Assembly: GCA_913031285.1 (NCBI GenBank) | Contig: CAJWEI010000003.1 | Span: 18,224 to 82,223 of the forward strand | Direction of reading: 5' to 3' | Source of the DNA: an uncultured Alphaproteobacteria bacterium | Lineage (GTDB): Bacteria; Pseudomonadota; Alphaproteobacteria; Rhodobacterales; Rhodobacteraceae | Length of the DNA stretch: 64,000 bases | In this document: positions 1-64,000 of the stretch, in pieces | Position numbering within the stretch: position 1 is the first letter of the stretch | How the letters are laid out: every line of letters starts with the position of its first letter | The notes under the pieces: generated by a model | Database searches by the model: none | Told to the model about the DNA's origin: nothing | Seen by the model: the letters and a program-made list of their open reading frames with translations, nothing else | Position numbers and translations under genes: made by a program

Positions 1-225
1 ACGTTGCTTTTTATGACCATTCTCAGCTACTCGTTGTTTTGCTTCCATGCTCAGCATTACCATAACTGCTTTATTTTCTGGGGTGTCAGTACGTGATTGT
101 GCCTGTATTTCGGTGGTTTGTGCTCCAGCTAAAGCTGCTTTCTTGCCTTTAGATGGATTTAGAAGAGTAATGTCCTTAAAAGCTTTCAGGAGCATCTGCT
201 TGTTATTTAAAACACCTGGATCCAA
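1..225 (-). CDS. 5' part of an unknown protein, cut by window edge
   Basis: The reverse strand is open from a TTG codon at 223-225 to the window edge, 75 codons. An in-frame TAA lies a few codons upstream, so TTG is the first usable start. A GGAGG ribosome binding site sits about 7 bases before it, which is the main reason to believe the gene. The visible protein starts MDPGVLNNKQ and is hydrophilic, with many Lys, Ala and Gln. It has no signal peptide, membrane segment or motif I recognise. Function unknown. The rest lies outside the window. Confidence 0.4.
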   Translation of the reverse strand, partial: MDPGVLNNKQMLLKAFKDITLLNPSKGKKAALAGAQTTEIQAQSRTDTPENKAVMVMLSMEAKQRVAENGHKKQR

Positions 226-357
226 AGTTCCGCCTCCATACTCTTAAATATAGCAAAAATAACCGCTAAGCGCTATAAATAATTGAGGATCAATCGAAAA
301 TTTGGGCGTACGCTTCAATTAAAGCTTTGGAAATTATATTGTATTAAAGTTCCAGAA

Positions 358-699
358 TTAAACCTCGGCCCGTGGATATTTTAGTCCCCATTCTCCCAGG
401 GCCTTTAAGACGGGTTCGAGATCACGCGCTTTTTGCGTTGGAAGATATACCTTTTGGCGCCGGTTTGTTGGATCTATATTTGAAGATAATAGGCCTTCTT
501 GTTCCAACATTCGAAGACGACTGGCCAAAATATTGGTAGAAATTCCTTCTTTAGCATGAAGAAACTCGTTGTAGTGTCGCTTTTTATTCAACAAGACATC
601 GCGAATAATGATCAGCGACCATCTATCGCCTAAACGGCTTACTGCATCAGCCAACGGGCAAGCACAAATTTTAGGCATATTTTCATTACGTTGGGTCAT
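358..699 (-). CDS. HxlR-family winged-helix transcriptional regulator
   Basis: This 113-residue protein has the full HxlR layout: a cysteine-containing N-terminus (CACPLADAV), the LGDRWSLIIIRD helix, a recognition region around GISTNILASRLRMLEQEGLL, and a wing ending with the DPTNRRQKVYLPT strand. HxlR proteins are small dimeric DNA-binding regulators, often responding to electrophiles, oxidants or small ligands, in some cases through a conserved N-terminal Cys. The gene is divergent from the RND export operon that starts at 836. The intergenic region carries a promoter-like sequence and a direct repeat, so local control of that operon is the simplest inference. The start at 699 has no clear Shine-Dalgarno. 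A second Met at codon 8 is possible. Confidence 0.9.
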   Translation of the reverse strand: MTQRNENMPKICACPLADAVSRLGDRWSLIIIRDVLLNKKRHYNEFLHAKEGISTNILASRLRMLEQEGLLSSNIDPTNRRQKVYLPTQKARDLEPVLKALGEWGLKYPRAEV

Positions 700-719
700 A
701 ATACATTTTTTATAAAATT

Positions 720-764
720 TTGACTTGTCTTTTGCAACTTAATTAAATAACTGGCTTTTTGCAA
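720..764 (+). promoter_or_regulatory. Candidate promoter and repeated operator for the RND operon
   Basis: A TTGACT hexamer (720-725) is followed after 17 bases by TTAAAT (743-748), a plausible sigma-70-type promoter reading toward 836. The octamer TTTTGCAA occurs twice on the same strand, at 730-737 (in the promoter spacer) and 757-764 (just downstream of the -10). The period is 27 bases. Repeats placed over a promoter between a regulator and its divergent neighbour are typical of repressor sites. The binding protein (HxlR?) is inferred. Confidence 0.4.
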
Positions 765-835
765 GTAATGGGAATGTTGATTGGCAGGTTTTCGACAGAA
801 AATTCAGTAAGCAATTTATTAAAAGGTAAAAATTA

Positions 836-3187
836 GTGAAAGAAAAAAATGTATTTGGTGAGTTTCTATTAAATAATAGAGTTGTGTGCCTTATTGGGTT
901 GTTGATTTTTACTTTATTGGGCGCATCGGGAGGACAATTTCTATATTTTGATAATGATTACAGAGCTTTTTTTGGCAAAGAAAACCCTCAGTTAAATGCA
1001 TTCGAGAAGCTTCAACAGACTTATACCCAAGTTGATAATGTTAATTTTGCCTTTGAACCATTAAAGGGCTTGAAGGCAAACGCACCTGAGGTTTTGGCTG
1101 CTGTTGAAGAACTAACTGAAATGGGCTGGCAGTTGCCTTACTCGATAAGAGTAGACAGTCTTTCAAACTATCAACATACAGAAGTAGACGAAGATGACCT
1201 TATTGTTCGCGACCTATATTTTGACGCGTTGAATATGGGAGAAGAAGAAAAGAAATTAGTTGAAAATGTGAGTATCTCTGAACCTTCTTTAGCGGGGCGC
1301 GTGCACGATACCGCTCACCGTAGCACTTCGGTCAGCGTAACGGTCCAAATGCCGGGAAAAGATCCACAAGAACTTGTCGATATCGCGACTGCTGCTAGAA
1401 AGATGGTAACAAATATTGAGGAAAAATACCCCGTAAAAATAAGAATGGGCGGAGTTGTCTTCTTGAATAATGCTTTCCTTGAAGCATCAATGTCTGATTC
1501 TGCGACACTGATACCAATGGCCTTTCTTGTCATTTTGCTTATTTCGTATGTTCTTCTAAGGTCCGTTGTGGGCGTTATAAATGTCTTCATAGTTTGTATA
1601 TTGAGCATAATATTTGCTATGGGCTGTGGTGGGTGGATGGGTGTAGGGCTGACTCCTCCGTCGGCATCGGCACCTATTATTATTGTAACCTTAGCAGTAG
1701 CAGACTCAATTCATTTGTTGGTTTCTGCGCTTAATCGCATGCGGAATGGCTTTACTCAAAGAGACAGTATACTTTACAGTATGAGAGTAAATTTTAAGCC
1801 GGTTTTCTTGACCAGCGTTACAACAGCAGTCGGATTCCTGTCGTTGAACTTCTCAGATTCACCACCATTTCATGATCTCGGTAATATATCGGCAGTAGGC
1901 GTCATGGCTGCATGGCTTTATTCCGTAACATTACTCCCGATCCTTGTTAGTTTTTTACCACTTGGGAGACCAAAAAATACTATAAAAACCTTAGACGCCG
2001 TAATGAACCGTTTCGGTACTTTTATTGCTGACCATCATAAGGCAGTTCTGGCTATAGGTGTTGTTTCATCGATCGGGATAGTTTCATTAATTCCATTGAA
2101 TGAAGTAAATGATGATTTTGTTAAATATTTCGATGAGTCCACAGAATACCGCCAAGATGTGGACTGGATTAGTGATAATTTGACTGGTGTAAACATTGTC
2201 CAATTTAGTTTCCCGTCGGGTGAACCTAACGGCGTAAGTGAGCCTGCATTTTTAAAAAAGGTATCAAGCTTTACCGACTGGGCTCGTGCGGAAGATGAAG
2301 TTACAAATGTGCTGGCAATTTCAGATATTTTCAAGAGACTTAATCGTGATTTGAATTTAGGAAACCAAGATTTTTATACTGTTCCTGAAAACCGGGAGTT
2401 AGCTGCCCAGTACTTACTTCTTTATGAGCTGTCGCTGCCTTTTGGTCTAGATTTGAATAATCAGCTCGATATAAACAAGTCGTCAACTCAAGTACTGGTG
2501 ACATTGGAGGATATGACAACCAATGAAATGCAAGCATGGATCAAGAAAGCTGAAAATTTCATATTTGATGACGCAGAAATAAAGCTGAAGGCCGTTGGTC
2601 CAACGGTAATGTTCGCATACATATCTGAGCGCAATATTGAGAGTATGCTGACGGGAACAATAGTTGCTATATTCATAATCAGTGGTCTCATTCTGATAGC
2701 GCTACGAGACGTTCGACTTGGTTTGATTAGTCTGGTCCCTAATCTTTTGCCGATTGCTTTAGCTTTTGGAATTTGGGGGCTGTTAGTAGGCCAAGTCAAC
2801 CTGGCGGTTTCAGTTGTAACAGGATTAGCGCTTGGAATAGTCGTTGACGATAGTGTTCACTTTCTATCCAAATACCAACTGGCTCGCAAAGAATTGGGTT
2901 TGAACGCTCGAGAAGCGGTTATCTCAGCGTTCACCGCAGTTGGCACTGCGCTTGTGGTGACCACCATTATACTTGTTGCTGGGTTTTCAGTATTGGCACA
3001 ATCAACGTTTGGCCTGAATAGTATAACAGCAACTTTGACAGGAATTGCCATTTCCATTGCACTCATTGCAGATTTGAGCCTTTTACCCGCATTGTTAATT
3101 CGATTAGACAAAGACAATGGAGGTTTAGACTCAATTGAACCTGATGCCGAATTACGTTCAGCTGTTCAACCTAACGTCGCTACTTGA
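836..3187 (+). CDS. RND/MMPL-superfamily exporter
   Basis: The 783-residue inner-membrane protein has the duplicated RND plan: TM1 near residues 16-38, a large periplasmic loop, a TM bundle near 225-380, a second loop near 400-620, and a last TM bundle near 625-755. Acidic residues sit in the central helices of both halves (AVADSIHLL near 289, IVVDDSVHF near 678), as expected for proton relay in MMPL-type transporters. It is shorter than drug-efflux AcrB-type pumps and resembles the lipid or hopanoid exporter branch. The start is GTG at 836 behind a weak AAAGGT. It heads an operon with a LolA-like protein (11-base gap) and an outer-membrane barrel. Together these suggest envelope lipid or hydrophobic compound export. 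The substrate is not visible. Confidence 0.85.
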   Translation: MKEKNVFGEFLLNNRVVCLIGLLIFTLLGASGGQFLYFDNDYRAFFGKENPQLNAFEKLQQTYTQVDNVNFAFEPLKGLKANAPEVLAAVEELTEMGWQLPYSIRVDSLSNYQHTEVDEDDLIVRDLYFDALNMGEEEKKLVENVSISEPSLAGRVHDTAHRSTSVSVTVQMPGKDPQELVDIATAARKMVTNIEEKYPVKIRMGGVVFLNNAFLEASMSDSATLIPMAFLVILLISYVLLRSVVGVINVFIVCILSIIFAMGCGGWMGVGLTPPSASAPIIIVTLAVADSIHLLVSALNRMRNGFTQRDSILYSMRVNFKPVFLTSVTTAVGFLSLNFSDSPPFHDLGNISAVGVMAAWLYSVTLLPILVSFLPLGRPKNTIKTLDAVMNRFGTFIADHHKAVLAIGVVSSIGIVSLIPLNEVNDDFVKYFDESTEYRQDVDWISDNLTGVNIVQFSFPSGEPNGVSEPAFLKKVSSFTDWARAEDEVTNVLAISDIFKRLNRDLNLGNQDFYTVPENRELAAQYLLLYELSLPFGLDLNNQLDINKSSTQVLVTLEDMTTNEMQAWIKKAENFIFDDAEIKLKAVGPTVMFAYISERNIESMLTGTIVAIFIISGLILIALRDVRLGLISLVPNLLPIALAFGIWGLLVGQVNLAVSVVTGLALGIVVDDSVHFLSKYQLARKELGLNAREAVISAFTAVGTALVVTTIILVAGFSVLAQSTFGLNSITATLTGIAISIALIADLSLLPALLIRLDKDNGGLDSIEPDAELRSAVQPNVAT

Positions 3188-3197
3188 GGAGAAAAAC

Positions 3198-3980
3198 ATG
3201 AGATTACTTATTGCAGCAGCGATCGCCGTATTATCGAGCTTTTTACTAGTCAGTTCGCATGCTCTTGCAGATAAAGGCATGGAAATAGCATTGGAAGTTA
3301 TAAAGCGAGATCAAGGATGGGGTGATACTTCTTCCAAAATGACGATGGTCCTGAAAGATAAATATGGGCAGTCTACCCAGCGTTCGCTGCGTAATTCGAG
3401 TTTGGAAGGATCAAGTGAGGGAGATAAGTCTCTCGTCATTTTTGACACGCCCGGTGACGTTCGCGGCACTGCATTTTTATCACATACCAAGAAAACAGAT
3501 ACAGATGACCAATGGCTATATCTACCAGCTTTGAAACGGGTCAAAAGAATTGCATCTTCCAACAAAGCGGGCCCTTTTATGGGAAGTGAATTTTCATTTG
3601 AAGATATAGCAAGTCAGGAGATTGAAAAATACACGTACAAATATTTACGTGATGAAAAATATAGTGGTGTAGATTGTTTTGTAGTGCAGTATGATCCAGT
3701 TGACCGAAAAAGTGGTTACTCGTTTCAGGATACTTGGATAGATAAATCCAACTATATAGTGCTTAAAACAGAATATTACGATCGAAAAAAATCTCTCTTG
3801 AAAACTCTGACTTTCGATGGTTATAAAAAATATAAGGATAAATTTTGGCGCGCAGACACATTTCTCATGGTCAACCACCAAACTGGTAAAGAAACTGAAT
3901 TGAAGTATGAAAATTGGGTTTTTGACACTGGGCTGTCAGAGAAGGACTTCAATAAAAATATGTTAAAGCGGGTCAAATGA
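3198..3980 (+). CDS. LolA-like outer membrane lipoprotein-sorting protein
   Basis: A 260-residue periplasmic protein. The chosen ATG at 3198 follows GAGGAG at good spacing and begins a clean signal peptide (MRLLIAAAIAVLSSFLLVSS, cleavage near HALA). An earlier in-frame start at 3135 would bury this signal. The mature part matches the LolA-like family found beside MMPL exporters: a half-barrel of beta strands with conserved features such as DDQWLYLPALKRVKRI, GSEFSFEDI and the late YENWVFDTGL. Such proteins are thought to carry a lipid ligand across the periplasm. It lies between the exporter and the outer-membrane barrel gene and overlaps the latter by 4 bases, so the three are probably translated together. 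Confidence 0.85.
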   Translation: MRLLIAAAIAVLSSFLLVSSHALADKGMEIALEVIKRDQGWGDTSSKMTMVLKDKYGQSTQRSLRNSSLEGSSEGDKSLVIFDTPGDVRGTAFLSHTKKTDTDDQWLYLPALKRVKRIASSNKAGPFMGSEFSFEDIASQEIEKYTYKYLRDEKYSGVDCFVVQYDPVDRKSGYSFQDTWIDKSNYIVLKTEYYDRKKSLLKTLTFDGYKKYKDKFWRADTFLMVNHQTGKETELKYENWVFDTGLSEKDFNKNMLKRVK

Positions 3981-5134
3981 AGGCAGATTTTCTGATATTA
4001 ATACTTACTGGGGTGATTGCTGCCCAAACTGCAACTGCGGATGGTGAAGTGAATGCTAAGTTGATTGCAGACTTCAGGTCGTATCCCAACAGCAATGCTG
4101 GAACGATAGATAGCGGTCAGTCTCTCGAGCTAAATATTGAAGCATACCAAGATTTCGGTACTGCACGTGGTGTGCTTGAGCTTGTTGCGCGCATTGACGA
4201 TCAAGATACCGGCCGACGTATCCTTGATGCGCGTCAGGCTTATGTAAGTACTGAGCTAGGCGGGGTGCAGGTTTATGTTGGAAATCGACAGGAATTTTGG
4301 GGCAAAGCCGAAAGTACAAATATAGTTGACGTCGTTAATCAGAAGGATGCCGCTGCGGATCAAGGTGGCGCTGGAAAACTAGGGGCGCCTTCGGTGTCGA
4401 TTGAAAAATATATGGACTACGGCGATCTTCAGTTTTGGTTCATGCCCAATTTCCGAGAATTGACATTTAATGATGCGGATGCGCATCCAAGTGGAGAATT
4501 ACCTGTAAAAGCTGCGCGGTATCAGCGGGCGGAGGGGAAAAATGCAGACGATTTTGCCTTCAGGTTTTCAACTGTTGTCGATGATTGGGATTTGGCTGGA
4601 AGCTTGTTCTATGGAACGGCACGGACCCCAATAATGTCAGTCGTTGATGCGGGAAAGGCTCTGGAGCCATATTACCCTGAACAAAAATCTGTTGGTCTAG
4701 AGGTGCAATATACCGGCGACGCAACTCTTTTGAAATGGGAAAGCTTGCATGGAAAGCAAGATAGCAAAGACTTTTTTGCAGCTGTGGCTGGCCTGGAATA
4801 CACCCTTTACGGTGTCTTGAATCAAGTTTGGGATTTAGGGTTGATTGCTGAGGCACAATATGATGAGCGTCCACAAGCTGCCGCGAAACGTTTCCATGTG
4901 GGCGGTTTGCGGGTTACTTTGAATGATGCCGAGGATACCACCCTATTGCTTTTAACCTCACAGGACGAGGCAAAAGATCAGTCTCTTATTTCATTTGAAG
5001 CATCGCGACGGTTAAATTCATGGTCGAGCATTGATGTTGGTGCAAAGTTTTTTGATGCAAAAACTCCCACTTCGGTATTTGGCGTTCTCAATGATGATGA
5101 TGCGATCAGCGTAAAGCTAAACATGTTTTTCTAG
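3977..5134 (+). CDS. Outer-membrane beta-barrel protein of the RND/LolA operon
   Basis: A 385-residue protein with an N-terminal signal peptide (MKADFLILILTGVIAAQTATA). The rest is rich in alternating strands and ends in NMFF, a terminal aromatic typical of outer-membrane barrels. The sequence resembles DUF1302-like or porin-like partners of MMPL/LolA operons, for example QAYVSTELGGVQVYVGNRQEFWG near residues 75-97. It overlaps the preceding gene by 4 bases (ATGA). It probably completes a path from inner membrane through periplasm to outer membrane. Its 3' end overlaps the convergent pepT gene by 18 bases. The exact family is uncertain. Confidence 0.7.
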   Translation: MKADFLILILTGVIAAQTATADGEVNAKLIADFRSYPNSNAGTIDSGQSLELNIEAYQDFGTARGVLELVARIDDQDTGRRILDARQAYVSTELGGVQVYVGNRQEFWGKAESTNIVDVVNQKDAAADQGGAGKLGAPSVSIEKYMDYGDLQFWFMPNFRELTFNDADAHPSGELPVKAARYQRAEGKNADDFAFRFSTVVDDWDLAGSLFYGTARTPIMSVVDAGKALEPYYPEQKSVGLEVQYTGDATLLKWESLHGKQDSKDFFAAVAGLEYTLYGVLNQVWDLGLIAEAQYDERPQAAAKRFHVGGLRVTLNDAEDTTLLLLTSQDEAKDQSLISFEASRRLNSWSSIDVGAKFFDAKTPTSVFGVLNDDDAISVKLNMFF

Positions 5135-6379
5135 AACATCTATTTCTTTTGCTGCCTCGCTTAAAAGTTCCAAACAAAACTTGGTCGCAACTGCCATGTC
5201 CTGAACTGAGATCCACTCTAGAGGACCGTGAATATTCTGCATGCCTGTAAATAGGTTTGGCGTGGAAATCCCCATTTCGGTGAGGCGAGATCCATCTGTA
5301 CCACCCCGAATCGGAATTGCTGTCGGTTGAATTTTTAGATTGAGCGCAGCTTTATTTGCGATACTGACAGGGGTCATGTCAGATTGTAGCCAGTAATGCA
5401 TGTTTCTGTATTGGGCGCTAATGTGGCAAGAGATGCTGGCTCGGGGTTCCGATAGCTGGACGGCCTCACAGACCTGGAGCAATAATTTACCTTTTGCTTT
5501 TAGACCCTCAAGCTCAAAATCGCGAATTATGAATTTTAGTTTCATCTCTGCGGCGCTCCCATTCATTTCAGTCACATGAATAAAACCCTCGCGTTGATGC
5601 GTGGTTTCTGGTGTCAATGTGGCCTGTGGGAGAGTCGAAACTATTTTTGAGGCAAGGTGAATAGCATTGACCAGTTTATCTTTGGCCAACCCCGGGTGAA
5701 TTGAGACACCTGATATCTTTACTTCTGCGCCGTCAGCTGAAAACGTTTCGGACTCTATCTGTCCGACCTCGCCCCCATCGAAGGTATAAGCGAAATCAGC
5801 ATTCAGATCTTTTGGCAGTCTTGGATCAACACCATAGCCAATTTCCTCATCTGGTGTAAACGCAATTCGGATCGGACCATGTTGAATTTGGGGATTTCTT
5901 AGCATGTGGCGAGCAGCTGTCATTATAATGGCAATACCTGCCTTGTCGTCGGCACCGAGAAGAGTTGTTCCCGATGCAGTTATAATATCATGCCCTCGTT
6001 TTTCCTCCAAATAAGGAAATTCGGTAGGGGATAGAACGAGTGTCTCATCGTCAGGGAAAGTAATGTCTCCTCCGTTATAACCTTTGATTACTCTAGGTTT
6101 TACATCTGAGGCATTAAACTGTGGCGCAGTATCCACATGGGCCAAAAGGCCAATTGTTGGAGCTTGGACGTTCCCGGGTATTGTGGCTAAAACTACACCG
6201 TAATCTGTGAGTTGTACGTCTTGTGCTCCAATATCTTCAAGCTCTCGCTTTAAAAGATTCAGCATGCTAAATTGGATCGCAGTACTAGGTGCAGTTGGTG
6301 CATCACTATCGCTCTGACTGTCAATAGCCGCATATCGCATAAGTCTATCTTCCAGCTCTTTATCGAATTGATTTTTCAT
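5117..6379 (-). CDS. pepT: Peptidase T (tripeptide aminopeptidase)
   Basis: A 420-residue M20-family metallopeptidase that removes N-terminal residues from tripeptides in the cytosol. The dinuclear zinc ligands are visible in order: His/Asp in LLAHVDTAP (near 80), Asp in LLGADDKAG (near 143), the catalytic Glu pair in FTPDEEIGYG (near 177), Asp in TFDGGEVG (near 200) and the late His in NIHGPLEW (near 388). IRGGTDGSRL is the PepT signature. Length is normal for the family (about 410). The 3' end overlaps the convergent barrel gene. The start has only a weak GAG upstream, but the N-terminus (LEDRLMRYAAIDSQSD) fits the family. Confidence 0.93.
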   Translation of the reverse strand: MKNQFDKELEDRLMRYAAIDSQSDSDAPTAPSTAIQFSMLNLLKRELEDIGAQDVQLTDYGVVLATIPGNVQAPTIGLLAHVDTAPQFNASDVKPRVIKGYNGGDITFPDDETLVLSPTEFPYLEEKRGHDIITASGTTLLGADDKAGIAIIMTAARHMLRNPQIQHGPIRIAFTPDEEIGYGVDPRLPKDLNADFAYTFDGGEVGQIESETFSADGAEVKISGVSIHPGLAKDKLVNAIHLASKIVSTLPQATLTPETTHQREGFIHVTEMNGSAAEMKLKFIIRDFELEGLKAKGKLLLQVCEAVQLSEPRASISCHISAQYRNMHYWLQSDMTPVSIANKAALNLKIQPTAIPIRGGTDGSRLTEMGISTPNLFTGMQNIHGPLEWISVQDMAVATKFCLELLSEAAKEIDVLEKHV

Positions 6380-6575
6380 ATATATTTACTCTTTTTTGTT
6401 GCTCTGCGGCAGTTGTAAACTGGTCAATGAAATTACATAATTGTACCAATTTCTTGTTCCAGTCTATGTTACCCCTAAATGAGCTCTCATTGAAGATGTT
6501 GTAAGGCTCTCGTAGACCCCAAGGTCTGCCTTTTATAGAAGCAAGCGTCGCTCTTAATATATGGCAATGCTTCAA
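6360..6575 (-). CDS. Doubtful short ORF upstream of pepT, possible gene remnant
   Basis: A 71-codon frame runs in the same direction as pepT and overlaps its start by 20 bases. The composition is protein-like (KGRPWGLREPYNIF, SSFRGNIDWNKKL). However, the TTG start has no Shine-Dalgarno and an in-frame TGA lies just upstream. It may be the C-terminal remnant of a lost gene. I do not recognise the family. Confidence 0.2.
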   Translation of the reverse strand: MKHCHILRATLASIKGRPWGLREPYNIFNESSFRGNIDWNKKLVQLCNFIDQFTTAAEQQKRVNIYEKSIR

Positions 6576-6835
6576 GATAAAGTTAGCTCAAATGCAAAAA
6601 CTCTTTAATATTTTGAAGACTTGACAAAACACTAACTTTGAACTTTTTCCAATTTTTTGCACTGTAAGTAGTTCTCCCAAACTTAAAAAACATAGTAAAA
6701 GATGTATTTGTAGTTCTTCATATTTATTTCTCTATTGGCGAGTATTTTGTTCAGTAGCTTTTAGTTATTCAGCGAGTTTTATTAAATGGCTGAGTGTGAA
6801 AAATGTGGTGAAATCATTAAATTGACGAAGCAAAT

Positions 6836-7156
6836 ATGAAGTTTATTAAATTTTTAGATGTAACAGAAGACTGGGGAGTCCTGTCTATGTTGGATGAACT
6901 GTTTTATTGGGATTACATGTATCTTAGGGAAACTGAGATGCTTTTAAGAGAGGAGTTTATTACTCATATCCAAAAAGATTTTTTGGATGGCGAGCCTAAT
7001 TCAACTAACTGTAAAATTCTCTATGAAGATAAGAAAGTGCTTTCTTGGGAATATGATTTTGAAAGTCCTCTGGGACTACGGCGTGTGACTTTAACGTGTC
7101 TTAAAAAAGATGGGAAATTGTGGTGTCAAATTATGGCGTTTGAAGAACTTAACTAA
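6836..7156 (+). CDS. Small hypothetical protein
   Basis: A 106-residue acidic protein with no signal peptide or membrane segment. The second half has a strand-rich pattern (ILYEDKKVLSWEYDFESPLG, RRVTLTCLKKDGKLW). It starts at ATG behind a weak purine stretch (ACGAAG). I do not recognise the family. It stands alone between gene-poor flanks of about 260 bases upstream and 120 bases downstream. Confidence 0.5.
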   Translation: MKFIKFLDVTEDWGVLSMLDELFYWDYMYLRETEMLLREEFITHIQKDFLDGEPNSTNCKILYEDKKVLSWEYDFESPLGLRRVTLTCLKKDGKLWCQIMAFEELN

Positions 7157-7275
7157 ATTCTTTTAAAATGCACATATAAAAGACCTCTAAGACTGATAGG
7201 CATTAATCTTAAAGGTCCTGAAATAAGTCGTCACGCGTTATTGTTTGTTCTGACAAAAAAGCCTAGTTTGATACC

Positions 7276-7560
7276 TTAGCCTAACCAGTAATCGCCGATT
7301 GGTGTTATTACGGTAGTGGATGAAACGTCCGCGCCAGCTTCTTCACGTGCCTTAACCACGTCTGAGCGCAGCCCAAATGTTTGCATAAACTCTGGGTTTG
7401 GAACGTCCATCATAACGTAGACAGATGTCTCGTCTGGATTTGCAGCAGCCCAAACTATCTTTGCTCCTTGCGCACCAGCTTCGTCTTGCATCGATTTTGC
7501 CATTTCTGTCCAAGTCTCAAAACCTTTTGAAATCTTTACTGTAATTAACATGCTAGGCAT
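7276..7560 (-). CDS. Small protein resembling the DUF3764 family
   Basis: A 94-residue protein of ferredoxin-like (dimeric alpha-beta barrel) character: strand MLITVKISKGFETW, helix EMAKSMQDEAGA, strand KIVWAAANPDETSVYVMMDV, helix and a final GDYWLG. This matches small DUF3764-type proteins common in marine bacteria, with no known reaction. The ATG at 7560 is preferred over an upstream TTG because GGAGAG precedes it, though the spacing is long. Single-gene unit. Confidence 0.6.
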   Translation of the reverse strand: MPSMLITVKISKGFETWTEMAKSMQDEAGAQGAKIVWAAANPDETSVYVMMDVPNPEFMQTFGLRSDVVKAREEAGADVSSTTVITPIGDYWLG

Positions 7561-8151
7561 CTGTATTTCGCTCTCCGTTAAAAATATTTCACTCAATCCA
7601 GTGTAATGATGGACTTATAAAATGGAAGAGTTACGCCACGACTTTAAATGAATGTTTTTACTTATGGGTTTTTGCTTAATAAGGACAGTCAAGTAAAAGC
7701 TGTGACAGCAAAAGGAGAACTCTCTCCTGCTTTCTTTAATACCTAAAACTATACTGTTCTTATTTGTAGGTTTGAATACGTGCGAACTGTGGCCGCTGCA
7801 GCCTTGATTGAAATATATACGATGAGAGCGTAAATGTTGAGGCGGTTAAGATGGCTGCACGTCCAGTAATTGAATGACTAAATGGCTCTCAAAATATATA
7901 TATTGGTAGCGGTGATAATGCGTTACGCAATCCAAATCGTAGGCTTAAGGACAGATACTAAAACCAAACTGATTTCTTTATATTGTGGATGTGGGCGAAA
8001 CAGTGCGAGTGCGTATATTCGCTCTGTTATTGTTGGAGGGTCCCACCAGCATCTATGATACTCCAAGAACCATTAGTTAGGTGGACTACATTGTACGTCA
8101 ATTGGTCAAGGTATAACACAATAGAGTAATAACATTATGGAACACTTATAA
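7561..8151. other. Gene-free stretch
   Basis: About 590 bases without a convincing reading frame or RNA gene. The only structure noted is a small perfect hairpin, AGGAGA-ACTC-TCTCCT at 7713-7728, followed by a short pyrimidine run. It could be a weak terminator. The right part must hold the promoter of the cupin gene at 8152. Confidence 0.5.
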
Positions 8152-8565
8152 ATGAAGTATCTGGCTATTTTGCGGGAGAATGATTTACCAACGATCAGTA
8201 GGGTTGGTGGTGCTTCGACAACTCAAGTCGTGACGCCAAAATGTGGTGCAAAATCGTTTTTAAATGGGTTTACTGAACTTCCTCCTAAAGCGAGTATTCC
8301 TTTGCATTATCATAATTGCGAAGAAAGCGTTTTAATTGTCCGAGGGGATGCAACAGTTGAAGTCGATGGTGAGCAATTTGTCGCAAGAGTCGGTGATGTG
8401 ACATGGCTACCCGAAAAAGTACCTCATCGTTTTATAAATTCATCAAAGACGGAAATTCTTCGAATATTCTGGACATATGCTTGTCCATCCCCCACTAGAA
8501 CGCTCGTTTGCAGCGGCGAAACTAGCTCTATTTTATCTGAACAAATTAGCATGCCTGATGCCTAA
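8152..8565 (+). CDS. Cupin-domain protein
   Basis: A 137-residue single-domain cupin. The first cupin motif is PLHYHNCEESVLIVRG (near 49-64), with two His and a Glu as metal ligands. The second motif is GDVTWLPEKVPHRF, with the last His ligand. Small cupins of this kind are metal-dependent isomerases, dioxygenases or ligand-binding proteins, so the reaction cannot be stated. The short C-terminal tail contains two Cys residues (YACPSPTRTLVCSG). No clear ribosome site precedes the ATG. Stand-alone gene. Confidence 0.75.
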   Translation: MKYLAILRENDLPTISRVGGASTTQVVTPKCGAKSFLNGFTELPPKASIPLHYHNCEESVLIVRGDATVEVDGEQFVARVGDVTWLPEKVPHRFINSSKTEILRIFWTYACPSPTRTLVCSGETSSILSEQISMPDA

Positions 8566-8650
8566 GCACAATTAATCCAATCAAGGGTATCAGAAAGGTA
8601 AAGTTTTTTCATGGCTTAGAACAAAAGATCCCTAAAAATCTAATGAGATT

Positions 8651-8947
8651 TCAGTTGATTTTCTTGGTAAAGCTGAAGCTAAAACCAGTACTAGATGGCA
8701 TATTTTTTCCCAAATTTGTTGCATTTGACACATTTTGAGAATTGCGCTCTTTCTGTGCAAGTATTTCTTTTTGGATACAAGTTGCCATTTCTGGACTTTT
8801 ATTTTTAAAACCATAGTCAGAGCAAATATTAAGGTAGTGTAAGTTTACCTCGTTAGTTGGGGTTTGCTTAAACCAATTATCAGAACCAACCTTGGGCTGG
8901 CATCCTGACAATGTAAAAATAATAACCATTCCAAGAAAAGATCGCAT
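8651..8947 (-). CDS. Small predicted lipoprotein
   Basis: A 98-residue protein starting with a short signal peptide and a lipobox (MRSFLGMVIIFTLSGC), so Cys16 is the likely lipidated residue. The mature part is polar and has two further cysteines (NICSDYGF, ATCIQKE) that could form a disulfide. The C-terminal third is Ser/Asn rich. No family recognised. Probably anchored to the periplasmic side of a membrane. GAGAG lies just upstream of the ATG. Confidence 0.6.
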   Translation of the reverse strand: MRSFLGMVIIFTLSGCQPKVGSDNWFKQTPTNEVNLHYLNICSDYGFKNKSPEMATCIQKEILAQKERNSQNVSNATNLGKNMPSSTGFSFSFTKKIN

Positions 8948-9046
8948 AATCTCTCATTCATTTAAGTATAATTTTTTGGTACTTCTAAGATCTAAAAAGG
9001 AAAAAGTCAAAGCTATGGCTAAAGATAATTATTGAAGGATTTCGTA

Positions 9047-9235
9047 ATGGACTTAGCAACGAAAGTAGATTTCCTGTGTGAAGCTATAATAAGGCTTGAA
9101 AATAAGTTGGATGAGATAATTGAAAAGAAAAATCTTATCCCTCGGCCTACAAGTTCTGAACAACCAACGCTTGGAAACAGACAAAAAGAGGTTTGGCTTG
9201 AAGAGCGTTTGACGGAGATGGAAAAAAATCGTTAA
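9047..9235 (+). CDS. Small coiled-coil hypothetical protein
   Basis: A 62-residue protein starting at ATG 9047, seven bases after AAGGA. An upstream in-frame TTG (9032) would overlap that ribosome site. The N-terminal half is a heptad-like helix (KVDFLCEAIIRLENKLDEII). The C-terminus is another charged helix (WLEERLTEMEKN), with a Pro-rich linker between them. A dimeric helical protein is likely. Function unknown. Confidence 0.5.
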   Translation: MDLATKVDFLCEAIIRLENKLDEIIEKKNLIPRPTSSEQPTLGNRQKEVWLEERLTEMEKNR

Positions 9236-9656
9236 AATTGAGACAGGTTTATGAGCATGTAAAATTAGCCTTTCAAAGCATAAAAAGTGAGGACAAAAAA
9301 GTGAACATTATTCTACTTTCGTCAATAGCCAAAAACATATTGTTGGTAATTGTCTCTGCGGATCCGTGGGAATGATAGCTGTTTAACCGTTGATAGATGT
9401 CTATTGTAGTCACATTGATGTTGATGTTGTTGATAGTGCTGTACGCTTCCGTAAGTTTTAAAGTAACGGCGGCACTTGCACCCAATTTATCTATTTTGGT
9501 GTCAGCAATAAAGCGCTATGGAGAGTCGATAATAGTCTAAAAGTTTTGGTAAATGGAACTAGCAAAAATATAAAACTGCTCCATAATTAGAGTATTAACT
9601 TTACTAGATTAGGTTTTATTTCGATGGTTATAATGAGTGCGATGTTCAGAATAAAG
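9236..9656. other. Gene-free stretch
   Basis: About 420 bases between a small ORF and the convergent MFS gene. A reverse-strand frame at 9273-9485 has no ribosome site and biased, repetitive composition (NNININ), so it is not called. No hairpin with a T run or tRNA-like fold was seen. Confidence 0.5.
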
Positions 9657-10847
9657 CTACCTGATATCTATAGTCGCTTTCCATAGCGACATTATTAAAA
9701 AAATATTTAAGACAGAAAAAGCCGCAACGCATCTTAGGGAAGTTTGTGGTCCCATCCAGATTATCAGTAAAATCCCAAGAATTGGAGCGCAGGATTGCGC
9801 CATTAGCCAAGGCCGGGCAAGTCCACCTATGATAGAGGGATATCTCTCCTCTCCGTAGAGCGCCAATGGAAGTGATCCTCTTGAAATGGAAAACAACCCG
9901 TTCCCAATGCCAAAAAGGATGATGGCCAATGCCGCAAATCCATTATCAAGTGCAAGCAAAACTAGGCCTGCTGTGACCATTGTCACTGATATGGAAAGGG
10001 TCCACATAGGGTGGTGACGCTCTTTATTTGCAAGCTCAACCAGACGTGCGGCAACTTGAGCAGGTCCCATCAAAGCACCGATTGCGACGGCAGCTGCCAA
10101 CGTTAGACCTTGAGCTAGAAGATATGTAAATATCAGGGCAGAAATGTTTACGATTATCAGTCCATGTATAATTTGGATAAAGGCAAAGGTCAAAAAGCTC
10201 TTGGTTTCATCCGCTGTGAAACTAGTTACCTTCAGAGCTTTTTGATGATTGTTTTGATTAGTGTCATCAAATGGTGTGGGTATCAGAAACAGGATAATTG
10301 GAAAGCAAATAAAAGCATGAATAGCAGCATACGCAAAAACAGTACCCCGCCAGCCCCAAACTTCCAGCATTAATGCTGAAAGTGGCCAGCAAGCGGTTGA
10401 TGCAAAGCCACCAATAAGCGTTACGAGACCAATCGCACGTCTAGCTTCTTTTCCATAAAGCCGCCCCAGCGTTGCGAATGCAGGATCGTAAAGTCCAGCA
10501 GCCATGCCGAACCCAAGTACAACCCATCCAAACCAGAAAACCCAAATATTTTGTGCTGTCCCAAGAATACATAATCCGATGCAAATCAAGAAACAGCCAA
10601 TGGACAAAATCAAGCGGCCGCTTCCATTTTGAATCTTGCGGCCGATCAGGGGCGACGTGATACCTGCTGTAAACAATCCGATTGACAAGGCCCCAGTCAC
10701 CGACTTGATGCTCCACGATGTATCTGACGCAATTGGGTCCGCCAGAATAGCCAAGAGATAATAAGTGCTGCCCCAAGTAAATACCATCACCAGACCAAGA
10801 GCCGAGACTATTAACCATTGGGGTAGTCGATATAAGGGCACCGTCAT
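9657..10847 (-). CDS. Major facilitator superfamily transporter
   Basis: A 396-residue inner-membrane protein with about 12 hydrophobic segments. The loop between TM2 and TM3 has the MFS-like GITSPLIGRKIQNGSGR, and a second-half equivalent follows near residue 270. The early TWGSTYYLLAILADPI resembles the oxalate/formate or monocarboxylate-type branch, but the substrate is not predictable. GGGA precedes the ATG. It lies 112 bases downstream of the rhodanese gene in the same orientation, so the two may be co-transcribed. Confidence 0.85.
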   Translation of the reverse strand: MTVPLYRLPQWLIVSALGLVMVFTWGSTYYLLAILADPIASDTSWSIKSVTGALSIGLFTAGITSPLIGRKIQNGSGRLILSIGCFLICIGLCILGTAQNIWVFWFGWVVLGFGMAAGLYDPAFATLGRLYGKEARRAIGLVTLIGGFASTACWPLSALMLEVWGWRGTVFAYAAIHAFICFPIILFLIPTPFDDTNQNNHQKALKVTSFTADETKSFLTFAFIQIIHGLIIVNISALIFTYLLAQGLTLAAAVAIGALMGPAQVAARLVELANKERHHPMWTLSISVTMVTAGLVLLALDNGFAALAIILFGIGNGLFSISRGSLPLALYGEERYPSIIGGLARPWLMAQSCAPILGILLIIWMGPQTSLRCVAAFSVLNIFLIMSLWKATIDIR

Positions 10848-10959
10848 TTTAGTTTTCCCTTAAGCCCATTTCTTGCCTGAACATCGCTGATATTGAATGT
10901 TTGATAAGACTAGGGGGTTCGCGCGCTCCCGTTATCAAAGCCTCTCATTAGTATATTCA

Positions 10960-11331
10960 CTATTCTACATTGCCTCCAGCGGCTTGCCATTGTTTAAATC
11001 CACCAATGTTAAATACATTTGAATACCCCATTTCCTGCAGAGTTTTACCTGCAAGAGCTGCCCGACCGCCTGCTGCGCATAGTACACAGATACGTCTGGC
11101 TTTTTTGAGTTCTTCCTTGAAATAGGGTGTTTTTTCATCAGCCGCAAATTCTAGGATACCACGGTTAACACAAAGCGCACCTTTGATTGTACCTGATTCT
11201 GCAATTTCACTACTGTCTCGGACATCCAGAAAAAGTGTAGAACTATCTCCATGATATTTTACAGCATCTTCTGCCGATATACGTTGGACGACGGAATTTG
11301 CTTCGACTACATAATCTTTTGATGTTTTCAT
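10960..11331 (-). CDS. Rhodanese-like domain protein
   Basis: A 123-residue single rhodanese domain. Family landmarks are ISAEDAVKYHGDSSTLFLDVRD near the start, the SGTIKGALCV segment, and the active-site loop CVLCAAGGRAALAG with the persulfide-forming Cys. The last segment, GYSNVFNIGGFKQWQAAGG, is characteristic. Such proteins move sulfane sulfur or detoxify cyanide or thiosulfate. GAGG lies just before the ATG. A joint role with the downstream MFS gene is possible but unproven. Confidence 0.9.
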   Translation of the reverse strand: MKTSKDYVVEANSVVQRISAEDAVKYHGDSSTLFLDVRDSSEIAESGTIKGALCVNRGILEFAADEKTPYFKEELKKARRICVLCAAGGRAALAGKTLQEMGYSNVFNIGGFKQWQAAGGNVE

Positions 11332-11583
11332 TTTAGCCTCGGAGTTTTAATCTTAACTAAGGACAAATAGTATCTTTTCCTGATAACAGAGTAAATGCTA
11401 CAGAAAATTAAGTCGCTGACACGTATAGACATCTTAGCTATTTTTCCATTAGTGACGTTTTACGCAATGGTTTTGGCTCTATGAGCCTTTAGTCGATCCT
11501 TTGTGTTTGAAGAGCAATCTGTCGGAACATATTAAACCAGAAAATTGCGGGTCTCCTAATCCTGTCCAAAAGGTCAAATCTTA

Positions 11584-12747
11584 ATGAACATTACGACTGA
11601 TCAATTGTACAATAGCTCCCCGGTTTATATTGCATTTTTCGTATATGCATTTGCGCTGGGCACTTTATTTCCTAGGATTGGCGATCTGCAAATACAATTA
11701 GGCGTGCAGGAGGGAACCCTTGGCCTCGCTTTGATTGGGTTACCTTTAGGTGTTCAAGTGTCTTTATTATTGGCTGACAAAATCTTGAAGTATTTGAATA
11801 CACGCCATGTAATGTTGATCGGTATCCCGGTCGTTGGCTTGGCATTTTATTTTGCCGCCTTAGCCGACCATTGGATCATTTTTTGCGGCTTTTTATTCTT
11901 ATCTGGACTGTGTGTTGGGACGCTGGAAGTCGCAATAAATTTAGAGGCCGATAGGATCGAATTCTTGGTTGAGCGTCGCATAATGAATCGCTCTCACAGT
12001 TTTTGGAGTTTGGGCTTTTTTGCAACCGGTATTTTAGGCGCAGGAGTGGCCCAACTAAATATTACGCCAGCACTGCATTTTCTCGCTTCGGCTTTCGTAA
12101 GCACTTTGGCCACCATCGTATATTTTCGAAACTATTCACCGGCTCCAGCAAGGCCTGGCTCAGATACAAAGGTCCCCCATTTTGTTGTACCGTCTAAAAG
12201 CATCTTATTTTTAGTCATGCTAACACTTTCAGCGATGCTTGTAGAAGGCTCTGGCATAGACTGGTCCGTTATTTACATGCGCGACGTGCATCAAACGCTG
12301 CCAATCATAAGCGGTTTAGCATTCGCAGTTGGTGCCTTTTCGCAATTTGTGGCCCGATTTTTTGCTGATCAATATGTTGATAAGTTTGGTGCAGAACCCG
12401 TAGCCAAATATAGTATTTTTTTAATGTTGATTGGTGTTACTTGCGTAACATTCTCTCAATCTCCGCTTGCAGCCTTGATTGGGTTTGCTTTTATGGGGGC
12501 AGGGAACGCAGTTATTTTTCCTCTTGCTATATCTGCCGCAGCTCAAAAAACTGATAGGCCAGCAGCGGTCAATGTTGCTTCTCTGGTACAAATATCTTTT
12601 GTTGTGTTTTTACTTGCGCCACCACTATTGGGATTTATCGCTGAAATTTTTGGTATCAGAGTTTCATTTGGTCTTAGCATACCGTTCATCTTTATCAGCT
12701 GGCTTACTATTAGAGCTTTGGCGCAAATAGAAGAGAGTACTAGATAA
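11584..12747 (+). CDS. Major facilitator superfamily transporter
   Basis: A 387-residue polytopic protein with about 12 membrane segments. The N-terminal part (YIAFFVYAFALGTLFPRIGD) and later GSGIDWSVIYMRDV resemble the FucP/YbjJ-like MFS subgroup, often annotated as sugar or drug permeases. It is divergent from the rhodanese gene and upstream of the acetamidase-type gene. A shared pathway is possible but not shown. AAGG lies about 10 bases before the ATG. Confidence 0.85.
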   Translation: MNITTDQLYNSSPVYIAFFVYAFALGTLFPRIGDLQIQLGVQEGTLGLALIGLPLGVQVSLLLADKILKYLNTRHVMLIGIPVVGLAFYFAALADHWIIFCGFLFLSGLCVGTLEVAINLEADRIEFLVERRIMNRSHSFWSLGFFATGILGAGVAQLNITPALHFLASAFVSTLATIVYFRNYSPAPARPGSDTKVPHFVVPSKSILFLVMLTLSAMLVEGSGIDWSVIYMRDVHQTLPIISGLAFAVGAFSQFVARFFADQYVDKFGAEPVAKYSIFLMLIGVTCVTFSQSPLAALIGFAFMGAGNAVIFPLAISAAAQKTDRPAAVNVASLVQISFVVFLLAPPLLGFIAEIFGIRVSFGLSIPFIFISWLTIRALAQIEESTR

Positions 12748-12930
12748 AATTGTTGACAGCTTAAGGTCTCAGTCAAATTATGTAATTGGCTGCACTGTGC
12801 TACGTTGAATAGGGTAAAATCCAAGAGATTATAGATCGCCGGCAGATAGGGAAGTTAACATGGGTAAATCCAATTTAAAGCGTAGTTTGCGATCTAGAGC
12901 ATCCATAATGTCATACCTGGAATTTGCGTT

Positions 12931-13866
12931 ATGAGTGCATTTCTAAAAACTAACCGTGAGACTGCCCATTGGGGCTATTTCGATGCAGCGCGCGATCCTG
13001 TCTTGACGATTGAAAGTGGATCTGAAATCACCATTCAAACTGTTTCAGGGGGACCGGATATGCTCCCTGGCGACGGGTTTTATGTTCCGGAGGAACTTTT
13101 TGATCTGCATAACGATGGCGTTCCTACAATGCCTGGTCACATACTTACTGGTCCCGTAGCAGTCAAAGGTGCGGGTCCCGGCAATGTGCTTCAAGTCGAT
13201 ATTCTGGATGTAAAACTGAGGCAGGATTGGGGGTATAATATGATCCGCCCTCTCGTCGGTACTTTGCCGCAAGATTTTCCTGAACGTCATAAAACTATTA
13301 TTCCTCTGAATATTGACCGCGCAGTGGCCATACTGCCTTGGGGTTTGGAGCTGCCACTCACACCATTTTTTGGGGTTATGGGTGTTGCACCGCCCGCTGA
13401 ATGGGGCCGCATTTCAACCATAGAGCCGCGCGTGCATGGCGGTAATATTGACAACAAAGAGCTGGTCGCTGGCACAACACTTTATTTGCCTGTTTTTGTT
13501 GATGGAGCGTTGTTTTCTTGTGGGGATGGACATGGAGCGCAAGGTGATGGTGAAGTCTGTGTGACAGCCATTGAGACGGCTCTTGAGGGTAGGTTCCGTC
13601 TAACGGTGCGGCGTGATTTAAAGTTCAATTATCCACAAGCGGAAACGCCTGACCATATTATAACGATGGGCATGGATGCAGATTTGGATCGCTGTGTTGA
13701 GATCGCATTGCGCTATATGATCAACTTCGTTTCAGACCGTTTGGATATTACCAAGGCTGAAGCCTATATGCTGTGCAGTCTGTCAGGGGATCTGCGTATT
13801 ACTCAGACTGTAAATCGTGAAAAGGGCGTCCACATGATGATGAAAAAAACACTTCTGGGTTTATAA
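12931..13866 (+). CDS. Acetamidase/formamidase family protein
   Basis: A 311-residue member of the FmdA/AmdA hydrolase family, which splits short amides to ammonia and the acid. The landmarks are TMPGHILTGPVAVKGAGPGN near residue 68, and FSCGDGHGAQGDGEVC near 198, the most conserved block with the metal-binding Asp/His. SDRLDITKAEAYMLCSLSGDLRI lies near the end. Length is typical. It sits between an MFS gene and a PLP enzyme gene on the same strand. Nitrogen scavenging from an amide is a reasonable inference. Confidence 0.88.
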   Translation: MSAFLKTNRETAHWGYFDAARDPVLTIESGSEITIQTVSGGPDMLPGDGFYVPEELFDLHNDGVPTMPGHILTGPVAVKGAGPGNVLQVDILDVKLRQDWGYNMIRPLVGTLPQDFPERHKTIIPLNIDRAVAILPWGLELPLTPFFGVMGVAPPAEWGRISTIEPRVHGGNIDNKELVAGTTLYLPVFVDGALFSCGDGHGAQGDGEVCVTAIETALEGRFRLTVRRDLKFNYPQAETPDHIITMGMDADLDRCVEIALRYMINFVSDRLDITKAEAYMLCSLSGDLRITQTVNREKGVHMMMKKTLLGL

Positions 13867-13988
13867 GACCGGCAAATTTTTTTCTATCGTAACGGGAGCG
13901 AATTTTAGTATGAGTATCGGCATCGCTTCAGCGCGCCAAGCTTTTCTTTCATGAAGAGTATTATCCAATTTAAGTCAAAGCCAATCAT

Positions 13989-15131
13989 ATGGAGTTTGAT
14001 GTGATACAATCAATTTCGAGCCGCCTAGATTATCCTTGTTTGAGAACTATAAGCTATCTTAATCAGGCGTCTTTGGGGTTGATGGGTGAGCCGGCTGTAA
14101 CCGCGATGCATCACTTTCTTGATGAAACAGCTCGCCATGGGAATTTGAAAATGTCGGATGCTGAGGAATCTGTATTTTTACAGCCTCTGAGGTCCCGTTT
14201 TGCGCAGCTCATTGGCTCTGAGAAAAACAATGTCGCGATTGTAGCAAGCGCAAGTGAGATTTTGAGCCAGCTACCAGCATTGCTATCTCCTACAGAGGAG
14301 AGCAAGATTATTTTGGTTGCCACTGACTTTCCTGCAATAACGCGTCCTTGGATAGCTTATTGCCAGGCAAACCCATGTAGAATTTGTTTTGTTGAGGAAG
14401 AACCTGATCAAAGTTTAACCGACCAGATAATTCAAAACCTAGACGCACAAACTGTGGCAGTCTGCATAAGCTTCGTTCAGTTTGCTTCTGGAAGACGGCT
14501 CAATATTTCTCGCTTGCGCGCTGCATCTCAAGCAGTTGGGGCAAAATTGGTGGTTGACGTGACGCAGGCGGCTGGGGCTGTCCCGGTAAGCGTGCAAGAG
14601 TGGGATGCAGATGTTGTAGTTTGCAGTGGATACAAATGGCTTGGTGGGCATGGTGGTATAGCGTTTGCGCGTTTCTCAGATGCGCTATTGGAAAAACAAC
14701 CGCCATTCATTGGCTGGTTTGGAGGGGACGATCCCTTTAACATGGATGCAAAACAGTTGTTACTGTCCAAAACAGCTGCCAGATATACTCAGGCCACCCT
14801 GTCTTATATTTCAGTTGTCGGTTTAAATGCAGCATTGGACGAATTACTGAAAACTAGTGTAGAGCGGATACATAATCACTCCAGTCAACTTGCAGAGGTT
14901 TTATTAACGGGTCTTACCAATCTTGAATGGGAAGCTTTTATCGAGGCGGATGCAGATGAATTTTCGCCGCACATTATAACTCTGCAAACCGCACGCCATA
15001 ATGTGCAGTCGGCCTTACAAAAATTGGAGAAAAATGGTGTAATTTGTGGAAATCGAAATGGACGTATCCGCGTCTCACTCGCGCATTATAACAATGAAGA
15101 CGATATTCAGTCCCTATTAAAAGTACTCTGA
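13989..15131 (+). CDS. Class V aminotransferase-fold PLP enzyme
   Basis: A 380-residue PLP-dependent enzyme of fold type I, class V (cysteine desulfurase / kynureninase / isopenicillin N epimerase-like). The Asp that contacts the cofactor is in VVDVTQAAGAVPV (near 190). The Schiff-base Lys is in VVCSGYKWLGGHGG (near 217). The N-terminus YLNQASLGLMG is the usual class V start. The reaction (transamination, lyase or epimerase) cannot be settled. It follows the amidase gene by 122 bases and may belong to the same amide or amino-acid catabolic unit. Confidence 0.83.
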   Translation: MEFDVIQSISSRLDYPCLRTISYLNQASLGLMGEPAVTAMHHFLDETARHGNLKMSDAEESVFLQPLRSRFAQLIGSEKNNVAIVASASEILSQLPALLSPTEESKIILVATDFPAITRPWIAYCQANPCRICFVEEEPDQSLTDQIIQNLDAQTVAVCISFVQFASGRRLNISRLRAASQAVGAKLVVDVTQAAGAVPVSVQEWDADVVVCSGYKWLGGHGGIAFARFSDALLEKQPPFIGWFGGDDPFNMDAKQLLLSKTAARYTQATLSYISVVGLNAALDELLKTSVERIHNHSSQLAEVLLTGLTNLEWEAFIEADADEFSPHIITLQTARHNVQSALQKLEKNGVICGNRNGRIRVSLAHYNNEDDIQSLLKVL

Positions 15132-15248
15132 GTTATCCTAGGGGCGAGCGCGCTATGGTCAAATTTTTGATATTATGAATTTTTTCGTCTGAACTCATTT
15201 TTACATTATAAGCTTATGCAAACTTAAGTCATGCGTTTATGGTGTTTC

Positions 15249-16409
15249 TTATAGTGCTAGCCGATCAGCAATTTTTTCAAGGAATGCCAATCCTTGGACT
15301 AATTCTTGGACTGTGATGTACTCATCAGGCTTGTGGGCACGCGTGATACTTCCTGGACCAAAGACAACGGTTGAAAAGCCCTCCGCACTGAAATACCCCC
15401 CATCAGTTCCAAAAGACACGACACCTTGGCTATTGATGCCGGTGATTTCGCTAACAAAAGCAGCAGCAGCGTGCGCATTTTTGTTATCCATACCGGGTGC
15501 TGGAACTTCTGTGATAATACGGATATCACAGTTTGGGTTGATCGCTTTCATTGCAGGAATAAGCTCTGCTGCATATGCTTCTATTTTGGCGATTGTCTCA
15601 CTGCCATCCTCGTTTGGCATTTGCCGGTACTGCCAGTCAAAATTGCACCAACCTGCTGTTGCGTTGCGTGCTGTACCTCCCTCAATTATACCTACATTAA
15701 AAGTTCCATATGGTAAATCAAACGGTGACCCTAGGATTGGATGGTTGGCTTTTTCAACACCGATCTCATCGATTTTAGCAATGAGCTTGCTTGCGATTGA
15801 AATAGCACTCACGCCTTTTGTCGGATCACTTGAATGGGTTTCATGGCCCACAATCTCTGTACGCATTTCGTAACTGCCTTTGTGCCCCGTGATAATTTGC
15901 ATCTCGGTTGGCTCACCGATAATTACAATATGCGGTTTGTATGGCAGGCGATTGATGCTTTCGAGCAAAACTGGCATTCCAAATCCTCCAGTTTCTTCAT
16001 CATATGAAAAGGCTATATGTATTGGTTCTTTCAACCCCACTGCTTTAAAATAAGGGACTGACGCGAGGACGCAAGCCAGAAACCCTTTCATATCTACCGA
16101 GCCACGCCCATAGAGACGGTCGTCCTTGCGGGTCAATATGAAAGGGTCCGTACTCCAGTTTTGTCCAATGACGGGCACAACATCTGTGTGTCCGTTCAAT
16201 AAAACGCCACCATCTATTTCTGGTCCTATAGTTGCAAAGACATTGGCGCGTTGATTGTCTTGGTCGATACTCAGAGACGCTGTAATATCATATGCTGAAA
16301 AGTAGTCTTGGATGTAGCTGACGATCTCTTCCGTTGGGCGGCCAGAAATACTTTCAAAACTGACAAGATGTTCTAGAATTGAAATTGTATTTTCCAAAGT
16401 AACAGTCAT
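15249..16409 (-). CDS. argE: Acetylornithine deacetylase (ArgE-type M20 peptidase)
   Basis: A 386-residue M20 amidohydrolase. Metal ligands appear as GHTDVVPV (near 75), GSVDMKGF (near 105), YDEETGGFG (near 140) and the late His in SITRAHKPDEY (near 360). The GRPTEEIV start and Trp/Asp residues after the first His fit ArgE. The start at 16409 is chosen because GAGGAG lies six bases before this ATG; a longer frame starting at 16436 would put that site inside the coding region. A scavenging N-acyl amino acid deacylase is the main alternative, since the neighbours are amide-degrading enzymes rather than arginine genes. Confidence 0.82.
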   Translation of the reverse strand: MTVTLENTISILEHLVSFESISGRPTEEIVSYIQDYFSAYDITASLSIDQDNQRANVFATIGPEIDGGVLLNGHTDVVPVIGQNWSTDPFILTRKDDRLYGRGSVDMKGFLACVLASVPYFKAVGLKEPIHIAFSYDEETGGFGMPVLLESINRLPYKPHIVIIGEPTEMQIITGHKGSYEMRTEIVGHETHSSDPTKGVSAISIASKLIAKIDEIGVEKANHPILGSPFDLPYGTFNVGIIEGGTARNATAGWCNFDWQYRQMPNEDGSETIAKIEAYAAELIPAMKAINPNCDIRIITEVPAPGMDNKNAHAAAAFVSEITGINSQGVVSFGTDGGYFSAEGFSTVVFGPGSITRAHKPDEYITVQELVQGLAFLEKIADRLAL

Positions 16410-16629
16410 TCCTGTCTCCTCAAATTTAAAAGCCATTCGAATGATCTTTAGTCTAAATGATTAATCGTTTGCTTCATGAGCACAACCGAACGGTACTCTA
16501 CAGAATTTAACAAAATATGAAGTATAAAGAATATGGCCACAAGGACTCTTTAAAGTTCCACTATTTAAGGGAGACAGACAGCGATCTGCTCTTGGCCCTT
16601 CTTATGTGTTAGGACTGAAATGCCGTTCC

Positions 16630-18909
16630 TTATTTTTGCTTTGGCCTGCGCGGGACGGCGTTTGGTCCTTTGGAAACTTTGGGTTTTCTGGCACTGGTTG
16701 CTGCGTTGTCACTTTTGCCTTGCGCCGCGGATTTGCGGCGCTTTGGTATTTTGTTGCCGCCTGGGGGCACAAACCGTTTTGATGTATCGTTGGCTGGTGC
16801 GCGATAACGGTTTTCGTCGCCTGTACTAATATTAGAGGACGATTCTTTTGGCTTTCTGGTACTACCTTTAACCTTTCCGCTAAAAGGCTTTTTAGACTTT
16901 GAAAAACCTGACTCTTTGCCTTTAAACAAGGGCGCTGGCTCGGCCTTCTTGGTCTCTACGGGTTTGCCTTTATAACCATCTGCCTTTGACGTTTTGCCAG
17001 AAATTGTTTTTAGATTGCCCTTGGCCTCGGATTTTTTCTTATATTCTTGCGACAATTTATTATTGTTAGTTTTCGAGCTTTTGATTAGCGTCACGACGCT
17101 ATCCGGCCGCGAACGTTCCGGGCGTGGATCAGGCAGACTTCGTTCTGTTTGGACGTCACGCGGGTTTCGATTTTCGGTGAAATTAGGTTTGGCTTTGCGC
17201 TCCCCGTGATTGGATTTTGCTTTTTCACCAGAATGCTTGCGACCATCACTTGGACTTTTCGATGGTACTTTGTTACCAAGATAGTCCGGACGTGTTGGGT
17301 GTTGGATTTTATCCATATCAGGGGCTTTGTCTAACTTGCGCAAACGAATGTTGTCTTCCAGCTTACCTTCTGGCCCAACAGCATTTTGAAATTCTTCCAC
17401 AATGGCCTGGCGAATTTCGATATAGCTTTCTTTGGCTTGAACTCGGATTGCGCCAATATCGTCTTTTGTGATTTTGCCCGCGTTACACACCATGGGCAAA
17501 AGTCTTCGAGGTTCTGCACCTTGGTCATGCCCTTGGGAGACAGTGAACCAGACGGATGGACCAAATTCGACTTTAGGCTTTCGGGCATTTTTGGCTGGGG
17601 CAGCATCCAGCTCTTCTGGGGCAGATTTACGGTCTAAATAAAGTCTCATATAGGCAGCTGCAATTTGCTCAGACGAATACAATTCGGTCAATTTTTTGAT
17701 GAATCCAAGTTCGTGATCAGCGACGGGTTCTGACCATGTTCGATCGTTTAACAATCTGATTTGGTCGCGCTCCGTGACGTTTTCTGCGGAGGGAGCATCT
17801 GCCCATTCTGCAGTTAGTTTTGCCATTTTAAGCAAACGCTGGGCTTTGCTGCGGCTTTTCGGTGTGACAATCATCGTACTGACACCCTTGCGACCTGCGC
17901 GACCTGTACGGCCCGATCGGTGCAAAAGGATCTCGAAGTTTGATGGAAGTTCTGCATGCACCACTAACTCAAGATTGGGCAGATCAATTCCGCGTGCCGC
18001 AACATCGGTTGCGATACAAACTCTTGCACGACCATCCCGCATGGCCTGGAGTGCATGTGTGCGTTCGGTTTGGGTTAATTCTCCGGATAAAGCGACAACA
18101 GAAAATCCTCGATTGGAAAACCGTGTTGTCAACCGATTAACCATAGCTCGGGTATTACAAAAAACGATCGCATTGGGAGCCTCGTAATAACGCAGTACAT
18201 TGATAATTGCATTTTCACTGTCACGGGGGGCTACACTCAGCGCACGATATTCAATATCGCTATGCTGCGAGGTTTCGCTGGTAGTTGCTATTCGAACAGC
18301 ATCTTTTTGATACTGTTTTGCCAAGGCTGCAATTGCGCGCGGCACGGTTGCCGAAAATAAAAGTGTGCGACGATCCTTGGGAGCTTCACCCAAAATAAAT
18401 TCTAAATCTTCGCGAAATCCCAAATCCAACATTTCATCGGCTTCGTCCAGAATGACGGCACGTAGCGCGCCCATGTCAATCGACCCCCGCTGAATATGAT
18501 CCCGCAGTCGTCCTGGCGTTGCCACAACAATATGTGCGCCGCGAGCCAGTGTACGCCTTTCATCGCGGGAATCCATACCTCCCACGCAAGAGGCAAGTAC
18601 TGCGCCGGCCTTTGCAAACAGCCAAGTCAATTCTCGTTTGACTTGGAGGGCAAGTTCGCGCGTTGGCGCAATAACCAGAGCCAAAGGTGCGCTAGCAGCC
18701 TCGAATACTGTCTCATCGCCTAAAAGGTTGGGTGCAATAGCCAGCCCAAAGCCAACCGTTTTGCCAGACCCGGTTTGGGCTGATACCAAAAGGTCGGACT
18801 GTTCAAGCTCTGTTTCTGACACTGCAATCTGTACAGGAGTGAGTGTTTCGTACCCCTGTTGTGCAAGAGCATCTGATATTGTTATGATCACTGTCGATGT
18901 GTCCGTCAT
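16630..18909 (-). CDS. DEAD-box RNA helicase with DbpA-type domain and long basic tail
   Basis: A 759-residue ATP-dependent RNA helicase. All core motifs are present: Q motif GYETLTPVQ, Walker A AQTGSGKT, PTRELALQ, TPGRLRDHI, DEADEMLD, SAT, ATDVAARGIDLP and HRSGRTGRAG, within about residues 1-380. A DbpA-like RNA-binding domain follows near 450-530 (FTVSQGHDQGAEPRRLLPMV). The last 215 or so residues are Lys/Arg/Ser/Pro-rich and probably disordered. These proteins act in ribosome assembly or mRNA turnover, often in the cold. The 423-base upstream region could hold a long leader. Confidence 0.93.
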   Translation of the reverse strand: MTDTSTVIITISDALAQQGYETLTPVQIAVSETELEQSDLLVSAQTGSGKTVGFGLAIAPNLLGDETVFEAASAPLALVIAPTRELALQVKRELTWLFAKAGAVLASCVGGMDSRDERRTLARGAHIVVATPGRLRDHIQRGSIDMGALRAVILDEADEMLDLGFREDLEFILGEAPKDRRTLLFSATVPRAIAALAKQYQKDAVRIATTSETSQHSDIEYRALSVAPRDSENAIINVLRYYEAPNAIVFCNTRAMVNRLTTRFSNRGFSVVALSGELTQTERTHALQAMRDGRARVCIATDVAARGIDLPNLELVVHAELPSNFEILLHRSGRTGRAGRKGVSTMIVTPKSRSKAQRLLKMAKLTAEWADAPSAENVTERDQIRLLNDRTWSEPVADHELGFIKKLTELYSSEQIAAAYMRLYLDRKSAPEELDAAPAKNARKPKVEFGPSVWFTVSQGHDQGAEPRRLLPMVCNAGKITKDDIGAIRVQAKESYIEIRQAIVEEFQNAVGPEGKLEDNIRLRKLDKAPDMDKIQHPTRPDYLGNKVPSKSPSDGRKHSGEKAKSNHGERKAKPNFTENRNPRDVQTERSLPDPRPERSRPDSVVTLIKSSKTNNNKLSQEYKKKSEAKGNLKTISGKTSKADGYKGKPVETKKAEPAPLFKGKESGFSKSKKPFSGKVKGSTRKPKESSSNISTGDENRYRAPANDTSKRFVPPGGNKIPKRRKSAAQGKSDNAATSARKPKVSKGPNAVPRRPKQK

Positions 18910-19332
18910 TAGGGCTTTGTGTGGCCGGGTTTATGCGTCAATCCCAATTAGGCGCCCCGGGTTTGCCGATAAGATTTCCCATTACAATCCGACGGCTATA
19001 TCGTCCCCGTAAGACCAAATTCACCCAATGTATAGATCTTTCTTTTATCGTTTTTTTCGTATCTGATTTTTTTTGGCATTTGCGTGCTTTGTCTAAAATG
19101 AATATTCCACCACACAGACCGCGCTGGTAAGGGAGCGAAGCCACATAAGACTAATGCAAAAAATATAAAATATGTCTGATGTGCTTGGCTCCATGGGCTT
19201 TGGACATCCTTCGCTTTAAATATCATGAGGTATGACCAAAGGTTTTCATTGTTACTCTACTCTTTTCTGTTGCAAGGTAAGGATGAGCTATCGAATTTAC
19301 ATTTTAATTTTGCTGCATGAAAGTAGTGGGAC
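18910..19332. other. Divergent intergenic region without a gene
   Basis: About 420 bases between the helicase (leftward) and the sterol-desaturase-like gene (rightward). Overlapping frames on both strands lack ribosome sites and are not called. The length would allow a structured 5' leader for the helicase mRNA, as seen for cold-induced helicases, but I cannot demonstrate one. Confidence 0.4.
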
Positions 19333-20334
19333 ATGGATGAAACGAAATTTGGACATCGGGATCGTCGCGAACACTATATTCCCAATAAAAGGGTAGGATA
19401 TCCACCAGTATTTGTATGGCCAGTCCAGCCAATTAACGCTTTGAAGTGGGTATTTTCAATTCCTGGCTATTTTATGCCTTGGAATGTGTTTTATGTGATT
19501 TTAGGTCTTGTTGCTTGGTTTTGGTTTTCACCAGCATTAGAAAATTTTTCCAGTCCTTCGTTTGAAACAGTTAGCCTGGTATTTCTTAGGAATGCGGGAC
19601 TGGTCGGAGCCTATTTTGGAGCTTTTCATTTGCGTTTGTACATTCAGCGCAGGCAAGACATAAACTTCAAATTCAATCCAGCTTGGCCTCAAAAGGATGC
19701 AAATAAATTTATGTTTGGAAGCCAGACTGTCGATAATATCATTCTGACCTTTGGCAGTGGCGTGACGATTTGGACGGGAGTGGAAATTGGTATTCTGTAT
19801 CTCGCAGCGAATGGTTTTCTGATTTTGGTCTCCCCAATTGATCAGCCTATTTACTTTTTTGTGATGATTTTTACAGTCCACTTGTGGCGGGATCTGCACT
19901 TCTATCTGGTCCATCGGTTAATACATTGTGATCCACTTTATCGTCTGGCGCATAATGTACATCACAAGAATACCAATCCAGGCCCGTGGTCGGGACTTGC
20001 AATGCATCCAGTTGAACATCTTCTATATTTTTCATGTGCTTTTATTTACCTTCTTTTTCCATTCCATCCCGCATTTATTGTGATCGCTTTAGTCCATGCG
20101 GGACTTAGCCCTGCGCCAGGCCATGCGGGGTTTGAAAGGGTGGTATTACAGGATGGTCGTGCCGTAGACCTTGATTGCTATGCGCATTATCTGCATCATA
20201 AATATTTCGAGTGTAACTATGCAGATGGAATTTTACCTTTGGATAAGTGGTTTGGTACCTTTCATGATGGAAGTGCCGACTCTCATAAAAAAATGTTGGA
20301 CAGGCTTAAAGGAAATAGGATTAAGAAAACATAA
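19333..20334 (+). CDS. Sterol desaturase / fatty acid hydroxylase family membrane protein
   Basis: A 333-residue integral membrane di-iron oxygenase. Histidine clusters are HLWRDLHFYLVHRLIH (near 180-195), HNVHHKN (near 205) and HYLHHKYFEC (near 285). These provide the eight or so His ligands of the family. Several hydrophobic segments lie before and between them. Known members hydroxylate or desaturate sterols, carotenoids or fatty acids; the substrate here is unknown. The next gene is an acyl-CoA synthetase 151 bases downstream on the same strand. Confidence 0.88.
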   Translation: MDETKFGHRDRREHYIPNKRVGYPPVFVWPVQPINALKWVFSIPGYFMPWNVFYVILGLVAWFWFSPALENFSSPSFETVSLVFLRNAGLVGAYFGAFHLRLYIQRRQDINFKFNPAWPQKDANKFMFGSQTVDNIILTFGSGVTIWTGVEIGILYLAANGFLILVSPIDQPIYFFVMIFTVHLWRDLHFYLVHRLIHCDPLYRLAHNVHHKNTNPGPWSGLAMHPVEHLLYFSCAFIYLLFPFHPAFIVIALVHAGLSPAPGHAGFERVVLQDGRAVDLDCYAHYLHHKYFECNYADGILPLDKWFGTFHDGSADSHKKMLDRLKGNRIKKT

Positions 20335-20485
20335 CAGAAATAGGTATTATGAGGTTATGCCCTTCACGTACTCGATTTTTTGAAATTGCTGAGAGAAGAA
20401 AAATGGTGCATCATTTTGTACTTATTATAAAGTTTGAGAATAGTACTTCCCGTGCAATTATAGCCTGAAATCAGGAGTTATAAGA

Positions 20486-22126
20486 TTGACTGATCCTAGA
20501 CCGCGATTTGATTACATAAAAGCAGCAGCTGATTTTTCACTTGAGGTGCCTGAAGATTTTAATTTTGCCTTTGATATTTTGTCTAAACAGGCCGCCCAAA
20601 ATGATAAAACCGCTCTGATTTCTATAGATCGAAGTGGGCACCATATCGAAAATTTAAGTTATGGAGATTTGGATCGTGCCTCTGGTCGTTTTGCCAATGC
20701 CTTACTGACCTTGGGTGTATGCAAAACAGAAACAGTTCTCGTCGTTTTGCCTCGTATCCCTGAGTGGTATCACGTGCTGTTTGGATGTGCCAAAATGGGC
20801 GCTGTGGCGATGCCTGGGACAAATCTTTTAACTGGCAACGATCTTGAATACCGCATTAATAAAGCAAGTGCCAAAGTAGCGGTTGTATCCGAGGCTCACG
20901 CAGATGCGGTTAAAGCTATAAAAGCCAATTGTCCAAGTCTTGAACATCTCATTATTGTACGCGGCACGCGAAAAGGCTGGCATAGTTTTGAAACGATCTG
21001 TGCGCAATCGTCTGACCGTATTGACAGGTCTATGGTCCCTGCGACAAGTCGGGACGATTTATTACTGATATATTTTACGTCTGGAACGACGGCTATGCCT
21101 AAAATGGTTGGACGGGATCACGCGTATTCTCTTGCCCATGAAATTACCAAAACCTATTGGCAGGATCTTCGCAGCGAAGATGTGCATTGGACGCTGACAG
21201 ACACAGGCTGGGCCAAAGCCGCATGGGGGCTATTATACCCACAAATTTTAGCTGGCTGCGCCATCCTGCTTTATGATGGGGAAGGTTTTGATCTGGAGAT
21301 GCATTTGCGGATCATCAAAGAACATAAGGTTACAACATTTTGCGCTCCCCCAACCATTTACCGGCTGATGGCTCAGGCAGATCTTTCGAAAGCTGACTTT
21401 AGCTCACTTAGACATTGTTTTGGGGCTGGAGAACCTTTGAACCCAGAAGCTATGCGGGTTTGGAAAACTGCGACGGGCTGTGATATCTATGATGGGTATG
21501 GGCAAACTGAAACTATCAACATTGTCGCAAATTTTCCCGGCATGGATATTCGACCTGGGTCCATGGGGCGACCATGCCCGGGGTTTGAAGTCGACATAAT
21601 TGATGATCAGGGCAACGTTCTTGCCGACGGGGAGATTGGGCATATTGCCATAAAAATAACAGATCCCTATCCACCAGGCTTGTTCAAGGGATATTATCGC
21701 GATGAAAAAAAGACGGCTGAGGTATTTCGCAACGGATGGTATTATAGTGGGGATACTGCCACGCGAGACGAAGATGGATATATTTGGTTTGTAGGGCGTT
21801 CGGATGATATCATTTCCTCCTCAGGCTATCGTATAAGTCCGTTTGAAGTTGAAAGTGCTTTGGTCGAGCATCCAAGTGTCGTTGAGTCAGCCGTTGTTGC
21901 AAAACCTGATCCAATAAGGGGTGAGATTGTCAAAGCCTATATAGTCTTGGCAAAGGACTATCAGGCATCTGATGCGCTTGCTGTTGAAATTCAGGATTTT
22001 GTTAAACAACATTCTGCCCCTTACAAATATCCAAGAGAGATAGAGTTCAAAACATCTCTTCCAAAAACGATCTCGGGTAAGATCAGGCGAGTAGAGTTGC
22101 GCGGCGATACATCTGCAAAAACCTAG
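20486..22126 (+). CDS. AMP-binding acyl-CoA synthetase (medium-chain type)
   Basis: A 546-residue adenylate-forming enzyme that activates a carboxylic acid to its CoA thioester. The P-loop is YFTSGTTAMPKM (near 192). Motif A5 is YDGYGQTE (near 337), and SGDTATRDEDGYIWFVGRSDD (near 420) is the hinge region. The acyl-AMP catalytic Lys is in PKTISGKIRR (near 532). The TDTGWAKAAWGLLYPQ segment fits the ACSM-like medium-chain or benzoate group. The start is TTG, eight bases after AGGAG. The gene is convergent with the enolase-superfamily gene. Confidence 0.88.
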   Translation: MTDPRPRFDYIKAAADFSLEVPEDFNFAFDILSKQAAQNDKTALISIDRSGHHIENLSYGDLDRASGRFANALLTLGVCKTETVLVVLPRIPEWYHVLFGCAKMGAVAMPGTNLLTGNDLEYRINKASAKVAVVSEAHADAVKAIKANCPSLEHLIIVRGTRKGWHSFETICAQSSDRIDRSMVPATSRDDLLLIYFTSGTTAMPKMVGRDHAYSLAHEITKTYWQDLRSEDVHWTLTDTGWAKAAWGLLYPQILAGCAILLYDGEGFDLEMHLRIIKEHKVTTFCAPPTIYRLMAQADLSKADFSSLRHCFGAGEPLNPEAMRVWKTATGCDIYDGYGQTETINIVANFPGMDIRPGSMGRPCPGFEVDIIDDQGNVLADGEIGHIAIKITDPYPPGLFKGYYRDEKKTAEVFRNGWYYSGDTATRDEDGYIWFVGRSDDIISSSGYRISPFEVESALVEHPSVVESAVVAKPDPIRGEIVKAYIVLAKDYQASDALAVEIQDFVKQHSAPYKYPREIEFKTSLPKTISGKIRRVELRGDTSAKT

Positions 22127-22174
22127 AAAAGCGGTGCACAAGTAAATCTACCTCGACAACGCATAATGTCGGGT

Positions 22175-23290
22175 TCACCAAAGGTTAGCAGTCGTCGTAC
22201 TTTGATAGTTCGACTTTGCAAGCCAATCTGGATTGATCTCGCAGCCCCAACCGGGAGCCTCAGAAATGGTAACGTGACCATTGTCGACATCAAATGGGCT
22301 TTTTGTAAAAATACTTTGCTGCCAAGGGTAATAATCTTCACCTTCGATTGAAAATTCGAGATATTTGCCAGCATTGGGGATTGCTTTTAGCAAATGCATC
22401 GTGAATAGAGTAACCATTGATAGGTTAGCACAATGCGGCGTGACGGAAAGCTTGGCTTTTTTTGCCATTTCTACAACGCGCATAGTGCGACTGATCCCGC
22501 CTAGATATAAAATATCTGGCTGCACAATATCTACAGCGCGCATATCAATCATACGCTGCCATGTTGGTAAATCGCAGTCCTGTTCGCCCCCAGTGACATC
22601 AATTTCTAATGCCTCAGTGACTTGTTTGGTTTGTTCCAGTTCCCAATAGGGACAGGGTTCTTCGTAGTGAGAAAACCCGTACTCTTGTAAGAGCTGTCCA
22701 ACCTCAATGGCCCGTTTAGGGGAATAGCAACTATTGGCATCTATTAGCAGTGCGACATCGTCTCCCATCGTTTTGCGCATGGTGGCGATGATCTCTTCTG
22801 TGCGCCCCGGCCATTCGTCCTTATTGCGTCCGACCTCGGCACCGGCGCGTACTTTGAATGCATCAAATCCTACTTCGTTGCGCAGTCGCATCAGGCGGTA
22901 AGCTTCGTCCTTGGGCGCGATATCGCGTTTCATCGATGAGGCATAAGCCCGTAGCTTTCCCGGAGTACCACCCAAAAGTTCTACTACTGGTTTGTCTTGT
23001 TGCTTGCCCCACATATCCCATACGGCCGTATCGAACCCGCCCAACGCGCGACGCAGATATGAGCCGGGAAATTTATGCTCGCGTTCAGTTACGAGGTCTA
23101 ACAGATCATCAAAATCTTCAGTCTCCACTCCAAGAACCCAAGGCGCCACCTGACGATGCAATACCTGACAAGTTATATCCGAATGATATGTGGAAACTTG
23201 GCCCCAGCCCCGTGCACCAGTTTCGTCAGTGACGCAAACAAAACCAATAAATTCGTTACAAAAACTTTCAATGTGCGTAATCTTAACCAT
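22175..23290 (-). CDS. Enolase-superfamily (mandelate racemase-like) dehydratase
   Basis: A 371-residue barrel enzyme. Likely catalytic Lys in FKVRAG (near 165), metal ligands in LLIDANSCY (near 200), YEEPCPYWE (near 225) and TGGEQDC (near 250), and the general base His in VTPHCANLS (near 302). This layout fits acid-sugar dehydratases or racemases; the substrate cannot be named. The ATG at 23290 is chosen because a longer upstream frame adds 40 residues that do not fit the family and overlap the GMC gene. It starts 16 bases after the GMC oxidoreductase gene ends, so the two form an operon. Confidence 0.85.
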   Translation of the reverse strand: MVKITHIESFCNEFIGFVCVTDETGARGWGQVSTYHSDITCQVLHRQVAPWVLGVETEDFDDLLDLVTEREHKFPGSYLRRALGGFDTAVWDMWGKQQDKPVVELLGGTPGKLRAYASSMKRDIAPKDEAYRLMRLRNEVGFDAFKVRAGAEVGRNKDEWPGRTEEIIATMRKTMGDDVALLIDANSCYSPKRAIEVGQLLQEYGFSHYEEPCPYWELEQTKQVTEALEIDVTGGEQDCDLPTWQRMIDMRAVDIVQPDILYLGGISRTMRVVEMAKKAKLSVTPHCANLSMVTLFTMHLLKAIPNAGKYLEFSIEGEDYYPWQQSIFTKSPFDVDNGHVTISEAPGWGCEINPDWLAKSNYQSTTTANLW

Positions 23291-23306
23291 AGTTTTTGAC
23301 CTGTGA

Positions 23307-24959
23307 TCAGGCCTCCTCTTGCAAAATTGCAGCAGCTTTTTCACCCACAAGGATAGCAGCTGCGTTGATATTACCCGAAGGTATCGTAGGGAAGACAGAA
23401 GCGTCTGCAACCCTTAGCGCTTTTACTCCATGTACTCTGAGCTTCTGATCAACAACACTACTAGATGGGTCTGTTCCCATTCTGCACGTACCACATTGAT
23501 GAAAGACCGTGCCTGCATTCTGACGTGCAAAGTCTATCATTTCAGCGTCGCTTTGGACGTTTTGTCCAGGGGAAAATTCTTTGGTCACGATCTCTTTTAA
23601 CGCTGGAGTTTCGGTGAATTTGCGCATAAGGCGCATGCCTTTTACCATCATTTGTAGGTCATAATCCGTAGACAGGTAATTACCGTAAAACTTTGGAGCG
23701 ACAAATGCATTGTTCGAATTTATTTCTACACGGCCCTCGCTTGTTGATTTACATGGGCTAAATCCAATGCGCACAGCGGCAAACGGATCTGGGCTCATCA
23801 TGGGGCGTGTCCCATTTGGCGCGACTGTATAGCTGAGCGGAGAGAAATACAGTTGAAGGTCAGGGACCTGTAGGGATGGATCCGATTTAATGAAGCCTCC
23901 GCCTTGATTAACGCTCATCGAAAGAGGGCCAGTTTGTTTAAAGATATATTCAAGCCCGACCTTTATTTTCCCCCATATGGGGCGTAGGACTTGATTGAGC
24001 GAGGGTTGATTGACTAGCAAAGTATGGTCGATGCTCAAATGGTCTTTCAAATGTTGACCGACATCTGGCAAATTATGCAGCACTGCTATTTTATGGCGTT
24101 GCAATAAGGGCGCTGAGCCAATCCCTGAAAGTTGCAATAGGTGAGGCGAGAGTAAAGCCCCGGCGCTGAGGATAACTTCACGGTTGACCTGAGCAAACTT
24201 TGTTTTTCCTTTGTGGAAATATTCTATCCCAATAGCTTTTTTGCCTTCAAAGATGATTTTTTTAGCGTGTGCTTTTATCAGCACTTGGATATTCTTTTGA
24301 TTTTTTACTGGCCGTAGATAGGCGGTATATGCAGAGGCGCGAAAACCTTTATCCGTCGTCGTCTGGTATATGGTAGCCCCTTCCATATCAGTACCATTAT
24401 AGTCTGTATTAATGGGAAACCCGAGCTGACTGGCCGCTTTGAGATAGGCATTTGTTAAAGGATGGACTTTTTCAGATACATCTGTGACGGATAACGGTCC
24501 ACTACCTCCACGCGTCTGATCGGGACTACCTTTCCAATTTTCCATTTTGCGGAAATAAGGCTCTAGGTCTTCCCACGACCAACCTGGTGCAACAGCTCCC
24601 CATTCATTGAAATCATTGGGATGTCCGCGTACATAAACCATTGCATTGATTGAGCTTGATCCTCCAAGAACCTTTCCCCGTGGCCAATACATCGGTGTTC
24701 CTGTCAGGGCTGGTTCTGGCTCGGTCTGGAATTTCCAGTTGACTTTGGGATCGTAAAATAGTTTTCCGTATCCTATAGGCATATGGATCATTGGGTGTAA
24801 ATTTGAGCCGCCCGCCTCAATGACTAAGACCTTCAGCCGCGGGTTTTCTGCCAGTCGACCAGCAAGGGTCGATCCTGTCGATCCAGCGCCCACAATCACA
24901 TAATCAAATATCCCATGGGGATCGCGATCTGCGTCTTTATTGAATGATTTATCTGGCAT
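23307..24959 (-). CDS. GMC-family FAD oxidoreductase (choline dehydrogenase-like)
   Basis: A 550-residue flavoprotein. The FAD-binding motif is VIVGAGSTGSTLAGRLAE (near 22-39). The first GMC signature is [18 protein letters not shown] (near 95), the second is LSAGALLSPHLLQLSGIG (near 268). The C-terminal catalytic pair is HQCGTCRMG (near 482) and PSGNINAAA (near 527). Family members oxidise choline, alcohols, polyols or sugars. It is followed by the enolase-superfamily gene in an apparent operon, so oxidation then dehydration of a polyol or sugar acid is plausible. The substrate is unknown. Confidence 0.9.
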   Translation of the reverse strand: MPDKSFNKDADRDPHGIFDYVIVGAGSTGSTLAGRLAENPRLKVLVIEAGGSNLHPMIHMPIGYGKLFYDPKVNWKFQTEPEPALTGTPMYWPRGKVLGGSSSINAMVYVRGHPNDFNEWGAVAPGWSWEDLEPYFRKMENWKGSPDQTRGGSGPLSVTDVSEKVHPLTNAYLKAASQLGFPINTDYNGTDMEGATIYQTTTDKGFRASAYTAYLRPVKNQKNIQVLIKAHAKKIIFEGKKAIGIEYFHKGKTKFAQVNREVILSAGALLSPHLLQLSGIGSAPLLQRHKIAVLHNLPDVGQHLKDHLSIDHTLLVNQPSLNQVLRPIWGKIKVGLEYIFKQTGPLSMSVNQGGGFIKSDPSLQVPDLQLYFSPLSYTVAPNGTRPMMSPDPFAAVRIGFSPCKSTSEGRVEINSNNAFVAPKFYGNYLSTDYDLQMMVKGMRLMRKFTETPALKEIVTKEFSPGQNVQSDAEMIDFARQNAGTVFHQCGTCRMGTDPSSSVVDQKLRVHGVKALRVADASVFPTIPSGNINAAAILVGEKAAAILQEEA

Positions 24960-25053
24960 TCAGTTCTTTCAAAACCTGTCATTCGCACAGATTTTTATAA
25001 TTTAGCTTCCAAAAGAAAAGTTGTATATTTATGAGGTAAGTCTTCCATTAATT

Positions 25054-25473
25054 TTAAGTCTTTGGAGCCTCGACGCTTTCAGTTTTAAATTCTGCGGGTG
25101 ATGTAATCTCAATCAATTCTAGATCGTCGCTATGGTGTATCTCGCGATGGCGGATACCGGCGGGTTGCAGAGCTGCGGACCCTCGGCGGAATGTGATTTC
25201 CCCTTGGCCCTCATATTCAAAAGTGACCCACCCTTGGAGGATGTAGATCATCTGAAAATCTAGATCATGGACGTGCCAATTGGGTTCAGCGTGCCGCCCG
25301 GGTACTGCGCGAATGACGTTGGCAGAGTATTTTCCGCCAGAGGCGGTATTTATTCCTAGATCACGATATTCAAAAAATGCTCTTAATCCACCGGAAAAAC
25401 CACCACTTAATGTCCCACTTCCGTCCGCGTGGCTGACAGAAAAAGATTGTCCATTCCATATCTTAGAAGTCAT
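25054..25473 (-). CDS. Cupin-domain protein
   Basis: A 139-residue single cupin. The metal site is WHVHDLDFQMIYILQG (near 67-82), followed by RRGSAALQPAGIRHREIHH with the distal His. The start codon overlaps the stop of the quinone oxidoreductase gene by one base, so the two are translationally coupled. Its reaction is not predictable. It may act on the product of the neighbouring oxidoreductase. Confidence 0.78.
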   Translation of the reverse strand: MTSKIWNGQSFSVSHADGSGTLSGGFSGGLRAFFEYRDLGINTASGGKYSANVIRAVPGRHAEPNWHVHDLDFQMIYILQGWVTFEYEGQGEITFRRGSAALQPAGIRHREIHHSDDLELIEITSPAEFKTESVEAPKT

Positions 25474-26459
25474 CAGTCTCTCCCAATATCAAAGACTGTC
25501 GCGCCTGTTGTTTTACGTTCCAGTAAGGCTCGAAATGCTATTGGGACATCTTTTAAAGGATAACGTTGATTTATATCCATCGTTAAATGTCCATCGGCGA
25601 TCATTTGAAACATATTGCCTGATACTTCACTCAGACTTTCCCATGTATCGATAAAGTTAAAAAGCGTTGGTCTTTGCGCATATAGAGAGCCATTATTTGC
25701 CAGATCAGACATAGCAATATTTTTTATTACGCCACTGGATTGACCAAATGAAACAAATAAGCCAAACCTTTTGAGACATGATAGAGTATGGGGATAGGTG
25801 GCTTGCCCAACGCTGTCATATGCCACATCAACTCCATATCCATTTGTTATGTCTTGGACTTCATCAACAAAGTTTGCGTTATTGTAATTTATTACATGCG
25901 TGAAGCCTGCCGCCTTCGCTAAAGAAATTTTGTCATCGCTTCCCACGGTTCCAATAGACTCTGCACCAAGATATTTTAGCCACTGGCCGGCAATAAGGCC
26001 GACGCCACCTGCCGCTGCATGAAAGAGAACTTTGTGATTGTGGTTAACTTTGAAAGATCGGTTCAGCAGATACTCGACTGTCATGCCTTTAAGCATGGCC
26101 GCCGCTGCAACTTCATCTGAGACGCCTGCTGGAAGTTTGACAAGCTTATCTGCCGCAAGAACGCGTTCTTCGCGGTAAGCGCCATTCGGCGTCGAATATG
26201 CAACCCGGTCTCCTACAGCAAAAAAATCAACGCCTTCGCCAATTTGTGCGATAATACCAGCTGCTTCACCTCCCGGTATCTGTGGCCCGTCTTCGGGAAA
26301 AGGATAAGTCCCACTCGTCATGTAAACATCGATAAAATTCAAACCCACTTTTGTCTGATGGATCAAAACCTCCCCCGGAGAGAGTTGCGGTGTCGGAATA
26401 TCGCGCCATTCGAGAACCTCGAAACCGCCCGGTTTATCTGCACAGATTGCCTTTGCCAT
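25473..26459 (-). CDS. Quinone oxidoreductase-type zinc-free MDR dehydrogenase
   Basis: A 328-residue medium-chain dehydrogenase/reductase. The N-terminal GroES-like domain has TKVGLNFIDVYMTSGTYP (near 36-53), typical of QOR, and the zinc-ligand Cys and His residues are missing. The nucleotide-binding loop is HAAAGGVGLIAGQWLK (near 147). Such enzymes reduce quinones or other enones with NADPH. GGAGA precedes the ATG by about eight bases. It heads a two-gene operon with the cupin gene and is divergent from the AhpD-like gene. Confidence 0.88.
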   Translation of the reverse strand: MAKAICADKPGGFEVLEWRDIPTPQLSPGEVLIHQTKVGLNFIDVYMTSGTYPFPEDGPQIPGGEAAGIIAQIGEGVDFFAVGDRVAYSTPNGAYREERVLAADKLVKLPAGVSDEVAAAAMLKGMTVEYLLNRSFKVNHNHKVLFHAAAGGVGLIAGQWLKYLGAESIGTVGSDDKISLAKAAGFTHVINYNNANFVDEVQDITNGYGVDVAYDSVGQATYPHTLSCLKRFGLFVSFGQSSGVIKNIAMSDLANNGSLYAQRPTLFNFIDTWESLSEVSGNMFQMIADGHLTMDINQRYPLKDVPIAFRALLERKTTGATVFDIGRD

Positions 26460-26828
26460 TTTGTTTTCTCCATTTGCTTAGTGTGACGGTATTGTGAGTA
26501 CCCTAGGCTGGTCAATTAAAGAACTTCGCTTTTCCAGGTGTTTCTTAAAGAATTAAAAAGTTTTTCTTGGGTGGAATTAATTTGGTTCAATCAGTTATTT
26601 AAAGCATAAAAAATTTTCTTCAAAAATGATAGATGAATTGGCGAACTGTAGCTTCTACAGGTCACAAATTTTATTTTTAAATGGGCTATACCTTAGAGTA
26701 CAAAGTTATGTAAGCCCATGGAGGGATGGCAGTCTCAATCAAGCTTGTGGTAGATAAACTTGGACCGCGCGATCTGCTTGCGTGCAGTTTAGTGATTATA
26801 AAACTACGATGACTTTAGGAGAGCTGCC
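26460..26828. other. Divergent regulatory region without a gene
   Basis: About 370 bases between the quinone oxidoreductase (left) and the AhpD-like gene (right). It is AT-rich in the left half. The notable element is the palindrome described separately at 26646-26660. No reading frame with a ribosome site was seen. Confidence 0.5.
26646..26660. promoter_or_regulatory. Candidate operator palindrome
   Basis: CTGTAG-CTT-CTACAG is a perfect 6-base inverted repeat with a 3-base spacer, located between two divergent genes. The size and symmetry fit a dimeric repressor site. No regulator gene is adjacent, so the binding protein is unknown. Confidence 0.3.
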
Positions 26829-27437
26829 ATGTCTTGGATTAAAACAATTGCTTACAATGAGACGTCTGGTCGTCTTAGAAAGTTATACGACCGGGTCAAA
26901 GGGCCGGATAATAACGTCGATAACATTATGATGTTGCACTCATTGCGCCCTCACACAATGGAGGGGCATATGGCCATTTATAAATATGTGCTTCATCATT
27001 CCTCAAACACTTTGCCAAAATGGTTCCTAGAGACCCTTGGCATATGGGTCAGCGCATTGAACAGGTGTGTCTACTGTGTGGATCATCATTTTGCAGGGCT
27101 GCAACGGTTGCTGGGGGATGATGTGAAAGCAGGTCAAATAAAGGCAGCGATTAGCGCGCAGAATTTTGATATGGCACCATTGGATGGAGCACAAAAAAGT
27201 GCAATGATTTATGCACAGAAATTAACGCAAGCGCCGGCTGACATCAGTGAGAATGATATTATTGCGATGAGAGACGCTGGATTTAACGATGGCGAGATAT
27301 TAGAAATCAATCAAGTTTCGGCCTATTTTTGCTACGCAAATCGAACAGTGCTTGGTCTTGGTTGTCACACTAAGGGCGATATTATAGGTCTGTCGCCGAA
27401 TAATTCGGATGATCCAAATGATTGGGGACACAAATAA
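26829..27437 (+). CDS. Carboxymuconolactone decarboxylase / AhpD-like protein
   Basis: A 202-residue all-helical protein of the peroxidase-related AhpD/CMD family. The redox motif is RCVYCVDHHFAGL (near 79), with the CxxC pair and downstream His of AhpD-type alkylhydroperoxidases. A later VSAYFCYANRTVLGLG segment is also typical. The start follows AGGAG at good spacing. It may detoxify peroxides made by neighbouring oxidases, but no operon partner is visible on its strand. Confidence 0.85.
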   Translation: MSWIKTIAYNETSGRLRKLYDRVKGPDNNVDNIMMLHSLRPHTMEGHMAIYKYVLHHSSNTLPKWFLETLGIWVSALNRCVYCVDHHFAGLQRLLGDDVKAGQIKAAISAQNFDMAPLDGAQKSAMIYAQKLTQAPADISENDIIAMRDAGFNDGEILEINQVSAYFCYANRTVLGLGCHTKGDIIGLSPNNSDDPNDWGHK

Positions 27438-27486
27438 GGTCAGTTTCGCGTATAAACTTTCCAGAGGATTGCTTCTTAATGTGTTC

Positions 27487-28329
27487 TTAATCAATTAACT
27501 TGAGCATCCACTCATGCAACTGAAGACCGTCAGGAGTATCAGAATTACATAGTTTGTCGACCAGATCAAAGTGATTGGCAGCCTGAACAACTCGAAATTT
27601 TAAATGCTCCCCGCGTTTACTGAGCGCGTCGGCTAATTGCCATGATTGATCGATCCATCCCGAAGGTTCATCACCGCCAACGGCAATATAATATTGTGGC
27701 CCAACTAAGGGTAAATTCGTAATTACGCACCAGCGTTTTGCCTCTTTTTGCGTCATTCCAATGTCGCCATTGACTGTAATATGGCGCACGACTTCCGTTT
27801 CGTAAATTCCCGTCAAAGCCACAACACCGACTAATCGGTTTTGAAGGCTAGGGTGGTGCGAAAGATGTGCAGCCAGATTCGCGCCTGCGGAATGTCCAAA
27901 TAAGATAAACTTTGGATCAGGTGTATCACACCTTACAAGCTCAATGAGCTCTGACACAGCGCGTTCCAGACTCTTAACAATATCAGTCAATGAAATTTCT
28001 GGGCATAGAGGATAGTTAAGATTTGCAGTATTAAACCCTGAGCGTGATAAATCCGCCATGTGATGATGCATCGCAGATTTGTCTAAAGAACGCCAATAGC
28101 CGCCGTGAATATTGATTATTACAGGAGCATCGCTGGCGCTTGGATGATAATCAAAGCGCATGAGTGGGTGATCACCATATGCTATATCAAATTGTCCTGG
28201 CAAGTGGCTGCGCGCGCCTTGAGATTTGGCCTCCCAAATCGCCAAAATATCGTCAGTTTTTGCGCCAAGTGCCACGCGCGGATTGAATTGCCGTTCTAAA
28301 GTATGTGCTTTCCAGTCCTGCCAGCTCAT
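27487..28329 (-). CDS. Alpha/beta hydrolase, kynurenine formamidase-like
   Basis: A 280-residue hydrolase. The oxyanion motif is NIHGGYWRSLDKS (near 73) and the nucleophile elbow is FGHSAGANLA (near 142). The acid is probably the Asp in GGDEPSGW (near 222) and the base His is in AANHFDLVD (near 253). The HGGYW form is characteristic of arylformamidases that convert N-formylkynurenine, but carboxylesterases share it. No other kynurenine pathway gene is adjacent; a class V PLP enzyme lies 12 kb away. Confidence 0.8.
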   Translation of the reverse strand: MSWQDWKAHTLERQFNPRVALGAKTDDILAIWEAKSQGARSHLPGQFDIAYGDHPLMRFDYHPSASDAPVIINIHGGYWRSLDKSAMHHHMADLSRSGFNTANLNYPLCPEISLTDIVKSLERAVSELIELVRCDTPDPKFILFGHSAGANLAAHLSHHPSLQNRLVGVVALTGIYETEVVRHITVNGDIGMTQKEAKRWCVITNLPLVGPQYYIAVGGDEPSGWIDQSWQLADALSKRGEHLKFRVVQAANHFDLVDKLCNSDTPDGLQLHEWMLKLID

Positions 28330-28561
28330 CTTCTCGCTTCTCGAAGGATTTATTTATAAGCCATACTAGTATCACCCAAATCGAGTAATCAATCAAAATG
28401 AAACAATTTGATGTGCATTTATGGGTATAAACCATTGTGTATGTCCTCACGTTACGTTCCTTTGGGTCCAAATTATTACAGGCATTAAGTGACAGAGAAT
28501 TTGTAGCGCACTAGTATCGGACCAACGTTGCAATTCGCTAAATATCTAATTAGGAGAAGAT

Positions 28562-29254
28562 ATGGGAAATTCTGTTTTAATCGTTGGTGCTGGTTTCGGC
28601 CTGAGTGCTTCTCTTGCACGATTGTTTTCTCGCGAAGGAATGTCCGTTGTTTTAGCGTCGCGCAATATTGCAAAACTGGAGCATATCGCGGCTGAAACTG
28701 GCGCTAATCTTCATAAATGTGACGCAAGCGACATAAATGATGTGAACCTATTGTTTACAGCACTTGATGAGAACCTAGGCACGCCCGATCTTGTGATTTA
28801 TAATCCGTCAGCCACCGTGAGGGGACCGATCCAAAACCTTGACCCAGAGAAGGCCAAAGAAGCCATAAATATCACATGCTTTGGTGCATTTCTCGTGGCG
28901 CAACAAGCCTCAAAAAGGATGTTGGAACGTGGTCATGGAAGCATTTTTTTTACAGGAGCGACTGCTGGCGTGAAGGGGTTCCCCAATTCTTCTGTCTTTG
29001 CCATGGGTAAATTTGCACTTCGCGGTCTTGCACAATCCTTAGCCCGCGAATTACACCCGAAAAACGTCCATGTTGGGCATTTTGTAATTGATGGCGGAAT
29101 TCGCTCGATCCACCGGCCTGAGCGACATGATAATGGTAACGATAATATGTTGGATCCAGATGCGCTGGCCCAAACATATTTACAATTTTATCACCAGCAC
29201 CGGAGTGCCTGGGCATGGGAAGTAGAATTGCGCCCTTGGGTTGAGAGTTTCTAA
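28562..29254 (+). CDS. SDR-family protein lacking the catalytic Tyr
   Basis: A 230-residue Rossmann-fold protein. The cofactor loop is VGAGFGLSASLARLF (near 8-22). The usual YxxxK site reads F146-A-M-G-K150, so the catalytic Tyr is Phe, and the usual Ser position reads TGATAG. The following KFALRGLAQSLARELHPKNV is standard SDR. I recall a family branch with this Phe/GKFALR pattern, so this may be a branch trait rather than damage. AGGAG precedes the ATG. Function uncertain: reductase with altered chemistry, or cofactor-binding only. Confidence 0.8.
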   Translation: MGNSVLIVGAGFGLSASLARLFSREGMSVVLASRNIAKLEHIAAETGANLHKCDASDINDVNLLFTALDENLGTPDLVIYNPSATVRGPIQNLDPEKAKEAINITCFGAFLVAQQASKRMLERGHGSIFFTGATAGVKGFPNSSVFAMGKFALRGLAQSLARELHPKNVHVGHFVIDGGIRSIHRPERHDNGNDNMLDPDALAQTYLQFYHQHRSAWAWEVELRPWVESF

Positions 29255-29432
29255 GCTAGTTTATCAAATGCAGTTAGCTCGAGGTTACCCTAAATAGATG
29301 GATTGAGATATATGAAACCTCGACAATTCTGTCTGAGCAAGCTTTAAACTCAAGTTTGAATTTCAGTATTGGGTAGACAAAAGTGTAAACATTTTCCTTA
29401 CTGTTTGAGAATGCCGGCAAAGGAGGCTAGCT

Positions 29433-30518
29433 ATGTCCGGAATTGAAAAGCTAAAGCAGAGTATTATTGAAAATTTTGGAACTCCATGTCCGGTGATTGA
29501 TCTTGATATTGTTGAAAAGAATATCAGCCGTGCTCAAAAACTATGTGATGAAAAGGGACTTTTGAATAGACCACACATAAAAACTCATAAATCACCTGTC
29601 TTGGCAAAAATGCAAATTGCTTCTGGAGCAAAGGGTATAACATGTCAAAAGCTGGGAGAGGCAGAAGTGATGGTCGATGCGGGTATAACTGATATAGTCA
29701 TTGCTACTAACCTTTTGGGTGCTTCAAGGTCGGGTCGTCTAGCTGCATTGCAAAAGCGTGTAGGTCTAAAAGTTTGTGCTGATAACCCGATCTCGATCGG
29801 GGCCTACTCAGATGCGGCGCATGCGGCAGAGCGCAGCCTCGATGTAATGATCGAATGTGATACTGGACAAAAACGTGCTGGTGTAGAATCGCCTGCCGAG
29901 GTGATGACGCTTGCGCAAATCATAAAAGATGATCCTATGCTAAATTTTGTAGGTTTATTGTTCTACCCTCCGCAAGATGGCTGGGTTCGAACTCAAGAAT
30001 TCTGGAACCAAACCAAAGCAGGACTAGCAAGGTTAGGGTTGTCGGCTAAGATTGTTTCGACAGGGGGTACTCCAAACTTTCGAAATATTGGTCAATTGGA
30101 TGGAGCAACGGAACATCGGGCGGGAACATGCATTTTTAATGATCTGATGACGATTAATGCTGGAGTAGCCGGTCTCGAAGACTGTGCTTTTCAAGTGTTT
30201 ACAAGCGTTGTGAGCCGCGGGGGGGCGGGCCGTGGTATCCTTGATGCAGGTTCCAAAACATTGACTTCTGATCAATTTGGATTGGAAGGGTTTGGGAGGC
30301 TTGTAGAACATCCAGATGCAGTCATTGAAAAATTTGCTGAAGAGCACGGATTTTTAAACCTTTCAAGATGTAAAAATGCGCTTCAGGTAGGTGATATCGT
30401 AAGGGTTATTCCAAACCATGTGTGCGTCGCAGTTAATATGGTAGATCAGTTAGTCGCAGTGCGTGGTAATGAAATTGTTGATGTCATTCCCGTTGCCGCA
30501 CGCGGAAAGCTTGTTTGA
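29433..30518 (+). CDS. D-threonine aldolase-like PLP enzyme (alanine racemase fold)
   Basis: A 361-residue fold type III PLP enzyme of the DSD1/D-threonine aldolase group. The Schiff-base Lys is in NRPHIKTHKSP (near 50). STGGTPNF (near 211) binds the PLP phosphate, and EHRAGTCIFND follows. A C-terminal metal site, VIPNHVCVAVN (near 329), holds the conserved His and Cys. These enzymes cleave beta-hydroxy-D-amino acids to glycine plus an aldehyde, or dehydrate them. A perfect AAAGGAGG precedes the ATG. No partner gene is obvious. Confidence 0.87.
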   Translation: MSGIEKLKQSIIENFGTPCPVIDLDIVEKNISRAQKLCDEKGLLNRPHIKTHKSPVLAKMQIASGAKGITCQKLGEAEVMVDAGITDIVIATNLLGASRSGRLAALQKRVGLKVCADNPISIGAYSDAAHAAERSLDVMIECDTGQKRAGVESPAEVMTLAQIIKDDPMLNFVGLLFYPPQDGWVRTQEFWNQTKAGLARLGLSAKIVSTGGTPNFRNIGQLDGATEHRAGTCIFNDLMTINAGVAGLEDCAFQVFTSVVSRGGAGRGILDAGSKTLTSDQFGLEGFGRLVEHPDAVIEKFAEEHGFLNLSRCKNALQVGDIVRVIPNHVCVAVNMVDQLVAVRGNEIVDVIPVAARGKLV

Positions 30519-30931
30519 TCATGGTTCAATTGTGATTTAGCTTAGTAAAAGAAAACTTGATTTTACCTAGAATTACGCATCGCCTCTTATACGCAAATCA
30601 GCTTTTGACGCAAGAGCACGAATATGAAAGTTATCCCCAAAGTGCTTTATTTAAATAAATAATGTTGGAGCATGCTCTCCCGATAAAGCGGCAGTTTTGG
30701 CTCTGGCATTGCCACTGCAAACCACAGACCAAAAGTTCGAATCGTCTACTGAAGCTTACCGCGTCGTCAAATTTTATACTTTGTGGCGTAAGCTGGGGCC
30801 TTACTTTAAGTGCCCCAATCAGAAACATTTGGAGGAACCCGTTCAAGTGCTTTACTTCAAGGCGATTTGAGTTGTTTAAGTTTAAAGAGACGTTTCATCT
30901 ACGGCTTTGTAAAATAAACCGCTTGCGCAAC
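30519..30931. other. Gene-free stretch with a protein-like fragment
   Basis: About 410 bases. A forward frame at about 30661-30870 reads protein-like (LALALPLQTTDQKFESS, then YTLWRKLGPYFKCPNQ). It has no start codon after the preceding stop and no ribosome site. It may be a gene fragment; I do not recognise it. Confidence 0.3.
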
Positions 30932-31598
30932 TCAACTGTACATCCTTGAGCGGTTTTCAATAACAGAATTTTCTGGCTGGGGTGAAGAAAATTCCACGTA
31001 ATTAAGCGGCATTTTGCCAAAGCTCCCAACACCTTCGATTATTAGCAAAAAATCAGTCAGATATTTTGCGTTTACATCTTGCACAAAGTCGTCTGTTAAC
31101 AGCCAGTATTTATTGCTTTTTATGCTGTTCTTTAAAAGTCGATAAACCAATATAACGTCTTCACCGGCAATTTCTTCAAATTGACGGATTTTTTTGATCT
31201 CAAACTCGCCTTTGTGCGCGACAATCTTTAATCTTAAATTCTCTGATTGAAAGCATGGATCGCATCCGCATGCTTGCACAAACATAAGCTCGGAGGTTTT
31301 TTTTGAAGGCTTGGTTTGCAAGCTCCATGGCACCAATAATATCGTTTGCTTTAGATCCCTTACCGTCATCCTGACAAAAGAAAAATGCAGCATCCCCTTC
31401 AAGTTTATTCAGGTTCATGACGGGCTCTATTTTTTCGATCACTGCTTCGAGTAAATCAGAAATTATTGTCTCGGCATGGGCTTCAAACATATCGGCCATT
31501 TTGCCGCCAACGACTGGCTTCTTTCGAAGTTTGTGTAATTTAATAAAATCTGTTTATCCACTAATGTCGGTGATCAGCAGGTAACCTCCATAAGACAT
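30932..31598 (-). pseudogene. Broken DUF2652 (adenylate cyclase-like) gene
   Basis: Reading through two lesions restores one 221-residue protein. From the ATG at 31598 it starts MSYGGYLLITDISG, then an in-frame TAA at 31554-31556 replaces the expected Tyr of the family's ISGYT motif. The frame continues TDFIKLHK and SDLLEAVIEKIEP, then shifts at a run of eight T (31297-31304; eight A on the coding strand). Seven would keep the frame. The second part includes CGCDPCFQSENLRLKIVAHKG and runs to the stop at 30932. DUF2652 proteins relate to class III nucleotidyl cyclases; their role is poorly known. Either lesion alone would kill the product. The homopolymer shift could be a sequencing error; the stop codon is less likely to be. 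Confidence 0.85.
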
Positions 31599-31890
31599 AT
31601 TTCAACTTTCTTAAATAAAACTTTTATCCATGATTTGGATAAAAACACTATTAAACATCTTCTCAAATATTTGATATATACGAGTGCAATTTTGAATAAA
31701 TTGATCACTTAAAAAAATTTACTCAATAAATTTGAAATTGAAGATAGTTATGCTTGTTACCGATACTTTGGTTAACCATTTTACTGTCTAAACTAGATTT
31801 CATTAATTGTTGCTTTAGCACTTCTACCTCGTGTTTAAGCAGGGAGTCTTGTAAGTTCTATGTTAAAGCCAAATGTAAAAGGGGCCAAAT

Positions 31891-32835
31891 ATGCCTGACT
31901 ATAACCAACCTCTAAGTGGGAATGAAATGATCCGTACGGGTGGGACTGCAACATTTATGAGGTTGCCTTCACAAGATACAGCAAAAGGTTTAGATGCATG
32001 TTTTGTGGGAATACCAATGGATATTGGGACATCCAATCGCCCAGGAACAAGGTTAGGCCCACGTCAAATTCGAGATGAAAGCCGGATGCTGCGACCCTTT
32101 AATATGGCAACTGGTGCCGCACCGTTTGCTAAAATGCAAGTGGCTGATATTGGGGACGTTCCAATAAATACTTTTGATTTGAAAAAATCGGTAGATATCA
32201 TCACTAACCATTATGACGAATTGTTATCTTATGGGGCAATTCCATTGACCCTTGGGGGGGATCATACGCTGACTTGGCCGATTTTGCGTGCAATGCGCAA
32301 TAAATATGGACCGGTAGCTTTGATACATGTAGATGCACATGCTGATATCAATGATGAAATGTTTGGCGAAAAGATTGCGCACGGCTGTCCTTTTCGTCGC
32401 GCATGGGACGATGAATGTCTCAATAATGAAAAAGTATTCCAAATTGGCCTTCGAGGAACTGGTTATAGCGCTAAAGATTTTGATTGGGCACGACAGCAAG
32501 GTTGGACTGTCATTCCTGCAGAAGAATGTTGGTACAAGTCGCTTAGGCCTTTAATGCGTGACATAAGAACTAAGATTGGAAATATTCCGGTTTATTTAAC
32601 TTATGACATTGATAGCCTCGATCCAGCTTATGCACCTGGGACAGGAACTGTCGAGGTAGGCGGGCTTACCTCAATACAGGGGCTTGAGATTATTCGTGGC
32701 ATGTCTGGCCTGAATATAGTTGGATGCGATCTTGTCGAAGTATCCCCGCCTTACGATCCTTTTGGAAATACAGCGCTAACAGGAGCAAATTTTCTGTATG
32801 AGATGTTATGCACCCTGCCAAAGTGCCTGGCCTAG
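31891..32835 (+). CDS. Agmatinase-family ureohydrolase
   Basis: A 314-residue arginase-superfamily enzyme with all di-manganese ligands: GGDHTLTWP (near 119), HVDAHADIND (near 148) and YDIDSLDPAYAPGTG (near 237). It hydrolyses a guanidino compound to urea plus an amine. Agmatine is the default guess; guanidinobutyrate or guanidinopropionate are equally compatible. An AAAGGGG-type ribosome site precedes the ATG. It is convergent with the IclR gene (15-base gap). Confidence 0.9.
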   Translation: MPDYNQPLSGNEMIRTGGTATFMRLPSQDTAKGLDACFVGIPMDIGTSNRPGTRLGPRQIRDESRMLRPFNMATGAAPFAKMQVADIGDVPINTFDLKKSVDIITNHYDELLSYGAIPLTLGGDHTLTWPILRAMRNKYGPVALIHVDAHADINDEMFGEKIAHGCPFRRAWDDECLNNEKVFQIGLRGTGYSAKDFDWARQQGWTVIPAEECWYKSLRPLMRDIRTKIGNIPVYLTYDIDSLDPAYAPGTGTVEVGGLTSIQGLEIIRGMSGLNIVGCDLVEVSPPYDPFGNTALTGANFLYEMLCTLPKCLA

Positions 32836-32850
32836 CTTCCTGATATGTGG

Positions 32851-33612
32851 CTAATTGAACAGGGCTCTTTGTAAAAGATTTGCTCCTTTTTGCAAACTAG
32901 GTAGTCTTTCTTTTGCTTGTTCAGTTGACATCCTTTGAGATGGTCCATGTGTGGCAAGGGCCCCTATAAAATTGCCTTGGACGTCCAATACTGGCACTGC
33001 TATGGCGATCATCCCGACCATAAACTCTTCGCCATCTAGTGCATATCCAAGTTTCTGACATTGCTTAATATCAGTCATTAATTCCTCTGGTGTGGTCCTA
33101 GTTTGATCAGTATATTTGTCCAAAATCATACTATTTACCAATGTTTGACAGTCTTTCTTTCGCAAGCTGGATAAAAAAACCTTCCCACTTGCTGTGCAAT
33201 GGAAGGGTACAGAAGACCCGATAGGCAATTGAATGCGAAATGCCCAATTGGTTTCGACGCGATCCAGATAGTTCATTCCAGTCATTTCGGAAACAACAAA
33301 GTTAACCGTTTCTTCTGTTTCTTTGGCTACCCGCTCCAGTATTTTATGGCGAATGATATGGTTTTGAGATGTGTTCAAAAGACCTGAAGCTATATTCCTA
33401 AGACGACGACTTGGCCTTAGCTTTTTACCACCGGGGTCTCGGATTAAAAACCCTTGGCTTTCAAGAGTGGAAACAAGCCTGTGAATTGTCTGTTTGGGTA
33501 AGCCAATATTTTGGTTTAATTCCGTTGCACTCAACGCTTTATTCGCACTCGAGAGTGTTTCCAGGATAAGCAAAGTTCTTAGATTGGTGGGAATACGACT
33601 TTCTTCTGCCAT
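32851..33612 (-). CDS. IclR-family transcriptional regulator
   Basis: A 253-residue regulator. The N-terminal winged helix is seen in LLILETLSSANKALSATELNQNIGLPKQTIHRLVSTLESQGF (residues about 15-57, discussed by its ends only). A C-terminal ligand-binding domain has SVPFHCTASGKVFLSSL (near 135) and DGEEFMVGMIAIAVPV (near 195). IclR proteins usually control adjacent catabolic genes. This gene is divergent from the GMC oxidoreductase at 33705 (92-base gap), which is the likely target. ATG 33612 is preferred to an upstream GTG at 33639; neither has a clear ribosome site. Confidence 0.9.
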   Translation of the reverse strand: MAEESRIPTNLRTLLILETLSSANKALSATELNQNIGLPKQTIHRLVSTLESQGFLIRDPGGKKLRPSRRLRNIASGLLNTSQNHIIRHKILERVAKETEETVNFVVSEMTGMNYLDRVETNWAFRIQLPIGSSVPFHCTASGKVFLSSLRKKDCQTLVNSMILDKYTDQTRTTPEELMTDIKQCQKLGYALDGEEFMVGMIAIAVPVLDVQGNFIGALATHGPSQRMSTEQAKERLPSLQKGANLLQRALFN

Positions 33613-33704
33613 TTTAACTTGTACTCTTGTAGGAATCACTTTCTAGTTTAATATAACAATAAACGAGAAAAAAAGTCTCATTTTTTGATTTTCGGGGGAT
33701 ATTT

Positions 33705-35306
33705 TTGGAATTTGACTTCGTAGTAGTTGGCGCAGGGTCAGCAGGTTGTGCGATAGCCAGTCGTCTTTCTGAGAATGGTCGCTTTACTGTTGCGTTGTTG
33801 GAGGCAGGCGGGAAAGACATGAATCCCTGGATTCATATACCGGTTGGTTACTTCAAAACTATGGGGAATAAGTCGACCGATTGGTGCTATAAAACCGAAC
33901 CTGACAGTGGCTTAAATGGACGTTCGCTGTCTTGGCCTCGCGGCCGAGTTTTGGGAGGCTCAAGTTCTATAAATGGTTTGTTATATGTCCGTGGTCAGGC
34001 ACAAGACTTCGATCATTGGCGTCAACTCGGCAATACTGGCTGGTCATGGGATGATGTCTTGCCTTATTTTAAGCGCGCAGAGAGCTGGCAAGGGGAACCT
34101 CCTATCGATTCTGCGAGAGGTACAGATGGGCCTCTAAAAGTTTCTCCCACCAGGCTTAGCCGCGAAGTTGTTGATAAATGGGTGGAGTCGGCTGTTGCTG
34201 CTGGCTACCGACGTTGTGCGGATTACAACGGATCTGATCAAGAAGGTGTTGGTTATTTTCAGCTTACATCCCATCAAGGTCGAAGGTGGTCAAGTGCAGT
34301 AGCATATCTTAATCCTGCTAGGAACCGGCAAAATCTAAAGATTATCACGCACGCTCAAGCCGAGCGATTGATTGTAGAAGAGGGCCGGATCGTTGCTGTT
34401 CGCGCTAATATCAGAGGGAAATCCACAGATGTCTATGCAAAATGTGAGGTAGTTTTGTCCTGTGGAGCGATTGGCTCACCCCAAATTTTAATGTTGTCTG
34501 GCATAGGGTGCGCCTCTGAAATCAGCGATCTCGGAATAAACCCAATTCTTGATCTACCAGGCGTGGGTAAAAATTTACAAGATCATTTGCAGGCGCGTCC
34601 AATCTTCAAGACTAATCTTCCAACAATAAATATCGAAACAAACAATATATTTAAGCAGGCTCTGATTGCTTTAGAGTATTTGGCCAAGCGAACTGGCCCG
34701 ATGACTATGGCGGCCAGTTTGGGCACAGCCTTTTTGAAAACGAATGCTGCTTTGGAAACTCCTGACATTCAATTTCATATACAGCCCTTCAGTGCTACGG
34801 TTCCAAGTGATGGTCCACATAAGTTTTCAGCCTTTACGGCGTCTGTTTTGCAACTCCGTCCCGAAAGTACTGGAGAAATAAACTTAAAAACGAATAATTG
34901 GAGAGACGCACCTGCTATTCATCCCAACTACCTAGCAACAACCCTTGATCAAAGTACACTTGTAAAAGGCATTCAGGTTGCTCGTAAGATCGCTAAATTT
35001 GAACCTTTAAAATCTTATATTGTAGAAGAATTTGCCCCTGGGAGTGAAATCTCAGTTAATGACGAAATTGGCATTTTAGAATGGGCTCGTAACACAAGCG
35101 TTACGATCTATCATCCTACAGGTACATGTAAAATGGGATCTGATAAAATGGCGGTTGTTGATGAACGGCTGCGGGTACATGGGGTGCGTGGATTGCGCGT
35201 GGCGGACTGCTCCATCATGCCTAAGATTACTTCGGGCAATACCAATGCCCCAGCGATCATGATTGGCGAAAAAGTGTCTGAAATGATAATAGAGGATGCT
35301 GCTTGA
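33705..35306 (+). CDS. GMC-family FAD oxidoreductase
   Basis: A 533-residue flavoprotein, the second GMC enzyme in the window. FAD motif [18 protein letters not shown] starts at residue 6, [18 protein letters not shown] is near 80, and [18 protein letters not shown] is near 250. The C-terminal catalytic residues are in [10 protein letters not shown] (near 470) and TSGNTNAPA (near 509). The start is TTG, a few bases after GGGGGA. It is divergent from an IclR regulator and followed 25 bases later by the TerC gene. The alcohol or polyol substrate is unknown; the nearby TRAP system could import it. Confidence 0.9.
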
Positions 35307-35331
35307 TGATTAAAAATATTGAGGAATACAG

Positions 35332-36000
35332 ATGATAGAAACAGCCGTTGATTTTGGCCAGATTATTATAGCAGATCTTATTTTGTCTGGTGACAACGCT
35401 CTTATTATCGGTATGGCCGCTGCTGGCCTAGCGCCTGAATTACGTAAAAAAGCGATTGTTTACGGTATGGTTATTGCCGCCGTGCTGCGTATTGTGTTTG
35501 CGGTTGTGGCGACCAAGCTACTAGGCGTACCTGGGCTTTTATTTATTGGGTCATTACTTTTATTTTGGGTGTGTTGGCGACTTTTTGAAGAAATCCGAGA
35601 AGGTCAGCACGTGCAAAATGAGCAATTTGAAAGCACGGATGGGTACTACGAGGGTCACGAGACGGAAAATTCTAAGCGGACACTTGGGGCTGCTTTAATC
35701 TCTATCACGATTGCCGATGTTTCGATGTCGCTTGATAATGTTCTGGCAGTGGCAGCAATTGCGGACGGCAATACTCAAATGTTGGTTTTTGGACTGGCTT
35801 TAGCTATCTTGCTTATGGCTTTTGCAGCGACTTTCATAATGAAATTGCTGACCCATTATCCTTGGATTTCTTGGCTGGGTCTAATTGTATTGATCTATGT
35901 TGCATCTGAGATGCTGTATAGGGGAGTTTTTGACATCAGTTATGGCATAGGCCCTATGCTGGGAATAGTAGAGGGTTGGCATATTGGTAAGGGTCATTAA
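35332..36000 (+). CDS. TerC-family membrane protein (YjbE-like)
   Basis: A 222-residue polytopic protein with about seven hydrophobic segments. The family's acidic membrane motifs are [15 protein letters not shown] (near 16-30) and [18 protein letters not shown] (near 128-145). TerC-type proteins export manganese or other divalent metals, in some cases to metallate secreted enzymes. It follows the GMC gene by 25 bases and may share its transcript, though the functional link is unclear. A terminator follows. Confidence 0.88.
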
Positions 36001-36041
36001 AATTAATGGAATTTGGCCCGTTTAATTGGGTCAAAAAAGAG

Positions 36042-36078
36042 AAAATCCAACGGTTGTGCCTTCAGCGTCGGATTTTTT
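36042..36078 (+). terminator. Rho-independent terminator after terC-type gene
   Basis: AAAATCCAACG (36042-36052) pairs with CGTCGGATTTT (36066-36076) with one mismatch and a 13-base loop; the T run continues to 36078. It separates the GMC/TerC transcript from the TRAP genes. Confidence 0.75.
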
Positions 36079-36116
36079 AATAACCAAGAAGGCATAATCT
36101 AAGGGAGGAGACTTTA

Positions 36117-37223
36117 ATGTTTGACCTTAAAAAATTGAAGATTGGTGCTGCTGCAATAAGCGTCAGCGCCGCAATGATTGCCTCGGTTACTACGGCCGAA
36201 ACGGTTATTCGCATACAATCTGTTCTAGGCAATTCAACAGACGAAGTACGTATGGTTGAAAGTTTTGCCACAGATGTTGCTGCATTAACTGGCGGGTCTG
36301 TGAAGATTGAAATTTTGCCTGCCGGAGCTGTTGTTGGCCCACGAGATATTATGGATGCGGTTGACGCTGGACTAGTTGAAGCTGGATTTGCTTGGACACA
36401 CTACTGGGGTGGAAAGCACCCAGCAGCTAACCTCTTTGGCGCTCCGATTGCGGGTGCTGGTGTAGGTCTAGATGCCATGGCGTTCCTATCTTGGTTTCAA
36501 TACGGCGGTGGTAAAGAACTTTACGACCGGCTCTGGGATGAGATGGGTGTAAACGTTAAAGGCTTTATGTTGCAGCCAGTTGGGCCAGAAGCATTGGGTT
36601 GGTTCCCAGAGCCTATTAATTCTATGGATGATTTCCGTAAACTACGCTTCCGTGCCCCTCCCGGTATGGTTGGCGCTGCTTACAATGAAATTGGTGTTGC
36701 CGCCGTCGCTATGGGTGGTGGTGATATTTTACCTGCACTGGAAAAAGGTGCGATCGACGCTGCTGAGTGGTGCTGTCCGAAGCCAGACTCAGTATTTGGT
36801 TTCCAAAAAGTTCTGAAGCACTATTACCTACAAGGTCTGCATCAAGTTGTTGTAAACGCAGACCTTTACATAAACGGTGATGTATATAACAGTTTATCAG
36901 CAACTGAACAGAAAGCCATTGAGGTCGCTGCAAATGCATCTCTATCCAAATCAATGTCGTATCGTATTTACGAAAACGGTAAAGCGCTTAAAGATTTGAC
37001 AGAGAATCACGGTGTTATCTTGGAAGATACGCCCTCAGATTACTTCACAGAATATATGGCTGCTGCGAAAAAACTCCTAGAGGCTGCAGCTGAGGAAAAT
37101 GAATTCTTTGCAGAAGTATGGCAGTCACAAAAAGATTTTGCTGACATTGCGGTTCCTTTCTGGGCTGGTGCACAGGCTTCAAACGCTGGTTTGGGGAAAG
37201 CACACGCTGACACGTTAAAATAA
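36117..37223 (+). CDS. TRAP transporter substrate-binding protein (DctP family)
   Basis: A 368-residue periplasmic binding protein. It has a signal peptide ending near AAMIASVTTAE. The mature protein starts with TVIRIQSVLGNSTDEV, and the family's LRFRAPPGMVG (near 177) holds the Arg that normally clamps a substrate carboxylate. EKGAIDAAEWCCPKPD (near 211) is also typical. GGGAGGAG precedes the ATG. The ligand is probably an organic acid, by family rule. It is followed by a strong hairpin and the fused permease gene. Confidence 0.92.
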   Translation: MFDLKKLKIGAAAISVSAAMIASVTTAETVIRIQSVLGNSTDEVRMVESFATDVAALTGGSVKIEILPAGAVVGPRDIMDAVDAGLVEAGFAWTHYWGGKHPAANLFGAPIAGAGVGLDAMAFLSWFQYGGGKELYDRLWDEMGVNVKGFMLQPVGPEALGWFPEPINSMDDFRKLRFRAPPGMVGAAYNEIGVAAVAMGGGDILPALEKGAIDAAEWCCPKPDSVFGFQKVLKHYYLQGLHQVVVNADLYINGDVYNSLSATEQKAIEVAANASLSKSMSYRIYENGKALKDLTENHGVILEDTPSDYFTEYMAAAKKLLEAAAEENEFFAEVWQSQKDFADIAVPFWAGAQASNAGLGKAHADTLK

Positions 37224-37236
37224 TGATTTGATGACA

Positions 37237-37277
37237 ATGTTTGGGGCCCAAATGGGCCCCAAACATCATCTTTTTTT
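37237..37277 (+). terminator. Strong hairpin between TRAP binding protein and permease
   Basis: ATGTTTGGGGCCC (37237-37249) pairs perfectly with GGGCCCCAAACAT (37254-37266) around a 4-base loop: 13 pairs. It is followed by CATC and seven T. It lies inside the apparent operon, 13 bases after the dctP stop, so it probably acts as a partial terminator or mRNA 3'-end stabiliser that makes more binding protein than permease. Confidence 0.85.
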
Positions 37278-37353
37278 GGAAAAAGAATCAGGTTTTTTCC
37301 TGAAAAAGAACGCACCTGCTCAATAAAGAGAGCATATGAAGGGAGAACGGGGC

Positions 37354-39816
37354 ATGGCTGAAGAGGTTGTACCCGACGATTTGGAAATCGCGGACGAGTT
37401 GATCGCAGAACGGCGGACAGAAAAGCCCGGTGAAACACCCAAAGACATGACCCCATGGCAGCGTCCTATTACTGGGGGTATTGATTTAATCAACGACTGG
37501 GCTGGTAAAATCTTGTGCCTGTTGATGGTTCCTTTGATTGGAGTTGTCGTGATTGAAGTCTTTTCCAGGAACGCCTTTGGTATCATGGCCAGTTACGATT
37601 GGGATGATACGGCCCGGGCATTGGGCCTCGGACCGACAATGTTCGCCTATGATATCAGTCGTATGATTGCGGGTGTTTTGTTTATGGGAGCTGCAGGTTA
37701 TGGTCTCATGCGTGGCGTGCATATTCGGGCTGATTTCTTATATCGCAATTGGTCTGACAAGACACAGTCAACTGTCGATGCGTTGCTTTATATGGCCTTC
37801 TTTATACCTTCAATGTTGTTTTTTACACTGATTGCGGCCCAGTATTGGGAAGTTGCATATCGTACAGGAGAGACTGCTTTTGATAGCCCGTGGGAACCTC
37901 TATTGTGGCCGGCGCGCTTGGCAATGCCAATTGGTGGTTTGCTGCTCTTTTTGCAAGGTTTCCCAGAACTTTTTCGTGCCTTTCATAAAATGGGTAAAGA
38001 ACGTGAACGTTATTTCGTTATGGCGATGCCTGCTTATTTGATAGCCTTGGCATGGCTGGTAATGGCCGTCTTTTACCCGGATGCCACACCACGTGGTGAA
38101 TGGTTTAATGACATTATGTCTGCGCGCCCGGGGTTATCCAAACCGATGATTGGCTTGATCATGTTGGGAGCGATGATCTTTGTAATTTTTATTGGATTTC
38201 CAATTTCGTTTACATTAATTTTCTTGGCCTTTGTCTTTGGTATTTGGGGATCTAATTTCAAACTCACAACGCTGTTGATGACACTTAACACAAACTCAAC
38301 TATGCTTAATGACCAGCTCATGGCGGTTCCTCTTTTCATATTGATGGGTATAGTCATGGAGGCTGCAGGTCTCATGGAACGTTTGTTTTCCTCAATTCAG
38401 ATGATTATGTCTCGTGTGCGAGGGTCACTGTATATTGCTGTTCTGATAGTTGCTACAATCTTTGCGGCCGCCACGGGTATCGTGGGCGCCTCTGTAACAC
38501 TGTTGGGCATTATGGCTGGTGCAACTATGAACAGGTCGGGCTATAATGTTCAACTTGCAGCTGGAACGATTACAGCTGGTGGTACGCTGGGCATTTTAAT
38601 ACCACCATCAATTATGTTGATTGTGATGGGCCCTGTCCTGGAAGTGTCCACGCTGGATCTGTTCCGTGGCGCGTTTATTCCGGGTGCTTTATTGGCTACC
38701 TTATACCTTATCTATACTTTGGGTCGTTGCTGGCTTAACCCCGAGCTGGGTCCAGTTCTATCAGATGCAGATCAGCCAAAAACCTCGGATTTCTATGGTT
38801 CTGAAGTTGCGCTAATATCGTTAGCTGTTCTAACTATTTGCCGCGTCTTTGGTCTTGGAATTGGTGGAGCCTTTGGTGGAGTTATTCCATTCGGTGGACT
38901 GATTGCTTTATGTGCAGTTTTGTTATTAGCGTATCTTGCTTATCGCAAACTAACGGCTCTGCGAATTGCGCTTCCTATCGCAGTTTTGTTTCATGGCTAC
39001 ATTGTCGTAGTGAACTGGTCTGAAGGCTTCCCAATTGTATCCGCCGTTTTATTTGTTTTTACAATGTTGCTTGGAATCTTGGCGTCGCCCATTTATCGAG
39101 CAGACGCAGGTGATCGTTTTGAATTCTCTGACCTTTGGGATGAATTTTTTGCCGGCCTTATGCCGCCCACAATTTTGATCTCATTTGCCTTGGGTTCTAT
39201 ACTTTTGGGCTTTGCAACGCCTGCAGAAGCCGCGGCAATGGGTGCATTCGGTTCGATCCTGCTATCGATTGTATACCGAAAATTTACGTTTTCCGGATTT
39301 TTTGACAGCCTGATTAAAGCCTTAGAAATCACCGTGTTAATAATGTTCCTTGTTGCAGCTTCAAACTTTTTTGGGGCTGAATTCTCAAACCTTGGAACCC
39401 CTAAGATGATGACGGAGTTGCTTTTAGGGTTGGACATGTCGCCCTACTTTGTTCTTTTGATGGTGATGGCGCTGATATTTGTTCTGGGTTGGCCGCTAGA
39501 ATGGGTACCTATCGTCTTAATCGTTGTGCCGGTCATACTGCCGACTGTGTTAGCATTGGATGTACATGGCTTAAATGGTTACGACCTTATGGTTTGGTTT
39601 GGTATTCTTGTAGCAGTAAATCTGCAAACAGCTTGGCTGTCACCGCCCGTAGCCTTGTCGGCTTACTTTCTTAAAGGCGTTGTACCCAGCTGGGACCTGA
39701 AAGATATTTACTTGGGTATGATGCAGTTCATGCTGATCCAGTTAATCGGATTAACACTGATTTTTATCTTTCCGCAGATTGTTCTTTGGTTGCCAAATCA
39801 AGTCTTTGGCCAATAG
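37354..39816 (+). CDS. Fused TRAP transporter permease (DctQ-DctM), enlarged
   Basis: An 820-residue membrane protein. The small DctQ-like part (about residues 40-230) has several helices around LLMVPLIGVVVIEVFSRN. A DctM-like part starts near 265 (GAMIFVIFIGFPISFTL), with motifs VATIFAAATGIVGASV and GTLGILIPPSIMLIVMG. DctM is normally about 430 residues; here it spans about 555 because an extra stretch near 475-590 adds around four hydrophobic segments. Start 37354 is chosen because GGGAG lies eight bases before it; an in-frame ATG at 37336 has a poor site. The fusion fits one TRAP transporter with the DctP gene upstream. Confidence 0.88.
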   Translation: MAEEVVPDDLEIADELIAERRTEKPGETPKDMTPWQRPITGGIDLINDWAGKILCLLMVPLIGVVVIEVFSRNAFGIMASYDWDDTARALGLGPTMFAYDISRMIAGVLFMGAAGYGLMRGVHIRADFLYRNWSDKTQSTVDALLYMAFFIPSMLFFTLIAAQYWEVAYRTGETAFDSPWEPLLWPARLAMPIGGLLLFLQGFPELFRAFHKMGKERERYFVMAMPAYLIALAWLVMAVFYPDATPRGEWFNDIMSARPGLSKPMIGLIMLGAMIFVIFIGFPISFTLIFLAFVFGIWGSNFKLTTLLMTLNTNSTMLNDQLMAVPLFILMGIVMEAAGLMERLFSSIQMIMSRVRGSLYIAVLIVATIFAAATGIVGASVTLLGIMAGATMNRSGYNVQLAAGTITAGGTLGILIPPSIMLIVMGPVLEVSTLDLFRGAFIPGALLATLYLIYTLGRCWLNPELGPVLSDADQPKTSDFYGSEVALISLAVLTICRVFGLGIGGAFGGVIPFGGLIALCAVLLLAYLAYRKLTALRIALPIAVLFHGYIVVVNWSEGFPIVSAVLFVFTMLLGILASPIYRADAGDRFEFSDLWDEFFAGLMPPTILISFALGSILLGFATPAEAAAMGAFGSILLSIVYRKFTFSGFFDSLIKALEITVLIMFLVAASNFFGAEFSNLGTPKMMTELLLGLDMSPYFVLLMVMALIFVLGWPLEWVPIVLIVVPVILPTVLALDVHGLNGYDLMVWFGILVAVNLQTAWLSPPVALSAYFLKGVVPSWDLKDIYLGMMQFMLIQLIGLTLIFIFPQIVLWLPNQVFGQ

Positions 39817-39969
39817 GAAAGAATAATGCCGAGATCGGTTTGATAACATCAAATGACCTATGACTATCAATTTTGTTGTTCTGGGTTGCTTAAACCATCT
39901 TGAATGGAGCTGCACCGATTGAGAACTATCTAAATTTTGGAGCCAAACTACTTTAAATATAGGTAGCAG

Positions 39970-40002
39970 AAATTATTCTTGATTTTAACCAAGAATAATT
40001 TT
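39970..40002. terminator. Terminator-like inverted repeat between convergent genes
   Basis: AAATTATTCTTG (39970-39981) pairs perfectly with CAAGAATAATTT (39990-40001) around an 8-base loop. It sits between the ends of the TRAP permease and fabI genes. It is AT-rich and has only a short T run on each side, so a bidirectional but weak terminator is the likely role. Confidence 0.55.
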
Positions 40003-40008
40003 GGATAT

Positions 40009-40797
40009 TTATATATTCTCCATGCGCGGCATGCCCATAACATGGAAACCACCGTCAACATGAATTATTTCGCCTGTCGTACAGGCCCCAGAATCGCCAA
40101 TAAGATAAACTGCAGTACCTCCAACGGCCTCTAACGTTGCATTAGATTGTAATGGGGCGTTCTGACCTGTGAATTTATATGTCTTACGTGCCCCCCCAAT
40201 AGCAGCCCCTGCAAGAGTTTTCATTGGTCCAGGCGAGATTGCATTGACGCGAATTCCTTCCGGCCCAAGATCGCTGGCAAGGTAACGCACTGTAGATTCC
40301 AAGGCGGCTTTAGCGACACCCATCACATTATAAAATGGAGTCACTTTGTTTGAACCTTGATAGGTCAAAGTGATGAGAGAGCCACCATTCTCAACCATCA
40401 TAGGGTGCGCTCTGCGGGCGACTTCGATAAACGAATATGCTGAAATATCTAAGGAGTTTTTAAAGTTTTCTCTGCCAGTGTGTAAAAACCGACCAGTCAA
40501 TTCATTCTTGTCGGAAAACGCAATTGCATGTACCAGAAAATCTATTTGAGGCCAGCGCTCTTTTAATTGCCCAAAGGCAGCGTCCAGCGAGGCGTCGTCC
40601 GTCACATCGACATCGATCATAAAGTTTGAGCCGATCGAAGCTGCCAAGGGTTCTAGCCTTTTACCAAAAGCGTCGCCTTGATGTGTAAAAGCGAGCTCTG
40701 CACCGGCTCCATGCAGTGCCTTAGCAATTCCCCAAGCGATCGAGCGTTCGTTTGCCACGCCCATAACCAAACCACGTTTGTTGGTAAGTAAGCCCAT
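40009..40797 (-). CDS. fabI: Enoyl-ACP reductase (NADH)
   Basis: A 262-residue FabI. It catalyses the last reduction of the fatty acid elongation cycle. The divergent SDR cofactor loop GVANERSIAWGIAKAL (near 13) and the Tyr-Lys pair in FYNVMGVAKAALE (Tyr-(x)6-Lys, near 156-163) are the FabI hallmarks. RVNAISPGPMKTLAG follows. It is the last gene of fabA-fabB-fabI, 13 bases after fabB. This block next to irr is a standard alphaproteobacterial arrangement. Confidence 0.95.
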   Translation of the reverse strand: MGLLTNKRGLVMGVANERSIAWGIAKALHGAGAELAFTHQGDAFGKRLEPLAASIGSNFMIDVDVTDDASLDAAFGQLKERWPQIDFLVHAIAFSDKNELTGRFLHTGRENFKNSLDISAYSFIEVARRAHPMMVENGGSLITLTYQGSNKVTPFYNVMGVAKAALESTVRYLASDLGPEGIRVNAISPGPMKTLAGAAIGGARKTYKFTGQNAPLQSNATLEAVGGTAVYLIGDSGACTTGEIIHVDGGFHVMGMPRMENI

Positions 40798-40810
40798 TTT
40801 TAAACCCTTT

Positions 40811-42043
40811 TTAGGTATTGCGGTATTTTGATAAAATCATAGATCCGTTAGTTCCGCCAAAGCCAAAGCTATTTGTCATGACGCTGTCTAAACCGGCATT
40901 CTCGACCAATTCTGTTGCAATTTCATCCGGATTTAAGGCTGGGTCCAATGCCTGAACATTGATCGAGGGACAAATGAAATCATGCTCTAGCATCAAAAGA
41001 CAGTAAATAGCCTCTAATGCTCCTGCTGCGCCCTGGCTATGCCCTGTCATAGACTTTGTTGAGCTAACTGGCGGTGTTTTACCTTTACCAAACACGCGTC
41101 TAACTGCTTCGATCTCGCCGATATCCCCAACGGGTGTGGATGTACCATGGGCGTTGATGTAATTTACACTCCGGTCTTTTGGTAACGTACTCAGAGCAAG
41201 GCGCATAGCGCGCTCTCCACCCTCACCTGAGGGGGCAACCATGTCGTGCCCGTCAGATGTTGCGCCATAGCCTGTAACCTCGCCATATATTTTAGCGCCG
41301 CGAGCTTTGGCATGGTCTAGTTCTTCTAAAACCAGAATTCCGCCACCGCCGCTGATTACGAACCCGTCCCGATTTGCATCAAACGCCCGTGACGCAGTTG
41401 CAGGTCTGTCATTATATTTGCTCGACATTGCACCCATCGCGTCGAACAGACACGAGAGTGTCCAATCCAGTTCCTCTCCTCCACCTGCAAACATTATGTC
41501 TTGCTTACCAAGCATAATTTGCTCTGACGCATTCCCAATGCAATGCAAAGACGTTGAACAAGCAGAAGTAATGGAATAGTTTACTCCTTTAATCTTAAAG
41601 GCTGTCGACAAATTTGCTGAGATAGTTGAAGACATGCACTTAGGCACTGCAAAAGGGCCAATTTTTTTTGGAGAACCGGACTTAAGAACTATTTGGTGAG
41701 CGGCCAGCATAGCACTTGTTGAAGGTCCTCCCGACCCCGCCACTAATCCGGTGCGCGGATGCGACACGTCTGCTTGATTGAGGCCGGCATCGGCAATGGC
41801 CTGTTCCATGGCTATAAATGCATAAGCCGCACCTGGGCCCATGAATCGTAAAGTGCGTTTGTCGATTTCATCAGCAAGATTTAATTGGATTGCTCCCGCA
41901 ATTTGGCTTCTGAAGCCGTGTTCCCTCATGTTTGCATTGCTTGCAATCCCAGATTTACCATTTTTTAGATTTTCAAGAACTTGAACCGCATTATTTCCTA
42001 TTGAGGAAACGACACCGAGACCTGTGACCACAACCCTGCGCAT
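40811..42043 (-). CDS. fabB: Beta-ketoacyl-ACP synthase I
   Basis: A 410-residue condensing enzyme for elongating unsaturated intermediates. The Cys-His-His triad is in TSACSTSLHCIG (near 160), NAHGTSTPVGD (near 298) and STKSMTGHSQGAAGA (near 333). The C-terminal NSFGFGGTNGS is typical. Length fits FabB. It follows fabA by 29 bases and precedes fabI by 13, so one operon makes the anaerobic-type unsaturated fatty acid branch. Confidence 0.95.
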   Translation of the reverse strand: MRRVVVTGLGVVSSIGNNAVQVLENLKNGKSGIASNANMREHGFRSQIAGAIQLNLADEIDKRTLRFMGPGAAYAFIAMEQAIADAGLNQADVSHPRTGLVAGSGGPSTSAMLAAHQIVLKSGSPKKIGPFAVPKCMSSTISANLSTAFKIKGVNYSITSACSTSLHCIGNASEQIMLGKQDIMFAGGGEELDWTLSCLFDAMGAMSSKYNDRPATASRAFDANRDGFVISGGGGILVLEELDHAKARGAKIYGEVTGYGATSDGHDMVAPSGEGGERAMRLALSTLPKDRSVNYINAHGTSTPVGDIGEIEAVRRVFGKGKTPPVSSTKSMTGHSQGAAGALEAIYCLLMLEHDFICPSINVQALDPALNPDEIATELVENAGLDSVMTNSFGFGGTNGSMILSKYRNT

Positions 42044-42072
42044 TGGGTAATCCTTTTTGTTCAGCCTTTGTC

Positions 42073-42582
42073 CTAGCTTTCTGACAAGGCTACCTTCATA
42101 TCTTTGACTTGATAAATCACTTCACCATCGGCTTCAACCCAACCGTCAGCCACACCCATAGTCAAACGACGTGTTTGCAGGGCCTTTGTGAAGTGTATGT
42201 GATATTTCAGCATTTCCCTGTCAGGCCGAACCATACCGGTCAACTTTACTTCACCGACGCCAAGTGCGTAACCGCGCCCTTGCCATCCCCGCCATCCCAA
42301 ATTGAAACCGGTGAGTTGCCAAAGGCCATCTAGGCCTAGGCAACCTGGCATAATTGGATTATTTGGAAAATGGCAATCAAAAAACCAAAGATCTGGTGAA
42401 ATATTGAATTCTGCAATTATATGCCCTTTGCTATGTTCACCGCCGTCTGAACTCACTTCAGTGACGCGGTCTACCATAAGCATTGGTGGTTCTGGCAATT
42501 GGGCATTCCCAGGGCCGAACAACTCGCCGCGTGCACATTTTAAAAGTTCGTCTTTGTCAAAACTGCTCGGGAAACTGATCAT
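42073..42582 (-). CDS. fabA: 3-hydroxydecanoyl-ACP dehydratase/isomerase
   Basis: A 169-residue hot-dog-fold enzyme that introduces the cis double bond. The active-site His is in [14 protein letters not shown] (near 71) and the Asp in LGLDGLWQL (near 85). [20 protein letters not shown] near residue 20 is the standard FabA start. It heads the fabA-fabB-fabI operon and is divergent from irr. The 188-base intergenic region carries a palindrome. Confidence 0.96.
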
Positions 42583-42649
42583 TTATCGATGAGCCTTTTT
42601 CTTAATAGGTCTTTTTTCTGAGCTATTCCTTATCACCCAACTCTTGCTA

Positions 42650-42663
42650 GTGGCAAGTGCCAC
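42650..42663. promoter_or_regulatory. Candidate operator between fabA and irr
   Basis: GTGGCA-AG-TGCCAC is a perfect 6-base inverted repeat with 2-base spacer. A third TGGCA lies at 42671-42675, same orientation as the first half. The position between divergent fabA and irr genes suggests control of one or both. It does not match the iron control element that Irr is known to bind, so another regulator (for example one sensing acyl chains) is possible. Confidence 0.4.
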
Positions 42664-42770
42664 AAGTCATTGGCAATCTTCTCTAAGTAGACGAAAAGTA
42701 GCAGTTTTATAAAATGTTTGGGTTTGAATGATCTTGCACCATGTGATAGGCGTTTAAAAAAAGAGGAGTC

Positions 42771-43190
42771 GTGACTTCAGTGACATCAAAACGCGCAAAC
42801 CAGTGGCTGGCCTCTGCCGATCTGAGACCAACGCGTCAGCGAGTGGCTCTTGCAGAGGTCCTTATAGGCGATGGTAAACACCGCCACGTGACTGCTGAAA
42901 CTCTTTTTGAGCAGGTTAAACTGGGCGGTGAGAAAGTATCTTTAGCAACTGTTTACAATACTTTGCGCGCTTTTTGTGATGCTGGCCTGACTCAGGAAGT
43001 CACTGTCGACGGTTCGAAAAGTTATTTTGACACCAACACGTATGATCACCCTCATTTTTATTGGGACGATACGCAAACGCTAACTGATGCGCCGGCAGAC
43101 CAGATGAAAATTACTCAATTACCGGATGCTCCAGAGGGTATGGAAATTGGGTCTGTCGACGTTGTTATACGTCTTCGCAAGAAGAATTAG
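42771..43190 (+). CDS. irr: Fur-family iron response regulator Irr
   Basis: A 139-residue Fur-superfamily protein. The winged helix runs from DLRPTRQRVALAEVL (near 18) to SLATVYNTLRAFCDAGL (near 62). A HRH cluster (GDGKHRHVTAETLF, near 36) and YDHPHFYWDD (near 88) supply candidate metal or haem ligands; the C-terminal Cys-rich zinc motif of Fur is absent, as in Irr. Location beside fabABI is the typical irr context. Irr represses or activates iron and haem genes when iron is low. The GTG at 42771 lies close to GAGGAG; a second GTG at 42780 is also possible. Confidence 0.88.
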   Translation: MTSVTSKRANQWLASADLRPTRQRVALAEVLIGDGKHRHVTAETLFEQVKLGGEKVSLATVYNTLRAFCDAGLTQEVTVDGSKSYFDTNTYDHPHFYWDDTQTLTDAPADQMKITQLPDAPEGMEIGSVDVVIRLRKKN

Positions 43191-43196
43191 TGTTTC

Positions 43197-44180
43197 TTGC
43201 GTGCGATTGGTTATGATAAATTCGGAACTGCAGTTCAGGTTTTGAAGATAACGGAGTTGCCGAGCCCAACGCCAGGGGACGGCGAACTTATTGTCAAACT
43301 TGCCTATTCTGGCGTGAATCCCTCTGATGTTAAATCACGTGTTGGTAGTAGACCCGGTATCACTAAACCTGCTTTTGACTTTATTGTACCTCATTCTGAT
43401 GGCTCTGGTATAGTGACTGAGGTTGGCGCTGGGGTTGACCCTGCGAGGGTAGGACAAAGGGTTTGGATTTGGAATGGACAATGGGGCCGAGCATTAGGTA
43501 CAATGGCGGAGTATATTACTATTCCAGATGCTCAGGCAGTTGAATTACCAGACAAGATTAGTCTAGAAGCAGGAGCGACTTTTGGGATCCCGGGGCTAAC
43601 AGCAGCGCAATGCGTTTTGGGCGGAGATGACATAAAAGACAAAACAGTCTTGGTTTCAGGCGGAGCAGGTGCAGTGGGACATTTTGCGGTTCAAATTGCA
43701 AAATGGGCTGGTGCTGAGGTGATCGCGACTGCATCGCCAAAAAACTGGGATCATGTGCGAGCCGCAGGGGCAGATCATGTGCTTGATTACAATTCACCTG
43801 AGCTTAGTGAACAAATTAAGGCTCTCTGTCCAAATGGGGTAGATCGATCGGTAGAGCTAGAATTTGGTTCTAATATATCGCTTCTAGCAAAAATTATGCG
43901 CCCGTTAGGAACTATTGCTGCCTACGGCTCAGCAATAGACTTAAACCCAAAAATTCCTTTTGGGCCTCTCTTATTTAAAGCGCTTAAGGTTGATATCACA
44001 CTCATCTATATTTTAGATGAATTAGCGCGAAAAAACGCTATAAATAGCTTGCACCAAGCGTTTGCAGACAATGCTCTAGTACCATCAATAGATGAGATTT
44101 ATGACTTTGAAGCCTGTGTCCAAGCACACGAGAAAGTTGAGCAATCTGGACGCCGTGGGGCAAGCCTAATTAGGTTGTAG
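43197..44180 (+). CDS. NADPH:quinone reductase-type MDR dehydrogenase
   Basis: A 327-residue zinc-free medium-chain reductase. The GroES-like domain has LAYSGVNPSDVKSRVG (near 37), and the nucleotide loop is VSGGAGAVGHFAVQIAKWAGAE (near 155), listed here by its ends. SVELEFGSNI lies near 218. It starts at TTG six bases after the irr stop, so it is probably coupled to irr. Members reduce quinones or reactive enones. The pairing with irr may reflect redox or iron stress, but this is inference. Confidence 0.87.
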   Translation: MRAIGYDKFGTAVQVLKITELPSPTPGDGELIVKLAYSGVNPSDVKSRVGSRPGITKPAFDFIVPHSDGSGIVTEVGAGVDPARVGQRVWIWNGQWGRALGTMAEYITIPDAQAVELPDKISLEAGATFGIPGLTAAQCVLGGDDIKDKTVLVSGGAGAVGHFAVQIAKWAGAEVIATASPKNWDHVRAAGADHVLDYNSPELSEQIKALCPNGVDRSVELEFGSNISLLAKIMRPLGTIAAYGSAIDLNPKIPFGPLLFKALKVDITLIYILDELARKNAINSLHQAFADNALVPSIDEIYDFEACVQAHEKVEQSGRRGASLIRL

Positions 44181-44408
44181 AATTTTTAAATTTGATCTTA
44201 ACGTTCTTTGAAACGCAGACTGGATAGCTGTTACTTAAATAATTCCTTTTGATTGGCGGTTACATTAACAATTATCAATTCTTAATCAGAACCATATCCC
44301 TATGCTGTGCGTTAATAAAATTCAATAAGTAGCTGAAATTAATATGAACCGAGTTATTTAATTTTTAATGCCTTTTGCGCAAATATTTTTCACTAAGGTA
44401 GCGCAATT

Positions 44409-45152
44409 TTACAATGGCGCGTCAGGCTTATCTAAAACAAATGTATGGATCGTAAAAACCACTGCATCGCTTTTCGGCAGGCGCATTAATGTTTGTTTTT
44501 CGCATCTTATATACTTACCTTCATTCCGCCTCAATATCTTGCGCGGATTTAAAAACGTGCGCGGCTGGTGTAAGTCGGGAGCCTGATAATAGAGTTTATT
44601 GAACCGCCAAAGTGGGCGTTCCACTTTGATCCCATCAAAAAGACGCTGGACGCGACGTGTGATATTCTCATCATATTCGGCAACAGGTTTGTGGATCACC
44701 GTCAGTGGGTGCATGAATTTTTCGGACAATGACCAACTGGCCGGAAAGCATAAAACTGCGCCGGTTAAAATATGCTCATCACCACGTTTTTGCATGATGC
44801 AAAAATCGTTCTGAACTAGACGTCCCAGCGTAGCCATCGGGTCTGATAGATCTATTTTGACAGATCTTCCATCCGGGCAACGGACTTTTTCTGCATTCTG
44901 CTCAAAATCACGAAGGTGTGGTAGGAATTCCAGTGTTTTTTTGAGTAGCTCTAACGCAGCATTAACTGCCATATTATCTAGTGCGATAACTGCATTGCGA
45001 TTATCGGTTATCAGCCGCTCTCGCTCTTCCATTTGTCCAGCGTAAGCCTCATCCATGATCAGCCATTCTCGTGGATCCAGAGGGGAAATCCCAGGCAATA
45101 GTGTGTCCCTCTTTGTTTCAAAGGGGAGCTCTCTTTGAAAAACCGCTTTCAT
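44409..45152 (-). CDS. DUF3445 protein (haem-dependent oxidative N-demethylase-like)
   Basis: A 247-residue protein of the DUF3445 family. Landmarks are PGISPLDPREWLIMDEAY (near 25), VQNDFCIMQKRGDEHILTGAVLCFPASW (near 112-139, given by ends) and the late RCEKQTLMRLPKSDAVVFTIHT. DUF3445 includes the alpha subunit of a haem-dependent dimethylamine-type N-demethylase. Stand-alone relatives such as this one are not well characterised. No demethylase partner subunits are adjacent. It is divergent from the decayed dddP gene. Confidence 0.8.
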   Translation of the reverse strand: MKAVFQRELPFETKRDTLLPGISPLDPREWLIMDEAYAGQMEERERLITDNRNAVIALDNMAVNAALELLKKTLEFLPHLRDFEQNAEKVRCPDGRSVKIDLSDPMATLGRLVQNDFCIMQKRGDEHILTGAVLCFPASWSLSEKFMHPLTVIHKPVAEYDENITRRVQRLFDGIKVERPLWRFNKLYYQAPDLHQPRTFLNPRKILRRNEGKYIRCEKQTLMRLPKSDAVVFTIHTFVLDKPDAPL

Positions 45153-45255
45153 TAGAATGTAGAGTTACAGAAAACGGCAGAATTGCAAGTAGGTAACGGG
45201 CTCCACGCTTCTAAGTATTCTTGTTTGGTGTTGTGGAAATTGGGGAGAAGGTTCT

Positions 45256-46302
45256 GTGGTAATAAACTATAAAGACCCACGAAAAATTGACCCTACTGTG
45301 GTGGATAGAACCCGAGATAGTACATTCAACGATCAAAACCGTGTTGAAATTGGGTCGACGCGTTTAGCCTTCGATGAATGGCAGGCTTAGGACTTTACCC
45401 TTCCAGATTTACAAATGATGCGCCGCTTTCGTTGGGAGCTGTTGACCCAGCATATAGTTGACCGTGATTATGGCGGTCTTTTGATTTTTGACCCTCTCAA
45501 AATATGCTAGGCGATAGACAGTACGAATATGCAGCTGTGGAATACACACGACCCGTTTCGGGCAGTGCTTTTACGTCCCGACGGCCATATGGTCATGTGG
45601 GACAACAAGAATTCTCCTTTTCTGTCCAAGTTTAATCCACTGGTCAGAGAACAAAGATCAGGTACAGACTTTTTCTACTTTGATCGTGGTAATAAAGTGG
45701 ATATGGCAGCGCAAGTTTTTGCAAATCAACTGAGCGGTTGGTCGAAGAACACGGAGATGATAATAAGTTCCTTGCAGTTGATAAGATCATTTTGCACGCA
45801 TTATGGGTTCTTGAAGGTCAAAACTCTGAAATTATGGAAGGTGAGGAGGTTATAGAAAAGTCTCGCTCGATCAAAGGGTCTGATGAAATTCTTGTTTCTG
45901 GCACAGATCTAGTGGGATTTTACGATATTTTTGTAGATATTAGTTGAACATTGTCGGTGGGGAATAAAAAGCCGCAACTGGACATGGTATGTGCCAAGCA
46001 ACATATCTACAAAGATATCATAACGAACATGGAAATGCTAAAGTCAGGTGTTCATATAAGCGATCTTTCGCGCAACACGAACGTGCTAGATGATCAATAT
46101 CAAAAAGGTTGAGTGGGGTTATGATTAAATGCTTGAGGCAGCAATGGTGCTCTGTGTTGAGGCACTCATAAATCCAGAGGTAAGCGATTTCTCCATCAAA
46201 CTGGAAGATCAGATTGATATAACGCCTACTGGATACGAAAATTTCAGCAAATATCCCTTTGATGATAGGTTGATGAGCCTGACCTATAAGCTCTGTCGTT
46301 GA
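45256..46302 (+). pseudogene. dddP: Decayed DMSP lyase gene (DddP, M24 peptidase fold)
   Basis: Three reading frames joined together recover an almost full-length DddP. From GTG 45256 the frame reads RKIDPTV, an in-frame TAG (45388-45390), LPDLQMMRRFRW, DRDYGGLLIFDPL, a second TAG (45508-45510), then STNMQLWNTHDPFRAVLL. The frame shifts near 45735-45738. It continues LAVDKIILHALWVLEGQ to KGSDEI, then jumps to TDLVGFYDIFVDIS and a TGA (45945-45947). Next come QLDMVCAKQH, TNMEMLKSGV, NVLDDQYQK and another stop. The last piece (46129-46302) is AAMVLCVEALIN and DFSIKLEDQIDIT. By memory of the family, roughly 75-80 and about 30 residues are deleted at the two junctions; the second would remove a metal-binding His. 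DddP cleaves DMSP to DMS and acrylate; this copy cannot. Confidence 0.87.
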
Positions 46303-46819
46303 AAGAATAGATCGTATCTGACGCCGCCCACTACTGGATTTTAGAAAGTTAAACTCACTGAAAGAGCTTTGGTCAAAGGTCATGATGAAATAGTTTTCCA
46401 TTCCATGTCAGTGACTTTCTTTATCTGCAGATACTGGTTCGAGATTGAACCAGCCATTATTGGCACCATCTACTGTAAAAGATTAAAAGATGATTTCTTA
46501 ACGATTTTACCTTTTTTGTTTGACCACTAATGGCAGTGTTAGTTTGTAATCTTATTCTCGTCTGATCTCTTGTCGTTCTATCCCACCACATCATGGCATT
46601 ACCGTAAGAGTGATGTCTCTCAAAAAAATGACCGCTATTTCGCTATCTAATTTTTATTTTTGATCAACAAGGGCTGGTATGTACCAAAATCCAGAATTTT
46701 CGGAGCATTTTTGGCAAGATTCTAAGTAGTCGGTTTCCTTCCGCACTTCTGGTTGTACCTTTTGCGTGCCGCACCTATAACTGGCTGGATTTCTAATTAA
46801 ATTGAGGTTGGCTTTTTTT
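46303..46819. other. Gene-free stretch before purB
   Basis: About 515 bases. A reverse-strand frame that extends into the dddP remnant has no ribosome site and is its shadow. No terminator or tRNA-like fold was found. It must contain the purB promoter. Confidence 0.5.
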
Positions 46820-48121
46820 ATGCTTCCACGCTACTCCCGTCCTGAGATGGTTAAAATCTGGTCACCTCAAACGAAATTCAGAATCTGGTACGAGATTGAG
46901 GCACATGCTTGCGATGCGATGGCGGCGATAGGTACCATTCCAGAAAAAAATGCAGAGGCCGTTTGGAAAGCAAAGGATGTTGAGTTTGATGTGGCTCGGA
47001 TTAATGAGATTGAGGCTGTCACTAAGCATGACGTTATTGCTTTTCTGACTCACCTTGCGGAAATTGTTGGATCAGACGAGGCACGATTTGTTCATCAGGG
47101 GATGACGAGTTCTGACGTGTTGGACACATGTTTTAATGTCCAGCTTGTCAATGCAGCTGATATTTTGATCACTGATGTTGAGGCGCTACTGGCAGCTTTG
47201 AAAAGACGCGCCTTCGAGCATAAAGATACTGTGCGCATTGGGCGCAGTCATGGTATACACGCTGAACCGACCACCATGGGGCTGACGTTTGCACGTTTTT
47301 ACGCAGAGATGGATCGCAATCGCGACCGACTTATCGTGGCACGGGCAGAAATTTCGACAGGTGCAATTTCTGGTGCAGTGGGAACATACGCTAATATTGA
47401 TCCATATGTTGAAGAATATGTCTGTCAAAAGCTTTGCCTAAAGCCGGAGCCGATCAGTACCCAAGTTATTCCACGGGATCGTCATGCAGCATTTTTTTCA
47501 GTGCTTGGTGTTGTATCCAGCAGCATCGAAAACATAGCCACAGAAATCCGCCATATGCAACGCACAGAGGTACTTGAAGCAGAAGAGTTTTTTTCCAAGG
47601 GCCAAAAAGGCAGTTCGGCAATGCCCCATAAGCGTAACCCTGTTTTAACAGAAAATCTAACTGGATTGGCGCGTCTGGTGCGCGCAGCTGTTATTCCAGC
47701 ACTTGAAAATGTGGCACTGTGGCATGAGCGGGATATCTCGCATAGTTCTGTCGAAAGGAACATCGGTCCAGACACTACAGTCACCTTGGACTTTGCTTTG
47801 TCGCGGTTAACTCAAGTCATTGATAAACTAGTTGTCTACCCGGAAAATATGCTTCAAAATATGAACAAGTTTCGTGGTCTAGTCATGAGCCAAAGGGTCC
47901 TCTTAGCGTTGACGCAGAAGGGTGTCAGCCGCGAAGATTCATATCGCCTCGTTCAAAGAAACGCAATGAAGGTTTGGGAGGAAGACAAAGATTTCCAAAC
48001 TGAGCTTTTAGCTGATAGAGAAGTAATGAAGGCACTTAGCGAAGAGGAAGTACGTGAAAAATTTGATATCGGCTATCATACAAAGCATGTAGATACGATT
48101 TTCAAGCGGGTTTTTAAATAG
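46820..48121 (+). CDS. purB: Adenylosuccinate lyase
   Basis: A 433-residue fumarase/aspartase-superfamily enzyme. It acts twice in purine synthesis, releasing fumarate from SAICAR and from adenylosuccinate. GMTSSDVLDT (near 93), RSHGIHAEPTTMG (near 140) and the signature GSSAMPHKRNP (near 262) carry the catalytic His and Ser residues. The ATG at 46820 gives the usual MxPRYSRPEMV N-terminus; an upstream TTG would add six odd residues. Stand-alone housekeeping gene. Confidence 0.95.
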   Translation: MLPRYSRPEMVKIWSPQTKFRIWYEIEAHACDAMAAIGTIPEKNAEAVWKAKDVEFDVARINEIEAVTKHDVIAFLTHLAEIVGSDEARFVHQGMTSSDVLDTCFNVQLVNAADILITDVEALLAALKRRAFEHKDTVRIGRSHGIHAEPTTMGLTFARFYAEMDRNRDRLIVARAEISTGAISGAVGTYANIDPYVEEYVCQKLCLKPEPISTQVIPRDRHAAFFSVLGVVSSSIENIATEIRHMQRTEVLEAEEFFSKGQKGSSAMPHKRNPVLTENLTGLARLVRAAVIPALENVALWHERDISHSSVERNIGPDTTVTLDFALSRLTQVIDKLVVYPENMLQNMNKFRGLVMSQRVLLALTQKGVSREDSYRLVQRNAMKVWEEDKDFQTELLADREVMKALSEEEVREKFDIGYHTKHVDTIFKRVFK

Positions 48122-48935
48122 AAAGTCTTTACAAAATTGGTAAATACAGTATCGGACTTAGACTTCTTTAGGTATTTGTCTCGTTGCTGTAGAGAACAAA
48201 AATGGAGACTATTAAACAATGAGCCAGCGTTTTATTTCCCAGATATTTAGAATGAAACGTTTAGTAACGAAGTGGTAGCAGTCCTGCGTGAAGTCTCGCG
48301 CAAGGAAAAACAGGTGATTTTGGTGAGTTTATTAATGCAGTAGAGAGCACTCCATCTGCCGCCTGAATTTCTAACCGATATGCATAAAAGTGCTGAAGCG
48401 AGCTGGAGTTCGAAAGTCTACAGATCTTTACATACGATTAAAGGAATTGAAGCTGCCTCGGTTTGATTATCAATATTAAAATTTTTTAAAGTGGTCATTA
48501 TTCTTCGAGCCCTCGCAATTGATTATACTTATAAACTCAGCTGCACAATTTCGATCACCAAAAATGGTACATCTGATGCTGTTGATATACTTGGACAGAG
48601 TTTTGTAGTGAAAAAAGAAAACTGTCCAGAGCGGGCCATTGATAAAGCATCTATAGATCTTGTTGGTTCCATTTGAAATTTGTTATCTCAAAATATCAGT
48701 TAAGAAATTGTTAAGAGATTTGAAACGACATCACCGGATTTTACCGCCTCGTCAAGAATACTAAATAAATCTTTTTAGATACCCAAAGAGGCTATTTCTG
48801 GAGCACATTGGTAGTGCCGTAACCACCTAAAAGTTCAAAAAGTTCTCAAGAGAAACTTCAATAGTGGATGCAACACTTGTTTTCAGATAGGTTTTGCCTG
48901 TAATCGTTTCTCCAAATTTATGTTATTGAGGCTCT
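48122..48935. other. Gene-free stretch, possibly decayed
   Basis: About 815 bases. A 61-codon frame at 48491-48676 (GTG start, ending ASIDLVGSI) is protein-like but has no ribosome site. A second short fragment near 48358-48465 reads LPPEFLTDMHKSAEASW. Both are too short and broken to name. No RNA gene seen. Confidence 0.35.
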
Positions 48936-49865
48936 ATGGCTGAAACCCAAAAACTTCAAGGGAGTAAAGTGCAAAAGGTAAATGACCTACTTTTGCGTGC
49001 ATTTATTAGTGTTGCGCTCACTCTGCCGCTTGGAATGCGATTGTGGCTCATGGGCATGTTTTTGCGTCGCGTTGTTTCACCTCTGGCTGGCTATCGCTCA
49101 CGTGCTATTGCTAATCTCGATTATATTTACCCTGATTTAGAGATTTCGAAAAAACGTCAAATAGCAGATGGTGTCGCTGATAATGCCGGGCGGACCATTA
49201 TTGAAAACTACGATGTTTTAGGGCTTAAAGAACGTATGCGCGATACTGAACTTCAAGGGAATGGCTTTGAAGCGGTTAAAAAAGCGCATGGATCTGGCCA
49301 GCCAGTAATGTTCGTAACCGGCCATTTCGGAAATTTTGAAGCTCCCAGAGCCGCGCTTGTCGCGAAGGGTTTTAAAGTCGGTGGTCTTTACCGTCCGATG
49401 TCCAACCCCTTTTTTAATGCACATTATGCAAAGAATATGCACTCGCTATCTGGGCCAGTTTTTGAGCAAGGGAGGCGAGGGACGATGGGGCTTTTTCGCC
49501 ACATCAAAAAAGGTGGTATGGGTGTTCTGCTCTTTGATATTTATGACAGCAGTGGCGCAGTGATAGACTTCTTGGGCCAACCCGCGCCGACAATGACGTC
49601 AGCCGCAGACATAGCTCTTAAGACGGGTGCTTTACTGGTTCCGTTTTTTGGCGTGCGTAAAATGGATGGGCGCAGTTTTGATATAATTTTAGAGGACCCT
49701 ATTCCCCATAGTGATGGTTTGACGATGACCAAGGATATGACAAAGCGGCTAGAGGTACAAGTTGCAACGAACCCTGATCAATGGTTTTGGATCCATCGAC
49801 GTTGGAAGCCGTCTCGCCAGCGGGCTATGGCAGAGGCCAAAATAGCGCCTTCAGAGCATTTGTAA
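48936..49865 (+). CDS. Lipid A biosynthesis-type lauroyl acyltransferase
   Basis: A 309-residue LpxL/HtrB-family acyltransferase, which adds a secondary acyl chain to lipid A at the inner membrane. An N-terminal hydrophobic segment (AFISVALTLPLGMRLWLMG, near 28) anchors it. The catalytic HxxxxE-type motif is VTGHFGNFEAPR (near 127). LFDIYDSSGAVIDFLGQPAPT (near 197, by its ends) and the C-terminal PDQWFWIHRRWKPS are typical. GAGG lies just before the ATG. Confidence 0.9.
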   Translation: MAETQKLQGSKVQKVNDLLLRAFISVALTLPLGMRLWLMGMFLRRVVSPLAGYRSRAIANLDYIYPDLEISKKRQIADGVADNAGRTIIENYDVLGLKERMRDTELQGNGFEAVKKAHGSGQPVMFVTGHFGNFEAPRAALVAKGFKVGGLYRPMSNPFFNAHYAKNMHSLSGPVFEQGRRGTMGLFRHIKKGGMGVLLFDIYDSSGAVIDFLGQPAPTMTSAADIALKTGALLVPFFGVRKMDGRSFDIILEDPIPHSDGLTMTKDMTKRLEVQVATNPDQWFWIHRRWKPSRQRAMAEAKIAPSEHL

Positions 49866-49893
49866 GATGACTCTAGAAGTACACCTGAGCAGC

Positions 49894-50712
49894 TTAGGGT
49901 GACAAAGGTGCATTTGGTACTGGTGGGCCATCCTCATACCCTCCCCAAACAGATTGATCAAAGTGAACGACTGATCCGGTCATTAATCCAGCATCCTCAG
50001 AGCTGAAAAACGTAACAGCACGAGCAACTTCCGCAGGATCGACCAAACGGCCAAAAGGTTGCTGAGCTGCAGCTTTTTCAAGCCAATCGTCTTTTGCACC
50101 GTGGTATTCACGCTGAATTCGGTCTTCTCCATCCGAAGACATCCATCCAATATTCAGCTGGTTGACTCTAATACGGTTCCGCATCAAGGCAAATGCTGTG
50201 TTGCGCGTGAAGGTCTCCAGAGCACCTTTTGATGCGCAATATGCTGCAATAAAAGGTTGGCCCGTCATCGCGCTTGCTGAGCCAATGTTAAGTATTGATC
50301 CTTCAATACCTTCACGGATCATTAGCTTAACGCTTTCCTGCACTAAAAAGAACGGCGCTCGTATGTTGATTGCCATCATCGCATCAAACAGATCTGACGA
50401 TGTATCAAGGATGTTACCACGATCGGTGATGGCAGCTGCATTCACTAAAACGTTAACCGTACCAAAAACCTCGTCGGCTGCTGCAATAACTGATCTACAG
50501 TCGTCTACGTTGCTCAAATCGGCCTCACAAAAAGTGACTGGCACACTGGTTTGGTCTATAATATTTTGGGCTACATTGGCACCTTTTTCAGTATTTCGGC
50601 CGCAGGTAATAATGCCCGCCGCGCCGGATCTGGCAAATTCAAGTGCAATAGCAGCCCCAAGCCCTTGGGTTCCGCCCGTGACAACCGCAATTTTTCCATC
50701 CAAACGGTTCAT
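49894..50712 (-). CDS. SDR-family oxidoreductase
   Basis: A 272-residue classical short-chain dehydrogenase. The cofactor loop is VVTGGTQGLGAAIALEF (near 10-26). NAAA follows near 91, and the catalytic Ser and Tyr-Lys are in IGSASAMTGQPFIAAYCASKGAL (near 145-167, by its ends). The start at 50712 is chosen because AAGGA lies seven bases before it; a longer frame adds five residues. It is divergent from the Gfo/Idh/MocA gene, so both may act on a sugar or inositol-type polyol. Confidence 0.88.
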   Translation of the reverse strand: MNRLDGKIAVVTGGTQGLGAAIALEFARSGAAGIITCGRNTEKGANVAQNIIDQTSVPVTFCEADLSNVDDCRSVIAAADEVFGTVNVLVNAAAITDRGNILDTSSDLFDAMMAINIRAPFFLVQESVKLMIREGIEGSILNIGSASAMTGQPFIAAYCASKGALETFTRNTAFALMRNRIRVNQLNIGWMSSDGEDRIQREYHGAKDDWLEKAAAQQPFGRLVDPAEVARAVTFFSSEDAGLMTGSVVHFDQSVWGGYEDGPPVPNAPLSP

Positions 50713-50929
50713 AGTTCGTCCTTTCATCTTGGACTTTTCTATTAATATAAACTCTTTTAATTTGGCAGTTACAATAAAATTTAATCAATCTCTAAATGTG
50801 TAAAATGCCATTTGAGATTACTTTAAAAAGAGCATAAGTTTACGTTGACGAATCTAAAAAGTGACGGCGTTCAGATCTTTCACTGATAAAACGTAATACA
50901 TCTGGTTTGTGTCTAATAAGGAGCCTACC

Positions 50930-51937
50930 TTGCTAAAAATTGGTGTATTGGGCTGTGGCCGGATCGGGCAAATGCATGCGGCTAATATTGCGCAACATCC
51001 CAATGCGGATCTGGCGATGGTATTTGACATCTTCCAGCCTAACGCTGAAATGACAGCACTTCGGCATGATGTTTCAATTGCCTCTACAGCGTCAGATGTA
51101 TTTCAGTCTAGTGAAGTCGATGCAGTTCTTGTTGCAACTACCACGGATACGCATGCAGACTTTATCGAAATGGCTGTAGCGGCGGGAAAACCCGTTTTGT
51201 GTGAAAAGCCAATCGATCTAAGCCTTACTAGGGTGAACGAATGCGCGGCAAGAATTGCAGGAACTGATGTACCCGTTCAACTTGGATTTAATCGGCGATT
51301 TGATCCTGGTCACAGATCAGCGCGAAATGCTGTACTTAATGGTGATATCGGAGATCTACACCAAGTTATTATTACCTCTCGTGATCCTGAAATGCCGCCG
51401 CGGTCTTATTATGAAACGGCTGGAGGTTTGTTGCGTGATATGACGATCCATGATTTTGATTTAGCTCGCTTCATGCTTGACGACGAGCCTGTAGAGGTGT
51501 TCGCTGTGGGGGGGGGATTGATTGATCCTGCAATGATGAAAGACCTCAAGGATTTGGATACTGCAATGATAATTATGCGGACTGCGGATGGCAAACAATG
51601 CCATATCAATAATTCCCGCGCAGCAGGATACGGCTATGATCAAAGGGTGGAGCTTTTGGGTACAAAAGGTATGGTCCAGAGTGAGAATAAAAAGGAGAAT
51701 GAAGTCAGGAAGTTTTCCTCAAAGCAAACAGAGACATCTGCACCGTATTTAAATTTCTTCATTGAACGTTACAAAGAGGCGTTTGACGCTGAAGTCGATG
51801 CTTTTGTGACGTCAATAACAACTGGAACTAAACCTGAGGTTGGTTTTGAGGATGGCTGGCGCGCTTTGATATTGGCAGAGGCGGCGTATTTGTCAATTTC
51901 GCAAAAACGCATTGTACGCGTGGATGAGTTTGGATAG
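50930..51937 (+). CDS. Gfo/Idh/MocA dehydrogenase, inositol 2-dehydrogenase-like
   Basis: A 335-residue NAD(P)-dependent enzyme. The Rossmann loop is IGVLGCGRIGQMHAANI (near 3-19), and the catalytic Lys is in VLCEKPIDLS (near 95). GGLLRDMTIHDFDLARFM (near 166) provides the conserved Asp-x-x-x-His pair. These fit IolG-type dehydrogenases that oxidise myo-inositol or related polyols. The start is TTG at 50930, six bases after AAGGAG, which makes the upstream GTG (50909) unlikely. Confidence 0.87.
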   Translation: MLKIGVLGCGRIGQMHAANIAQHPNADLAMVFDIFQPNAEMTALRHDVSIASTASDVFQSSEVDAVLVATTTDTHADFIEMAVAAGKPVLCEKPIDLSLTRVNECAARIAGTDVPVQLGFNRRFDPGHRSARNAVLNGDIGDLHQVIITSRDPEMPPRSYYETAGGLLRDMTIHDFDLARFMLDDEPVEVFAVGGGLIDPAMMKDLKDLDTAMIIMRTADGKQCHINNSRAAGYGYDQRVELLGTKGMVQSENKKENEVRKFSSKQTETSAPYLNFFIERYKEAFDAEVDAFVTSITTGTKPEVGFEDGWRALILAEAAYLSISQKRIVRVDEFG

Positions 51938-52165
51938 CGCAGATTAAATTTTCTGCTTACAGGGTGCAGACGGCTAAAAATTTTTGGTGATAAAACTGAC
52001 TAATTTGCATGTGTACGTGCGTCCAACGCCTTTTCATATGGATTGGAATTACCCTTGCAGTAAAAAGTGATGGCTGTCATAAACTATACACAGAGTGTAT
52101 TGCGCAGACTTAAAAATGAGTTATCACCATGTGTTTCGTAAGGTAGTCACGGGAACTGCAACTCT

Positions 52166-53164
52166 ATGTCCGAATTTCAAAGTCAGAAAAACCTTGTCCG
52201 TGATTTACACAAAAAGTTGGACGCCTCATCGGGCAACGACATTGGAAATGTTTTAAGCCTTTATATTGCCTCCGACTATCTTTGGCGCGGGTACCATCCC
52301 TTTAATGAACTTTCATCCGCCAAAGAACTGGCGCAAGTGTTCTGGGCACCATTAAAAAAAGCTTTTCGACATATCCAGCGTCGAGATGATATATTTATTT
52401 CTGGCCGCAACCAGATGGATGATTTTCGAAGCGTTTGGGTGGTATCAATGGGCCATCTAATGGGGCTTTTTGATGCGCCATGGTTGGGATTAAAACCAAC
52501 TCAAAAAATGACATTTCTTCGTTATTGTGAATTTAATAAAATTGAAAATAATAAAATTGCCGAAACGGCAATGTATTTTGATATTCCTCATGTGATGATA
52601 CAATGCGGCCTCAATCCGTTTCCAACTGAAACCGGAGCGCAATTGGTACAACCGGGTCCTCAAACTCACGAAGGATTATTGTTCGATCCGCAGGATCCGA
52701 CAGTTGGTGAAAAAACGCTTCACACGATTAACGCAATGATTAGTGATCTTGGGCAATGGAACCTAGGAATCTCGCTTGAAGATGAGCTGAGACGTACTTG
52801 GTGTGAAGACATGATCTGGTGGGGACCATCTGGTATTGGCGCGACTTATACCATCGAGCGATACGCCAGACAACATTCTGGACCCTTTCGAGATGGATTT
52901 ACAGACCGTTCAAAGACCAAACACCTATGCCGCTTGGCCGAAGGCCATTACGGTGGTTTTTTCGGCTGGCCCAACTTTACGGCCAGGCCGACAGGCGGGT
53001 TTATGGGCATGCCTGCAACTGATAAAGTGGGCGAATTTCGTGTTATTGATATCTACCGTCGCCAAGGCGATAAGCTCGCAGAAAATTGGGTTTTTATTGA
53101 TCTTTTGCATTTTTGGAAAATGCAGGGGGTTGATATTTTGGAGCGCATAACGGAAATCCGCTAA
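52166..53164 (+). CDS. Protein with two SnoaL/NTF2-like domains
   Basis: A 332-residue protein with two halves of NTF2-like (SnoaL) type. The first is residues about 10-160 (ASDYLWRGYHPFNEL; KNEF-type strands; ETAMYFDIPHVM). The second is about 185-325 (WCEDMIWWGPSGIGATYTIERY; AENWVFIDLLHFWKMQG). The repeated Trp-rich strand and final D-x-L-x-F/W motifs support a duplication. The fold makes small-molecule isomerases, cyclases or hydrolases; no reaction can be assigned. Convergent with the enoyl-CoA hydratase gene (10-base gap). Confidence 0.8.
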   Translation: MSEFQSQKNLVRDLHKKLDASSGNDIGNVLSLYIASDYLWRGYHPFNELSSAKELAQVFWAPLKKAFRHIQRRDDIFISGRNQMDDFRSVWVVSMGHLMGLFDAPWLGLKPTQKMTFLRYCEFNKIENNKIAETAMYFDIPHVMIQCGLNPFPTETGAQLVQPGPQTHEGLLFDPQDPTVGEKTLHTINAMISDLGQWNLGISLEDELRRTWCEDMIWWGPSGIGATYTIERYARQHSGPFRDGFTDRSKTKHLCRLAEGHYGGFFGWPNFTARPTGGFMGMPATDKVGEFRVIDIYRRQGDKLAENWVFIDLLHFWKMQGVDILERITEIR

Positions 53165-53174
53165 ATTTTTCAGA

Positions 53175-53969
53175 TCACCTTCCTTCAAAGTGGGCGGGTC
53201 TTTTCTCGTTAAACGCGGCGACGCCCTCTCTGCGATCGTCGGTAGAAACGGTACGATTGTATGCTTCTATCTCAAAGGCTAACCCATCCATAAGACTCAT
53301 CTGAAGTCCCTTGTGGATGGCCTGTTTTGCCTGACGCACCGCGATCGGTGCATTGGCGGATATTTTTTTAGCGGTGTCTAAAGCCGCTGGTAAGAGGTCG
53401 CTTGGTGCAAAAATCTGATTGGCCAAGCCCCATTCAAAGGCTTCTTGTGCGTTGAATACGCGGCCGGTTAATATAAGCTCTTTGGCCCTCCGCTCGCCAA
53501 CGGCGCGGGCTAAAGTCTGTGTTCCCCCTGCACCAGGAATAATACCCAATGTTACCTCTGTTTGGGCAAATTTTGCGGTCTTAGATACGTATGTAAAATC
53601 CATAGCTGCAACAAGCTCGCATCCACCGCCAAAGGCGGCGCCGTTTACCGCCCCTATGATCGGGATCGGACACCCCATAATCGCTCGCATCATGCGTTCG
53701 TAAACAAGATGTTGGGCTTGCCAGGCCTCATTACTCATCTCTTTGCGTTCCTTTAGGTCTCCTCCAGCGCAAAAAGAGTGCTTGCCTGCCCCTGTAAGAA
53801 TTATCGCCCTCACCTGTTTAGGGTGTAGTGCGAGATCTTCAAAAATATCTATAAGTTCTCTCGCCATCTGTGTGTTAAAGGCATTTGCAAATTGGGGTCT
53901 GTTAATAGTCAGAAGCAGAATATGCTCGCTATGGATTTCTGCGATAAGTGTTTTAAGTGAATCTGACAT
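53175..53969 (-). CDS. Enoyl-CoA hydratase/isomerase family protein
   Basis: A 264-residue crotonase-fold enzyme. The first oxyanion segment is HSFCAGGDLKER (near 67). The second is GAVNGAAFGGGCELVAAMDF (near 105). The catalytic Glu is in TEVTLGIIPGAGGTQTL (near 141). IRxHLL-type C-terminus (EGVAAFNEKRPAHFEGR) is standard. It hydrates or isomerises an enoyl-CoA in fatty or amino acid breakdown. AGGT precedes the ATG. No beta-oxidation partner is adjacent. Confidence 0.9.
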   Translation of the reverse strand: MSDSLKTLIAEIHSEHILLLTINRPQFANAFNTQMARELIDIFEDLALHPKQVRAIILTGAGKHSFCAGGDLKERKEMSNEAWQAQHLVYERMMRAIMGCPIPIIGAVNGAAFGGGCELVAAMDFTYVSKTAKFAQTEVTLGIIPGAGGTQTLARAVGERRAKELILTGRVFNAQEAFEWGLANQIFAPSDLLPAALDTAKKISANAPIAVRQAKQAIHKGLQMSLMDGLAFEIEAYNRTVSTDDRREGVAAFNEKRPAHFEGR

Positions 53970-55532
53970 GTTGAGTTTACCTGTATATTTTGTATGGCTG
54001 CAAAAGCGATATGTATCTCAGCACCTAAACTCGTTTTAATCGCAATTTATGCCTGATCAAGTGCAATCGTAATGGTCATAATTTGTTGACATTTTATAGC
54101 TAAAGAATACCCCGTGTTGGAGCCTAGGGGTGTCCATAAAGGCTTAGATGGAAAATCAAACCCTTTAATCAGATCTGGTCAGGATTTCTGGAGGAATCAA
54201 AACATGGCGTTCACCCTCATTTTCTCGTACCGTTTGATCGATTAAGTTTTTTATTTAGACGTCGAATATAGTTCAGGTTGTATTAGTAACGTTTACGTAA
54301 CGGCGCGCAGTATATATTTGTCAGGCAACGTCTCTATCGGAAAGGTCGTGATCTTTGATGAGTTCACTTTACAAATCGCATCTCATTAATGGTACCCCTT
54401 ATCAAGGGTATGAGGTGCTGTCAGATCAACATTTCTGAGGTTGAATCAGACAATTGAGTTTTGTGGAACTCATCCTCCTCTGATGACTTTCCTCTTAGTT
54501 GAAAGTGTTAGATTCATGATGCAAGATGATTTTCTGTTGCCATGGCTGTTTTTAGGTGAAAATCTATTATTAGTCGCGTGTCTGTGAGGGCATAGGATTA
54601 ATCACTTCGATGCAGATACTGTGTTAGAGTAGTTTGGCCTTGCTGATCACGGACTAAAAAACAGGCCTTATGACCAACGTCAAAGGATGACGTTGGTTCT
54701 AAAGTAGTTGAAGATGGCCCAATCGTTCCGTTGGACGAGCTTTTTCAGTGCTGCATGCCAAAATCTGGTTGTAAATAGAGGAACTGCTTGTAGATAACGC
54801 TTGGTGGCTCACAATTCACTATCCCGCACGCTTGGGGTAGCCAATCTTCATTTTGTCCACTTCAAAACTTAAAAATTAGCACTTGCGAGGATCATTCCAT
54901 GTGGCCTTTTTGATCTTGAGACTTTGACTGGACTGTCTGACTAGTTAGAGTTTTTTGCGGTGCAGAGTGATGTTTTTAAAATGTAGAGATAAGCTGGGTC
55001 TGCTGTTGAGGGAGAGCGAGGGTGCTTGAGAGTAGTTTTTTAATTCTTGGGTCCTTCCTTTTGGCATTTGCATTTGGCATGTGGAGAATGTTTTGATAGG
55101 ATCTTCAAGGTGTATACTCTCGAGACCTGATTTGGTTTTGAGGAAGGGCCTGGCACTTTTAAGTTTATATGTCTTTATAACACTCGGAAAAGTTCTGTGT
55201 AGCCTTGCTCTGGGAACTGCTATGCTTTTTAATGCGCTGGGCTTCAGAATATAGGTTTTACCGCTATAAGCAAATTTACTATTGGTGTGTTTTTCCTGTA
55301 CCATTCTATAATCTGGGTGTTGCTTGTCCGGTTGATTGATACTCATAACCATCATTCCCAATCACGAGAAGACCTGATAATATGATCGAAAGGGCTACTA
55401 GCGTTCTCCAAGTTGTCGCAGCCGTTACTTCAATAAGATATAATCCTAAAATGATTGAGGTTCGGTCAAAAAAATGATATTCTGTTTATACTCAAACCGG
55501 TTATCTTTCACGTGTAGAATATCGAGGTAAGC
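53970..55532. other. Long gene-free stretch, possibly decayed genes
   Basis: About 1,560 bases with no convincing gene. A TGGAGGA ribosome site stands 8 bases before an ATG at about 54205 that opens only 13 codons (MAFTLIFSY). It looks like an orphan start. A reverse frame at 54945-55361 is Ser/Lys-rich, lacks a ribosome site and is not called. A perfect 10-base inverted repeat lies at 54673-54697. No transposase, integrase or RNA gene could be recognised. Confidence 0.4.
54673..54697. repeat. Perfect inverted repeat
   Basis: ACCAACGTCA and TGACGTTGGT form a 10-pair stem with loop AAGGA. It lies in a gene-free region and lacks a following T run, so it is not a standard terminator. It could be part of a decayed mobile element or a protein site. 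Confidence 0.5.
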
Positions 55533-55907
55533 ATGCTCATTTCTCTCAAGGCTGGAGACTACATATACAAGGTAAAGGAAAAACCGGACGGTGTTTTCCT
55601 CATCCATACTGGAACAGTAGAAATTCTATCAAATACCGGTTTGTTGCTAGGTGAACTAAATGTTGGAGAGTTGTTTGGTGAAATTTCTGAATTACTTTCT
55701 GAACGAAGAAGCGTCACAGCCCGTGCAAAAACTAATTGTACTCTGATGCTTATTGAGTCTTCCACGCTGGAGAAAAAGCTTGATAGTTGCGACGCGGCCA
55801 TAAAAGGTATTTTAAGGTCATTGGCTTTGAGGTTGAGCGAAACTGATAGGAAATATGAGAAAATTTGGGACGAGTTACAAATATATAAATCAATTAAAAA
55901 TAAATAG
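55533..55907 (+). CDS. Stand-alone cyclic nucleotide-binding domain protein
   Basis: A 124-residue protein made of one cNMP-binding beta-roll. The sequence LKAGDYIYKVKEKPDGVFLI begins the domain, and the phosphate-binding cassette-like block is VGELFGEISELLSERRSVTARA (near 46-67, by its ends). A short C-terminal helix follows. No DNA-binding domain is present, unlike Crp/Fnr. GAGG lies about six bases before the ATG. It may be an accessory sensor or regulatory subunit; the ligand is not proven. The next gene is miaB, but 328 bases separate them. Confidence 0.8.
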   Translation: MLISLKAGDYIYKVKEKPDGVFLIHTGTVEILSNTGLLLGELNVGELFGEISELLSERRSVTARAKTNCTLMLIESSTLEKKLDSCDAAIKGILRSLALRLSETDRKYEKIWDELQIYKSIKNK

Positions 55908-56235
55908 AGCTTTGCCATGCTGGGCTATCGCTTTTAAACATTACGCGTTTCACAAAACATGTAAAAAGGTGTGCGACATCAATTTAATAAAAGATCCACT
56001 GACCGGCAACTACTTAATTATCGGGTTGATAACTTTTCTTAGAAAATCACCGCTAAACGGATCTTTACTTGAGCTCTTTGCGTGGTCGTAAAAAAGTTTT
56101 CAATGGAAGATTTATTCATGGTTCCAATACGATCTTATTTTGTCTTTAATTTACCTAAAATTTTGCAAGACGTTGCAATTCAGCAATTATCTGGTGTATC
56201 GGACATCTAGATTTTCAAAATTGGAAAACCAAGCT
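55908..56235. other. Intergenic region before miaB
   Basis: About 330 bases. Frames that run into miaB from upstream start sites read unlike the family and have no ribosome site. No terminator or RNA gene recognised; the miaB promoter must lie here. Confidence 0.45.
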
Positions 56236-57558
56236 ATGAATGCCGCGAAAAAATTATTTGTTAAGACTTATGGCTGTCAGATGAATGTCTATGACAGCGA
56301 ACGGATGATCGAAACCATGGAGCATGCAGGCTATGAAAAGACCGATACACCCGAAAATGCGGATATGATCCTTCTGAATACATGTCACATTCGAGAAAAA
56401 GCAGCTGAAAAAATTTACTCAGAACTGGGACGTTTAAAAGCTTTCAAATCCGATAAACCGGATTTGAAAATTGCCGTCGCAGGATGTGTCGCACAAGCCG
56501 AAGGCGGTGAGATCATGCGTCGCCAGCCAATGGTGGACATGGTGGTTGGTCCTCAGAGCTATCACCGGCTTGCAGCGATTGAAAAAGTGTCTGGCAACGG
56601 TAGGAAGGTCGTTGATATTGATTTCCCTGAGGAAGATAAGTTTGGCCAGCTTGGTGCACGTGCAAAAGCCAGGCGCGCACCAAGCGCCTTTTTAACAGTC
56701 CAAGAAGGCTGTGATAAATTTTGTTCCTTCTGCGTCGTTCCGTATACCCGAGGCGTGGAGTCATCCCGGCCCGTGGATCAAATTCTAAATGAGGCGCGTT
56801 ATCTTGTTGATCGCGGTGTGCGCGATATCACCCTGCTTGGACAGAATGTCAACGCATATCACGGGGTCGGCTTTAAAGGCCAGGAAACCTCTTTGGCTGC
56901 TTTGATTTGGGAGCTTGATAAATTGGATGGTCTGCAGCGGATTAGGTTCACTACCAGCCATCCCAACGATATGGACGACGACTTGATTGAGGCGCATGGT
57001 AATTGTGCTAAACTGATGCCCTATTTGCATTTGCCTGTTCAGTCTGGTTCGGACCGTATTCTAAAGCGCATGAACAGATCCCACACAGCACAGTCTTATA
57101 TGGATTTGATTGATAGGATCCGGCAAGCAAGGCCAGATATTTTGATTTCTGGAGATTTTATTGTTGGATTTCCCGAAGAAACGATTGAAGACTTTGACGC
57201 GACAATGAATTTAATCCGCTATGTCAAGTATGGACAAGCCTACTCTTTTAAGTATTCGACCAGACCCGGTACCCCTGCGGCAGAGCGGGATCAGCTTGAC
57301 GAAGGGGTTAAAGCAGAACGCCTTTACAGGCTGCAAAACCTTATTGCTACTCAACAAAAATCTCTTCAAGATAGCATGGTTGGACGAAATTTGCCTGTCC
57401 TTTTGGAAAAAACAACTCTTTTTGAGGGGCAACTGGTGGGTAAATCTGAGTATATGCACGCAGTACATGTCAATGCTCCCGAAACAATGATTGGTTCAAT
57501 TCAACTTGTGCGAATTTCTCAAAGTAACCGAAACTCTTTGACTGGAAGTCTTTGCTAG
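56236..57558 (+). CDS. miaB: tRNA-2-methylthio-N6-dimethylallyladenosine synthase
   Basis: A 440-residue radical-SAM methylthiotransferase that modifies A37 of tRNAs reading U-starting codons. The N-terminal domain has the first iron-sulfur Cys residues (VKTYGCQMN near 12, [11 protein letters not shown] near 49, AVAGCVAQ near 83). The radical-SAM motif is [17 protein letters not shown] (near 157). A TRAM domain closes the protein. The ATG at 56236 gives the normal MiaB length; an upstream in-frame start would add 32 odd residues. It opens the conserved miaB-phoH-ybeY-corC-lnt-metK block. Confidence 0.95.
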
Positions 57559-58116
57559 TTTTCAGAAATCTTTGTTTTTTATTTCAGTGTCAAAACATCT
57601 TTTCCTTCGGCACGAAATAAAATAATGCCAACTGAGCCGTTCCCGTTTTGATAATATTGCGCTATTAAATGTTGTTAAATTGATCTAATAATTTCAAATG
57701 ATGTCATGAAATATAATTGTATTATTCCACATGATAGTTATCGTCGTGCAATCTAGTAATAATTTTATGGTAAAAGAATTTGGCGGGAAGATGAGAAGTT
57801 TATTATTTACTAATTGGCGCGATGGGTATTTACAGAGGTAGCACGACGCTATACACTGCTTTTTTTAAAGAGTGCTTGATCGCGGGTTGGCTGGCATAAG
57901 ACCTTCTTAAATTGACGATAGATATTTTAATACTGTCGTAAAAGATTACAAAACAATTTATTAACTGCAAGCAGTGTTTATTTATAATTTTTTGTGGTAA
58001 AATTCAATTCTGGCTTTGGACAATGGTTTATTTTACAACAGCGACACATTGCATCTGTCTATTGCATTTTGGAACAGGTATTGACACCTTACGCGCAGCC
58101 TTAAAAGGAGTTTTCA
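57559..58116. other. Gene-free stretch between miaB and phoH
   Basis: About 560 AT-rich bases. No frame with a ribosome site, no tRNA and no strong terminator seen. It probably contains the phoH operon promoter. The region next to phoH ends with a good AAAAGGAG site. Confidence 0.5.
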
Positions 58117-59139
58117 GTGGCAGTAAGTTGGCTCGACACCCAAGATAATGCTCAAAAACAATCTCAAGAATTACTTGATTTTCCAGACAATAAATTATTG
58201 ATTGATCTTTGTGGTGAATTTGACAAGAATTTAGCTGAAATCGAACAAAAGATCTCGGTTCAAATAATTAGACGTGGGAACCAACTGGCAATAGTTGGTC
58301 AAGAAGAGTCGAATAAAGAGGCTTCCGCTATTTTGCTAAAGCTTTACGAGCGGCTGGAAAATGGGCGTGAAATCGAACCGGCTGATCTCAACCGTGCAGT
58401 CAGGTATTTTGATCGAAATAACGGCAAAAATGGCACGCCCCAAGATCAGCTCGAAATGTTTGATGCTGGAAGTCTAGAGATTAAAACACGCAAAAAATCG
58501 GTGTCACCGCGCACTGAAGCGCAAAAAACATATGTAAAAGCGCTTTTAACGCATGAATTATCCTTTGGTATTGGCCCAGCGGGAACAGGTAAAACATATC
58601 TTGCGGTGGCGGTAGCCGTCTCTAAGTTCATTACTGGTGAAGTTGATCGAATTGTTTTTAGCCGACCCGCGGTCGAGGCAGGGGAAAAACTCGGATATTT
58701 ACCTGGTGATATGAAGGAAAAAGTCGACCCATACATGCAGCCGCTATATGATGCGCTGAATGATTTTTTGCCATCAAAACAACTTACGAGGTATATTGAG
58801 GAAAAGCGTATTGAAGTCGCGCCTCTCGCCTTTATGAGAGGGCGCACGCTTTCAAATGCATACGTGGTGCTGGACGAGGCACAAAATGCTACGTCGATGC
58901 AGATGAAGATGTTCCTTACAAGATTGGGCGAAGGCTCGCGCATGGTCGTAACTGGAGATGTTTCTCAAATTGATTTACCGCGTGGCGTAATCTCTGGTTT
59001 GTCTGAAGCTCAGAGGCTTTTGATCAATATACCTGAAATTGGTTTCTCATATTTTACTGCAAAGGATGTAGTTCGTCATCGTTTAGTTGCTTCTATTATA
59101 GCAGCATATGAAGAAGATACATCGGTAGGTTTCAGATAG
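58117..59139 (+). CDS. phoH: PhoH-family ATPase
   Basis: A 340-residue P-loop ATPase of the PhoH/YbeZ type. Walker A is GIGPAGTGKTYLAVA (near 149), FSRPAVEAGEKLGYLPGD follows near 182, and Walker B is VVLDEAQNATS (near 249). YbeZ partners with the endoribonuclease YbeY in ribosome and RNA quality control. Start is GTG, six bases after AAAAGGAG. ybeY follows 30 bases downstream, as in most bacteria. Confidence 0.95.
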   Translation: MAVSWLDTQDNAQKQSQELLDFPDNKLLIDLCGEFDKNLAEIEQKISVQIIRRGNQLAIVGQEESNKEASAILLKLYERLENGREIEPADLNRAVRYFDRNNGKNGTPQDQLEMFDAGSLEIKTRKKSVSPRTEAQKTYVKALLTHELSFGIGPAGTGKTYLAVAVAVSKFITGEVDRIVFSRPAVEAGEKLGYLPGDMKEKVDPYMQPLYDALNDFLPSKQLTRYIEEKRIEVAPLAFMRGRTLSNAYVVLDEAQNATSMQMKMFLTRLGEGSRMVVTGDVSQIDLPRGVISGLSEAQRLLINIPEIGFSYFTAKDVVRHRLVASIIAAYEEDTSVGFR

Positions 59140-59169
59140 CAGATGAAAAAAGTAAAATGGTGCAAGTAA

Positions 59170-59664
59170 ATGCCGATTGAAGTTGTCGTGGACGATGATT
59201 GTTGGGAAGAGCTAGACGTCGTCAGTTTGGCGCACCAAGGGTTTGTTTCAGTTATGCAGCATTTTGAACTTGATCCAGAGATTTATGATGTTGAAATGCT
59301 TGCGTGCGACGACCCTTGTATTGCAAAATTAAATTCTAATTTTCGCGGAATTAAGAAATCTACAAATGTATTGAGCTGGCCTTCGGCTGATCGAAGTCCA
59401 AAGAATGAGAGACAATTCCCACCTAAAATGGCGCCGGGTGGTGAGGGTTTTTTGGGAGATATCGCTATTTCCTATGATACTTGCCTGAGGGAAGTGAAAG
59501 GGTCAGAAAGAAAAATTGAGCATCATGTTTCCCATTTAATCGTGCACGCTGTACTTCATTTAATAGGTTATGACCATGAAAATGACACAGATGCACTGTT
59601 AATGGAGACAATAGAAGTGGAAATTCTTAGAAAAATGGGTATTACTAGCCCATATAAAATATAA
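59170..59664 (+). CDS. ybeY: Endoribonuclease YbeY
   Basis: A 164-residue zinc-dependent RNase for 16S rRNA 3' maturation and 70S quality control. The metal site HLIVHAVLHLIGYDHEND (near 121-138) has the HxxxHxxxxxH pattern. FRGIKKSTNVLSWP (near 59) and FLGDIAISYDT (near 95) are conserved. Sits between phoH and corC with 30-32 base gaps, so one operon. Confidence 0.95.
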   Translation: MPIEVVVDDDCWEELDVVSLAHQGFVSVMQHFELDPEIYDVEMLACDDPCIAKLNSNFRGIKKSTNVLSWPSADRSPKNERQFPPKMAPGGEGFLGDIAISYDTCLREVKGSERKIEHHVSHLIVHAVLHLIGYDHENDTDALLMETIEVEILRKMGITSPYKI

Positions 59665-59696
59665 AATAGTGCAAAAATTGCATTTGGACGAGGAAA

Positions 59697-60587
59697 ATGG
59701 GTGAGAAAGAGGGATCTTCTGGAGCAGCGCGTAGCGTGCAATCCAAGGCGGATCAAAACACAAAAGCGGAATTCAGGTTTTTAACGCGCCTTGTCATGAA
59801 GCTTGGATTTGTTAAGTCTACGGGTGGAACTAGCCATTCTGATAGTATCGCCAATGAAGGTGAACACAACATAATGAACCTACGCAAAATGCGGGTGGAA
59901 GATGTGGCTGTTCCAACGGCAGAAATTATATCGGTGCCCGATACGATCTTGAAAGAAGCTCTAGTCGAAATATTTCGCGAAAGTGGCCTTACCCGAATTC
60001 CGGTCTATTCCGGAACTTTGGACACGCCAATTGGAATGGCGCATTTAAAAGATTTTGCTTTGCTGTATGGCTTTCAGGATATGAATGGTGATTTTGATCT
60101 CATTCCCATGCTAAGACCGCTTCTTTATGTACCTCAATCCATGACCATTGGTGTCTTACTTACAAAAATGCAGGCGGAGCGGCGTCACATGGCGCTCGTG
60201 GTTGATGAATATGGCGGTGTCGATGGGTTGGTAACAATTGAGGATCTGATTGAACAAGTTGTTGGTGAGATCGAGGACGAACATGATCTCGCAGATGATG
60301 CATTCTGGGTCTTGGAAGAAAGTGGAAAATACCTTGCAAAAGCCCGCGCACCATTGAAAGAATTCTGCGCCGAAGCCAAACTAGATCTAACCGACGGCGA
60401 AGACATTGATGGAGAAGAAATAGAAACATTGGGTGGGCTCGTATTTATGTTGGCTGGTCGCGTGCCAGTGCGCGGTGAAGTGATTGAACATCCTGCGGGT
60501 GTCGAATTTGAAATCGTTGACGCAGACGCACGGCGGGTCAAACGAATGCGAGTAGTGCTTCCGAGGCTGCAACAAGCGGCGGAATAA
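59697..60587 (+). CDS. corC: CorC/HlyC-type CBS-domain protein
   Basis: A 296-residue cytosolic protein. A CBS pair spans about residues 60-190 ([53 protein letters not shown], the last quoted by ends). A C-terminal CorC/HlyC domain follows ([21 protein letters not shown]). It has no membrane segment, as in YbeX/CorC. Proposed roles are magnesium/cobalt efflux or ribosome-related functions with YbeY. GAGGA precedes the ATG. It overlaps lnt by one base. Confidence 0.92.
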
Positions 60588-62092
60588 TGATTGCATTATC
60601 ATCGCAGATGCAAACCCGCACTTTACTTTTTGTTTTTGGAATTGCGGCTTCTTTAGGACAAGCTCCTTTTTCACTATGGCCATTTACGATTGGGTCATTG
60701 GTCGGATTATTTTTTTTGCATTATAAACAGCCTGGGGGCGAAATAGGGTCCTTTCAACGTGGTTGGATTTTTGGCTTTGGCTATTTTATTGGCTCAATAA
60801 ACTGGATTTTAGAACCCTTCTTAATTGATGCTTCCAGCCATGCTTGGATGGCGCCTTTTGCTCTTACTTTTATGGCGGTTGGATTGGCGGTGTTTTGGGG
60901 TGTGGGCGCAAAACTTGGCTATTTTCTAGGAGATAAAACTTATAGTCTAGCTTTTGGCTTGGGTATTGCCGAGTTGGCTCGCGGATATATTTTTACAGGA
61001 TTTCCATGGGCGTTGCCTGGATATGTTTGGATGGAGACGCCAGTTGCCCAGCTTGCCTCTTTGGTAGGTGTTTATGGTCTAACAATCTTGACCTTTGTCC
61101 TAGTGGCTATTTTTGTCGAAATTTATGTCAGGCGAGGCTTTTTCCTGGCTACAGTTATTGGCTGTGCACTAATCGCGGCGAGCTGGGGTTGGGGCAACTA
61201 TCGGATAAAGGATTTAACGGTGCTGGAAACTGCGAAAGTTATCAGGCTCGTGCAGCCTAATGCGCCACAAAAAGAGAAATGGCATCCTGAACATTCATTG
61301 AAGTTTTTTATGAAGATGTTGGAGTATAGTGCTGCTGAACCTAAGCCTGATATCATCATATGGCCGGAGACTTCGTTACCAATACCTATTGAATATGCCT
61401 CAGAACTGGTTGATCAAATCCGGACCGCCACTGATAACTCCACAATTTTGTTCGGGGCTTTGCGGTTCGATGGCGAGCAATATTTTAACTCGATTATTTA
61501 TTTGAACAAAAATGAAGCTGCCGTTCCTGTCTATGACAAGCATCATCTGGTGCCTTTTGGTGAATATCTCCCGTTCGAGCGTTACTTAAGACGTTTAGGA
61601 GTGGAATTTGCATCAAAGCTTTTCGGGTTAGGGTTTGGCGTGGGCCCGGGCCCGTCTCTCTTTATGACAGAAGAATTAGGGGCTGTATTACCGCTCATAT
61701 GTTACGAAGCTGTCTTCCCTCAGAATAGCAGAGTTGATGGAGCGCGGGCTGACGTTTTGGTTCAAGTAACAAATGACGCCTGGTTTGGGACAAATTTTGG
61801 TCCTCAACAGCACTTAAAGAAAGCCCAAATGCGCAGTATCGAACAAGGCCTTATCTTAATTCGAGCTGCTAATACTGGTATTTCCGGAGTCGCCGATCCT
61901 TATGGTCGAATGATTGGCAGTATAGATTTGAACAAATCTGATTTTATAGACGTTCAAATGCCATCTGCGATTCAAGAGCCATTATACGCTCGTATTGGGG
62001 ACTGGGCGTCGATTATTTTACTTTTTTTCCTATTGGGCATTTCCTTTTGGAAACGAACTGATGCTTTGTCCGTTGACCTTAAAACTAAATAA
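60587..62092 (+). CDS. lnt: Apolipoprotein N-acyltransferase
   Basis: A 501-residue inner-membrane enzyme that adds the third acyl chain to lipoproteins. About six membrane segments lie in the first 205 residues, then a nitrilase-like periplasmic domain, then a last helix near 465-485. The catalytic triad is Glu in [11 protein letters not shown] (near 262), Lys in [15 protein letters not shown] (near 325) and Cys in [12 protein letters not shown] (near 368). The start overlaps the corC stop (TAATG). metK follows after a SAM/SAH-type riboswitch. Confidence 0.95.
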
Positions 62093-62111
62093 GCATATCC
62101 GTACCACAAGT

Positions 62112-62160
62112 GTTTACAACGGCTTCCTGGCGTGAACGACTGTAATATTATTTGGAGCGC
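62112..62160 (+). promoter_or_regulatory. SAM/SAH riboswitch upstream of metK
   Basis: GTTTAC (62112-62117) pairs with GTGAAC (62132-62137) around the loop AACGGCTTCCTGGC. GGAGCGC downstream (62154-62160) contains the metK ribosome site and can pair with the GCTTCC of the loop to form a pseudoknot. This matches the SAM/SAH class as I remember it (loop ACGGCUUCCUGGC, then UUGGAGC before the start), known in front of Rhodobacterales metK genes. Ligand binding would hide the ribosome site and lower MetK synthesis when SAM is high. Confidence 0.9.
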
Positions 62161-62164
62161 TTAC

Positions 62165-63346
62165 ATGACAAATCGTAATTATATTTTCACTTCGGAGTCT
62201 GTATCTGAAGGGCATCCTGACAAAGTTTGTGATCGGATTTCCGACGCCGTGCTTGATGCCTTTTTGGAGGAAGAGCCAGAGGCTCGCGTTGCGTGTGAAA
62301 CTTTTGCCACTACAAATCGCGTGGTCATTGGTGGTGAAGTCGGATTATCTGATCAATCAAAATTATCCGAATTCATGAGTGGTGTTGATCAAATTGCACG
62401 AGATTGCGTAAAAGATATCGGTTATGAGCAAGAAAAGTTTCACCATGAAACGATAGAGGTCACAAATCTTTTGCACCAACAATCGGCGCATATTGCCCAA
62501 GGTGTTGATGCTTCTGGAAACAAAGAAGAGGGGGCTGGTGATCAGGGGATAATGTTTGGGTATGCAACATGTGAAACCCCTGACTTGATGCCTGCGCCCA
62601 TTCAATACAGCCACGCTATCCTGCGCCGCCTTGCCCAAGTGCGCAAAAATGGTGAAGAGCCAGCGCTTGGTCCGGATGCTAAATCGCAACTTTCGGTCAG
62701 ATATGAAGGCGGTAAACCGGTCGGTGTTAGTTCAATTGTTTTATCAACACAACACCTGGATGAAAATATGACATCAAACGATGTACGTGCATTGGTTGAG
62801 CCTTATATTCTAGAAACCCTGCCAGAGGGTTGGGTTGATGCGAAAACGAAATGGCATGTAAATCCAACTGGAAAATTTGTCATAGGCGGGCCGGATGGGG
62901 ATGCTGGCTTGACCGGGCGCAAGATCATTGTTGATACCTATGGTGGCGCAGCCCCACATGGTGGCGGTGCGTTTTCAGGGAAAGATCCAACAAAAGTAGA
63001 CCGCTCGGCAGCTTATGCAGCCCGTTATCTTGCGAAGAACATTGTCGCGGCAGAGCTTGCCGAAAAATGCACAATTCAGCTGAGTTACGCGATTGGCATT
63101 TCTCAACCATTATCCATTTATGTTGATACTTTTGGTACAGGAAATGTGGCTGGTGAAGCAATAGAGGCTGCTATTGCGGCAACTATTGACTTAAGTCCTC
63201 GTGGTATCCGCGAGCATTTGAAGCTGAACAAGCCTATCTATCAAAGAACTGCGGCATATGGTCACTTTGGACGTAGTCCAGATGACGATGGTGGCTTTAG
63301 TTGGGAGAAAACGGATTTAGTAGATGTTCTGATATCTGCGATCTAG
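62165..63346 (+). CDS. metK: S-adenosylmethionine synthetase
   Basis: A 393-residue enzyme that makes SAM from methionine and ATP. Landmarks are [18 protein letters not shown] (near 7, with the ATP-binding His), [12 protein letters not shown] (near 126), and the [19 protein letters not shown] loop near 264. The start is ATG 62165, seven bases after GGAG; an upstream GTG at 62132 lies inside the riboswitch stem and cannot be the start. Expression is most likely set by the SAM/SAH riboswitch. Confidence 0.97.
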
Positions 63347-63552
63347 ATACGGTAGATTTGATATTATCATTTTTAAGGGGCTAGGATTGTCGTTGACGCC
63401 AGCCCTTTACAAAAACCAATCTGGAGTGAGGCCAAGTCCCTAATAATTTTTTTAGACCCGCCACCATCAAAAATCTGCATCGCCTCTGATGCAAAAAACT
63501 TTAAAGCTTTGCTAGTGAAAACTTTAGATTTTGAAATTTTATCAACGGGCAT
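63347..63552. other. Short region after metK without a gene
   Basis: About 200 bases between metK and the biotinyl remnant. A reverse frame overlapping both has FFASEAMQIFDGGG, faintly like acyl-CoA dehydrogenase, but no start or ribosome site. Nothing is called here. Confidence 0.3.
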
Positions 63553-63831
63553 TTGGCCATAGGACCAAAGCAATTTGCGCTTACCCATCATAAAATCTGC
63601 GATGTTGAAAAATCACAAGTCATAAAAGGTCGCCTAAAGGTACCGATGAACGGTTATGTTAAGAAGGTATTTGTAAATGAAGGGCAAATGATCCAAAAGG
63701 AAACGTCATTACTCATTCTTGAAGCAATGGAAATGCAGCATGAGCTTTGTGCCCTAGTGTCTTGTCGTGTCGCAAATGTGTATGCTTAAGATGGAGGCCA
63801 GTTAAAAAAGAATCTGATTTTAAAGGATATT
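63553..63831 (+). pseudogene. Remnant of a biotin carboxyl-carrier domain
   Basis: The forward frame reads a biotinyl domain like the C-terminus of an acyl-CoA carboxylase alpha subunit: VPMNGYVKKVFVNEGQMIQ, then LLILEAMEMQHEL. The biotin-accepting Lys of the EAMKM motif is Glu here (GAA at 63730-63732; one base from AAA). An in-frame TAA at 63787-63789 cuts the last strands, and the frame goes on with DGGQLKKNLILKDI, as the domain should. No catalytic carboxylase part lies upstream and there is no ribosome site. So this is a dead fragment. The parent may be methylcrotonyl- or propionyl-CoA carboxylase. Confidence 0.7.
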
Positions 63832-64000
63832 TTTTTGACGACGTTTACACGGTGCATTAATTTGAATTAAGCATTAGATGGGGAATGCTTAACTATTGTA
63901 TCCAGCTGGCGATAAAGGTGTTGCATAAATTGACGGTAGAGCGTTAGCGTGTTTTTTTTGCATAACCAACTGCTCTAGGCTCGCAATTAGGATCATGGTC

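Follow-up and report, generated by a model that had tools for sequence, protein, structure and literature searches.

DddP, which makes the gas DMS from the algal compound DMSP, is among the DMSP lyases common in the sea, and dddP counts in metagenomes are taken as a sign of DMS production. In RdDddP of Roseobacter denitrificans the metals are held by six residues, and in a relative the exchange of any one of these for alanine left the enzyme inactive; the six ligands are described as invariant across the DddP family, and Tyr366 and Asp377 have been proposed to be catalytic (PMC4108388). For the cupin lyase DddQ a set of active-site residues has been listed (PMC4437653), and acuI is located 3′ of dmdA in most Roseobacters (PMC3338564). 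No report of a dddP pseudogene was found in the accessible parts of the literature searched (PMC8547437, PMC4334477, PMC5896138, PMC7174347, PMC7487153, PMC3338564 and PMC4437653 among them), which included few subscription papers, nor, within the same scope, was a pairing of dddP with a DUF3445 gene; the main text of the estuarine LFER01 paper (PMC11837527), in its accessible part, does not mention dddP.

The window analysed here is a stretch of 64,000 nucleotides from a Rhodobacteraceae genome that appears to belong to the genus LFER01 (G000; 164 contigs, 96.25% complete, a single assembly of the species). Positions 45256 to 46302 hold a dddP which is not translatable as one protein. The original prediction had described a decayed gene there, and both its coordinates and its lesions are reproduced, with two further stops added. 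The features of the locus are as follows, codons being given in the numbering of the intact DddP of the congener G006 where so marked.

42073–42582, minus strand: presumably a fabA-like gene, upstream flank, placed by synteny
42771–43190, plus strand: Fur-family regulator, which we take to be irr, upstream flank, placed by synteny
43197–44180, plus strand: zinc-type alcohol dehydrogenase/quinone oxidoreductase (qor), upstream flank, from Pfam ADH_N and ADH_zinc_N and synteny
44409–45152, minus strand: intact DUF3445 gene (PF11927, HODM alpha subunit-like), divergent neighbour, 164 bits against a cut-off of 25
45256–46302, plus strand: remnant of dddP (DMSP lyase, M24 fold), four pieces of which match NF043017, read against the G006 DddP
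45388–45390, plus strand: in-frame TAG at DddP codon 44 (G006 numbering)
45508–45510, plus strand: in-frame TAG at DddP codon 84 (G006 numbering)
45735–45737, plus strand: one-base deletion (frameshift) at about 45736, near codons 158–160, from tblastn and DNA alignment
45882–45896, plus strand: junction of an in-frame 237-bp deletion (79 codons) at about 45896, from DNA alignment
45945–45947, plus strand: in-frame TGA at DddP codon 309, from tblastn with the congener DddP
46101–46110, plus strand: junction of a frameshifting 74-bp deletion (about 25 codons) at about 46106, from DNA alignment
46126–46128, plus strand: in-frame TAA close to the end of dddP, from tblastn with the congener DddP
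46820–48121, plus strand: purB, downstream flank, with homologues at the same place in relatives

The lesions were mapped by tblastn with the intact G006 DddP, by DNA alignment with G002 and G003, and by three-frame translation of 45197–46400. Seven separate lesions are present, including the deletions of 237 and 74 bp, and the remnant is accordingly spread over frames, with DddP residues 1–158 in one frame, residues 153–212 and 287–366 in the next, and residues 386–443 in the first again; what looks like a TGA at about 46110 is beyond the last junction and is a product of the frame change. In G003 the stretch equal to the 237-bp deletion has a copy of a 10-bp direct repeat at either end, and that equal to the 74-bp deletion is bracketed by two 9-bp copies with two mismatches, which suggests that both larger deletions may have arisen by slippage between such short repeats.

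That the remnant derives from DddP had been claimed in the original prediction and is well borne out. All four pieces submitted match the NCBIfam model NF043017 (E 5e-33, 5e-15, 2e-10 and 4e-17), the sole other match of any piece being a weak one to PRK14576 (E 0.18), so a different M24 peptidase is ruled out and a chance match to DddP is excluded. The longest open piece matches the solved M24-family chains 4s00, 4s01, 4rzy and 4b28 at E 2e-32 to 4e-32. Of these, 4rzy and 4s00 are presumably DddP structures. The 4b28 chain fits the structure paper as a DddP structure too. Residues 1–158 are still 69% identical to the intact G006 protein. As a working enzyme the gene falls short, as stops and frameshifts leave no single open frame above the 600-bit cut-off for a whole DddP, and the best segment, the first, scores 244 bits in a search of the whole genome. 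With the RdDddP residues mapped through the congener numbering (one less, by motif), Asp297, Asp307, Glu406 and Glu421 of the six metal ligands are still present, Asp295 is replaced by Gly, and His371 is taken out by the 74-bp deletion together with Tyr366 and Asp377. Given the loss of these four residues, even a read-through of the stops would likely yield no enzyme.

The place of the remnant is the orthologous, ancestral one. The stretch between DUF3445 and purB, which the original prediction had pointed to for comparison with close relatives, has the order DUF3445-dddP-purB within a longer shared order fabA-irr-qor-DUF3445-dddP-purB-acyltransferase in G001, G002, G004 and G006; the same order runs up to the contig end in purB in G003, and in G005 the last piece of dddP and purB are present. 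Within this genus sample of seven genomes (G000 to G006), dddP is intact, open and of full length in three (G001, G004 and G006), and in G003 it is nearly intact, being open to about residue 430 and then carrying a one-base deletion that gives a TAG. The G005 gene is an open piece of 94 residues at a contig end. In the sister species G002 the gene is nearly full length, but its frame is interrupted by five stops, of three types, and 13 bp are missing near its start. No stop columns are common to the G000 and G002 genes, so the two wrecks look independent, although selection on dddP could have relaxed already before the two split. Completeness is 55–86% in five of the other six genomes of the genus (G002 62%), which makes absences among them soft.

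At the level of the family, 217 of the 394 Rhodobacteraceae genomes searched have a dddP above the cut-off, and among the best-scoring matches listed from these genomes none contains stops. The divergent DUF3445 neighbour, whose product resembles the alpha subunit of a haem-dependent N-demethylase, is common as well. Among 41 genomes, 13 have an over-cut-off dddP, and DUF3445 is the divergent neighbour in 10 of these; in G010 about 2 kb separate it from one of the several dddP copies, and in G007 and G020 the gene was not found. In the best 80 of 447 named dddP loci, DUF3445 is divergent within 1 kb in 52, at about 1.5 kb in 3 and not seen in the examined stretch in 25, Roseovarius nubinhibens included, and purB is present in 47. 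As DUF3445 remains under constraint in genomes with a dead dddP, its function is likely independent of DddP. In G019, a genome with no dddP match, a gene for an alpha/beta hydrolase-OsmC fusion (L201, G019:C1, 6355–7578) lies between purB and DUF3445, where relatives have dddP. DddP at 78–82% identity is also found on contigs from metagenome-assembled genomes labelled Cocleimonas or Granulosicoccus/Granulosicoccaceae (L058, L061, L074, L083, L089, L108, L113 and L123), with no DUF3445 in the examined stretch, either because the gene was transferred to Gammaproteobacteria or because the contigs are mis-binned. Two metagenome-assembled genomes, labelled Roseobacter AQU-03 (L100) and Flavobacteriia AQU-04 (L101), share a contig that is identical in name and length (23042 bases), and at least one of the two labels is likely wrong.

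The pattern of substitution agrees with a loss of constraint on dddP in particular. Between G000 and G002 the protein identity is 66% for dddP, 86% for DUF3445, 87% for qor, 91% for both purB and irr, and 94% for fabA, and between G003 and G006, where the dddP genes are intact or nearly so, dddP is the better conserved at 82% against 61% for DUF3445. The codon model, an own script with F3x4 frequencies and a separate dN/dS for each chosen branch, treated stops as missing data, omitted eight frameshift columns and covered dddP, DUF3445, qor, fabA and irr. From a null dN/dS of 0.069 for dddP, freeing the G000 branch gives 0.39 against 0.05 (2ΔlnL 68.5), freeing G002 gives 0.98 against 0.05 (43.7), and freeing G003 gives 0.25 against 0.06 (7.6); the branch before G000 and G002 gains 7.1. 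With G000 and G002 freed together dN/dS is 0.33–0.47 against 0.03–0.04 elsewhere on both trees tried, and with all three tips freed it is 0.33, 0.33 and 0.17 for G000, G002 and G003 against 0.027 for the rest (147.9). The rise survives removal of the junction columns (387 codons) and an alternative tree of the three species. Among the flanks (DUF3445, qor, fabA and irr) no gain on the G000 branch exceeds 3.1; qor gains 8.5 on the G002 branch, DUF3445, qor and irr gain 4.7–7.4 on the G003 branch, and freeing all three tips gains 6.5–16.8, so a mild rise common to the subclade makes up some of the signal. That in dddP is far beyond it. G000 and G002 are joined with a support of 84 in the flank tree and 98 in the dddP tree, while DUF3445 taken by itself has a better fit to the alternative tree. 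Where an alignment column does not vary among the four dddP genes that are intact or nearly so, it is changed in 58 of 236 cases in G000 and in 40 of 306 in G002, with leave-one-out controls of 33/345 (G003), 13/325, 17/329 and 6/318.

Treating the branch as a mix of constraint near 0.03 and neutrality, the excess dN/dS roughly fits neutrality over about 0.3–0.45 of the G000 branch since its split from G002/G003, a crude figure. The loss thus appears relatively young, and of the original prediction's view that it is recent this relative sense stands and nothing beyond it.

A decay scan of open reading frames of at least 100 residues was run in both directions between the contigs G002:C56 and G000:C3 with a homologue limit of 60%. 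From G002 to G000, 83 frames gave 42 intact, 8 flagged, 31 without a match and 2 below the limit, and from G000 to G002, 61 frames gave 45 intact, 4 flagged, 11 without a match and 1 below the limit. A recheck of the seven flagged queries other than dddP leaves one clearly broken gene besides dddP on each side, and no broad decay of the contig is seen; the flagged fabA and acyltransferase are uninterrupted over 169 and 309 residues in the window and over 188 and 319 in G002, and one flag reflects a match of 64% that covers part of a 670-residue protein near the contig end. Among the clearly broken genes dddP is the only one broken in both genomes. The DUF2652 gene at 30884–31598 of the window is split with stops and open in G002 (242 residues). 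The class V aminotransferase gene is open in the window (13989–15131) and has several stops and a frame change in G002 (C56:13118–14252).

The search for other DMSP genes elsewhere in the genome, to which the original prediction had also pointed, yielded both demethylase-type and lyase-type candidates. From 20 matches to the GcvT family in G000, the DmdA scan took in five intact proteins with a single domain and three fragments of broken proteins, and three of the intact ones pass the NF009133 cut-off of 410 with 558, 554 and, marginally, 420 bits. Each of these has 3tfh, presumably the Pelagibacter DmdA, as its best match among solved structures. Two of the three have orthologues in G002 and G003 at 87–92% identity with a pairwise dN/dS of 0.06–0.10, and DmdA homologues occur also in the congeners with an intact dddP (G001, G004 and G006). 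One dmdA in G000 (C21, L179:1525–3913) and in G003 (L191) is followed by a crotonyl-CoA carboxylase/reductase gene, scoring 546 bits in G000 and 96% identical to it in G003; G006 (C38) has AcuI there. AcuI is above the cut-off in two of the seven genomes (G005 and G006), and since G001 and G004 keep an intact dddP without AcuI, a link between the loss of acuI and that of dddP is ruled out. Two further GcvT-family genes, aminomethyltransferase or demethylase-like, are broken in G000 (C56:11353–12038 and C33:2103–2909). No fused two-domain DddD is present, as none of the eight class III CoA-transferase matches in the genome lies in a frame of more than 460 residues.

The lyase-type candidate is an open cupin of 194 residues (G000:C30:344–928), the one protein of the genome found by PF16867 (82.5 bits against a cut-off of 27). 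Its nearest solved relatives are DddQ, distant at E 3e-14, and none of the NCBIfam models fits it, but by alignment the six DddQ active-site residues are in place as Tyr120, His123, His125, Glu129, Tyr131 and His163, and on these sequence grounds it is predicted to be a DddQ-type DMSP lyase. Orthologues are found in G002 (79%) and G003 (65%) with a pairwise dN/dS of 0.16–0.24; in the other four genus genomes (55–86% complete) only matches of 28–38% were seen. The 120 of 211 relatives listed form a group at 48–96% identity, and P0002, P0032 and P0052 carry the NCBI name dimethylsulfonioproprionate lyase family protein. The surroundings of the gene are glutamine-synthetase-like genes and not known ddd genes.

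Taken together, the locus is best read, with a probability of about 0.65, as the remnant of dddP at its ancestral place, likely freed from selection in the G000 lineage after the split from the sister species because other DMSP routes would cover its job. The routes in question would be the DmdA-type demethylases and the putative DddQ-type cupin, whose retention makes redundancy the most likely reason for the loss, and in G002 the same redundancy would have relaxed selection on DddP a second time, through other lesions. As DmdA homologues are also present in the congeners with an intact dddP, demethylation alone fails to explain the loss, and the cupin, which is predicted to cleave DMSP, is the better candidate cause. 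A counter-point is G003, which has the cupin together with a nearly intact dddP; its dddP branch is also raised (0.17), but some of its flanks are as well. It is conceivable, though doubtful, that this amounts to an enzyme displacement, in which the LFER01 subclade's own cupin lyase, gained or kept, would have made the iron-dependent DddP redundant, with dddP dying in species after species. The separate wrecks of G000 and G002 and a first lesion in G003, beside a cupin, demethylases and a DUF3445 gene that are still under selection, could tentatively be seen in this light.

A different reading, for which the odds are rather poor although it is the strongest rival, is that the trait itself was lost: the subclade would have given up DMSP cleavage altogether, for instance in low-DMSP brackish water, with DMSP only demethylated and the cupin doing something else. 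As the lyase role of the cupin is a prediction, the loss of DMS production could indeed be real, and the death of dddP in both G000 and G002, the distance of the cupin from known DddQ, its glutamine-synthetase-like neighbours, and the report of LFER01 from estuaries where it expresses dmdA (PMC11837527, accessible part) would all be compatible with it. Against this, the cupin keeps the six active-site residues under purifying selection, and some of its close relatives are named as DMSP lyase family proteins by NCBI. The recent loss of the trait claimed in the original prediction is therefore not upheld: the genome keeps three DmdA-type proteins above the cut-off, and its DddQ-type cupin is open and under purifying selection, so that DMSP may still be used and DMS perhaps still released.

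The remaining alternatives fare much worse. An intact dddP that merely looks broken through sequencing or assembly error might be suspected in a single assembly of 164 contigs, and the single lesion of G003 could be of that kind, but in the window it is highly improbable in view of seven lesions, two of them deletions of 237 and 74 bp, and of a rise in dN/dS that extends over about 350 codons beside co-assembled flanks that are open. Equally improbable is a working dddP elsewhere that would make the remnant a redundant copy; a contig may be missing from an assembly 96.25% complete, yet no other match to the DddP model at E 0.001 was found in it, the DNA of the remnant occurs in it once, and the remnant sits at the orthologous place. 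That the open frame 45529–45855 (108 residues) encodes a working small protein is hardly credible, since its first 68–69 residues alone match DddP and the remainder is out of frame, none of the six metal ligands is inside it, and constraint on dddP is relaxed here.

The mechanism is an ordinary one, and the case is a neat natural experiment: a genus with dddP intact, nearly intact or wrecked at one fixed locus allows one to ask which retained enzyme makes DddP dispensable. As residues 1–158 are still so similar to the intact congener, short dddP reads in metagenomes may stem from dead genes.

In comparison with the described systems, the remnant follows DddP (NF043017; RdDddP) in its family match and in a locus shared with its congeners, and differs in being untranslatable, with 79 and about 25 codons gone and Asp295 and His371 lost. 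With the G002 gene it has in common the broken state, the locus and the raised dN/dS, whereas the latter is nearly full length and its five stops and 13-bp deletion sit elsewhere. Next, the demethylation genes depart from the usual DmdA arrangement (NF009133) in that one dmdA precedes a crotonyl-CoA carboxylase/reductase gene instead of acuI. Finally, the cupin corresponds to DddQ and related cupin DMSP lyases (PF16867) in its domain and in the six residues, while it is distant from them in sequence.
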